Shown: piece by piece, positions 1-35,021 of the stretch
How the letters are laid out: each line of letters starts with the position of its first letter
Numbering within the stretch: position 1 is the first letter of the stretch
IMG/VR virus record: IMGVR_UViG_3300042451_000843
Coordinates: 1-35,021 of that record
Strand: one strand, 5' to 3'
Source of the DNA: a virus
DNA length: 35,021 nucleotides
Notes under the pieces: generated by a model
What the model was told of the DNA's origin: nothing
The model's database searches: none
Seen by the model: the letters and a program-made list of their open reading frames with translations, nothing else
Position numbers and translations under genes: made by a program

Positions 1-368
1 TGAGTGTAAAAGGCAATACAGTCGTCCGCCTCACAAAATTCAAATTCACCTTGTCTAACAAAGATTTCTTCTAAATACTGTTTTACTCGTTGCTTTTGAT
101 ATTGGTATGAATTAATTTCTTCATCACTTCTTAAACGAGATTTTCTATTCTCTTTATATTGAGAGTAAAATTTCCTTCTTGAATCTGATCCATTTTCTCC
201 ATCCCAAAATACTACGATTTTGTCTAAATGGTACGTCTCAAATGATCTCCTAAGAGTATTAACAAAATGGTATATTGCTCCAATATGTTTTCCCTTGTAG
301 AAATGGTTTTTGAGACCATAAAAACCAATCGTAAGTAAATTGTCTCCATCAACGAGTAAAACCGACAT
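1..368 (-). CDS. 5'-3' exonuclease (FEN/T4 RNase H-like), 3' end cut by window edge
   Basis: The reading frame starts at ATG 368-366 and stays open to the left edge, so about 122 N-terminal residues are visible. The N-terminus MSVLLVDGDNLL, then FWDGENGSDSRRKFYSQYKE near residue 55 and EADDCIA near residue 115, match the acidic metal-site motifs of the 5'-3' exonuclease/FEN family (T4 Rnh, T5 exonuclease). Members use two metal ions to remove RNA primers and 5' flaps. The gene lies 10 bases after the uvsX stop and has no Shine-Dalgarno, so it is probably co-transcribed with gp32-like and uvsX. Family assignment is firm. The exact T4 counterpart (Rnh or another FEN-like nuclease) cannot be settled from the N-terminal third. 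Confidence 0.85.
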   Translation of the reverse strand, partial: MSVLLVDGDNLLTIGFYGLKNHFYKGKHIGAIYHFVNTLRRSFETYHLDKIVVFWDGENGSDSRRKFYSQYKENRKSRLRSDEEINSYQYQKQRVKQYLEEIFVRQGEFEFCEADDCIAFYT

Positions 369-378
369 TTAGTATAAT

Positions 379-1371
379 TTATTCGTCATCATCTGACGAG
401 ATTTCAGCTTTGAATCCTAACTCACTAACATCAGTAACTTTCTCTCCGAACAATTTACTGATATAGTCCAAATTTTCTTTAGCGTATTCTTGAATTGAAA
501 TTTTCTCTTCAGCCGCTTCTTTTGCTTTCATAAATCCGTGAGGAGTTACCATAATCTTTCCATCCGCAAATCCAATACCATTAACGTGGTTCTTCATAAT
601 AGAAATTTTAGTTCTACTTGCAAAGTTTACATCACGTTTATTTCTTGTGATTTTGATTTTGGTTGTTCCTGCTCCTTTTTGGTTACCGAATAAGAAAACT
701 AAAGTTGAGTTTAACCAAATGGCCTCTCCACCTTTTGCTTTAATTTTTGGTTGACCGAAAGGATTGTCAGGTAATTCAACCCAAGGTTGGTTAACAATGA
801 TAAGAGTATTTGTATACTGTTTATCTGTTCTTCTTGAACCTGAAATACGTTGGTTGATACCCATACCTATTTTGTCCGCAAGAACCGATGCATTGTGTTG
901 TTTACCACCTTTACCTTCGAATGTCATCTTACAAGGAACAGAACCAACTGAATCCCATAAGAATAGAATGTCGTGAGGAATCTCACCTTTTTCTTGTGCC
1001 GCTAATACATCATTAATAAAATCGGTAATCTGTTCGATATATTCGAAGTCACTATTGAAGAGATAGAAATCATCTTCTTTATTGAATCCCATTAATACCG
1101 CGTGGTCCCAATTCCATTTTTGTTCTGTAATAATGAACACAGGTAGAATTCCTTTCTTTTGTGCGTCGACTGCCGCTTTCACGAGTGCTGTGGTTTTACC
1201 AGTATCACTATGTCCTAAGAACATATTAATGTGTCCAACTGCTGGACCTGGAATACCTGTAGCATCTAAAAACGCGTCTCCCAAATCTAAGAAACGATCT
1301 GGTTTGTACTCGGCCTCTTTTGAGAATTTCTTCTTAATAGACGAGAAGTCGTTTTTTTTAATACCTGCCAT
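379..1371 (-). CDS. uvsX: UvsX-like RecA-family recombinase
   Basis: A 330-aa RecA/UvsX-type strand-exchange ATPase that would form filaments on ssDNA and drive recombination-dependent replication and repair. Visible motifs are Walker A GHSDTGKT (residues 53-60), a candidate catalytic glutamate E83 in ITEQKW, Walker B DILFLWD with D140, and an NQPW motif at 194-197 in the position of the RecA sensor glutamine. The C-terminus is acidic (SSDDDE). It is shorter than T4 UvsX (about 390 aa). It sits between the gp32-like gene and a FEN nuclease, the partners expected for this pathway. A hairpin occupies the 51-base gap upstream. Translation starts from an A-rich leader with no Shine-Dalgarno. Confidence 0.92.
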   Translation of the reverse strand: MAGIKKNDFSSIKKKFSKEAEYKPDRFLDLGDAFLDATGIPGPAVGHINMFLGHSDTGKTTALVKAAVDAQKKGILPVFIITEQKWNWDHAVLMGFNKEDDFYLFNSDFEYIEQITDFINDVLAAQEKGEIPHDILFLWDSVGSVPCKMTFEGKGGKQHNASVLADKIGMGINQRISGSRRTDKQYTNTLIIVNQPWVELPDNPFGQPKIKAKGGEAIWLNSTLVFLFGNQKGAGTTKIKITRNKRDVNFASRTKISIMKNHVNGIGFADGKIMVTPHGFMKAKEAAEEKISIQEYAKENLDYISKLFGEKVTDVSELGFKAEISSDDDE

Positions 1372-1389
1372 AGAGTTGTTTTTTAAAAT

Positions 1390-1411
1390 GGGGTGGATAT
1401 TTCACCGCCCC
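1390..1411 (-). terminator. GC-rich hairpin between gp32-like and uvsX (attenuator or weak terminator)
   Basis: GGGGTGG (1390-1396) pairs with CCGCCCC (1405-1411) around an 8-base loop. On the coding (minus) strand the stem has one C-A mismatch and is followed by only ATTTT, so termination would be partial. It lies 18 bases before the uvsX start. It could set a higher gp32 than UvsX output or be an mRNA stability or processing element. Confidence 0.4.
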
Positions 1412-1422
1412 TTGTGAATAAA

Positions 1423-2265
1423 TTAGAATGGTAAATCTTCGTCTACTTCAGCATCATCCTGTGGGTCTACCACTGGTGTTGATACTTTTTGTGTACCGAT
1501 AGTCTCATCTGAAGATGAGTTAGAAACCCACTTTTTAGAATCATTGTCCCAACGTGGAACTTCTCCTTTAGCAACCATTTCCAAGTAGTCTTCACCTTTC
1601 TTAGAATAAACGTCTGACCAAGTCAATTCGTCTTCTAACCAAGTTTTTGCCACATTTTCATCTTCGTGTAAAGGACCCGCATCTTCAGGAATAACTGAAT
1701 TAATAGAAGTGTACTCTTTACCTGTACCTGACTTAGTTAAAGTCAAAGAAATGATTAAATCACGTCCTTTTTGAGTATCGGTAACATCACCTTTGTTTTT
1801 GAAAATAGGGAAGATTTTATCTAAAACACCATCACCTTTAGCGTTGTGTTTAAATCTCCAGAATTTTGGACCATCTTGTTCGTGGTCGCGGTCGATAACT
1901 TTTACGATGTAGAATTTACGTGAACGGTATTGACGAGCCAATTCTCTGTCTGACTCAACACCTGTCATCATTAATCCTTCGTGAACCTCATTTAATGGGG
2001 AACGTTTACCTTCTTGTTTAGGGTCGTATAATTTAACCCATTTTCCATCCACTTGAACTTCGTGGAAGTACACCTCTTTAAATGGAGATGAACCGTCTGG
2101 TGTAGGAAGAATACGAATTCTTCTCTCTTCACCTTTTGAACCTTTAGGAAGTACTGTTGTGAAGTACTTCTTCATTCTATCCTCTTGGGATACTCTGTTT
2201 GCGTTGCCACTTGTGGCGTTCTTGTTTTTTTCGTACTGTGCTAGTACTGCATCAAATGTTGACAT
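1423..2265 (-). CDS. gp32-like single-stranded DNA-binding protein with SSB-type C-terminal tip
   Basis: A 280-aa protein of the T4 gp32 type: a basic N-terminal segment (residues 1-35), an OB-fold core (about 36-215, with RRIRILPTPDG, FYIVKVIDRDHEQDG and KFWRFKHNAKGDGVLDKIF), then a flexible linker and acidic tail. It should coat replicating ssDNA and organise polymerase, helicase and UvsX. There are two oddities. No cysteine occurs anywhere in the protein, so the zinc site of T4 gp32 is absent. The last residues are DEDLPF, which resemble the C-terminal tip of bacterial SSB (DDDIPF/DDDLPF) rather than the T4 gp32 terminus. It is the first gene after the terminator at 2311-2340, and a TTAACAATT leader precedes its ATG. 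Confidence 0.85.
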   Translation of the reverse strand: MSTFDAVLAQYEKNKNATSGNANRVSQEDRMKKYFTTVLPKGSKGEERRIRILPTPDGSSPFKEVYFHEVQVDGKWVKLYDPKQEGKRSPLNEVHEGLMMTGVESDRELARQYRSRKFYIVKVIDRDHEQDGPKFWRFKHNAKGDGVLDKIFPIFKNKGDVTDTQKGRDLIISLTLTKSGTGKEYTSINSVIPEDAGPLHEDENVAKTWLEDELTWSDVYSKKGEDYLEMVAKGEVPRWDNDSKKWVSNSSSDETIGTQKVSTPVVDPQDDAEVDEDLPF

Positions 2266-2298
2266 AATTGTTAATTTAAGTTATAAACTGTTATAGGT

Positions 2299-2306
2299 AA
2301 AATATA
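2299..2306 (-). promoter_or_regulatory. Possible -7 box for the gp32-uvsX-exonuclease operon
   Basis: On the minus strand TATATTTT lies 33 bases before the gp32-like ATG. It is one base off the Bacteroidota -7 box TAnnTTTG and identical to the box before the nuclease gene at 26020. The -33 element is poor: TTTC with a 19-base spacer, lying inside the terminator stem. This is therefore a weak call. Confidence 0.3.
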
Positions 2307-2310
2307 GATA

Positions 2311-2340
2311 AAAAAAGCCGAATTACGAAATCCGGCTTAA
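2311..2340 (-). terminator. Rho-independent terminator after the Dps-like gene
   Basis: Left arm AAGCCGAATT (2315-2324) and right arm AATCCGGCTT (2329-2338) form a 10-bp stem with one G-T wobble and a 4-base loop. On the minus strand it runs into TTTTTTA. It separates the small-gene unit (3560-2365) from the gp32-led recombination operon. Confidence 0.85.
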
Positions 2341-2364
2341 AGTTTTTTAAAAAAAGTTTTTTAC

Positions 2365-2736
2365 TTACTCTAATGTCAAAAGATAGGATAATTTATTTAA
2401 TTCTCCTAACATTTCGTCACGGATGTTTAATAAATCGGTATCCGAAGGGTCTAATTGTTCTGACATTTGCACAAAAGATTCTCTAACTGTATTAACTAAC
2501 CCTTTCATATCTAATTCTGAAAGGTTACTCAATTGTATTGTTTTCGTCTCTTCGTCTAATGTAAATCTACCGTATTTTCCCATTGCAGATTCAACAAACG
2601 TGTCAATTAAACCACTTAATGAATCGTAAAATCCACCAAACGCATTATGTCTGGCGAACCCTTTAGTTTGCCAATGGTTAATTTTCATTTGTGTTTGTAA
2701 ACTTAATAAAAAATTTACATTAGAATTTAAATTCAT
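2365..2736 (-). CDS. Dps/ferritin-like helical protein
   Basis: A 123-aa, mostly helical protein. The segment NHWQTKGFARH (residues 20-30) followed by FYDSLSGLIDTFVE (36-49) resembles the Dps signature. H30, D45 and E49 have the spacing H-x14-D-x3-E of E. coli Dps H63, D78 and E82, and H21-W22 corresponds to Dps H51-W52 with a loop three residues shorter. Dps proteins oxidise iron at this inter-subunit site and protect DNA. The protein is shorter than Dps (about 167 aa) and the second half shows no clear similarity. Related small phage proteins are usually unannotated. Its start overlaps the 3' end of the upstream gene by 17 bases, so the two are probably translationally coupled. Function as a ferroxidase is inference. 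Confidence 0.55.
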   Translation of the reverse strand: MNLNSNVNFLLSLQTQMKINHWQTKGFARHNAFGGFYDSLSGLIDTFVESAMGKYGRFTLDEETKTIQLSNLSELDMKGLVNTVRESFVQMSEQLDPSDTDLLNIRDEMLGELNKLSYLLTLE

Positions 2737-3352
2737 TTTCTTCTTGCTCTGGGTTAAAAGATGTTTTTATGGTGTCTGGTGAATAGTCTTGAACGTCTTG
2801 TTTTGTTAAAACGTATTCATTCTTACCAGAAGCTCTCATTTCTCCTTGTTTTTGATTAAAAAACTCATTAGGTTTTTGGTTGAATGGGTACGAATCCAAA
2901 GAACGCATTTCAAGTTTCTCTTGAGGTGTTTCTGGTTTCATTTGTTGTACTTGAGCTCCCAATTGGTCAATTTTTGCTACCACTTGGTCCATTTCACCTA
3001 ATTTAGCCTCTAAGTCAGTTAACTTACTGAACACATCATCCATTTTGTTTAAAACAGATACGTGATCTGCTTTATTGTCGTCGATATTGTTTTTGATGCT
3101 TTTAGTCATATTAACTAAATCAGTAATATCGATTTCCTCGGTTGAATCGTCCGCAGGTGCTCCTGCAGGTGCGTCTATCGGTGCCGCTGTAGGGTTAATT
3201 GGGGCAGCTGGGTCAGCAGGTGCTGCAGGGTCAACTGGAGCAGCTGGGTCAACAGGTGGTTCTGGAACTTCTTGTTCCATAATCATCTTAGAACCATATT
3301 TGTTGATTTGTTTATAGCGCATCAACTCTTCGTGTAATTTTTTCTCTAACAT
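2720..3352 (-). CDS. Hypothetical protein with Pro/Ala-rich repeats and coiled coil
   Basis: A 210-aa protein that I do not recognise. Residues 1-25 are charged and helical. Residues 29-68 are low-complexity Pro/Ala/Asp repeats (PVDPAAPVDPAAPADPAAP), and about 78-138 have regular hydrophobic spacing typical of a coiled coil (KLTDLEAKLGEMDQVVAKID). The C-terminal 70 residues are polar and probably disordered, ending in NEFKF. There is no signal peptide or membrane segment. The architecture (flexible arm plus coiled coil) would suit a virion-associated or scaffold-like protein, but nothing in the sequence proves it. It starts 4 bases after the stop of the 67-aa gene and overlaps the Dps-like gene, so the three form one unit. 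Confidence 0.6.
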   Translation of the reverse strand: MLEKKLHEELMRYKQINKYGSKMIMEQEVPEPPVDPAAPVDPAAPADPAAPINPTAAPIDAPAGAPADDSTEEIDITDLVNMTKSIKNNIDDNKADHVSVLNKMDDVFSKLTDLEAKLGEMDQVVAKIDQLGAQVQQMKPETPQEKLEMRSLDSYPFNQKPNEFFNQKQGEMRASGKNEYVLTKQDVQDYSPDTIKTSFNPEQEENEFKF

Positions 3353-3356
3353 AGTT

Positions 3357-3560
3357 TTAATCTTGTAATAATTGTCTACCGTCGTTGGTAATATATTTTT
3401 TATTTATTCTTTCAACTATACCGTCTTTTTCTCTGATAGTGTAACACTCTCCTGTTAACATATCACATTCTTCTCTTTCCATACCGTCATTAGAAACCTT
3501 TCTAACTTGTTTTGGATTTAAGAATTGATTAATACTGTCGTTCATTTTATTATTTTCCAT
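3357..3560 (-). CDS. Small hypothetical phage protein (67 aa)
   Basis: The best start is ATG 3560-3558 (MENNKMNDSINQF), not the upstream in-frame ATG at 3578, because that ATG abuts the late-promoter octamer at 3578-3585. The true start lies 17 bases downstream of the octamer, as for other late genes. The protein is small, charged and soluble, with MEREECDMLTGECYTIREKD in the middle and VERINKKYITNDGRQLLQD at the end. The spaced cysteines in ECDMLTGEC could bind a metal or be incidental. No function is assigned. It is the first gene of the 3560-2365 unit. Confidence 0.6.
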   Translation of the reverse strand: MENNKMNDSINQFLNPKQVRKVSNDGMEREECDMLTGECYTIREKDGIVERINKKYITNDGRQLLQD

Positions 3561-3577
3561 AATTTTTAAGATATACA

Positions 3578-3585
3578 TATAAATA
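3578..3585 (-). promoter_or_regulatory. Late-promoter octamer TATTTATA (small-gene unit)
   Basis: Reads TATTTATA on the minus strand, 17 bases before the chosen start at 3560. It belongs to the recurrent late motif described in the findings. The following bases TGTATAT resemble those after the octamer at 23241. Confidence 0.6.
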
Positions 3586-3605
3586 TCCCATTATTCTTAA
3601 TATTC

Positions 3606-6600
3606 TTATTTAATCATAAAATAGATAACTCGTCCTTCGTGTGTGTCTAATAATTTCATAAGTGATTCCGAAAGTGCAATACCATAACCATTTACATTAG
3701 GACCTATGTTAACGGGTCCCTCAGCCATAAATGGTACGTTTGTTAGTGTTCTATTTAGTGAATATAACGGTGCTATTGTTTTATCAGCACCATTATCAGG
3801 ATTTAAGAACCTAGTTGTACCCGTTCCAATGTGGTCTGGAGTTATATTACTTTGTAGTACAAATTTGGTCGAATAGAAATTCTGTACTTTTGAATACTTC
3901 TTAAGTTCTCCCCAAGATAATCCACCCTTACCGTCTTTATCTGTAACAACTTGGTTTTTAAACCTACTAACGATTGCCATATGGGTATCATCTTGAATTG
4001 GATACACTTCCGACCCCATTCTCGCAACCACCGCTCTATACCAAACCTCACCTTTATATTTAACTTTCTGAATGTATTTTTCACCGTTAAATCCATTATA
4101 TGGAATACCAAATGAAGAAACTCCAACTTCTTTTACTTCTTCTTCTCCCGATATTTTAATTGAACCCATATCGATAGTGAAATCACCTTTACCTGGAATT
4201 GATAAGGTTTTTTCTGTTGTTACTTTTCCAGAATTAATTGCATCTGTTGTTGTTTTAGCCTTTGTTAATAGTTTATCAAATAATGATTTGTAACTAGAAA
4301 CAAATGAATCTTCTGGGTCAGGTAAACTCGCTTGTGGTATTCTACTTCCTTTAAATGTTGTGGTTATTGAATTATTCCTAATATTATGACTAACCTCGGT
4401 AATCCAATATGAACCACGGAACATCGGGATGTTTTTTAAATAGAAGAACATTGTTGGTTGTATCATAACATTACCCATACAGGTAACCTCACAACTATAA
4501 GACGCTTGTCTATAGTAGTCAAACAAACCAATATCAACATTATGTGTTCCTGCTCCAGATTCGGACCTTGCCAAGTTTTCTAACACAACAAAAGATTCTG
4601 AAGTATTCTTAATTGTTGATTGGTCTAAGGTAACACCCTTAAACATACTTTGATTTTGGTCACCGAAACTAACTTCGAAGGCAACAACCTTATTTGATTT
4701 TGATAAATTTTCAACATCAAAAATTTTAGGTAACGTTACGATTAGTGGATTGTTATTAACATCTGATATGTTAAAACTGTCATCACTAAATCTGTAGTTT
4801 TTACTCATATCTGAAGGACGTTTAGATGATGGTCCTGCAAATTGAATAACAGTTTTAGGTGATGATTCTTGATAATCAACCTCTAAGAATGTTCCAAATA
4901 AATTACTTGCAACTTTATGTGATGGGGTAATTTTACTTCTTGTTGTTAAACCATTTCCATAAAAGTTAACATATGCCGGTAGTGTTCTCATATCAAACCC
5001 TGTACCTTGTATTAACATAGATATTGCGCTATATAAACTACCTTTATCATTTTTTGGATTGATGATTGAAATAAACCTATCCAAATTCAAATATGCTTTA
5101 TCTCCAATATCTTTATTGGCTTTGTCTAAGAATAGAAATTCTTCCATTAATAACCTTTGACCTATGGAGTTACCCGATGACCATTTATCATTGAAAGATT
5201 TGAAAAAATTATAAAGCTCAATTTTTAAGTTTCTATTGTTATAACCATCAACGAAATCAATCGCTCTAGTTTGTTCTTTATTTTTTAATTGACCAAATTT
5301 AGCAATCAATAAATTAATGAATAATTGATACCTTGGATTTGCTCCTGGTGTTGATGGGTAAGCAAAAGGTATTAGTCCCGTTCCAGGTACAAACGTAAAC
5401 GGTAATCCATTTAATATAGTTGTACTTATGTAATCTTGGAATGTCTTCTTAACATCAGTACCTCCCGATTGTCTATAACCTGCGTAAATTAATATTAACG
5501 GTCTAAATTTTAAAACGTTCTCTTCTGATAATTCGACATTATTTTTTACAAAGAAATCTAAATAATGTCCACTAATATCTTCCCCAATATAAAGTTCAAT
5601 GTATTTTCTATTTACAGATTGGGATGAATTATATCTGTCATATCTTAAAGAATTACCTGAAATATTTACAAACCCTTCAATTATATAAGGGTCCAATTCT
5701 TTTGGGTTACCTAATTTTATTTCCAATAAATTATCATAACCTACAACTTCATTGGTTAATTTAACTTTGTTTTGTGATTGTCTTTCTTTAATTAGACTAA
5801 CGATTTCTTCAAATGTCTTACCTTCATCTGATGTTTCTTTTTTAACTGAAACAAGAGCCTTTAATAAATCTTGGAAATTATCATATTTTACTTTAGGAAA
5901 TTTCTTATATGGATTTTCCTCGTTTAATTTTTCGGTTGCAAACTGTAAAAATATATCCTCGAATTGATCCAAAATTGCGGGACTGAATGTACCTATTAAA
6001 TCAATAACTTTTTTTGAATTACTTTCAATCGAAGAAACTCCGTCAATATTATTATTGTACTCGTTATATTTGAAAAATGTCTTACCACTATAATCTCCGT
6101 TGATATAGTTATCTTCCCATATCGTACTATAATATATTTGATTACCTCTATCAAATGAATCGGTATTAATAACCATTTCCGCAGTATTATTAAAATTAGC
6201 GTACTTGTTATCACCGTCACAAGGTAATACTGTATATCTTAAATCGGTCGGTTTGAATTTTGAGTTGTCAACAAATGAAGTCCAATATCTTAAACCATTT
6301 TCTTTACTTTTTCCTCTTGTTTTAATTGCACCATTTAATACGTTGGTAACATATGATGTGTTACCAGATAATACATCGTAATGGTTATATCCATTTACTA
6401 CTTGGTGAAATAACGCATCATAGAACGGATGTATACCAATATCAATACCATCATTAAAAGTTGCACCTGTTGGTATTGGGAACCCACCAATAAAATTAAA
6501 CCCATTAGGGAATAATGTAAAACCATTATCTGTTCTACCTGAATTAAAAAATAAATTAGCGTTAATGTTTGTTGTTTTTCCTGATGAATCAAGAAAACCA

Positions 6601-9479
6601 TCTAAAATATCAACACCATCTAATATTTTTCTCTTATATCTATGATATATCGAACCCCACTTCACGATTAAGTGGTATGGAACGTAGTGTGTTGAGGAAA
6701 TTTCTCTAAATAAAGACGAAACTCTAACCTCTGGTAAAGGTTTAGAAGTCGGTGTAACTTGTTTAGTGTCCGATTCAACAAACGTTATCTTATCTGTTAG
6801 TTCCACAAATGGTAATGAATTTATTAACAAATAAGCCGAACCCACATATTTTGAATATGGATTTGTTTTATAAAAATCACTAAATAATTGTTTATGAAAA
6901 TATGGTGTGTTTAATATATGTTCACTATGTTTTTCAAAGAAAATTGGCTGAGTGAATAAGTTAAATAATGTCTCATTTTTTTTATACCCATCTTTAATCC
7001 AAGAATATGTGGCAATTGGTGTTGTAATAAATCCTTTATCTTGTCTAACTTTAAACACACCTTTAAATTTAAAATCATTATCTGAAAATGGTTTACCATC
7101 GAGATAAGTTGTGTACAATGGTGAGTTAAATGGGTATATATTTTTTCTATACGGTTCGGCGGTATAGTTTAATAATTCATCATTAACTATTGAATATAGA
7201 TTTTCGTTTTTAGGTTTTTTAGTAATACTACTATCGTATTGTTTAATATCGAAAGGCGTATCTAATAAATCCTTAATATATTGTTGGGTTGGTATACTGT
7301 CTTTATAATATGGACTTCTTTCAAATGGTGACAACGCCTCCATATATTTTACTAAATCTTGAGGTGTTTTAATTGATGTGTTTAAAATATCAATAAGGTC
7401 TGGTTCTTCACTAATAACTTCCTTGATTGTTTCATATTCAATGTTAACCAACTCTTTAATTGTGTTGGAGCTAAATGAATCCACAAACGTCATAAATTTA
7501 ACTCTCTCGTGTAGTTCATATAAAAATGAAACTAAACTTCTGTCACTGTAAGGAATACTATTTGAAACTTCGAATAATGAACTAACCTGATTAACTTTAG
7601 AATCGTCCAAATCACTTTCAAATACATAATTGATATTATTTACACCACCTTCTTTTTCCGCATTAGGGTCACTTTTATTAGTCGATACCGAAATATATTC
7701 CTCAACAAATGCAACCTCGGGCCATAACAATGGGTCTCCAGATTGTAACTTTGATCTAAGTTCGGGTTCACCAGGATATGCAATTACTTTTTTCTTATCT
7801 GTTGGTAGTGTTCTTTTAATTTCTGGCCAAGGGTAAATGGAACCACCGATACTTTCATCGTCGAAACCTTTTAGTTTATTTTTTCTATCGTTAGCAACTT
7901 TGAAAGCATCTTCGTGTACTTCTTTCATTAATCTAACATACACCTCAGCGTTTGCCAATAACACCGCAAATAAATTTCTAACAGTAGGTTCGAACCCAAT
8001 TCCTAATCTTGGGTCTTTAACTACCTCGTTCATTTTTCTTTCTACCTCTCTCTCAATTTTTTGTTTTTGTTCAAAAAATGTACCCCTAACTTCCCCAAGG
8101 TCTTGCACTAACTTATCAATTGCAACAATATATTCCCCTCTTTCATTTCTATCATAATAGTTACCTGGATTTGTTATACTCTTTGATAGAAATGAAATAT
8201 TAACATTTATTGCTTTTGTATCCTTGGTATCTTTTTTCTGTAAACTATTATTATACGCCGCACTTGTTTTTAATCTCTCATTATAAAGAGTTATTAACCC
8301 TTCTAAGGTTTTATAATTATCTTTACCTACAATGTTTTTAGGGTCTGATTTGTCTTTATCACTAAGTGCATAATATCTAATAAATGTATTTAAACCTTCC
8401 GCATCTTTTCCAGTTACCTTATCTTCATAAGATGTCTTGTTTAAATGTCTACTTGCCCAGGTTTTAATTTCATTTTCATAGTTTGTTAAATCTTTGTCAT
8501 AATCTTGTAATCCCGCCAAAACTTTCATATCAATAACATTATTGAATATTGACTGTTCTAATATTTTATCTAACGTTTCAGCAATGGCACCGATTTCTCT
8601 AACTGTTTTAACAGGAAAATCTTGTGGTATTAATTTTTTTCGTTTCATTTCCGAATAAACGGAATTAAGAATTGCGTATCCTTTTGAAGATTTGTAAACT
8701 TTTTGAGTTGATTTACCTGTACTCTCGTTAAACTCTGCAGGTTTTGAAGATTCCTTAAGGAACATATATGGAGCGTTTAATATACCCTTTAAAGGTATAT
8801 CATTCATAAACGCAAATGACGACCCAACAAAAGATGTGGCAATTTCAAAATTACCATTTTGTTCGTTGTATCTTGAATTGAACTTTACTAAGTGTAATCT
8901 ATATCTAATCGCTTTACCATAGAATCCTTTAACCGTTAAATAAAATATTGGCCAAGGTATATGGAAGAAAGCTTGGTATGGTGAATTTTCTGGAGATTCA
9001 AATAAAGTCTTACCTCTAACGTCAATAAAATTAATATTGACTTGTGGTATGAAGTTTGCCCCCTTTACTAATATACTGATATTATCAATACCAAAAGATT
9101 GTCCTGTTTCGTCACTTTGATAAAACTGTTGGTCTATTGGTTTACCGTCTGCACCGTTTGTGGTTTTTTTAGGTGTACTTTCGAAATACGAATCCGTCCA
9201 TTCAGATGTAAAATCTCTGTCACCCGTTGCACTACTTAAAAAATTAAGTGTTCCTTTTGCTATGGTCTTTAAGGTATTCTTTTCGTCGTTTGATACAAGT
9301 GTTGACCTAGGAACAAGATCAGCTTCAAGATTAACAAACATAACCAAGTTTTCTTGTTTTATTCCTCTTGGTTCTATTTCACCGTTAACCACGACACTAT
9401 TAGGGTCGATGTACATCAGATTGTTCTGATCGACCTTAACTAATATTTTCTCACTATTCGATAAATCATTGTTCCCCAT
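3606..9479 (-). CDS. Giant baseplate hub protein (gp27-like core), 1957 aa
   Basis: A very large structural protein. Around residues 130-230 is a beta-rich segment (GIDNISILVKGANFIPQVNI, then HIPWPIFYLTVKGFYGKAIR). Around 1640-1720 is a region of the contractile-tail hub type (T4 gp27/P2 gpD), with SYSCEVTCMGNVMIQPTMFF and GSYWITEVSHNIRNNSITTT. The final 40 residues (EGPVNIGPNVNGYGIALSES) are loosely reminiscent of double-psi beta-barrel (RlpA-like) domains. No catalytic lysozyme motif was seen. T4 gp27 is about 390 aa, so most of this chain is extra mass. The ATG overlaps the end of the 108-aa gene by 14 bases, which implies translational coupling. It is the last gene of the 14545-3606 operon. 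Role as hub or wedge of the baseplate is an inference from the motifs and position. Confidence 0.7.
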   Translation of the reverse strand: MGNNDLSNSEKILVKVDQNNLMYIDPNSVVVNGEIEPRGIKQENLVMFVNLEADLVPRSTLVSNDEKNTLKTIAKGTLNFLSSATGDRDFTSEWTDSYFESTPKKTTNGADGKPIDQQFYQSDETGQSFGIDNISILVKGANFIPQVNINFIDVRGKTLFESPENSPYQAFFHIPWPIFYLTVKGFYGKAIRYRLHLVKFNSRYNEQNGNFEIATSFVGSSFAFMNDIPLKGILNAPYMFLKESSKPAEFNESTGKSTQKVYKSSKGYAILNSVYSEMKRKKLIPQDFPVKTVREIGAIAETLDKILEQSIFNNVIDMKVLAGLQDYDKDLTNYENEIKTWASRHLNKTSYEDKVTGKDAEGLNTFIRYYALSDKDKSDPKNIVGKDNYKTLEGLITLYNERLKTSAAYNNSLQKKDTKDTKAINVNISFLSKSITNPGNYYDRNERGEYIVAIDKLVQDLGEVRGTFFEQKQKIEREVERKMNEVVKDPRLGIGFEPTVRNLFAVLLANAEVYVRLMKEVHEDAFKVANDRKNKLKGFDDESIGGSIYPWPEIKRTLPTDKKKVIAYPGEPELRSKLQSGDPLLWPEVAFVEEYISVSTNKSDPNAEKEGGVNNINYVFESDLDDSKVNQVSSLFEVSNSIPYSDRSLVSFLYELHERVKFMTFVDSFSSNTIKELVNIEYETIKEVISEEPDLIDILNTSIKTPQDLVKYMEALSPFERSPYYKDSIPTQQYIKDLLDTPFDIKQYDSSITKKPKNENLYSIVNDELLNYTAEPYRKNIYPFNSPLYTTYLDGKPFSDNDFKFKGVFKVRQDKGFITTPIATYSWIKDGYKKNETLFNLFTQPIFFEKHSEHILNTPYFHKQLFSDFYKTNPYSKYVGSAYLLINSLPFVELTDKITFVESDTKQVTPTSKPLPEVRVSSLFREISSTHYVPYHLIVKWGSIYHRYKRKILDGVDILDGFLDSSGKTTNINANLFFNSGRTDNGFTLFPNGFNFIGGFPIPTGATFNDGIDIGIHPFYDALFHQVVNGYNHYDVLSGNTSYVTNVLNGAIKTRGKSKENGLRYWTSFVDNSKFKPTDLRYTVLPCDGDNKYANFNNTAEMVINTDSFDRGNQIYYSTIWEDNYINGDYSGKTFFKYNEYNNNIDGVSSIESNSKKVIDLIGTFSPAILDQFEDIFLQFATEKLNEENPYKKFPKVKYDNFQDLLKALVSVKKETSDEGKTFEEIVSLIKERQSQNKVKLTNEVVGYDNLLEIKLGNPKELDPYIIEGFVNISGNSLRYDRYNSSQSVNRKYIELYIGEDISGHYLDFFVKNNVELSEENVLKFRPLILIYAGYRQSGGTDVKKTFQDYISTTILNGLPFTFVPGTGLIPFAYPSTPGANPRYQLFINLLIAKFGQLKNKEQTRAIDFVDGYNNRNLKIELYNFFKSFNDKWSSGNSIGQRLLMEEFLFLDKANKDIGDKAYLNLDRFISIINPKNDKGSLYSAISMLIQGTGFDMRTLPAYVNFYGNGLTTRSKITPSHKVASNLFGTFLEVDYQESSPKTVIQFAGPSSKRPSDMSKNYRFSDDSFNISDVNNNPLIVTLPKIFDVENLSKSNKVVAFEVSFGDQNQSMFKGVTLDQSTIKNTSESFVVLENLARSESGAGTHNVDIGLFDYYRQASYSCEVTCMGNVMIQPTMFFYLKNIPMFRGSYWITEVSHNIRNNSITTTFKGSRIPQASLPDPEDSFVSSYKSLFDKLLTKAKTTTDAINSGKVTTEKTLSIPGKGDFTIDMGSIKISGEEEVKEVGVSSFGIPYNGFNGEKYIQKVKYKGEVWYRAVVARMGSEVYPIQDDTHMAIVSRFKNQVVTDKDGKGGLSWGELKKYSKVQNFYSTKFVLQSNITPDHIGTGTTRFLNPDNGADKTIAPLYSLNRTLTNVPFMAEGPVNIGPNVNGYGIALSESLMKLLDTHEGRVIYFMIK

Positions 9480-9792
9480 AATATAAATTATACAATTCTA
9501 CGCCTCTTTTATAATCTTGTAAAGAGGTAACCAAAGGAAAAGGAATTCTAAGGATAAAATTATCGGGGATTTCGAATTCATTTGTTCCCGCTAAAGCGTT
9601 GGCGGTCATAATCAACCACCCAAAAATTGGTGTTCCGTAAAACTCTTGTGATAATTTATCTAATCTATCTTTTCCGTTTTTATATTGGTGGTATTTGTCC
9701 GAACCCTTTATTGGGAGTTCGATACCTGGTACTATTCTAAAGTTACCATCTTCAATAAAAAGCTCATATCTGTTAAAATAACTACGTGACAT
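9466..9792 (-). CDS. Small baseplate protein, LysM/gp53-like
   Basis: A 108-aa protein. DRLDKLSQEFYGTPIFGWLI (about 43-62), then MTANALAGTNEFEIPDNFIL and RIPFP, follow the pattern of LysM-fold tail proteins and the T4 gp53 wedge family: a compact domain with a YG-P turn, aromatic stretch, N, and a closing beta strand. Such proteins join the tail tube or hub to the wedges. T4 gp53 is longer (about 196 aa). The gene overlaps both neighbours (11 bases upstream, 14 downstream), so it is made in register with the two giant baseplate proteins. Baseplate role is well supported by context. The exact T4 equivalence is not. Confidence 0.65.
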   Translation of the reverse strand: MSRSYFNRYELFIEDGNFRIVPGIELPIKGSDKYHQYKNGKDRLDKLSQEFYGTPIFGWLIMTANALAGTNEFEIPDNFILRIPFPLVTSLQDYKRGVELYNLYYGEQ

Positions 9793-12700
9793 CTCTATAA
9801 TAATTTAATTTACCACTTATAATTGGAACTTTCTTTGAATTTAAATTTGTGACTTGGTCTTTTACCGCAGAATCGGTTATTTCCTCTGTAGCGGTAACCT
9901 TGAAAGAAATAGGGTTATTATTTTTTCTTTCTTTCATCTTTTTAAACTTAAATTTTATATCTTCTGGTTCTTCAATAAAAGATGTTATTTTTTTATTTAA
10001 TTTCTCAACCGTGTTTTCGTCAAATATGGTTTTATCCACATTGAACACTTGCATTAGTGTATCTTTATTATATGTTCCAGTTGAACTTAATATCACTGAT
10101 AATAATGACCCTAAAATTTGAGAGTTTATCACTGGGTTAGTATAGTCAATTGTGTTATCTAACTTTTCGTAAAACTTACTTGTGTTATCCTTTATATAAT
10201 CAATACAACTTTTATACTCATCATAAATTAAATTAGATGTATAACCAGATAAAGTTGCTTTTATTGCTTTATCTTGAGATTCTAATTGTGCATCATATCC
10301 ATATTTTACCAAGAAATTAACCTTATCTAAAGCAATAATCAATTCATTTCTTCTTTCATCAAATCCCTTTACTTGTTTGTTAGAATCTAACGACCCAATT
10401 TTATCTTCAATTAATTTGGTGATATATGGTCTTAATAGTTCGTTAGCTTTTACTATCTTAGGTGCCGTTAACACTTTATCGAACGCAAACACCGAAGCAA
10501 TATCTTCAGTTTTTACAAAATCTAAAAGTCTCTTCTTTAATAAAGATACAAATCTTGAGTATGGTGTACCGTCAGGATATTTACCAATTAATTCAACTGT
10601 AGTTCCAGGAGTTAAAGATGTAGACGTGAAAATGTCTAAATTTTTTATTTTCCTATAATCCGGACTTAGTATTAATTTCATAATTAATGGTCCAAATTCT
10701 TTATTTAAAAGATTGTAACTAGGTTCAAATGATTCAAAATAAACTTTTGTTTTGTTAAAAACATCATCAACTAAATTGTCATATGTTAATGTTTCCGTAC
10801 CACTTCCAATATATTTTCCAGTATCTGGTTTTACACCTTCGGTAGCATTACTTGAATCTACAGCGGGTTCGGTTTGTTTTTGTATATCTTCTAAGAACCA
10901 TTTAGTAAACTCCTGTACTGTTCTACCACTTATTGATCCCACAGTTACTGTTGACCTTTCATCGTACATTTCAGTATTAGCGTAGAAGTTAGATGATAAC
11001 GCGTTTTGTAATCTTTCAACAGGTTTAGCTAATCCTTGTCCACCAATAAAGTTAACTTGTAATGATACGTTAGCTAACATAGGTTGTACGCCAATACCTT
11101 CTGGGTTTAAATCCCAAGTACTATCTTCAAATGTTATACTAATGTCTCTAATAATAATCTTAGAGTGATAAAAATCACCGACTCTTAGTACACAAATTGG
11201 TGGTGGTCCAAAAGTTGTATTTCTTGCGTTTAAATCCAATGCGTCTGATATACCTTTGATTGGTATTGTATCTCCAGGTCTAAGACATTGTTGTAAGAAT
11301 GTTAAACGTGCGTTTAATCCTTCAGGCGTCATAGAGTGAAACCCTGGATGGAAATATTTCAATTTTTCTTTTAATGAACCAAAAACAACTGGGTCTTTTT
11401 CTTCCAATATTTTAAAATAATAACACTCAGACAATGTCTTCATTATTATTCGTTTCATTGGGTCAATTGCTGGTTTCTTTCTACCTGATGGTGGTTTTTC
11501 TTCACCATCTGGAACTAATCTAGTTCTTGGTGGAATAACATCAGGTTTTGGTTTTTGAGGTTCCTGGGGTACGACAGCTTTCGTGTAATTAAATTCTACT
11601 TTAGATTGTCTACAACCAAAAGCAATTGCACTATTAACTTTTAATGATTTTGTTTTAAATTCATTATCGCTACAACTTTTATTTTCCTCATTTGCAACCT
11701 TTTCCCCTGCGTTAGTTGCTTTGAATATTAAATTACCTTCTTTATCTGCAAATCCTAAATCTTTGAACGAAACAACTCTTTCTAATTTAGTTGCTGTGGT
11801 TGGTGAACCTTTTGGTATATTCACCCAATTAGCTTTACTAACATCACCACCTAATTCTCTAACAATATCTTTAAAAATACTATGACTTCTTCTTATTGAT
11901 AATTTATAATTGTAAGTATCGTCGGCAACAGCGGAACAAGATGATAACGCGGTAATTGTAATTTCTTGTACCCTACCTTTTGTTATATCTTCTTTTAATG
12001 TTGCAATTTTTGTTTTATATTCGTTATAGTTTGTAACACCTTTATCTATTTGTTTTTGCAATAAATCTTTTTGTTCTGTAATCTTTGCCGCGTGAAGTGA
12101 CGGGTCTATTTTACCATCTGGTGTTCCTATTAATGTTTTTATATCTTTTCTCGCATTATCCGCAGATCCAGTTGTTCCGCTAAACGCTAAAGGCAATAAT
12201 GTATTTAAAGTTTCCTCCAATTCCGCCTTAGCTTTATCATTGTATGTGTTTCCTGTTTGACCAATTGATTGATTATATAATGTAGAATAATCGGCAGCGG
12301 AAGTATAATCTCCATCACCACTTGGTCTATCATTCGCAAACAATAATGAAGTTGTTAATTTAACTCCTTCATTTTTTGTTGGTTCAGTTTTAGGTGTTTC
12401 AACTGGTATTGGGTCAGACTCAACTCTAAATCTTTTAATTGATACTGGGTCAGATCCTCCTTCAAGATATTCTTTAATTTTTTTAGCGTCGTCAGCTGTA
12501 ATCGTGGTATATCTTTTAATTAAATCGTAAAAATCAATTTCTTCACAACCAGCAAAAAACGCATTAATGTAGTTATCAGATTCTTCGTCTGACATTCCTT
12601 CAAAATGTTCTCTAACTAATAAGTTTAATATACTTGGGTGGTCAACAACAACTTTAAATGATATTTGACCACTTCTCGATGTATTTTGATATGTGTAAAT

Positions 12701-14545
12701 TGGTTCGGGTCTACCTAAGAAACTATTTTCCTCCCATTTAGCACTATTTTGTTCCGATACCTTTAAATCATATGGTGGGAACCACATAACACGACCTCCA
12801 TTAGGTCCTCTCTCACAATATGGTAAATCTAAAACTGTAAATCCAGGTAGTGTCGATGCTTTCCAAGCTAAGTTTTCAATAGAAAACATATATTTTTTAG
12901 CGTAGAAAGCTTTACCATCAGCGTCGGCGCCAAATGGGTATTTATCTTTAATGTTTGTAGATTGACTAAAGTCTTTCTTACCATTTGACATTGGTGCTAT
13001 GTTTAAATTCCAAGGTGTGGACATAACACTATCATCATATTTTCTAACATTACCCGTTCTTTTCATAGTATCCGAGTAATTCATATATGACCTATCTTTT
13101 GTCCAAACTCTACAGAATTCAATTCCACTTTCTTCACCCGAATTGTTCTTAATGTATTTCACTGCAGAACCTCTTGACATCATAACGTCACCTTCTTTAA
13201 AGAAACGACTTGTTTGGTCAATCACATTTGCAACGTGAGACCTTGAAGTTGCTCCGTTTGTTGGTAATGTGTCTAAAATTTCCTGAGTGTACCCTAAAAT
13301 AGAGTCTTCTCTAAATTCAAATTTTGTAGATAAAGAATCTGAGTACGTTGATTGTTCACTATCCCATTCTTTATTATGGGTACCGATTTTATTTTTAGAG
13401 TTTTTACTAATCCAAGTTAAATTACCTGTAATTGTTCCTCCTTGTGATAAGTTTTTATCTCTTTGAAATAGTTCAGCTTGTGCTGGGTCAAACATTAAAC
13501 CCAAATAGTAACTACTTCTAACTTGTCTGTCATTAAAATCTCCCATCGCATATTTGACATCGTTTCCTCTGTCATCACCGATGTATGCAACACCTCTAGG
13601 TGCTTCGATACCTAATATATTTTTAACACCTTGAGCAACTGTATCAACAAAATTGAATATTTTTGATGAGTTTTGTGACCTTGCGGTTGTTGTATAGTTT
13701 GGTGCATATTTTGAATATGATAAATTATCATATAACGCATTTTTTTGACCTTCACCTAAGTATTCAATCATCAAGTCTGACGGTTTTCTACTTAATTTTG
13801 GTCTTCTTTGAATTCCTATTAAAGAACCTAACGCACCTGTAACATCCTGAAAAACTCTACCTAATTCAGTATTTGCTTGAGGTCTAATGTTAATTGGGTT
13901 TCTTGGGTTAGTAAGATAATCTCCTGGTATTTCAGACCAAGGAAACTCCACACCCGCAACCGTTTGTAAAAAATCAATTGCTTTACCTGGAAGGGTTTTA
14001 GCAACTGTAATCTTGTTATTTGGTTCGATTAATTGTTCTCTACCCGTAATTAAATTAATTGCGGTTGACGTATTACCGTTTAACGCATCTAAAATTCTTA
14101 ATCTACCGTTTGTTGCCGCCTCAATATTTCTATTAATTCTTGAAAAAACAGGACCGTTTGAGTTTAACCTCATATTCAAAGCTGCAAATTTCATTAACTC
14201 AGATTCAGTATCATAATTGTCTGTTGACATAATACTGATGAAGTTATAGTTACCCGAATTGAAATATGGGTATAATTGTAAATTTGCTCGTCTTGGGATG
14301 GTATCTAACGTCTCGGTGACAAAGTACTCTAACGGTTTAAATATGTTCGTATTTTGAGTCTGTAATAGGTCTGTAGTTCTATTGTTATCAACTTCAGGTA
14401 AATCCTTGTTCGCCATCTCACTTAGAGTCTGAACTGTATACGAACTTTGAGTAAACGTTTGAGGACCATTAGGTTTATTCAAAGTTTTACTCAAGATGTA
14501 ATCTCTAAATCTTTTTGTAGAATCAAAATCTAAGTAACTTGGCAT
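9782..14545 (-). CDS. Giant baseplate protein with OmpA-like segment, 1587 aa
   Basis: First gene of the coupled baseplate operon. Three landmarks are visible. Around residues 608-640 the segment GRPEPIYTYQNTSRSGQISF followed by KVVVDHPSIL is a tail/baseplate-type beta domain. Around 860-898 the segment SSCSAVADDTYNYKLSIRRS resembles the OmpA C-terminal peptidoglycan-binding motif (S...D..YN..LS.RR..S). Around 1070-1195 is a region with ICVLRVGDFYHSKIIIRDIS, WDLNPEGIGVQPMLANVSLQ and VNFIGGQGL that looks like a tube-baseplate junction domain (compare T4 gp48/gp54). A Pro/Lys-rich linker (about 985-1020) separates the OmpA-like part from the junction part. The ATG is 14 bases after a late octamer. 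Assignment as baseplate is good; the domain names are inference. Confidence 0.65.
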   Translation of the reverse strand: MPSYLDFDSTKRFRDYILSKTLNKPNGPQTFTQSSYTVQTLSEMANKDLPEVDNNRTTDLLQTQNTNIFKPLEYFVTETLDTIPRRANLQLYPYFNSGNYNFISIMSTDNYDTESELMKFAALNMRLNSNGPVFSRINRNIEAATNGRLRILDALNGNTSTAINLITGREQLIEPNNKITVAKTLPGKAIDFLQTVAGVEFPWSEIPGDYLTNPRNPINIRPQANTELGRVFQDVTGALGSLIGIQRRPKLSRKPSDLMIEYLGEGQKNALYDNLSYSKYAPNYTTTARSQNSSKIFNFVDTVAQGVKNILGIEAPRGVAYIGDDRGNDVKYAMGDFNDRQVRSSYYLGLMFDPAQAELFQRDKNLSQGGTITGNLTWISKNSKNKIGTHNKEWDSEQSTYSDSLSTKFEFREDSILGYTQEILDTLPTNGATSRSHVANVIDQTSRFFKEGDVMMSRGSAVKYIKNNSGEESGIEFCRVWTKDRSYMNYSDTMKRTGNVRKYDDSVMSTPWNLNIAPMSNGKKDFSQSTNIKDKYPFGADADGKAFYAKKYMFSIENLAWKASTLPGFTVLDLPYCERGPNGGRVMWFPPYDLKVSEQNSAKWEENSFLGRPEPIYTYQNTSRSGQISFKVVVDHPSILNLLVREHFEGMSDEESDNYINAFFAGCEEIDFYDLIKRYTTITADDAKKIKEYLEGGSDPVSIKRFRVESDPIPVETPKTEPTKNEGVKLTTSLLFANDRPSGDGDYTSAADYSTLYNQSIGQTGNTYNDKAKAELEETLNTLLPLAFSGTTGSADNARKDIKTLIGTPDGKIDPSLHAAKITEQKDLLQKQIDKGVTNYNEYKTKIATLKEDITKGRVQEITITALSSCSAVADDTYNYKLSIRRSHSIFKDIVRELGGDVSKANWVNIPKGSPTTATKLERVVSFKDLGFADKEGNLIFKATNAGEKVANEENKSCSDNEFKTKSLKVNSAIAFGCRQSKVEFNYTKAVVPQEPQKPKPDVIPPRTRLVPDGEEKPPSGRKKPAIDPMKRIIMKTLSECYYFKILEEKDPVVFGSLKEKLKYFHPGFHSMTPEGLNARLTFLQQCLRPGDTIPIKGISDALDLNARNTTFGPPPICVLRVGDFYHSKIIIRDISITFEDSTWDLNPEGIGVQPMLANVSLQVNFIGGQGLAKPVERLQNALSSNFYANTEMYDERSTVTVGSISGRTVQEFTKWFLEDIQKQTEPAVDSSNATEGVKPDTGKYIGSGTETLTYDNLVDDVFNKTKVYFESFEPSYNLLNKEFGPLIMKLILSPDYRKIKNLDIFTSTSLTPGTTVELIGKYPDGTPYSRFVSLLKKRLLDFVKTEDIASVFAFDKVLTAPKIVKANELLRPYITKLIEDKIGSLDSNKQVKGFDERRNELIIALDKVNFLVKYGYDAQLESQDKAIKATLSGYTSNLIYDEYKSCIDYIKDNTSKFYEKLDNTIDYTNPVINSQILGSLLSVILSSTGTYNKDTLMQVFNVDKTIFDENTVEKLNKKITSFIEEPEDIKFKFKKMKERKNNNPISFKVTATEEITDSAVKDQVTNLNSKKVPIISGKLNYYRDVT

Positions 14546-14559
14546 TATATCGCTTTTCT

Positions 14560-14567
14560 AATAAATA
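14560..14567 (-). promoter_or_regulatory. Late-promoter octamer variant TATTTATT (baseplate operon)
   Basis: Minus strand TATTTATT, 14 bases before the start of the 1587-aa baseplate gene and in the 39-base gap after the tape measure gene. It is followed by AGAAAAG, like the octamer before the tube gene (GAAAAG). Confidence 0.55.
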
Positions 14568-14584
14568 GAGGTTTATGTGAAATA

Positions 14585-16486
14585 TTAAATCTTAAGAGAT
14601 AGATAATCATTAGGATTTAGAGGTTCCAAATTATTATTGATTATAATTTGTTTATTCTTGTCATATTTCCCACTATTTTGGATTTCTCTAAATTCAGCAG
14701 CGGTCATTGGTTTGTCTGTGTTAGATGTGTTATCTTGTTTTGGTGTTTCTTTAGGTTTGTTATCAACCTTTAATGCCTCTTGTTTTTTAGAAGATGCGCT
14801 AGCTTTTATTATTCCCGCTAAACCTTCTTCACTTTTTAATGCTGAGATTAGTTCCGCACCTTTGTTTCCTTTTTCACCTTTAGTTGCACCTTGTAGGTAT
14901 TTATTAGCTTCTTTTACAAGAACATCTGCAGCCTCTCCCGCTGGTCTACCTATACTTTTGGCAAATTGAACTTTTAATATTGTTAAAATTTCATTTGTTT
15001 TTAATACTAAGTTTTGAGTTTCAGTGAATTGGTCTCTTGCCACATCCTCAATACTCATTCCTTCTAATTTCTTTTGGTTTTCATTTAATATTCTAACTTG
15101 TTCTTCGGTTAATTTATCCAACGCGATTGATTGTGCACCTCCAAATTCTTTTGATATTGATGATACGTCTATACTCATCACCCCATCCTTCATTCTTGCG
15201 AGGTTGGTGATAAATTCTGTTTGTTTTTCGTCTAATTTTAATCCATTAGCCATTAACGCACTTGCAGCAGACGCTCTCTCGGCTGACGCTATTGCTCCCT
15301 TAGCTAATTCTTGATAACTAATACCTAATTCTTGAGCCATTGCTTTTGCTCTTCTTAAATTAATACCTTGAATTTCGAATTGTCCCGATGTACTATTATA
15401 TGCCGCTAATGAACCCGCAGCACCAATTAGAGCGTCTTGTAATCCCTCAACATTATTGGTGGCATCATACATCATTTTTAATGGATCTCCAAAGTCACCA
15501 ATTGCACCTCCTAATACTTGTAAATTAGCGGATAATGATATAGCACCTTCTGGGTCCATAACTTTGTCAGCAATTGTAAACACTTCATTCATACTCATTC
15601 TGAATTCAGTTGCCTTTTGTACCATTCTAGTTAAACCTTGTATACCATTTTGAAAACCATATTCATTTAATTTAGCAATATTTGTACGAATTTCATCAAC
15701 AGTTTTTTTACCGTTTAACCCTAAGGCTATTGAACTCTTACCCGCTTTATTAATTGCTTCTACAGTCTTTTCCGCTCCGATACCAACTTGTTCAAAGTTT
15801 GAAAATACTTTTGACATTTCTGTTAAGTCCCCAACAAAAGCTCTTGATGTTTGAGCGGTGTCCGCCACTACGGTTGAGTTTAATGTTGTAAATCTTCCCG
15901 TTTCTTCAGCGAGACCAACCATTAAGTCACTAACGTGTTCAAAACCATAACCCATTGAAACTACTCCAGGTAACGCATCAACTATTTGTTGTCTATAATT
16001 TTTTGATAAATCACCAGCAACCCCCAATTGTGAGTTAATTTGTGCTCTAAGTTCTACTTCTTTTGCTAAAATATCTTTAGATCCGTCAAATGCTGCACCT
16101 CCTAATTTTTTAATTAAAGCGGTTGTACCGTCAATGATTCCACCATTTTTACCAAAATATTGATTTAGTGTTTCTACACCGGCACCTAAAAAAGCTTTTA
16201 AATCGGTAATATCAGTTTTAGACCCCATAGTTAGTTTAGTGCTAAAAGACTGTATATCACCAATACCTTCCGTTATTTTACCTACAGCACCACTTGATGA
16301 GCTTCCAGTATTAGTATTTCCACTAGAATCGTTAGCTTTAGCATTTGGATCAATATTAAGATAATAGCTAAATTTATTAGCTAGAATTGCACCATCCGTT
16401 TTACCGAATTTTCTAACATAAACTTTTTCAAATTCGTCGGAACCTTTTCTAGCCGCTTTCGCTAATTCTATATCTGTTGAAGTCAT
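14585..16486 (-). CDS. Tail tape measure protein
   Basis: A 633-aa, largely helical, Ala/Gly/Lys-rich protein. It has no cysteine, a Ser/Gly/Asn-rich linker near residues 53-66, and long amphipathic stretches through about residue 540. The C-terminus is Lys/Asn-rich and polar. The region GAISLSANLQVLGGAIGDFG is typical of phage tape measure proteins, and the length is close to T4 gp29 (590 aa). Its position directly after tube and chaperone genes is the canonical place for the tape measure, which sets tail length inside the tube. The late octamer ends only 3 bases before the ATG, so a transcript from that promoter would have almost no leader. Otherwise translation would depend on read-through from the chaperone genes. 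Confidence 0.8.
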   Translation of the reverse strand: MTSTDIELAKAARKGSDEFEKVYVRKFGKTDGAILANKFSYYLNIDPNAKANDSSGNTNTGSSSSGAVGKITEGIGDIQSFSTKLTMGSKTDITDLKAFLGAGVETLNQYFGKNGGIIDGTTALIKKLGGAAFDGSKDILAKEVELRAQINSQLGVAGDLSKNYRQQIVDALPGVVSMGYGFEHVSDLMVGLAEETGRFTTLNSTVVADTAQTSRAFVGDLTEMSKVFSNFEQVGIGAEKTVEAINKAGKSSIALGLNGKKTVDEIRTNIAKLNEYGFQNGIQGLTRMVQKATEFRMSMNEVFTIADKVMDPEGAISLSANLQVLGGAIGDFGDPLKMMYDATNNVEGLQDALIGAAGSLAAYNSTSGQFEIQGINLRRAKAMAQELGISYQELAKGAIASAERASAASALMANGLKLDEKQTEFITNLARMKDGVMSIDVSSISKEFGGAQSIALDKLTEEQVRILNENQKKLEGMSIEDVARDQFTETQNLVLKTNEILTILKVQFAKSIGRPAGEAADVLVKEANKYLQGATKGEKGNKGAELISALKSEEGLAGIIKASASSKKQEALKVDNKPKETPKQDNTSNTDKPMTAAEFREIQNSGKYDKNKQIIINNNLEPLNPNDYLSLKI

Positions 16487-16489
16487 ACA

Positions 16490-16497
16490 TATAAATA
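16490..16497 (-). promoter_or_regulatory. Late-promoter octamer TATTTATA (tape measure)
   Basis: Minus strand TATTTATA starting 2 bases after the stop of the frameshift extension (16500) and ending 3 bases before the tape measure ATG. The close spacing is discussed in the findings. Confidence 0.5.
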
Positions 16498-16499
16498 GA

Positions 16500-16649
16500 T
16501 TAAGTTGTGGTTTCTAATTCAATTAAATAATTGATATAGTATCTTCGTATGTATATCGGCATAGACATAATGTCTCCGTATGAAAACCCTCGTTTTACTA
16601 AAAATAAAATCTCATCTAATTGTCCTTTCTTATACTCCGTAGAAAGGGC
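16500..16649 (-). CDS. Tail assembly chaperone extension, probably made by +1 ribosomal frameshift
   Basis: An open frame, +1 to the upstream chaperone gene, runs from a TAG at 16679-16677 to TAA at 16502-16500 and has no good start of its own. After the run TTTTTTC (16656-16650) it encodes 49 residues, beginning ALSTEYKKGQLDEILFLVKR and continuing GFSYGDIMSMPIYIRRYYIN. The composition and the pattern 'helix, GFSY, hydrophobic, RRYYI' look like real protein. P-site tRNA-Phe moving from TTT to TTC before the CGC codon would fuse it to residue 243 of the upstream protein, giving about 292 aa. Order tube, frameshifted chaperone, tape measure matches the conserved G/GT arrangement of long-tailed phages. 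Internal initiation at ATG 16570 or TTG 16673 is the alternative. Confidence 0.65.
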   Translation of the reverse strand, partial: ALSTEYKKGQLDEILFLVKRGFSYGDIMSMPIYIRRYYINYLIELETTT

Positions 16650-17379
16650 GAAAAAACTCCACCCCAAAGCCAATTTCTACATTGACAAGTTCTCCTGACG
16701 GGGCGGTTACTGATTTTACTAAATCTAAATTTGGTTTATGTTCTTTTACGAATTTTCTGAACTCTTGGGAATCTTTGATTGGCATCTGTTCAACAAAATT
16801 GTGGATATTCATCAAATCTCTATTACCAGCAATGGATTTAATCATCATTTCTAATTGTTTGGTAACAACTGGGGCAACACCAATACCGTTCCAACTCTCT
16901 TCAATTTTTTCAATTTCTTTAAGTTGTTTTTTTGTTAAAAATTTAAATGTAATATCAACATTTGATTTTGGAAAATGGAATTTGAATTCTCCCATTTCAT
17001 CTGGAACTAATGTAAAGTCTTTAAATGTTATTTCACTTAAATCTACAACTCCAGTAAATTCTTCATCTGTTTTTGGGTCTCTTAAGTAAAAATTATATTC
17101 TGGACCAAATGATGTGTTTCTTAAAAATATAAGAATTGCACTCCTATCCTCATCCGCCAATTCTTCAATTGGTAGGTCTTTATCCAATATTTTTCTTTTC
17201 AACAATTCATCAATAACTGTGTTAGTTTTAAGTAAATTTTGAGAGGATAAAATATTTTCATCAGCCGCGGTTAAGTAAGCCACTCGAACTGATTTTTTCT
17301 TATTTGCGTAATGAATACCTTTAGAAGGAAGTTCAACTACGTCGTAAGCGATTGTTGGGTCTATTGCAAATTGTTCCAT
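16630..17379 (-). CDS. T4 gp26-family baseplate/tail assembly chaperone protein
   Basis: A 249-aa protein. Residues 15-24 (VELPSKGIHY) and 75-92 (ADEDRSAILIFLRNTSFG) followed by a beta segment fit the T4 baseplate protein family of gp26 (Pfam T4_baseplate). These proteins are soluble hub or assembly factors thought to chaperone the tape measure. The C-terminus FGVEFFRPFYGV overlaps the +1 frame described at 16500-16649. The gene lies between tube and tape measure, as tail chaperones do. No TATTTATA octamer is present in its 119-base upstream gap, which instead holds a terminator ending 42 bases before the ATG. Expression may depend on read-through or on an unrecognised promoter. Confidence 0.75.
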   Translation of the reverse strand: MEQFAIDPTIAYDVVELPSKGIHYANKKKSVRVAYLTAADENILSSQNLLKTNTVIDELLKRKILDKDLPIEELADEDRSAILIFLRNTSFGPEYNFYLRDPKTDEEFTGVVDLSEITFKDFTLVPDEMGEFKFHFPKSNVDITFKFLTKKQLKEIEKIEESWNGIGVAPVVTKQLEMMIKSIAGNRDLMNIHNFVEQMPIKDSQEFRKFVKEHKPNLDLVKSVTAPSGELVNVEIGFGVEFFRPFYGV

Positions 17380-17420
17380 AGTCTTAAATTTACTTAATAA
17401 CTATGTTAAAGTAAAGATTT

Positions 17421-17473
17421 AAAATAAAAAACCAACAACCCATTAGACAGATTTACTAATTCGGTTGTTGGTT
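17421..17473 (-). terminator. Rho-independent terminator after the tail tube gene
   Basis: AACCAACAACC (17430-17440) pairs perfectly with GGTTGTTGGTT (17463-17473), 11 bp. An inner ATTAG/CTAAT helix extends it. On the minus strand it is followed by TTTTTATTTT. It would keep the abundant tube mRNA short and reduce transcription into the chaperone and tape measure genes. Confidence 0.88.
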
Positions 17474-17498
17474 TAATAATATTATGTAGAAAATGGTA

Positions 17499-17987
17499 TT
17501 AGTATACTTGGATACATCTATCCATTCTCAATGTACATTGAATTGTTGCGATTGCATCGTTGTTGTAATCTAAATCACCGAAGTTTAAGTCAGTGATAAA
17601 GGTACCTTGAAGAATCCACTTTTCAACCACAACTCCTGTTGGGTCTAACATTTCAAGTTCGATATCTTTCTTATATCCAGCAGCATATCCCATTCTACCT
17701 GTTACTGATTCTGCGTGTAAACGGAACCATTCCATTAGAGCTTGTGATGCTGAAGGACCGATTGGGTCTTTAAAAGTAACTTGAAGAGCTTCCCAAGTAA
17801 ATCTACCCGCAACGTAAGTTGAAGTGTTTAAGAAAGGAATCTCAACCGAGTTAATTTTTGCACTAGGTCTTTTAGCTGAAGTAACGTACCATTCGTTGAT
17901 ACCCAATGATGAAGGGAATCTAACAATGAATCGGTTAACTCTTTTCGGTTCGTAAGGAACCGGCATTTTCATTAGTAAATCTGCCAT
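17499..17987 (-). CDS. Tail tube protein, gp19-like
   Basis: A 162-aa protein, essentially the length of T4 gp19 (163 aa). The pattern of the Hcp/gp19 tube fold is clear: RVNRFIVRFPSSLGINEWYV at residues 17-36, then the domain SVEIPFLNTSTYVAGRFTWE, and QVTFKDPIGPSASQALMEWF. Hexameric rings of it form the inner tube through which DNA passes. The gene is monocistronic: late octamer 33 bases upstream, strong terminator downstream. The leader CTTAACAAATACAAA has no Shine-Dalgarno. Independent high-level expression is expected for a major virion protein. Confidence 0.92.
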   Translation of the reverse strand: MADLLMKMPVPYEPKRVNRFIVRFPSSLGINEWYVTSAKRPSAKINSVEIPFLNTSTYVAGRFTWEALQVTFKDPIGPSASQALMEWFRLHAESVTGRMGYAAGYKKDIELEMLDPTGVVVEKWILQGTFITDLNFGDLDYNNDAIATIQCTLRMDRCIQVY

Positions 17988-18020
17988 TTTGTATTTGTTA
18001 AGTTTTTAGTTTATCTTTTC

Positions 18021-18028
18021 TATAAATA
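18021..18028 (-). promoter_or_regulatory. Late-promoter octamer TATTTATA (tail tube)
   Basis: Minus strand TATTTATA, 33 bases before the tube ATG, followed by GAAAAGATAAAC. No -35-like element is conserved among copies of this motif. Confidence 0.65.
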
Positions 18029-18126
18029 TAAGCCAAATGGAAAATAATCTTTTTTTGAATTTTTATTGTTGTAGGCTTGATTATGTCAATTATTTTTCGT
18101 AGTTTTTTACTAGACTAGTTTAATAA

Positions 18127-18210
18127 GTTCTAGAATAAATTACTTTTTAAATAAAATAATTAAAATATTATTAATAAATACTAGAATATCTAGTTCTAGA
18201 ATACTAGTAT
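18127..18210. repeat. CTAGAATA iterons and palindromes
   Basis: CTAGAATA is present at 18130-18137, 18181-18188 and 18196-18203, the latter two exactly 15 bp apart. The longer word GTTCTAGAATA occurs perfectly at 18127-18137 and 18193-18203. ATACTAGTAT (18201-18210) is self-complementary. Confidence 0.65.
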
Positions 18211-18233
18211 AGGTAAAAAAATATAACTGTTAT

Positions 18234-18255
18234 AAAAAATGGTTCCTTGTGGAAC
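18234..18255 (-). terminator. Second, weaker terminator-like hairpin after the sheath gene
   Basis: GTTCC (18242-18246) pairs with GGAAC (18251-18255) around TTGT. On the minus strand it is followed by CATTTTTTATA. With the hairpin at 18272 it makes a tandem pair downstream of the sheath gene. Confidence 0.45.
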
Positions 18256-18271
18256 ACATATTTTTAATAGA

Positions 18272-18307
18272 AAAGGGGTTCCATTTACGGGACCCCTTTC
18301 TTTTTTA
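18272..18307 (-). terminator. Terminator after the sheath gene (possibly bidirectional)
   Basis: AAAGGGGT-T-CC (18272-18282) pairs with GG-G-ACCCCTTT (18289-18299), loop ATTTAC. On the minus strand it is followed by TTTTCTATT, so it ends the sheath transcript. On the plus strand the mismatch becomes a G-T wobble and the run CTTTTTT follows, so it would also stop plus-strand transcription. Confidence 0.75.
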
Positions 18308-18321
18308 TATCTCCTTTTAGA

Positions 18322-21162
18322 TTAGATATTCTCAAATGAAGCCCCTGTTGGGGTAATTATGAACTCTAAATCAATAAATTCAAGAGAACGTGTTGGTTTC
18401 ACATAGATTTTACCTCTTAATGTGTTAGCATCGATGTCTTCAGGGTCATTAGAAACCGTTACACGGAATTCATATAAACCTCTTTCTTTCTTAATTGATT
18501 CAAGGATTGGGTTAACCAATCTTAAGAATTCATTTCTTACTTGTTCATCGTTTTGTTCGAACAATAATCTAACAGCCACCGCTGATATTAATTTTCTAGC
18601 TCTTAATAACAATCTTCTTACGTTGATTCTATCAAGTGCAGATTCTCTAACTTGTAATGTTTTGTTACCCCAGATAATTGTACCTGTATCAGAGAATGTA
18701 GCAATTGGGTTAATTCTGTTAGCATAAAGGTCATCTCTTTCATCTAAAGTTAATTTTTTAGACGCTTTGATTGCGTTTACTAGACCTCTTGAATAACCAG
18801 CCACTGCGAACCAAGGGTAAGATACGTTATCAGTTAAAGCAATGTTCTTAACAACCTCACCTGTTGGTGGAATGTATAATTGAGTTGCGTTATCTGTGTC
18901 TCTTACTTGAATCCAAGGCCAGTAAGTTGCTGAGTAGTTAGTGTCTAATCCCACAGTGTCGATATTACCAATCACATCTTCAACACTAGTCACGTTAGGC
19001 GAACCAATGATGTAAAGTGAATCTGCTCTCTCGTTTTCAACCATATCAATTGCTTGAGTAGTTAAAGAACTATGATCGTAGAAGTTAATACCTGGAGTTG
19101 CAAATACGTTAATATCAACAGCTTCAGGGTTTGCAAATGATTCAATGCCTTGTAAGTAAGCGTAATAATCAGAGTTTCCAACTGTACTACTGAATACCCC
19201 GTTGTTACTTGTGTGGCCACTTACATATGTGTTTTTACCAAATATGTATGCGTCTCCGTTAGTTCTAACGTCTCTGTAGATATCCCAACCATCTCTACCA
19301 CCATATACCGCGAATGTAAATTTACGGAATGCAATGTTTTCTAACAATCCTTTGTCAGTACCTTCTAAATCGTATGGTGTACATTTAAATGATGTTCCGG
19401 TTACCGCAGCTGCGTTTGATGATAAGTGAAATCCAAATGATTCACCACTCGCATCTGCTCCTTTAAATTTCAATAAATCTTTATCAAATCCAACTTGTGA
19501 AGAGATACCCAAAGATACTTTTCTTACTTTGTCTCCGTTAGATAATACTGGAGTACCGTTTGATTCGTAATAAATTACATCTCCAGCTTGCAAATATTCT
19601 GTTTTATAAATTGAACTTCCCAAAGTTGCTCCAGAGAAAGCGTTATCGGTTAAGAAACCTTTAAAACCTGCAGGGAACGCATCTGTTGGGTGATTTGCGT
19701 CCATAACTAACATAATGTATTTTGAACGTAATTCAAATTCACCATCAGAAGTACCTACTTTTCTAGCAACATATCCTGGTAAGTCTGGGTTCATTGAACA
19801 TCTTGTGAATTTTTCAAGAACCACCATATTCTCATCAGTATCGTTGAAATCTCTTACAATTAAATCAAACTCACCAGAGTCAACGTTAATGTTTTGAACC
19901 ATTATTTTAACTTGGAAGTTAGCCATTTCACCGTCTGAAATTGTTTGAATTTGGAATAAATCCGAAACATTTCCACCTCTTACTTCAGATACAACTGTTG
20001 GAGATATTGTAGTATCCCAACCTTGTAAGAAGTTATTTCCGTCTAGGTTATATGCAATTGTTGAACTAATACCTCTAATTAAACCTTGTTGGTATGCGTA
20101 TTTTAATAAATTAGGATACACTTCGTGAACATATACCGCGAAATCATCAATTGATTTATCAAATACATCTGTTCCCAATACTTTTGTAATGTATTTTGAA
20201 GATGTTGTATCTAATGAACAAGTGAATGACTTAGTACCACTATTTAAACCTACAGTTGTCAATGTAAATTCAGAAAATACGTTTGTATCTAAAGAACCAC
20301 TATTTGAAATTGTAACTCCACTATTTGCAGTTACTTCGTGTGTTAATGTTTGACCAACATATCTACCTCTTGATCTCAACGCAGCAACTACGATGTTATC
20401 ATAATCAGTGTTTAAAGATGCATCCCATAAGAATTTAGTACCTGTAAACGCAGTACCATTCCAAACAAAAAGATAAGAATAAACGTGAAGTATTGTTGAA
20501 CCTGGATTGTGGAATACGTTGTACCACTCTTTATTGTTAAACGACTCATCTCTACTCGCGCCGTTTAATGGGGATGATACCTCAGTACCACTCAATGATG
20601 AAACGTTAGCGTCTGGAACAAGACCAATAACGAACCAATTTCCGGTTTGTCCTGTACCATATCCAGCAAAATTTTCTGTGATATAACTTGTTATTGATGT
20701 ACCATCTACAGATGTCTTATTAGAAAGTTCAGCATAAACGGTACTTCCTGTAATACCTGTTAGGGATGGGTTTAAAGTGAATCCTGTTGATGTAGGGGTT
20801 TGAGTCTTATCAACGGTGATACCACCTAATGTCTTAATACCGAATGTTTTGTAAGGTTTGTATCCTGTAAGACCCAATACTCTTGTTACGAATAATTGGT
20901 TTGACTCTTGCAAGTACGACTTAGCTACATATGGTAATTCATATTTTGGGTTACCAACACCGTCTTTTGAAGGTGAAGTTGGTCCAAAGTATGTTTTGAA
21001 TTCGTCGAAACTACTGATTAGAACTGGTTCGAAGGCTGGACCTTTTAAGGTTTCACCAACTAGACCAAGAGTTGTTACCCCGACGCTTTGAGCTACGAAT
21101 GTTAAATCTTTCTCTGATGTGTAGACACCTGGAGAAACAAATACTCTGTTTGAATTTGCCAT
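18322..21162 (-). CDS. Tail sheath protein, gp18-like, enlarged (946 aa)
   Basis: The contractile sheath subunit. The N-terminus NRVFVSPGVYTSEKDLTFVA with VGVTTLGLVGETLKGPAFEP is the standard sheath start. The C-terminal domain includes WIQVRDTDNATQLYIPPTGE, NRINPIATFSDTGTIIWGNK, the helix INVRRLLLRARKLISAVAVR and the closing FRVTVSNDPEDIDANTLRGK. T4 gp18 is 659 aa, so about 290 residues are extra, mostly beta-rich Ser/Thr/Asn-rich sequence between about residues 105 and 600. This suggests added surface domains on the tail. The gene is monocistronic, with a late octamer 36 bases upstream and tandem terminators downstream. The leader has TTAACCAAAC and no Shine-Dalgarno. Confidence 0.92.
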   Translation of the reverse strand: MANSNRVFVSPGVYTSEKDLTFVAQSVGVTTLGLVGETLKGPAFEPVLISSFDEFKTYFGPTSPSKDGVGNPKYELPYVAKSYLQESNQLFVTRVLGLTGYKPYKTFGIKTLGGITVDKTQTPTSTGFTLNPSLTGITGSTVYAELSNKTSVDGTSITSYITENFAGYGTGQTGNWFVIGLVPDANVSSLSGTEVSSPLNGASRDESFNNKEWYNVFHNPGSTILHVYSYLFVWNGTAFTGTKFLWDASLNTDYDNIVVAALRSRGRYVGQTLTHEVTANSGVTISNSGSLDTNVFSEFTLTTVGLNSGTKSFTCSLDTTSSKYITKVLGTDVFDKSIDDFAVYVHEVYPNLLKYAYQQGLIRGISSTIAYNLDGNNFLQGWDTTISPTVVSEVRGGNVSDLFQIQTISDGEMANFQVKIMVQNINVDSGEFDLIVRDFNDTDENMVVLEKFTRCSMNPDLPGYVARKVGTSDGEFELRSKYIMLVMDANHPTDAFPAGFKGFLTDNAFSGATLGSSIYKTEYLQAGDVIYYESNGTPVLSNGDKVRKVSLGISSQVGFDKDLLKFKGADASGESFGFHLSSNAAAVTGTSFKCTPYDLEGTDKGLLENIAFRKFTFAVYGGRDGWDIYRDVRTNGDAYIFGKNTYVSGHTSNNGVFSSTVGNSDYYAYLQGIESFANPEAVDINVFATPGINFYDHSSLTTQAIDMVENERADSLYIIGSPNVTSVEDVIGNIDTVGLDTNYSATYWPWIQVRDTDNATQLYIPPTGEVVKNIALTDNVSYPWFAVAGYSRGLVNAIKASKKLTLDERDDLYANRINPIATFSDTGTIIWGNKTLQVRESALDRINVRRLLLRARKLISAVAVRLLFEQNDEQVRNEFLRLVNPILESIKKERGLYEFRVTVSNDPEDIDANTLRGKIYVKPTRSLEFIDLEFIITPTGASFENI

Positions 21163-21198
21163 CGATTAATGTTTGGTTAATATTTTTATTACTTATTC

Positions 21199-21206
21199 TA
21201 TAAATA
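21199..21206 (-). promoter_or_regulatory. Late-promoter octamer TATTTATA (sheath)
   Basis: Minus strand TATTTATA, 36 bases before the sheath ATG, followed by GAATAAG. It touches a palindrome (ATCTTTG 21206-21212 / CAAAGAT 21220-21226) on its upstream side. Confidence 0.65.
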
Positions 21207-21226
21207 TCTTTGTTTTTAGCAAAGAT
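21206..21226. promoter_or_regulatory. Inverted repeat between divergent promoters (possible operator)
   Basis: ATCTTTG (21206-21212) and CAAAGAT (21220-21226) form a 7-bp inverted repeat with a 7-base spacer. It lies between the sheath octamer (minus) and the octamer of the small RHH-like gene (plus). It could be an operator, or a hairpin of no consequence. Confidence 0.35.
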
Positions 21227-21252
21227 TTCCGTACTTTATTTAAAAAGATAGT

Positions 21253-21260
21253 TATTTATC
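21253..21260 (+). promoter_or_regulatory. Late-promoter octamer variant TATTTATC (RHH-like gene)
   Basis: Plus strand TATTTATC, 27 bases before the ATG at 21288. It has the same orientation relative to its gene as the minus-strand copies have to theirs. Confidence 0.45.
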
Positions 21261-21287
21261 TTATTATATCTTTTAATATCTTATACA

Positions 21288-21446
21288 ATGGAAAACACTC
21301 AAAAAAACGTCAAAATCAGTGATAAACACCACGAAATGTTAAAAAATTATTGTGATAAGAATGGTCTTAAAATTTACAAAGTATTGGAAAAATGGATTGA
21401 AGACTACTGTAAACCCAAAAAGAAAGACATATACGGTGACGATTAA
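21288..21446 (+). CDS. Small ribbon-helix-helix-like protein (52 aa)
   Basis: A short plus-strand gene, ATG 21288 to TAA 21446. The protein has one predicted beta strand (NVKISDK, residues 7-13) and two helices (HHEMLKNYCDKNGLK and IYKVLEKWIEDYC), which is the ribbon-helix-helix plan of small DNA-binding repressors. The tail is Lys/Asp-rich. It lies between two minus-strand genes, has a late-type octamer upstream, and shares its stop bases with the gp15-like gene (overlap 21443-21446). Strong coding character comes from the amphipathic helices and clean ends. It may regulate late genes or itself. The fold is inferred from a short sequence. Confidence 0.6.
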   Translation: MENTQKNVKISDKHHEMLKNYCDKNGLKIYKVLEKWIEDYCKPKKKDIYGDD

Positions 21447-22696
21447 TATAGGTATGTTATACCTATTTTAGATCCTACCACTGGAGTTCCTTGTAATGTA
21501 ATTTCATTAGACTCCGTAATTTCAAAACCAAGTCCCTCATCTTCAACAAGACCGTTAATGTCTAAAGTAACAACACTATCGATTGTATTTGTTACAGTAA
21601 ATGATACCGTTGATCCATCATATGTGTAATACTCTGTGGTAACTTGAATCGGTTTTCCGTATGTATCAATGAAAACACTGTTTCTACCTTTAAAATATGT
21701 TATGGCAACAGTACTACCTTCTTGTGGTGGGGTAACAAACGTAACTTTGGATGTTCCAGGGATATGGAAATAATCCACATCTCTTTCTTGAATAAGTCCA
21801 TTGATTGTCACGTTGAATAACATACCAATACTTTCACCAACACTAAACGCGGTTTGCATACCATCGGCAAGAAAAGTTGCAACGGTTATATCAATTGTTT
21901 TATTAATATATTTTTTTTGGTAACCTTTTGATTGAATAAATTCATTCATAAGGAACATTCTACTTACTGCGGGTTTAACTTCAAATTCTTCACTGTCAAT
22001 AAGGAACCCTAACATTGTAAACTTATAGTTTTGGATGTAGAATCTACGACCATCAATTGTATCCATCGGAGTGTTATCGTCGATAGAATCAAGTACAATT
22101 GGTATATAATGACCTTTTACGGTTGTGTATGATTGTCTAGCTGAGAATTTTTGTAAAACAATCTTATTAAAACGATTTAAATCCCTAAACTTAGTACAAA
22201 CTATTGTAACCTCAAATGAAATATCAATTGCCACGGGTTGTGGCATTTTATAAACGTCCGCCCCCATTTGAGAACCATTCCAAGTTGGGACCGTTGCATA
22301 ATGAAAAGACTGTCTATCAGGTATTGTTCTTTGAATTGATGGATTAGTTCCAGGTTGAACGTCGGGTTTTCTAATAACAGCAATGAACGGTAACTTCATA
22401 TTACCATCATCATCTGAAAATTGCCAATTGTTTGTGAATTCACCCCATCTTTGTATCGTTAGGATTTTTGGAATAATTGGAATTGGAGCACCGTCCGAAA
22501 CCACTTTGAAATGGGTTTTTATGAAATCTAACATTCCACCATCCAAATCATCGTGTAATATTGAGTCGGGCATATATGAATCTGACTTAGTTATTCTATC
22601 TAATAACTCTTGTCTTCTATCCATAACCTGTTTACCTTGATAAATTTCTTTACCACCGTAAACGTCAATATTGTTTTTTCTTTTAGGTATTCCCAT
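21443..22696 (-). CDS. Tail completion/sheath stabiliser, gp15-like, with two C-terminal beta repeats
   Basis: The start is ATG 22696 (MGIPKRKNNIDVYGG), one base after the stop of the upstream gene. An upstream in-frame start at 22735 would overlap that gene by 38 bases. The 417-aa protein contains, at about 140-250, a region like T4 gp15 (MPQPVAIDISFEVTIVCTKF, a helix, then DGRRFYIQNYKFTMLGFLID), which caps the tail at the neck. T4 gp15 is 272 aa. The extra C-terminal 130 residues form two tandem beta modules, with TINGLIQERDVDYFHI...TVAITYF and DINGLVEDEGLGFEIT...KIGITYLY, each resembling phage adhesin 'NG-L' modules. An AGAGGAG sequence lies just before the ATG, one of the few Shine-Dalgarno-like sites here. 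Confidence 0.65.
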   Translation of the reverse strand: MGIPKRKNNIDVYGGKEIYQGKQVMDRRQELLDRITKSDSYMPDSILHDDLDGGMLDFIKTHFKVVSDGAPIPIIPKILTIQRWGEFTNNWQFSDDDGNMKLPFIAVIRKPDVQPGTNPSIQRTIPDRQSFHYATVPTWNGSQMGADVYKMPQPVAIDISFEVTIVCTKFRDLNRFNKIVLQKFSARQSYTTVKGHYIPIVLDSIDDNTPMDTIDGRRFYIQNYKFTMLGFLIDSEEFEVKPAVSRMFLMNEFIQSKGYQKKYINKTIDITVATFLADGMQTAFSVGESIGMLFNVTINGLIQERDVDYFHIPGTSKVTFVTPPQEGSTVAITYFKGRNSVFIDTYGKPIQVTTEYYTYDGSTVSFTVTNTIDSVVTLDINGLVEDEGLGFEITESNEITLQGTPVVGSKIGITYLY

Positions 22697-22697
22697 T

Positions 22698-23210
22698 TTA
22701 TACTCCTCTGAATTCTGTTTCCTGAGCCGGAGCACAGGTTATTGTTCTATAATGTGGTTTGTAACCAAACATTTTATGTTTATTATCTGAAGTTACTCTA
22801 CCATCGTTTGTTACAGTATAGAATCTTACTTTGTCTTCAGAATCGGCATAACCAATATAATCACCGTATCTAATATCTATCTTCAATTCTTCTAAATGAC
22901 TAATGTAAACGGACAATGTTAAATTACCTGGTTCCGCATATCTTAATAATCCAGATTTATATGAACTATTTTTTGGTTCGTCAATTTTAACTAAGGCATT
23001 AAATTCAACAGGAGGGAAGTATTTTATTTCATCCTTACCCACTTCAGCGTAAACTGAATCGATATCAGTATTCCCCCTATCTACTCGATAAAGTACTAAT
23101 TTCATATTCAAATCTCCGTGAAGATATTCTTGACCCATTTGTACGTTGATGTCAAAATCATCTTTTGAGAAGAATTTCCCTAATCTAGTAATTGGTAGTT
23201 TATTATCCAT
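22698..23210 (-). CDS. Neck protein, possibly gp14-like
   Basis: A 170-aa soluble protein. The order of features, with LNMKLVLYRVDRGNTDIDSV near residues 35-54, then YAEVGKDEIKYFPPVEFNAL, LTLSVYISHLEELKIDIRYG, DYIGYADSEDKVRFYTVTND and a final aromatic strand, parallels the T4 gp14 head-completion family ('tyrosine-rich strand, GE, helix, disordered loop, GD-I-Y'). It is shorter than T4 gp14 (256 aa). The neighbour downstream is gp15-like, and gp13 lies nearby at 26063, which supports a neck role. Sequence resemblance is weak, so the family name is tentative. The late octamer ends 6 bases before the ATG. Confidence 0.5.
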   Translation of the reverse strand: MDNKLPITRLGKFFSKDDFDINVQMGQEYLHGDLNMKLVLYRVDRGNTDIDSVYAEVGKDEIKYFPPVEFNALVKIDEPKNSSYKSGLLRYAEPGNLTLSVYISHLEELKIDIRYGDYIGYADSEDKVRFYTVTNDGRVTSDNKHKMFGYKPHYRTITCAPAQETEFRGV

Positions 23211-23216
23211 ATCCTC

Positions 23217-23224
23217 TATAAATA
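23217..23224 (-). promoter_or_regulatory. Late-promoter octamer TATTTATA (neck/gp15 unit)
   Basis: Minus strand TATTTATA, ending 6 bases before the ATG at 23210. It is 16 bases from the plus-strand octamer of the helicase gene, so the two promoters are back-to-back. Confidence 0.6.
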
Positions 23225-23240
23225 GTTTAATCTTCCATTC

Positions 23241-23248
23241 TATTTATG
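23241..23248 (+). promoter_or_regulatory. Late-promoter octamer variant TATTTATG (helicase)
   Basis: Plus strand TATTTATG, 15 bases before the chosen helicase start at 23264. The octamer's last bases create a misleading in-frame ATG at 23246. Confidence 0.5.
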
Positions 23249-23263
23249 TATATTTTACAATAT

Positions 23264-25018
23264 ATGGAAAGTATTAATATTCCTGAGATAGAGGCAAGAA
23301 ATATTCTATCGTCTTATGACGGTTCGAATAATCAATTATTGGAGTGGAAACGTAAATTTACGGACGTTAAAAATTTTAAATTAACAAGACCGCAGGCTGA
23401 GTATGTTATAAAGTATAAAGACACAACCCCAAAGGTTGCAAGAAAATATATCAATATTGTTTCAACCTTCGGTGAAAAACTACAAGAAGATAAATTATTA
23501 ACAACGGTACCCCAATCAATTTGGTGTGAGAAATTATTATGTGAATCGGATAAAGCGTTTCACATTTGGGGTAAAATTTTAAACCACGAACAAATGTCAT
23601 CTTTTTGGTTACCTAAAGCGGCTGTGGTTCAAGAAGAGAAAAAATTAGACAGAGTAATCGATTATAGTAAGTATAGTGCGAGACCACCGATGGAACACCA
23701 AAAAGTGGCGGTTGAAAAATTATTGGCGAACAATAAATTTATTTTGGCTGACGATATGGGACTTGGTAAAACAACGTCCGCAGTTATTGCGTCTTTAGAA
23801 AGTAAAGCAAGAAAAATACTTATAGTGTGTCCCGCATCTTTAAAAATTAACTGGGAAAGGGAAATAAGAAACTATTCAGATAGAAAAGTTTTAATTGTCG
23901 AAGGACGTAAATGGGGATCAACATTTGACTACTATATTATTAATTATGATATTATTAAGAACTACCACACCACAGACAAGAGTGAGGATAGTGACGATTA
24001 TAAATTATTGGTTAATGCCAATTTTGACTTGGCAATCGTAGACGAGGCGCACTACATATCAAACGCTACTGCAAATAGAACTCGATTGTTAAATGATGTT
24101 CTTGAAACCATCCCTAAAGTTTGGTTATTAACAGGGACCCCAATGACCTCAAGACCTATTAACTATTTTAACTTATTAAAGATTGTAGAATCTCCGTTAA
24201 CATTAAATTGGCAATCATATGTTCGTAGATACTGTAAAGGATATCAATTTAACGTAGGTAACCGTAAAGTATGGAATACGAGCGGCGCGTCTAATTTGGA
24301 TGAACTTCGTGAACGTACTAAGAATTTAGTTCTTCGTAGAATGAAAACGGATATCCTTGATTTACCTGAAAAAATTGTTACTCCAGTGTTTGTTGAATTA
24401 ACGAGTAAAATGTATGATGAGGAATTAGAAGAGTTTACACGTATTAGTAACGATAAGAAAAACGAGGAAACAATTAGTGTTACACTTAATCGTTTAATGA
24501 AAATTAGACAACTAATTGCTTATGAAAAAATTCCATACACTTGTGAGTTAATTGATAAATGTTTAGAACAAGGTAAGAAAGTAATCGTTTTAACCAATTT
24601 CACAATGAGTCTTGATATGCTTCACGAGAAGTATAAGAAAAATTCTGTAACTCTTGATGGACGTATGAATAAAGACAAGAGACAAGAGAATGTTGATAGA
24701 TTTCAAAATGATGATAAGATAAAGGTATTCATTGGTAACATTAAAGCGGCGGGTGTTGGTATTACCTTGACCGCAGCTGAGGTTGTTATTATGAATGACT
24801 TATCGTTTGTTCCTGCTGACCACTCTCAAGGAGAAGATAGAGCATATAGATATGGACAAAAAAATAGTGTTCTCGTATACTATCCTGTATTTGAGAACAC
24901 CGTTGAGAAGATTATCTATAACATTTTACAAAAGAAGAAAAACGTTATTGACCAAGTAATGGGTGATGGTGAGTATTCAGAATCTTTTAGTAAAGATTTA
25001 TTGAAACATCTCTTTTAA
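23264..25018 (+). CDS. SNF2-family DNA helicase/translocase (SMARCAL1-like)
   Basis: The chosen start is ATG 23264 (MESINIPEIE), because the in-frame ATG at 23246 lies inside the promoter octamer. The protein of 584 aa has SF2/SNF2 motifs in order: DDMGLGKT (163-170, Walker A), CPASLKINW (189-197), DEAH (260-263), LTGTP (289-293), KVIVLTNFT (439-447), and GVGITLTAAEVVIMND ending in QGEDRAYRYGQ (522-532, motif VI). SNF2 enzymes of the SMARCAL1 type remodel forks and anneal strands. In T4 the related job is done by UvsW (SF2), which has a different motif set. The N-terminal 130 residues are an accessory region. The 3' end overlaps the convergent nuclease gene by 21 bases. Confidence 0.88.
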   Translation: MESINIPEIEARNILSSYDGSNNQLLEWKRKFTDVKNFKLTRPQAEYVIKYKDTTPKVARKYINIVSTFGEKLQEDKLLTTVPQSIWCEKLLCESDKAFHIWGKILNHEQMSSFWLPKAAVVQEEKKLDRVIDYSKYSARPPMEHQKVAVEKLLANNKFILADDMGLGKTTSAVIASLESKARKILIVCPASLKINWEREIRNYSDRKVLIVEGRKWGSTFDYYIINYDIIKNYHTTDKSEDSDDYKLLVNANFDLAIVDEAHYISNATANRTRLLNDVLETIPKVWLLTGTPMTSRPINYFNLLKIVESPLTLNWQSYVRRYCKGYQFNVGNRKVWNTSGASNLDELRERTKNLVLRRMKTDILDLPEKIVTPVFVELTSKMYDEELEEFTRISNDKKNEETISVTLNRLMKIRQLIAYEKIPYTCELIDKCLEQGKKVIVLTNFTMSLDMLHEKYKKNSVTLDGRMNKDKRQENVDRFQNDDKIKVFIGNIKAAGVGITLTAAEVVIMNDLSFVPADHSQGEDRAYRYGQKNSVLVYYPVFENTVEKIIYNILQKKKNVIDQVMGDGEYSESFSKDLLKHLF

Positions 25019-26020
25019 TTTATTTAACATTTCAATCGATTCTTTTTCTAATGAGTTATCCTCATAATCACTGAAATTGATTATTAATGTTTTATTTTCA
25101 TCATCCAATTTAATGTAGTTTGATTCCTCTTCTTTTTTAATTTGAAAATGGATGTTATTTTCACCACAAATTTTCATTAAGTCAGCTAAGTTTTCAGGCA
25201 TTGGCATATTTTCTTTTATTTTAAATTTTATATCATCAACAGGAACTATAATACTCTTATCTTTCCTACCTATTAGTTCAGTATTTTTAAACATTATAAA
25301 CGAAGACGGTAAATTACCGTACTTTGTTTGTGTGTAGATGTAATGGTCACATTTACCATATTTCAAATCGTTAGTGGCTCCGTTAATATAATATTTCCCA
25401 CCGTAATTTTTATCTGTATATCTACCACCTTTTACTTGTATTCTCATTATTGAATCATCACTCAAGGTCACCTCAATATCGATACCGTCCATATCATCTT
25501 TGTCCCCAGTCTTAAAACCAAATTTAATGTTTTTAATATTTGGAAAAAATTTGTTAAGATAGATAACAGCAATTATAACTGAAATATTACCTCTTTGCCA
25601 AGATTGGTTTAACAACCCGTAAATTAAATTATAATATTTGTCTGTGATTTTTTTTGTAAAGTAAAGGTCGAAGTTACTAATTATAAATCTCCACAGTATC
25701 ATCACATTTTCTTTATGATACTGTGGATTACCAAATTCAACAAAAATATTTGAATTATCCTTTATACATTCTTCATAAAAAAACTTACATATATTTGGAT
25801 GGGTATTGATTCTATTAGCATTATCCCAACCCCCTTGTTCTGTTAAAATTCCTTCTTTTTCTGTAGATTGACACCATCCCCATTTTCCTATTTTACGGTA
25901 TTCAATTTCAAAATTACGTTGTGCTTCATTGAAATAAAACCCCTTAAAACCATCCCAACCTTCGTCAAACAAGGACTTAAAATCGTTATATTTTAATTTT
26001 TTGTCCATATTATACTTCAT
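24998..26020 (-). CDS. PD-(D/E)XK nuclease-like protein (probable moron)
   Basis: A 340-aa protein (336 if the start is M5 at 26008) that I cannot name. Residues 178-182 (DGIDI), a short strand, and 195-199 (QVKGG) fit the PD-(D/E)XK core D-x(n)-(D/E/Q)-x-K. An upstream helix with an RG pair (143-144, QRGNISVIIAVIYL) is seen in several nucleases of this superfamily. The rest is Lys/Asn/Ile-rich with many aromatic residues in the first 100 residues. It sits alone on the minus strand between two plus-strand genes and has its own host-type promoter, overlapping the gp13 late promoter. That is the profile of an inserted accessory gene: anti-host nuclease, exclusion or homing function. Catalytic role is inference from the short motif. 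Confidence 0.5.
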   Translation of the reverse strand: MKYNMDKKLKYNDFKSLFDEGWDGFKGFYFNEAQRNFEIEYRKIGKWGWCQSTEKEGILTEQGGWDNANRINTHPNICKFFYEECIKDNSNIFVEFGNPQYHKENVMILWRFIISNFDLYFTKKITDKYYNLIYGLLNQSWQRGNISVIIAVIYLNKFFPNIKNIKFGFKTGDKDDMDGIDIEVTLSDDSIMRIQVKGGRYTDKNYGGKYYINGATNDLKYGKCDHYIYTQTKYGNLPSSFIMFKNTELIGRKDKSIIVPVDDIKFKIKENMPMPENLADLMKICGENNIHFQIKKEEESNYIKLDDENKTLIINFSDYEDNSLEKESIEMLNKLKEMFQ

Positions 26021-26028
26021 TTTCTTTT

Positions 26029-26060
26029 AAAATATAAACTATTTATATGAATAAAACAAA
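26029..26060 (-). promoter_or_regulatory. Host-type promoter TTTG-N20-TATATTTT (nuclease gene)
   Basis: On the minus strand TTTG (26057-26060), a 20-base spacer, and TATATTTT (26029-26036) match the Bacteroidota consensus with one mismatch in the last -7 base. The spacer contains the gp13 late octamer on the other strand (26040-26047). Confidence 0.55.
26040..26047 (+). promoter_or_regulatory. Late-promoter octamer TATTTATA (gp13)
   Basis: Plus strand TATTTATA, 15 bases before the gp13-like ATG at 26063. The leader is AC-rich (AAAACAAACA), without Shine-Dalgarno. Confidence 0.65.
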
Positions 26061-26062
26061 CA

Positions 26063-27172
26063 ATGAGCGCAACAATTATTTCACAACCAGAGAAGGAAAA
26101 ATTATATACTCAGGTATTCCACTTGTTGGGTATGCCTGTCAGAGGTATCGAACTTACCGAAGAACAAATGGATACATTTATCGAATTGTCCTTATCCGAA
26201 TACGAACAATATGTAAGTGATTGGTTAATTGAATCCCAATGGTCAGCATTGGCGGGTCTTGATGTTGATACTCAATCCTTAACAAGAGCATTTACAACTA
26301 GAAGTTTAGACTACGAAACACAATACTCTCACTCTTACTCTAAAATTGTTGGACTACAAGCAGGTGGAGATTCTGAACTTAAAAAGGACTATATTGAATT
26401 AGTAAAAGGTCAACAATTATATACAATCCCAGCAGGACGTGAAATAAACGAACTTTTATGGTTTTCTCGTTCAGAGTTAACTGATTCTATTATCGACCCA
26501 TTCTTGGGTGGTTTTGGTGGTTTAGGAGGTATTGCGGGTTCAGGTGGTTTTGCTCAGATGGCAAATGGTGGTTCATACTTTATGATGCCCGCTTTTGATT
26601 TGTTATTAAGAATGCAAGATAGAAGTATTAAAAACCGTGTTATTGGTGGAGATTTAACTTATAGAATTACCGCAGGACCTGATGGAACTAAAATTGTACA
26701 TTTATATAATGTTCCTGGTGGTAGATTTGACTTCCAAAATATTAAACGTAACTATAGAGTTTGGTATTGGTACTACGAAACTATGGATAGAGATACTTGT
26801 TTAGATAAAAACAAAGACGTGGTAAAATTACCATCAGATGTTGAAACTGAACAACTTACTTGGGACGCTTTAAATAAACCCGCACAAAACTGGGTTAGAA
26901 AATATTTGATTGCTTTTGCTAAAGAAGGTTTAGCAAGAATTTGGGGTAAGTTTTCTGGTGATTTACAAGTTCCAGACAGTCAAGTAAAGCTGGATTACTC
27001 ATCATTATTAACTGAAGCTAAGGATGAAAAATCTAAATTAGTTGAAGAATTAATGCAAAGATTAGAAAGACTCCGCCCCGAGAAAATCCTTGAAAGGAAA
27101 GGTAACGAAGCGGAGAATCTTAATAAAGCTTTGAAGTATAGACCTATGATTTCACCATTTAATGTGATTTAA
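26063..27172 (+). CDS. Neck protein, gp13-like head-completion protein
   Basis: A 369-aa protein. The N-terminus LLGMPVRGIELTEEQMDTFI (21-40) and the C-terminal part NWVRKYLIAFAKEGLARIWG with KFSGDLQVPDSQVKLDYSSL and LTEAKDEKSKLVEEL follow T4 gp13 (RRLGAPIINVELTPDQI... and WVKDYATALAKELNGQ...). gp13 joins the filled head to the tail. It is about 60 residues longer than T4 gp13 (309), mostly from a Gly-rich stretch (149-170) and a beta segment around LLRMQDRSIKNRVIGGDLTY. It lies on the plus strand, apart from the gp14/gp15-like pair. Its stop shares bases with the convergent polymerase stop (TTAA, 27169-27172). Confidence 0.75.
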   Translation: MSATIISQPEKEKLYTQVFHLLGMPVRGIELTEEQMDTFIELSLSEYEQYVSDWLIESQWSALAGLDVDTQSLTRAFTTRSLDYETQYSHSYSKIVGLQAGGDSELKKDYIELVKGQQLYTIPAGREINELLWFSRSELTDSIIDPFLGGFGGLGGIAGSGGFAQMANGGSYFMMPAFDLLLRMQDRSIKNRVIGGDLTYRITAGPDGTKIVHLYNVPGGRFDFQNIKRNYRVWYWYYETMDRDTCLDKNKDVVKLPSDVETEQLTWDALNKPAQNWVRKYLIAFAKEGLARIWGKFSGDLQVPDSQVKLDYSSLLTEAKDEKSKLVEELMQRLERLRPEKILERKGNEAENLNKALKYRPMISPFNVI

Positions 27173-30066
27173 CTTTCGATTGCGTGTAGGGCAAAATCAT
27201 TACTATTTGTAATAATAATTTCGTCTTCATTACTCTTAATACTTTGTGCTTGGTTTTTAAGAACCTTACGATTATGTTCAACCCAATATTGGTCAACTAA
27301 TTGTAAACTATCTTCCACATACATAAAGTATGGATCACGTCCAACCCTGTTCCAAAAAACAACTTCACCTTCGGACAATGTCATTACTTCATCAAACTTA
27401 TCTTGACCATCTTCTTTAAGAGGGAAACCGTTTACTAATTCACATTGTAATTTAGTAAAATACTGACGGTCTTTTGGGTCTTCAATTAAAATGTCTTCAC
27501 GTATTGATGGGTTAAATGCAACTAATAGCGGTTCAACTCTTTTATTGAAGTTTGTTAGATAACGAGGAACGTTGTAATCACCTTTTAAATCAGGATTGTC
27601 GATAATATCTTTCTCTGGAATCATATAACAATTAACCTGAACATAATCACTTGGCATTGGTTCCCCGTGTTTATCGATATAATCTTGTTGTTGCTTTTTA
27701 GTTGGTTTATTAATTTTAGTTACGTCACCAGATGATTTCTTTTCACCATTGTTAATGTAATAAATTGTATCACCTAAACCCGCAGGATAATCGTTTTGTA
27801 AGATTAATTCCATATGAGCTTGTCGAGACATTAATGAACCTGACTTAGTTGTCTTTTTTATATGTTTTTTATAATCACTAATTGATTGTTTGACACGAGC
27901 TTTATTGGCAATCTTAGACAATGGAATTTCTTTATTGTAAATTTTTTCTACATAATCGTAATATAATTCAACAAACGATAAACCATCACCATTTAACAAA
28001 TATTTCAATCCTTCATCTAAGAATTCCACAACGTATGTTTGTAATTTTTTAGATTTGATTGTGTTACCTGTTAGTTTAATTTTTTCTTTACCTTTCTTAA
28101 CTAATTTGATTATATAGTTCTTACGAGATACGTTAATACAAGCAGGCGCGGTGTAGTCAATATCTAACCCCATTTCATTTCTCATAAAGATATCATTGAA
28201 CTCTGCGGTGTCAGCTTCAATCCCGTGATATTCCTTACCTTCAATTACCAATTCATTTAAACCTTTACCAATATAAACTGAATCTTTAGCGGTTTCGGGT
28301 GTTTCAAAGTTAACACCATCCGTATCCATTACAAGTGGTTTATAACCTTTCTTCATAAAGAACATAATCATCATACGTAAACATTGACGACCAATACAAG
28401 TAATAGTTTCACCCGAATCCATTTCTCCCCAAGGGAATACGTGTGGTGCGGATAGTGAACCAAAATATGCGTTGATGAAAATTTTAATTGGTAACTGTTT
28501 ACGGTCATACATTTCAGATAACACAGGATCACTATCTTTCAATTCACCAGCAAGATGTTTATACTTAATACGAATGTTACGGAAATATTTTAACATTGAT
28601 TTTTGTACCCCCATAATATCACAATCAGGGAACACATCATATACAAGTTGAATGGAAGGATAAAGTGATGAGTAGTCAAACTTAACAATGTTTTTAGCGT
28701 ATCCCACATTCAATAAACGAGACAATCCTCCCGTAAACGCACGTTTCTCATCTTTAGACGGAATAGCTAATTTGTTTTCATATGACCAAGCTAACATTAT
28801 TAATTTCCATAATGTTGCGGTACCCATTGTGGCTGCTCTTTCATATGTCGTTGGTACTAATTTAGAAAGTAAAAATGTTGATTGACTGAAACTATCGTCT
28901 ACAACCATAGTTTCATACAAGTCATCATCAAGATATTGTTCCACAATTTTTCTACCGGGCCATATTTCAAATTTACCAGGATATTTTTCTAACAAACCTT
29001 CAGTACCAGGTTCTCCAATTTGTTTGTACCCACCTGTCTTTGGATTAACGTAGTAACTTTCGTTCTCTAAATAAATTTTAGAAATTTTACCACCATCTAC
29101 GTAGATACGATTTTGTTTTTCTTTCTCTAAATAAGTTGTGATATATTTCAACCCCCAAGACTTAATTTCAGAATTAATTGCTTGAGCTCTACGTACTGCG
29201 TGTGCTATATCGATGATATTGAAACCCCATATAACGTGTTGTTTATATGTCTCAATTTCGTTCGCCAACTTCAACATACCCTCTTTCTCTTTCATACCCT
29301 GTTTAGTGAATATCTGAGTGAGTCCATTAACATCAACACCAAGTATTTCGGCTCTTTTTAATATGAAAGGCCAGTCAAAGAACGCAGAGTTATACCCACC
29401 AATTATGGTTGGTTTTTTTTCTCGTATAACCTCAAAAAACTCCTCAATACACTCTCTCTCACCATCTTCACCAAATGCGGGAATGGTCTTTTGTAAACCA
29501 CGGTTATCCTTAACTCCAATCAAAATGATTTTACAAGTTTCAGGATCAAGTCCCGTGGTCTCAATATCGAACACAAATCGATAAACACCACCATAATCTT
29601 CAATACCCTTAAATAATCTCTTCCTTGTTTGAACTAGATATTGTTCAACGGGAGATAAAATTTGAAAATGTTGTCTAGTTGATTCTCCCCAAGGGTCAAG
29701 TCCACCTTCTTTAAAAAAGGAAACTAAGTTTGTATAACTTTTTAGACTTTTAACCAAATACTTTAATCCGTTTTCAAGTCTGTCATTACCACCCGTTTCT
29801 AATCTTTCGGTTAGAATACCGTGTTTTGCCATTGCTTTCTTTTGTTCGGTTTTTGAATCATTATAGAATCCTAACCCAACTAAGTCACCAACCCATAAAA
29901 ATGGAGTAAAACTATCTGGTTTAACAATTTTTCCCTGTTCAGGGTCTTGAATAATTTTGTAGATTTTGTTGGATGGGTAATCATATTCAACACCAACAAT
30001 GAATTCTTCGGGGTCTGCCCCGTTTAGGAAATTCTCGATAATTTCCTGAGAGATAACTTCTTTCAT
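27169..30066 (-). CDS. Family B DNA polymerase (gp43-like)
   Basis: A 965-aa replicative polymerase with intact proofreading and polymerase domains. Exonuclease motifs: FDIET (D167, E169), NSAFFD (D231) and YLDDD (Y378, D382). Polymerase motifs: A, DYSSLYPS (464-471); B, KIFINAYFG (528-536); C, DTDG (581-584). The order and spacing match T4/RB69 gp43 (about 900 aa). No intein or split is seen, although T4-like polymerases are sometimes split or intein-bearing. The C-terminal 60 residues are polar. Transcription probably starts at a perfect Bacteroidota-type promoter at 30126-30157, so this gene should be read by host RNA polymerase early in infection. No Shine-Dalgarno precedes the ATG. Confidence 0.97.
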   Translation of the reverse strand: MKEVISQEIIENFLNGADPEEFIVGVEYDYPSNKIYKIIQDPEQGKIVKPDSFTPFLWVGDLVGLGFYNDSKTEQKKAMAKHGILTERLETGGNDRLENGLKYLVKSLKSYTNLVSFFKEGGLDPWGESTRQHFQILSPVEQYLVQTRKRLFKGIEDYGGVYRFVFDIETTGLDPETCKIILIGVKDNRGLQKTIPAFGEDGERECIEEFFEVIREKKPTIIGGYNSAFFDWPFILKRAEILGVDVNGLTQIFTKQGMKEKEGMLKLANEIETYKQHVIWGFNIIDIAHAVRRAQAINSEIKSWGLKYITTYLEKEKQNRIYVDGGKISKIYLENESYYVNPKTGGYKQIGEPGTEGLLEKYPGKFEIWPGRKIVEQYLDDDLYETMVVDDSFSQSTFLLSKLVPTTYERAATMGTATLWKLIMLAWSYENKLAIPSKDEKRAFTGGLSRLLNVGYAKNIVKFDYSSLYPSIQLVYDVFPDCDIMGVQKSMLKYFRNIRIKYKHLAGELKDSDPVLSEMYDRKQLPIKIFINAYFGSLSAPHVFPWGEMDSGETITCIGRQCLRMMIMFFMKKGYKPLVMDTDGVNFETPETAKDSVYIGKGLNELVIEGKEYHGIEADTAEFNDIFMRNEMGLDIDYTAPACINVSRKNYIIKLVKKGKEKIKLTGNTIKSKKLQTYVVEFLDEGLKYLLNGDGLSFVELYYDYVEKIYNKEIPLSKIANKARVKQSISDYKKHIKKTTKSGSLMSRQAHMELILQNDYPAGLGDTIYYINNGEKKSSGDVTKINKPTKKQQQDYIDKHGEPMPSDYVQVNCYMIPEKDIIDNPDLKGDYNVPRYLTNFNKRVEPLLVAFNPSIREDILIEDPKDRQYFTKLQCELVNGFPLKEDGQDKFDEVMTLSEGEVVFWNRVGRDPYFMYVEDSLQLVDQYWVEHNRKVLKNQAQSIKSNEDEIIITNSNDFALHAIES

Positions 30067-30125
30067 TATTTTATATTTAGCGACACATTATCTTGTGATT
30101 AATTCACAGTTTGTCTTATTCAATA

Positions 30126-30157
30126 CAAATATACGAAAAAAAGGTTAGTTTATCAAA
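30126..30157 (-). promoter_or_regulatory. Host-type Bacteroidota promoter TTTG-N20-TATATTTG (DNA polymerase)
   Basis: On the minus strand TTTG (30154-30157), exactly 20 bases, then TATATTTG (30126-30133): a full match to the -33 TTTG / -7 TAnnTTTG consensus described for Bacteroides and Flavobacterium. The start site should fall near 30118, giving a leader of about 50 bases. The -33 box overlaps the stop codon of the upstream gene. Confidence 0.75.
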
Positions 30158-30521
30158 TTACGTTGATAAATAATTTTTCAGAAATTGGGGTAATTAACTT
30201 TGTTGTTGGGTTACTGTTAGTGTCTAAAAATTGTACATTAATGACACCCTCAAAACGACCCTTTACTGACGTACCTTCTTCCGTAAAACGATAGGTAATA
30301 TAATATTCGTCAGTTGTTTGGTCATACTTTTTGGTCCTCGTCGTTAATAGACAAGGACCGTTTAAAATATGATATTCTTCTGTTTTAACATCAAACATTT
30401 CGAATGTGATGTCGGAATTCTCTAGCATATCATTAAAGGACGACTTGTCGTTTTTACCGTCATCAATCAATCTCATTTTAAGGATTGGTTCAGTTGCTCC
30501 TTGTCTGATAAAAAATTCCAT
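30153..30521 (-). CDS. Small structural protein, BppU/Ig-like N-domain type
   Basis: A 122-aa beta-rich protein. The sequence order FFIRQGATEPILKMRLIDDG, then DITFEMFDVKTEEYHILNGP, YYITYRFTEEGTSVKGRFEG and VINVQFLDTNSNPTTKLITP is that of an immunoglobulin-like phage domain similar to the BppU N-terminal region used to attach fibres to baseplates. It starts at TAATG, sharing the A of the previous stop, so it is coupled to the 80-aa gene. Both lie just downstream of the large adhesin gene, consistent with a fibre-attachment role. The fold call is inference from pattern, without a search. Confidence 0.5.
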   Translation of the reverse strand: MEFFIRQGATEPILKMRLIDDGKNDKSSFNDMLENSDITFEMFDVKTEEYHILNGPCLLTTRTKKYDQTTDEYYITYRFTEEGTSVKGRFEGVINVQFLDTNSNPTTKLITPISEKLFINVI

Positions 30522-30763
30522 TACTTAATTGTTAAAATAAATTCGTTACCAGATAAAAATGGTAACACATCCTCATTCTTTAATTCATCTGACATATAGT
30601 AAAATTCTTCTTTTACTATTTCAAATGGTAATTTTAATTCATCCTTAATAACATTTTTAACGTGCTCAACCGTTAACGGTTCATTAGTATGAAATGTCTT
30701 TTGAAATCTTTTTACTCTCTCTTTGTTCTTGATGATATTAACATCAACATCTAATATTTTCAT
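30521..30763 (-). CDS. Hypothetical small phage protein (80 aa)
   Basis: Not recognised. The sequence is a beta-alpha-beta-like small acidic/basic mix: KILDVDVNIIKNKERVKRFQ, a central helix EHVKNVIKDELKLPFEIV, then LPFLSGNEFILTIK. There is no signal peptide or membrane segment. It is separated from the adhesin gene by 15 bases and coupled by TAATG to the 122-aa gene, so it belongs to that transcript. The gene has normal codon character and conserved-looking hydrophobic spacing, which is the only support for its being real. Confidence 0.5.
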   Translation of the reverse strand: MKILDVDVNIIKNKERVKRFQKTFHTNEPLTVEHVKNVIKDELKLPFEIVKEEFYYMSDELKNEDVLPFLSGNEFILTIK

Positions 30764-30778
30764 AATTTATATTTTTTT

Positions 30779-32884
30779 TTAGTCAGCATTATAAACGTAA
30801 TCGTTTATTTCGGTATCAGAACTTGTATTTTGGAATGTTAAAGACGTGATGTTATCCTCACTCACCAAATAAATTTCGGCAACACCATTAACATCGGTAT
30901 TCGTCACAATAAATCTTTCATTAACCCCCCAAGTACTGGACCAAGTTGTCCAAGTTGTTGTTGCACTATTCAATAATGTACCCGCAAAATTGTATAATCT
31001 AATTTTAACAGTGTTACTATCGTTAGAATCTTGGTAAACAAACATAAATTTAGTTTTACCAACATTAATAGAATAATTACCATACTGAGGAAACGAAAAT
31101 TCTTGTGTTATACCCGTTGAACTTAATATTCTGAAACCTAATTGATTGTGTGTAAATAATACCATTTCGGTATTTTCTTTGAATGTATCACTTGCATATG
31201 TTATTGGTGTGTAAGTAGTACCATAGTAATCTGTTTGTGTAAAACCGGTAGCACCACTATATACATAGAATCCTATATCACCTTCTGACCTAATACCTAT
31301 GTAACCATTTTGACCTTGGCTGTCAGCACTTGACGCCCACGCTTCGATTAAACCATAATCCAACGAATCCGTAACAACACCTAATTCGTTTATGTATTTG
31401 TATGTTACGTTATTTCCGCTGTTTGTCCAAATTTGATATATTGATTTATTACCTAAATAATAGTTGTTCCACTGACTAACATCTACTGCGTTAATATTCA
31501 AACTTTCTATTCTTGTGCTACCAGACATAATGGTTAATACAGAAGCAACACCATCACCGTTTACACAAGCAACTCTATATATATCGCTTAATTGTCCCCA
31601 ATTGCTAATTCTTTTTCCTGAATCATCATTGGCAAACGTATATGTGATAAATGATGTTTGATTGTTAAACATATACATAATATCACAAAACGCGACTTCT
31701 TGACCATAGTTGGTCCAACTACCGTTGCTATTAGAAAATTGAATTATAATAGCACCATTATTTCTATCTGTACTGGTTGACCAAAAATTACGGTCACCAT
31801 CCATAGAGATATTATCATATTCGGTACCTCTATTATGTGATGTTTCAATTAATGTTTGTGTGTCACCATTATAGTGTACAATTTTATATGCAACATTTAC
31901 ATCATTGTTATTGTAGAAAGCTATAGTATGTTTATTTGCTCCGTGAAATATACCGTCATAAGTGTTATATGTTGCACCCGTTAATGATACGGTTTCTAAA
32001 ATAGTTCCGGTAGAGTCATATATTTCATAATTCGTATACGTATTACCAGTTGTATTATCTAGAAGTTCGGTTAAAACGTGAATAGTGTCGTTTGATGGCA
32101 CCATTTGATGTCTAACCCACGTCCCTTCAGTCCAAGTTTTAAATAATGATGTTGTACCATCAGTTGGGTTAACAATATATGATGAGCCATTACCATTATA
32201 TGTCCATTGACCTAATTCTCTTTTTTGGATAATAAATGTACCATCAGATGTTATTGCATCATAATCATATGCAATATCGATGTAATGTGTCACAGGGTCC
32301 CAAGTGTATGTGTAAACTGATACACCATCTGAATATGTCAATACACCATTGTTTACATCCTCATATGTCACCCATCTACCTTCTAATGTATTCCTACTTC
32401 TACTTGTGGTGGTTCCGGTATATCTACCTATTTCAATGTTACTAGAATTTGTGAATATCACTATTCTATCATCTTCAGTGTCATTATCTCTAAATTCGTA
32501 CATATAACCCGAATTTGTTAATTCGTTTATACCACTACAATAATAAAGAGTACTATCAATATTCAAATCTATGATTTCGGCGGTAAAGTCGTTAAAATTT
32601 AACATTCCGACACCAAAGTTATCCGAACCAACCATTCTAGCAACATAAACAAATGATTGAATACTTAAATCTGGTTGAGGTATGGTTAACGTGTATGTAT
32701 AATCATACTCAGCGAAATAAAGGTTATAAACACCATATGGATGTGATGTTATGTTATTGAAAGGGATTGTTTTGGTCCCGAGGTTTTGAGTTGTACCTGA
32801 TGTCGTCCCCGTATATGGTGTAAACGTAACCGTTGCCGTCTTACCACTTAGATTGTCACTTGTTATTCTTGCTCCTATTGCCAT
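30779..32884 (-). CDS. Tail fibre or adhesin protein, beta-rich (701 aa)
   Basis: A 701-aa protein dominated by Thr, Ser, Asn, Gly and Tyr, with repeated beta-strand units of roughly 50-60 residues (for example GDTQTLIETSHNRGTEYDNI, then FWSTSTDRNNGAIIIQFSNS), which suggests a beta-propeller or beta-helix. The first 70 residues (MAIGARITSDNLSGKTATVT ...) look like a separate N-terminal domain that may attach the fibre. There is no signal peptide. A late octamer lies 21 bases upstream. It lies directly downstream of another fibre gene and upstream of a BppU-like protein. Role in receptor binding is likely from composition and context; the exact fold is unproven. Confidence 0.6.
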   Translation of the reverse strand: MAIGARITSDNLSGKTATVTFTPYTGTTSGTTQNLGTKTIPFNNITSHPYGVYNLYFAEYDYTYTLTIPQPDLSIQSFVYVARMVGSDNFGVGMLNFNDFTAEIIDLNIDSTLYYCSGINELTNSGYMYEFRDNDTEDDRIVIFTNSSNIEIGRYTGTTTSRSRNTLEGRWVTYEDVNNGVLTYSDGVSVYTYTWDPVTHYIDIAYDYDAITSDGTFIIQKRELGQWTYNGNGSSYIVNPTDGTTSLFKTWTEGTWVRHQMVPSNDTIHVLTELLDNTTGNTYTNYEIYDSTGTILETVSLTGATYNTYDGIFHGANKHTIAFYNNNDVNVAYKIVHYNGDTQTLIETSHNRGTEYDNISMDGDRNFWSTSTDRNNGAIIIQFSNSNGSWTNYGQEVAFCDIMYMFNNQTSFITYTFANDDSGKRISNWGQLSDIYRVACVNGDGVASVLTIMSGSTRIESLNINAVDVSQWNNYYLGNKSIYQIWTNSGNNVTYKYINELGVVTDSLDYGLIEAWASSADSQGQNGYIGIRSEGDIGFYVYSGATGFTQTDYYGTTYTPITYASDTFKENTEMVLFTHNQLGFRILSSTGITQEFSFPQYGNYSINVGKTKFMFVYQDSNDSNTVKIRLYNFAGTLLNSATTTWTTWSSTWGVNERFIVTNTDVNGVAEIYLVSEDNITSLTFQNTSSDTEINDYVYNAD

Positions 32885-32905
32885 AGTTTGTTAATTTTTG
32901 TCTAT

Positions 32906-32913
32906 TATAAATA
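32906..32913 (-). promoter_or_regulatory. Late-promoter octamer TATTTATA (adhesin)
   Basis: Minus strand TATTTATA, 21 bases before the 701-aa adhesin ATG, followed by ATAGACAAAAATTAACAAA. It lies in a 71-base gap with no strong terminator. Confidence 0.6.
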
Positions 32914-32955
32914 CTTTATTCTATTGTATCTTTTGTTATTTATTAGTTTTTATTT

Positions 32956-35021
32956 TTAAGAACCAATTTGTAATCTAATTGAATCACTTCCCCAATTATA
33001 GAAATAAGTACCAGGTGTTAATCCCATACTTGATATTGTTTTGTTAGCAAATGTGGCAGCACCACTTAATGGACTACCAGAAGTATAACCTATTGGTACA
33101 ACTATATCTTTACCTAGTGATCCATCCTGAATACCGAACGTGTCTCCAGTGTATGATGTTGGTGCAGCAAATCCTGATCCAAAACTATTTGGGTAAACAT
33201 TAAAACTGTTATTAAAACGTTTTCTAGCGTTAAATAAGGTAGATGGTCCAATCACCCAATTTCCAAATGTACCATTAATACCTCCACCCGATTGTACTGA
33301 ACCATCAATTAATCCCGTAAGATTAAGTGAACCCGAACCTGACATTATAACATCAGAACCAACTTCTAAAATTGTTACCACAAGACCTGATGTAGGTGTT
33401 GGGGTAGGTGTATTCGTAGGTGTTGGGGTTGGTGTACTTGTTGATGTTGGGGTAGGGGTCGATGTAGGTTGAGCAAATACCGCTTGTAATGTTGCAGTAC
33501 TACCTGTAACAAAGACAATCGTATTAGACGCATTTGCGGCTGGTAAATTAATACCCGTCCCAGTCCAATTTAAGAAATTGCCACCAGCGTTATTTACTGT
33601 AATTGAGTATTGTTGATTTTTAACTAACCCATAAGAAATGTTTGATGTGAATGTTTCACCATCAAAAACAATTGCAGGTGTACCATCTGGTACTATAATA
33701 GTTAATACTGCCATTTCAGGTGTAGGAGTCGGTGTGTTTGTGGCTGTAGGGGTCGGTGTTGGAGTATCCGTTGGTGTTGGAGTATCCGTTGGTGTTGGTG
33801 TCGGTGTTGGAGTATCCGTTGGTGTAGGTGTGGGTGTAGGTGTGGGTGTTTCCGTTGGGGTTGGTGTAGGTGTTGCTGGACAAGTACCACAATCGGTTCT
33901 ATATGTTGCAACATTGGTTCCATCCATATTAACGGTTTTATAATAACCTCCATAACTAATGGTTCCCCAACCACTAAAGAATGTTTCACCTCCAGTTATT
34001 ACAAAAATATTTGATTCACAGAATGTTGGGCCATCACCCATCACATAAAATCTTGGACACGAATTCTCAGGGCAATTACAAGTACCATCAACAGAATCTT
34101 CTCCTACTGTTATTTCACCAAAAAATACTGTTGGTGGTTTTAATACACTATATTCTAAATCATTGTTTGGTATTAATGTGTATGATAAATCTGTGTTTGG
34201 AATTAATGTGTAATTAATATCATTTAATGGTATTTCAATAGGATTTAAATCGTTGTCAGGTAATAAAACATATGTTAAATCACCATCAGGAATTAAACTG
34301 AATAACAAATCATTATTTGGAATTAATGTATGTGTTAAATCATTGGTTGGTATTAACGTATAAGTTAAATCGTCATTTGGTATTAACAAATACACCAAGT
34401 CGTTATTAGGTATTAATGTATATGTTAAATCGTTATTTGGTATAATAACGTATGTGAAATCGTTTTCAGGTATAGATGGTGTTGGTGTAGGTGTTGGAGT
34501 TGGGGTAATAGTTGGTTCTGGTGTAGGTGTAGAACAAGCAACATCGTTACAATCTAAAACAACCCTTAAATCATCTAAGTCATAATCAAATTCTGGACCT
34601 AAATCAAGACCTACAATTTCATAACACTCACCATTCCCAAGACTATATATTATTCCTGTTAACCCACTTGTTAAACTTCTACCTATTTTATTGTGTGTTT
34701 GTTCACAATCTCTTAAAAAGTAATAATAATATGCTATTTGAGTTTCGGTTGGTGTCGGTGTAGGAGTACTAGTAGCCGTTGGCGTTGGTGTAGGTGTTAC
34801 AGTTGGAGTACTAGTTGCTGTAGGTGTAGGGGTACTAGTTGCCGTTGGTGTAGGTGTACTAGTTAATGTTGGTGTACTAGTTGCCGTTGGTGTTGGTGTA
34901 GGAGTACTCGTAGGCGTCGCAGTTGGTGTACTAGTTGCCGTTGGTGTTGGTGTACTTGTAGGTGTTGGGGTACTAGTGAATGTTGGAGTCGGGGTAGGAG
35001 TTTCAGTTGGTGTAGGGGTCG
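32956..35021 (-). CDS. Modular tail-fibre/receptor-binding protein, 5' end beyond the window
   Basis: The frame is open from the stop at 32958-32956 to the right edge, with no in-frame stop, so the N-terminus is missing and the TTG at 34398 is not the start. From N to C the visible part has a Thr/Pro linker (35021-34741); a small domain with four cysteines (34740-34531); a PT linker; eleven 10-residue repeats like [10 protein letters not shown] (34473-34144); a Cys-rich domain (34143-33880) with TCNCPENSC; a long PT linker (33879-33712); a domain like the divergent InlB B-repeat (33711-33472, 'FLNWTGTGI...LQAVF'); another PT linker (33471-33394); and a C-terminal domain ending [14 protein letters not shown], like domains seen in exported PEP-CTERM proteins. 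These features fit an extended, flexible adhesin that presents binding domains. Phage fibre role is by context. Confidence 0.7.
33394..33471 (-). repeat. TP-rich linker repeat (C-terminal)
   Basis: Short tandem codons for Thr-Pro with interspersed Ser and Asn ([18 protein letters not shown]). It links the InlB-like and C-terminal domains of the fibre. Confidence 0.8.
33712..33879 (-). repeat. TP-rich linker repeat (central)
   Basis: About 56 residues of Thr-Pro dipeptides with D, E, A or N substitutions. The DNA is a degenerate GGTGTNGGNGT repeat. The complementary frame reads as Val-Gly repeats and is a shadow. Confidence 0.85.
34144..34473 (-). repeat. Eleven 30-bp units encoding a decapeptide repeat
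   Basis: Exactly 330 bp: eleven in-frame units with consensus I-P-N-N-D-L-x-Y-T-L. Codons vary between units while the Pro, Asp and Leu positions are kept (one unit has [10 protein letters not shown]), which indicates selection on the protein rather than a recent DNA duplication. Confidence 0.85.
34741..35021 (-). repeat. TP/TS-rich linker repeat running off the right edge
   Basis: Ninety-three visible codons of alternating Thr with Pro, Ser or Ala ([13 protein letters not shown]-type). The DNA repeats the word GTACTAGT or GTACTAGTTGCCGTTGG several times, which is a likely site for slippage and assembly error. Confidence 0.8.

Follow-up and report, generated by a model that had tools for sequence, protein, structure and literature searches.

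The question raised by this locus is how a phage tail assembly chaperone gene that ends in one reading frame comes to be overlapped by a second, protein-like frame without a good start of its own, and whether the two are joined during translation, as the first-pass annotation had proposed in reading the junction as a programmed +1 frameshift. The window, by which we mean the whole 35,021-nucleotide stretch of viral DNA that was analysed, carries the gene on its minus strand at 16630–17379 (−), where the 0 frame encodes a 249-amino-acid protein that closes with VEFFRPFYGV and the stop codon TAA at 16632–16630. In profile searches this protein matched PF12322 (T4_baseplate; E = 5.1e-8, 33.3 bits against a curated cut-off of 24.5) and phrog_150 of PHROGs (E = 4.3e-9), and PF12322 was also matched by 27 of 29 aligned relatives. 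By these profile matches the gene belongs to the T4 gp26/gp51 family. The main open reading frames scanned in the window, which is a 35-kb fragment, contained no second phrog_150 match. A DIX-domain match (E = 0.0078) lay below its cut-off and was disregarded.

The gene sits where a tail assembly chaperone would be expected, and the order of tube, chaperone and tape measure given in the first-pass annotation held up. Directly upstream, at 17499–17987 (−), is a tail tube gene of the gp19 family (PF06841, E = 3e-7; phrog_4542, E = 1e-27), itself preceded by a tail sheath gene recognized through Pfam and PHROGs matches. Downstream, a 633-amino-acid gene at 14585–16486 (−) starts 13 nt past the stop codon of the second frame; it has no credible family match in Pfam or PHROGs, and its tape-measure label comes from where it lies and from a single weak match (E = 2e-5) to the ORF in the corresponding place in Microcystis phage Mel-JY01. 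The placement of the chaperone gene between a tube gene and a gene in the tape-measure position is common to phages immuto, SP-15 and LIS04. Two very large genes, at 3606–9479 (1957 amino acids) and 9782–14545 (1587 amino acids), adjoin the tail module; neither has a PHROGs match, and the latter also lacks a credible Pfam match.

Close to its end the 0 frame reads TTT TTT CGC at 16656–16648 (−). The putative slip site within it, TTT TTT C at 16650–16656 (−), comprises the codons of F242 and F243 followed by the C of CGC that would be skipped. From 16676 to a stop codon at 16502–16500 the +1 frame is uninterrupted and encodes ALSTEYKKGQLDEILFLVKRGFSYGDIMSMPIYIRRYYINYLIELETTT, and its first start-like codon is a TTG at 16673–16671. 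Skipping the C at 16650 gives GCC CTT TCT and so on, that is, a +1-frame tail of 49 residues plus stop TAA at 16500–16649 (−), so that the predicted long form (TAC-NC) would have 243 + 49 = 292 amino acids, next to the 249 of the short form (TAC-N). Between 16630 and 16650 (−) the DNA can be decoded in both frames, as RPFYGV and stop in the 0 frame and as ALSTEYK in the +1 frame. The coordinates assigned to this arrangement in the first-pass annotation were all correct, and the length of about 292 amino acids and the junction VEFF-ALSTEYK that it gave for the predicted fused product agree with the conceptual translation. The Arg codon CGC at 16648–16650 (−), which would occupy the A site during a slip, is rare in the phage, accounting for 3 of 368 Arg codons in its other main ORFs, and this rarity fits a slow A site. 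The codon is CGC or CGT in all window-clade loci, a conservation that is not explained by rarity alone because the third base is also constrained by the +1-frame Ala codon.

A scan of IMG/VR yielded 80 homologous loci from many metagenomes, the window clade, 79 of which could be read through the 0-frame stop; one of these runs off the end of its contig and was left out of the frame count, leaving 78 that were testable downstream. The +1 frame was open, and the tail kept, in all 78, while the −1 frame was open in none; a shuffled stretch of equal length was open in about 2% of trials. The DNA across the junction, GGGGTNGARTTTTTTCGYCCTTTCTAYGG, is nearly invariant among these homologues, and the slip site is invariant in the 35 non-redundant sequences. 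Among the same 35, the mean pairwise variation at 0-frame codon positions 1, 2 and 3 was 0.205, 0.127 and 0.408 in the body of the gene and 0.442, 0.195 and 0.087 past the 0-frame stop. The most variable codon position thus flips at the junction, indicating that the coding frame changes to +1.

Between the slip site and the 0-frame stop both frames are constrained, so that selection appears to act on the short product as well as on the long one. Indeed, even the four-fold degenerate sites of the +1 frame (GCN CTN TCN) are fixed here, since they coincide with the first positions of 0-frame Pro, Phe and Tyr codons. The codons TTT TTT, CCT and TTC are invariant in the 35 non-redundant sequences, and the other conserved Phe columns mix TTT and TTC. 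Retention of the +1 frame and of TTTTTTC, with synonymous variation suppressed around the site, is what the first-pass annotation had suggested looking for in homologues, and its reading of a programmed +1 frameshift is supported by these comparisons. It had also named a sequencing error at the T6 run as a possible cause of the joined frames. We rejected such an error; the run is common to all the homologous contigs, which are independent of one another, and the same design recurs in distant phages with other sequences.

The tail might instead be a separate small gene expressed by independent initiation or reinitiation from its own start, which is how it is annotated in Rhodothermus phage RM378 and in Mel-JY01. 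The in-frame TTG of the window could serve such a gene, as could an ATG that lies inside the tail in some homologues. However, in 13 of the 78 window-clade loci the first ATG, GTG or TTG of the +1 frame, if any, lies over 30 nt beyond the 0-frame stop, and the same is true of 28 of 75 and 9 of 29 distant loci found in two further scans (37 of 104), so that the conserved tail is well under way before any start could be used. In many homologues, moreover, a stop closes the +1 frame shortly before the slip site, as in SG*SFFALS. Conservation of the tail begins at the very first codon past the slip, which independent initiation leaves unexplained, as it does the invariance of the slip site itself. 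A stand-alone tail gene with its own start, the finding that the first-pass annotation had said would count against it, occurs in none of the window-clade homologues, and its view that the tail lacks a good start is strengthened by several homologues with no start codon in the +1 frame at all. We regard a separate gene as very improbable.

The two further IMG/VR scans showed that the arrangement extends well beyond close relatives, the +1 frame being open in 75 of 79 and 29 of 32 readable loci. One gene with a +1 tail is also present in several named phages, all annotated without a frameshift, where the slip sites read TTT CTT TGG (Flavobacterium phage immuto), TTT TTT TGG (Mel-JY01 and RM378), TTT TTT CAC (Bacillus phage SP-15), TTT TTT AGT (Listeria phage LIS04) and TTC TTT CGT (phage GXN1). 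With few exceptions, the distant relatives have TTT or CTT as the slip codon and T or C as the next base, further sites being TTT-TGG, TTT-TAC and TTT-CGT, as well as CTT-TGG, which resembles the RF2 site. The predicted frameshift is therefore not peculiar to this phage, which refines the first-pass annotation; by sequence it is typical of a large T4-like clade. Searched alone against the named phages by tblastn, the window tail gave no match. The long form is absent from the public records of immuto, Mel-JY01, SP-15, LIS04 and RM378, where the tail is unannotated or appears as a small hypothetical gene. In an SP-15-like subgroup (loci L192, L195, L197, L201 and L202), TTA TTT/TTC AAT CCC AGT takes the place of TTT-Y, and the +1 shift may there have moved to CCC-A.

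These diverse sites bear on the direction of the slip. The long form could also be reached by a −2 slippage, the Phe-tRNA moving back two bases within TTTTTT, which would add a further Phe to give EFFF-ALSTEYK, a product of 293 amino acids and a junction peptide VEFFFALSTEYK. Slippage by −2 has been reported for the tail chaperone of phage Mu, re-pairing would be perfect within the six Ts, and the TTTTTTC of the window clade is equally compatible with it; the first TTT, too, never varies in the window clade and hardly does in the set of relatives termed A2. In contrast, at TTC TTT CGT, TTC TTT TAC, TTC TTT CAT and TTT CTT TGG a −2 slip would have to move a tRNA from TTT to TCT or from CTT to TTC, whereas +1 re-pairing at these sites is cognate or RF2-like. 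The presence in some relatives of TTC as the first codon or CTT as the second, where +1 re-pairs well and −2 does not (as in TTC TTT CGT and TTT CTT TGG), thus argues against −2 as the general mechanism, and the rare or slow A-site codons also fit +1. We consider −2 slippage an unlikely, minor alternative that refines the +1 reading of the first-pass annotation. The same relatives weigh against slippage by the polymerase on the T6 run, which would produce mRNAs one base short or two bases longer: most members do carry a run of six or seven Ts, but several relatives, with TTC TTT CGT or TTT CTT TGG, have no T run longer than three at the site, and six Ts is short for polymerase slippage. Transcriptional slippage is accordingly the least credible of the explanations, with next to no chance of being correct.

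Taken together, the sequence comparisons make it very likely that a conserved programmed frameshift, most probably +1, yields a short and a long tail assembly chaperone from this one gene. From them we infer the slippage itself, its +1 rather than −2 direction, its efficiency and the roles of the products in assembly, as follows. Most ribosomes would stop at 16630 and release the 249-amino-acid short form. A fraction would slip at TTT-TTT-C, where the P-site Phe-tRNA would move from TTT to the overlapping TTC one base downstream, with the rare CGC waiting in the A site. The slipped ribosomes would continue in the +1 frame to make the 292-amino-acid long form with its 49-residue C-terminal domain. 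The lambda G/GT system suggests, by analogy, a division of labour: coating of the tape measure protein for the short form, and recruitment of tube subunits for the long form, the minor product.

The sequence GGGGTGGAG at 16657–16665 (−), directly upstream of the slip site, is a candidate stimulator, possibly Shine-Dalgarno-like or forming one side of a hairpin. All 35 non-redundant homologues have GGG for its Gly at 16665–16663, whereas elsewhere Gly is mostly encoded by GGT and GGA. The window clade keeps the consensus of this segment, GGGGTNGAR (16665–16657), without variation, and base pairing with CGCCC immediately after the slip site would be possible. A consensus hairpin of the form GGGG...CCC around the slip site was unsupported, there being almost no varying pairs and no covariation, and the GGGG element was rejected as a general Shine-Dalgarno-like part of the signal, as it is invariant only in the window clade. 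Downstream RNA structure was not significant as a stimulator (z = 0.20). Some 35–40 nt upstream of the slip site, TCA GGA GA at 16698–16690, which contains the Shine-Dalgarno-like AGGAGA, hardly varies within the window clade.

In the cyanophages, which together with KVP40 form the sister clade, the homologous tail lies in the −1 frame, open in 79 of 80 loci. All 76 non-redundant sequences carry the heptamer T TTT TTC unchanged, and the most variable codon position changes to a −1 pattern. Phage KVP40 is arranged likewise, and the entry for it likens the small ORF to the last 40 residues of T4 gp51. The heptamer and the conserved −1 tail in cyanophages and KVP40 look like a −1 programmed frameshift. 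In the records of these phages (loci L208–L287, L091 and L092) the −1 tail appears as a small gene of its own, labelled 'baseplate hub assembly catalyst'. T4 itself has two PF12322 genes, the short gp26 without the C-terminal segment and the long gp51 with it, and the statement in the first-pass annotation that T4 is not known to frameshift here is correct. The tails are connected by significant comparisons of the window with the A2 set (E = 1.4e-12), of the A2 set with the cyanophage −1 tails (E = 3.5e-8) and of the cyanophages with the gp51 C-terminus (E = 3.7e-7); compared directly, the window tails and the gp51 C-terminus were not significantly similar (hhalign E = 0.027, probability 2%). 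By these steps, through the intermediates, the window tail appears homologous to the C-terminus of gp51.

In an unrooted tree of 65 short forms, the −1 and T4 proteins fall on one side of a branch with support of 99/98, and the +1 proteins fall on the other. The two exceptions are members of the +1 side with a −1-frame tail, locus L149 (TTC TTC TGG) and the huge phage L086 (GGT TTT TTC TTC), which are possibly local switches of frameshift direction. We think it fairly likely that the recoding site at the two terminal Phe codons of the short form is a long-lived feature of the family, which would be used as +1 on TTT-TTT-Y in the large clade that includes this phage and as −1 on T-TTT-TTC in cyanophages and KVP40, and would be replaced by two genes in T4, the same TTTTTTC being used in opposite directions through a change of phase.

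Frameshifts in tail chaperone genes are already known, most of them −1 and some +1. In the Vandenendeviridae the shift is −1 on GTTTTT (PMC12846349), and the training data of PRFect (PMC10274946), drawn from actinobacteriophages and nearly all from chaperone genes, hold 350 forward and 2,368 backward cases, the forward cases indicating that +1 chaperone shifts exist elsewhere. For at least some T4-like phages, short and long chaperones have been described as arising by another route (Vladimirov, Gautam and Davidson 2022, doi 10.1016/j.virol.2021.11.003, as cited in PMC10274946 and PMC12846349), and PMC12846349 cites the same work for poly-T −1 signals in T4-like phages. The literature searched, in which the primary study of T4-like chaperones was represented by citations, described neither a +1 class in the gp26/gp51 family nor clades that use TTTTTTC in opposite directions, which is weak evidence of absence.

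The locus can be set beside several known systems. Like lambda G/GT and the Vandenendeviridae, it has one gene between tube and tape measure that would give a short and a long chaperone through a shift shortly before the short frame ends; their shift, however, is −1 on a site of the XXXYYYZ type, whereas here it would be +1, the −1 frame being closed throughout the 78 loci. With T4 gp26 and gp51 it shares PF12322, found in both, and the extra C-terminal segment of gp51 resembles the tail (aligned with FSYGDIMSMPIYIRRYYINYLIELE), but in T4 each form has a full gene to itself, where here one gene and a frameshift would supply both. The gp26 of the cyanophages (Kyanoviridae) and KVP40 is of the same family, with a homologous tail immediately following and an identical TTTTTTC, yet these seven bases are read there in the phase N TTT TTC, a classic −1 heptamer with a −1 tail, and here as TTT TTT C with a +1 tail. 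A mechanistic parallel in the +1 direction is the CUU UGA site of prfB (RF2), where a P-site tRNA likewise slips +1 onto an overlapping UUU/UUC while the A site is slow; CTT TGG occurs in immuto and a relative. Unlike prfB, these sites have a sense codon in the A site (CGC, UGG or UAC) instead of a stop, the window having UUU-C with CGC. Moreover, prfB has a Shine-Dalgarno sequence 3 nt upstream, whereas here there is no proven one, GGGGTGGAG being upstream only in the window clade, and no autoregulation is implied.

The data suggest that frameshifting is widespread in the gp26/gp51 family and that the two genes of T4 are one special outcome. The family would be a natural setting in which to compare +1 with −1 recoding at homologous codons, with a +1 site as simple as TTT-TTT-C and the rare codon CGC. 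Annotations would also be corrected for immuto, SP-15, LIS04, Mel-JY01 and RM378, whose records omit the long form or reduce it to a separate hypothetical gene.

Given the chaperone function proposed for the product, we also considered its predicted fold, modelling the short form only. The AlphaFold model, of good confidence (pLDDT 87.5), retrieved gp26-like proteins of many T4-like phages with Foldseek; as evidence for the fold, Foldseek alone was not significant. When the model was compared with 989 solved chains by VIA-align, the top two were 3klu (YqbN; Z = 5.1, rmsd 4.0, 84 aligned residues), which we take to be a phage tail chaperone of the XkdN-like family, and 2ob9 (the HK97 tail assembly chaperone; Z = 5.0, rmsd 3.5, 80 aligned residues). 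A Z of 5 alone is modest; the next-best chain was well below, with a Z of 2.7. That both best chains are phage tail chaperones supports the chaperone reading, and the predicted fold of the short form may resemble that of solved tail assembly chaperones.
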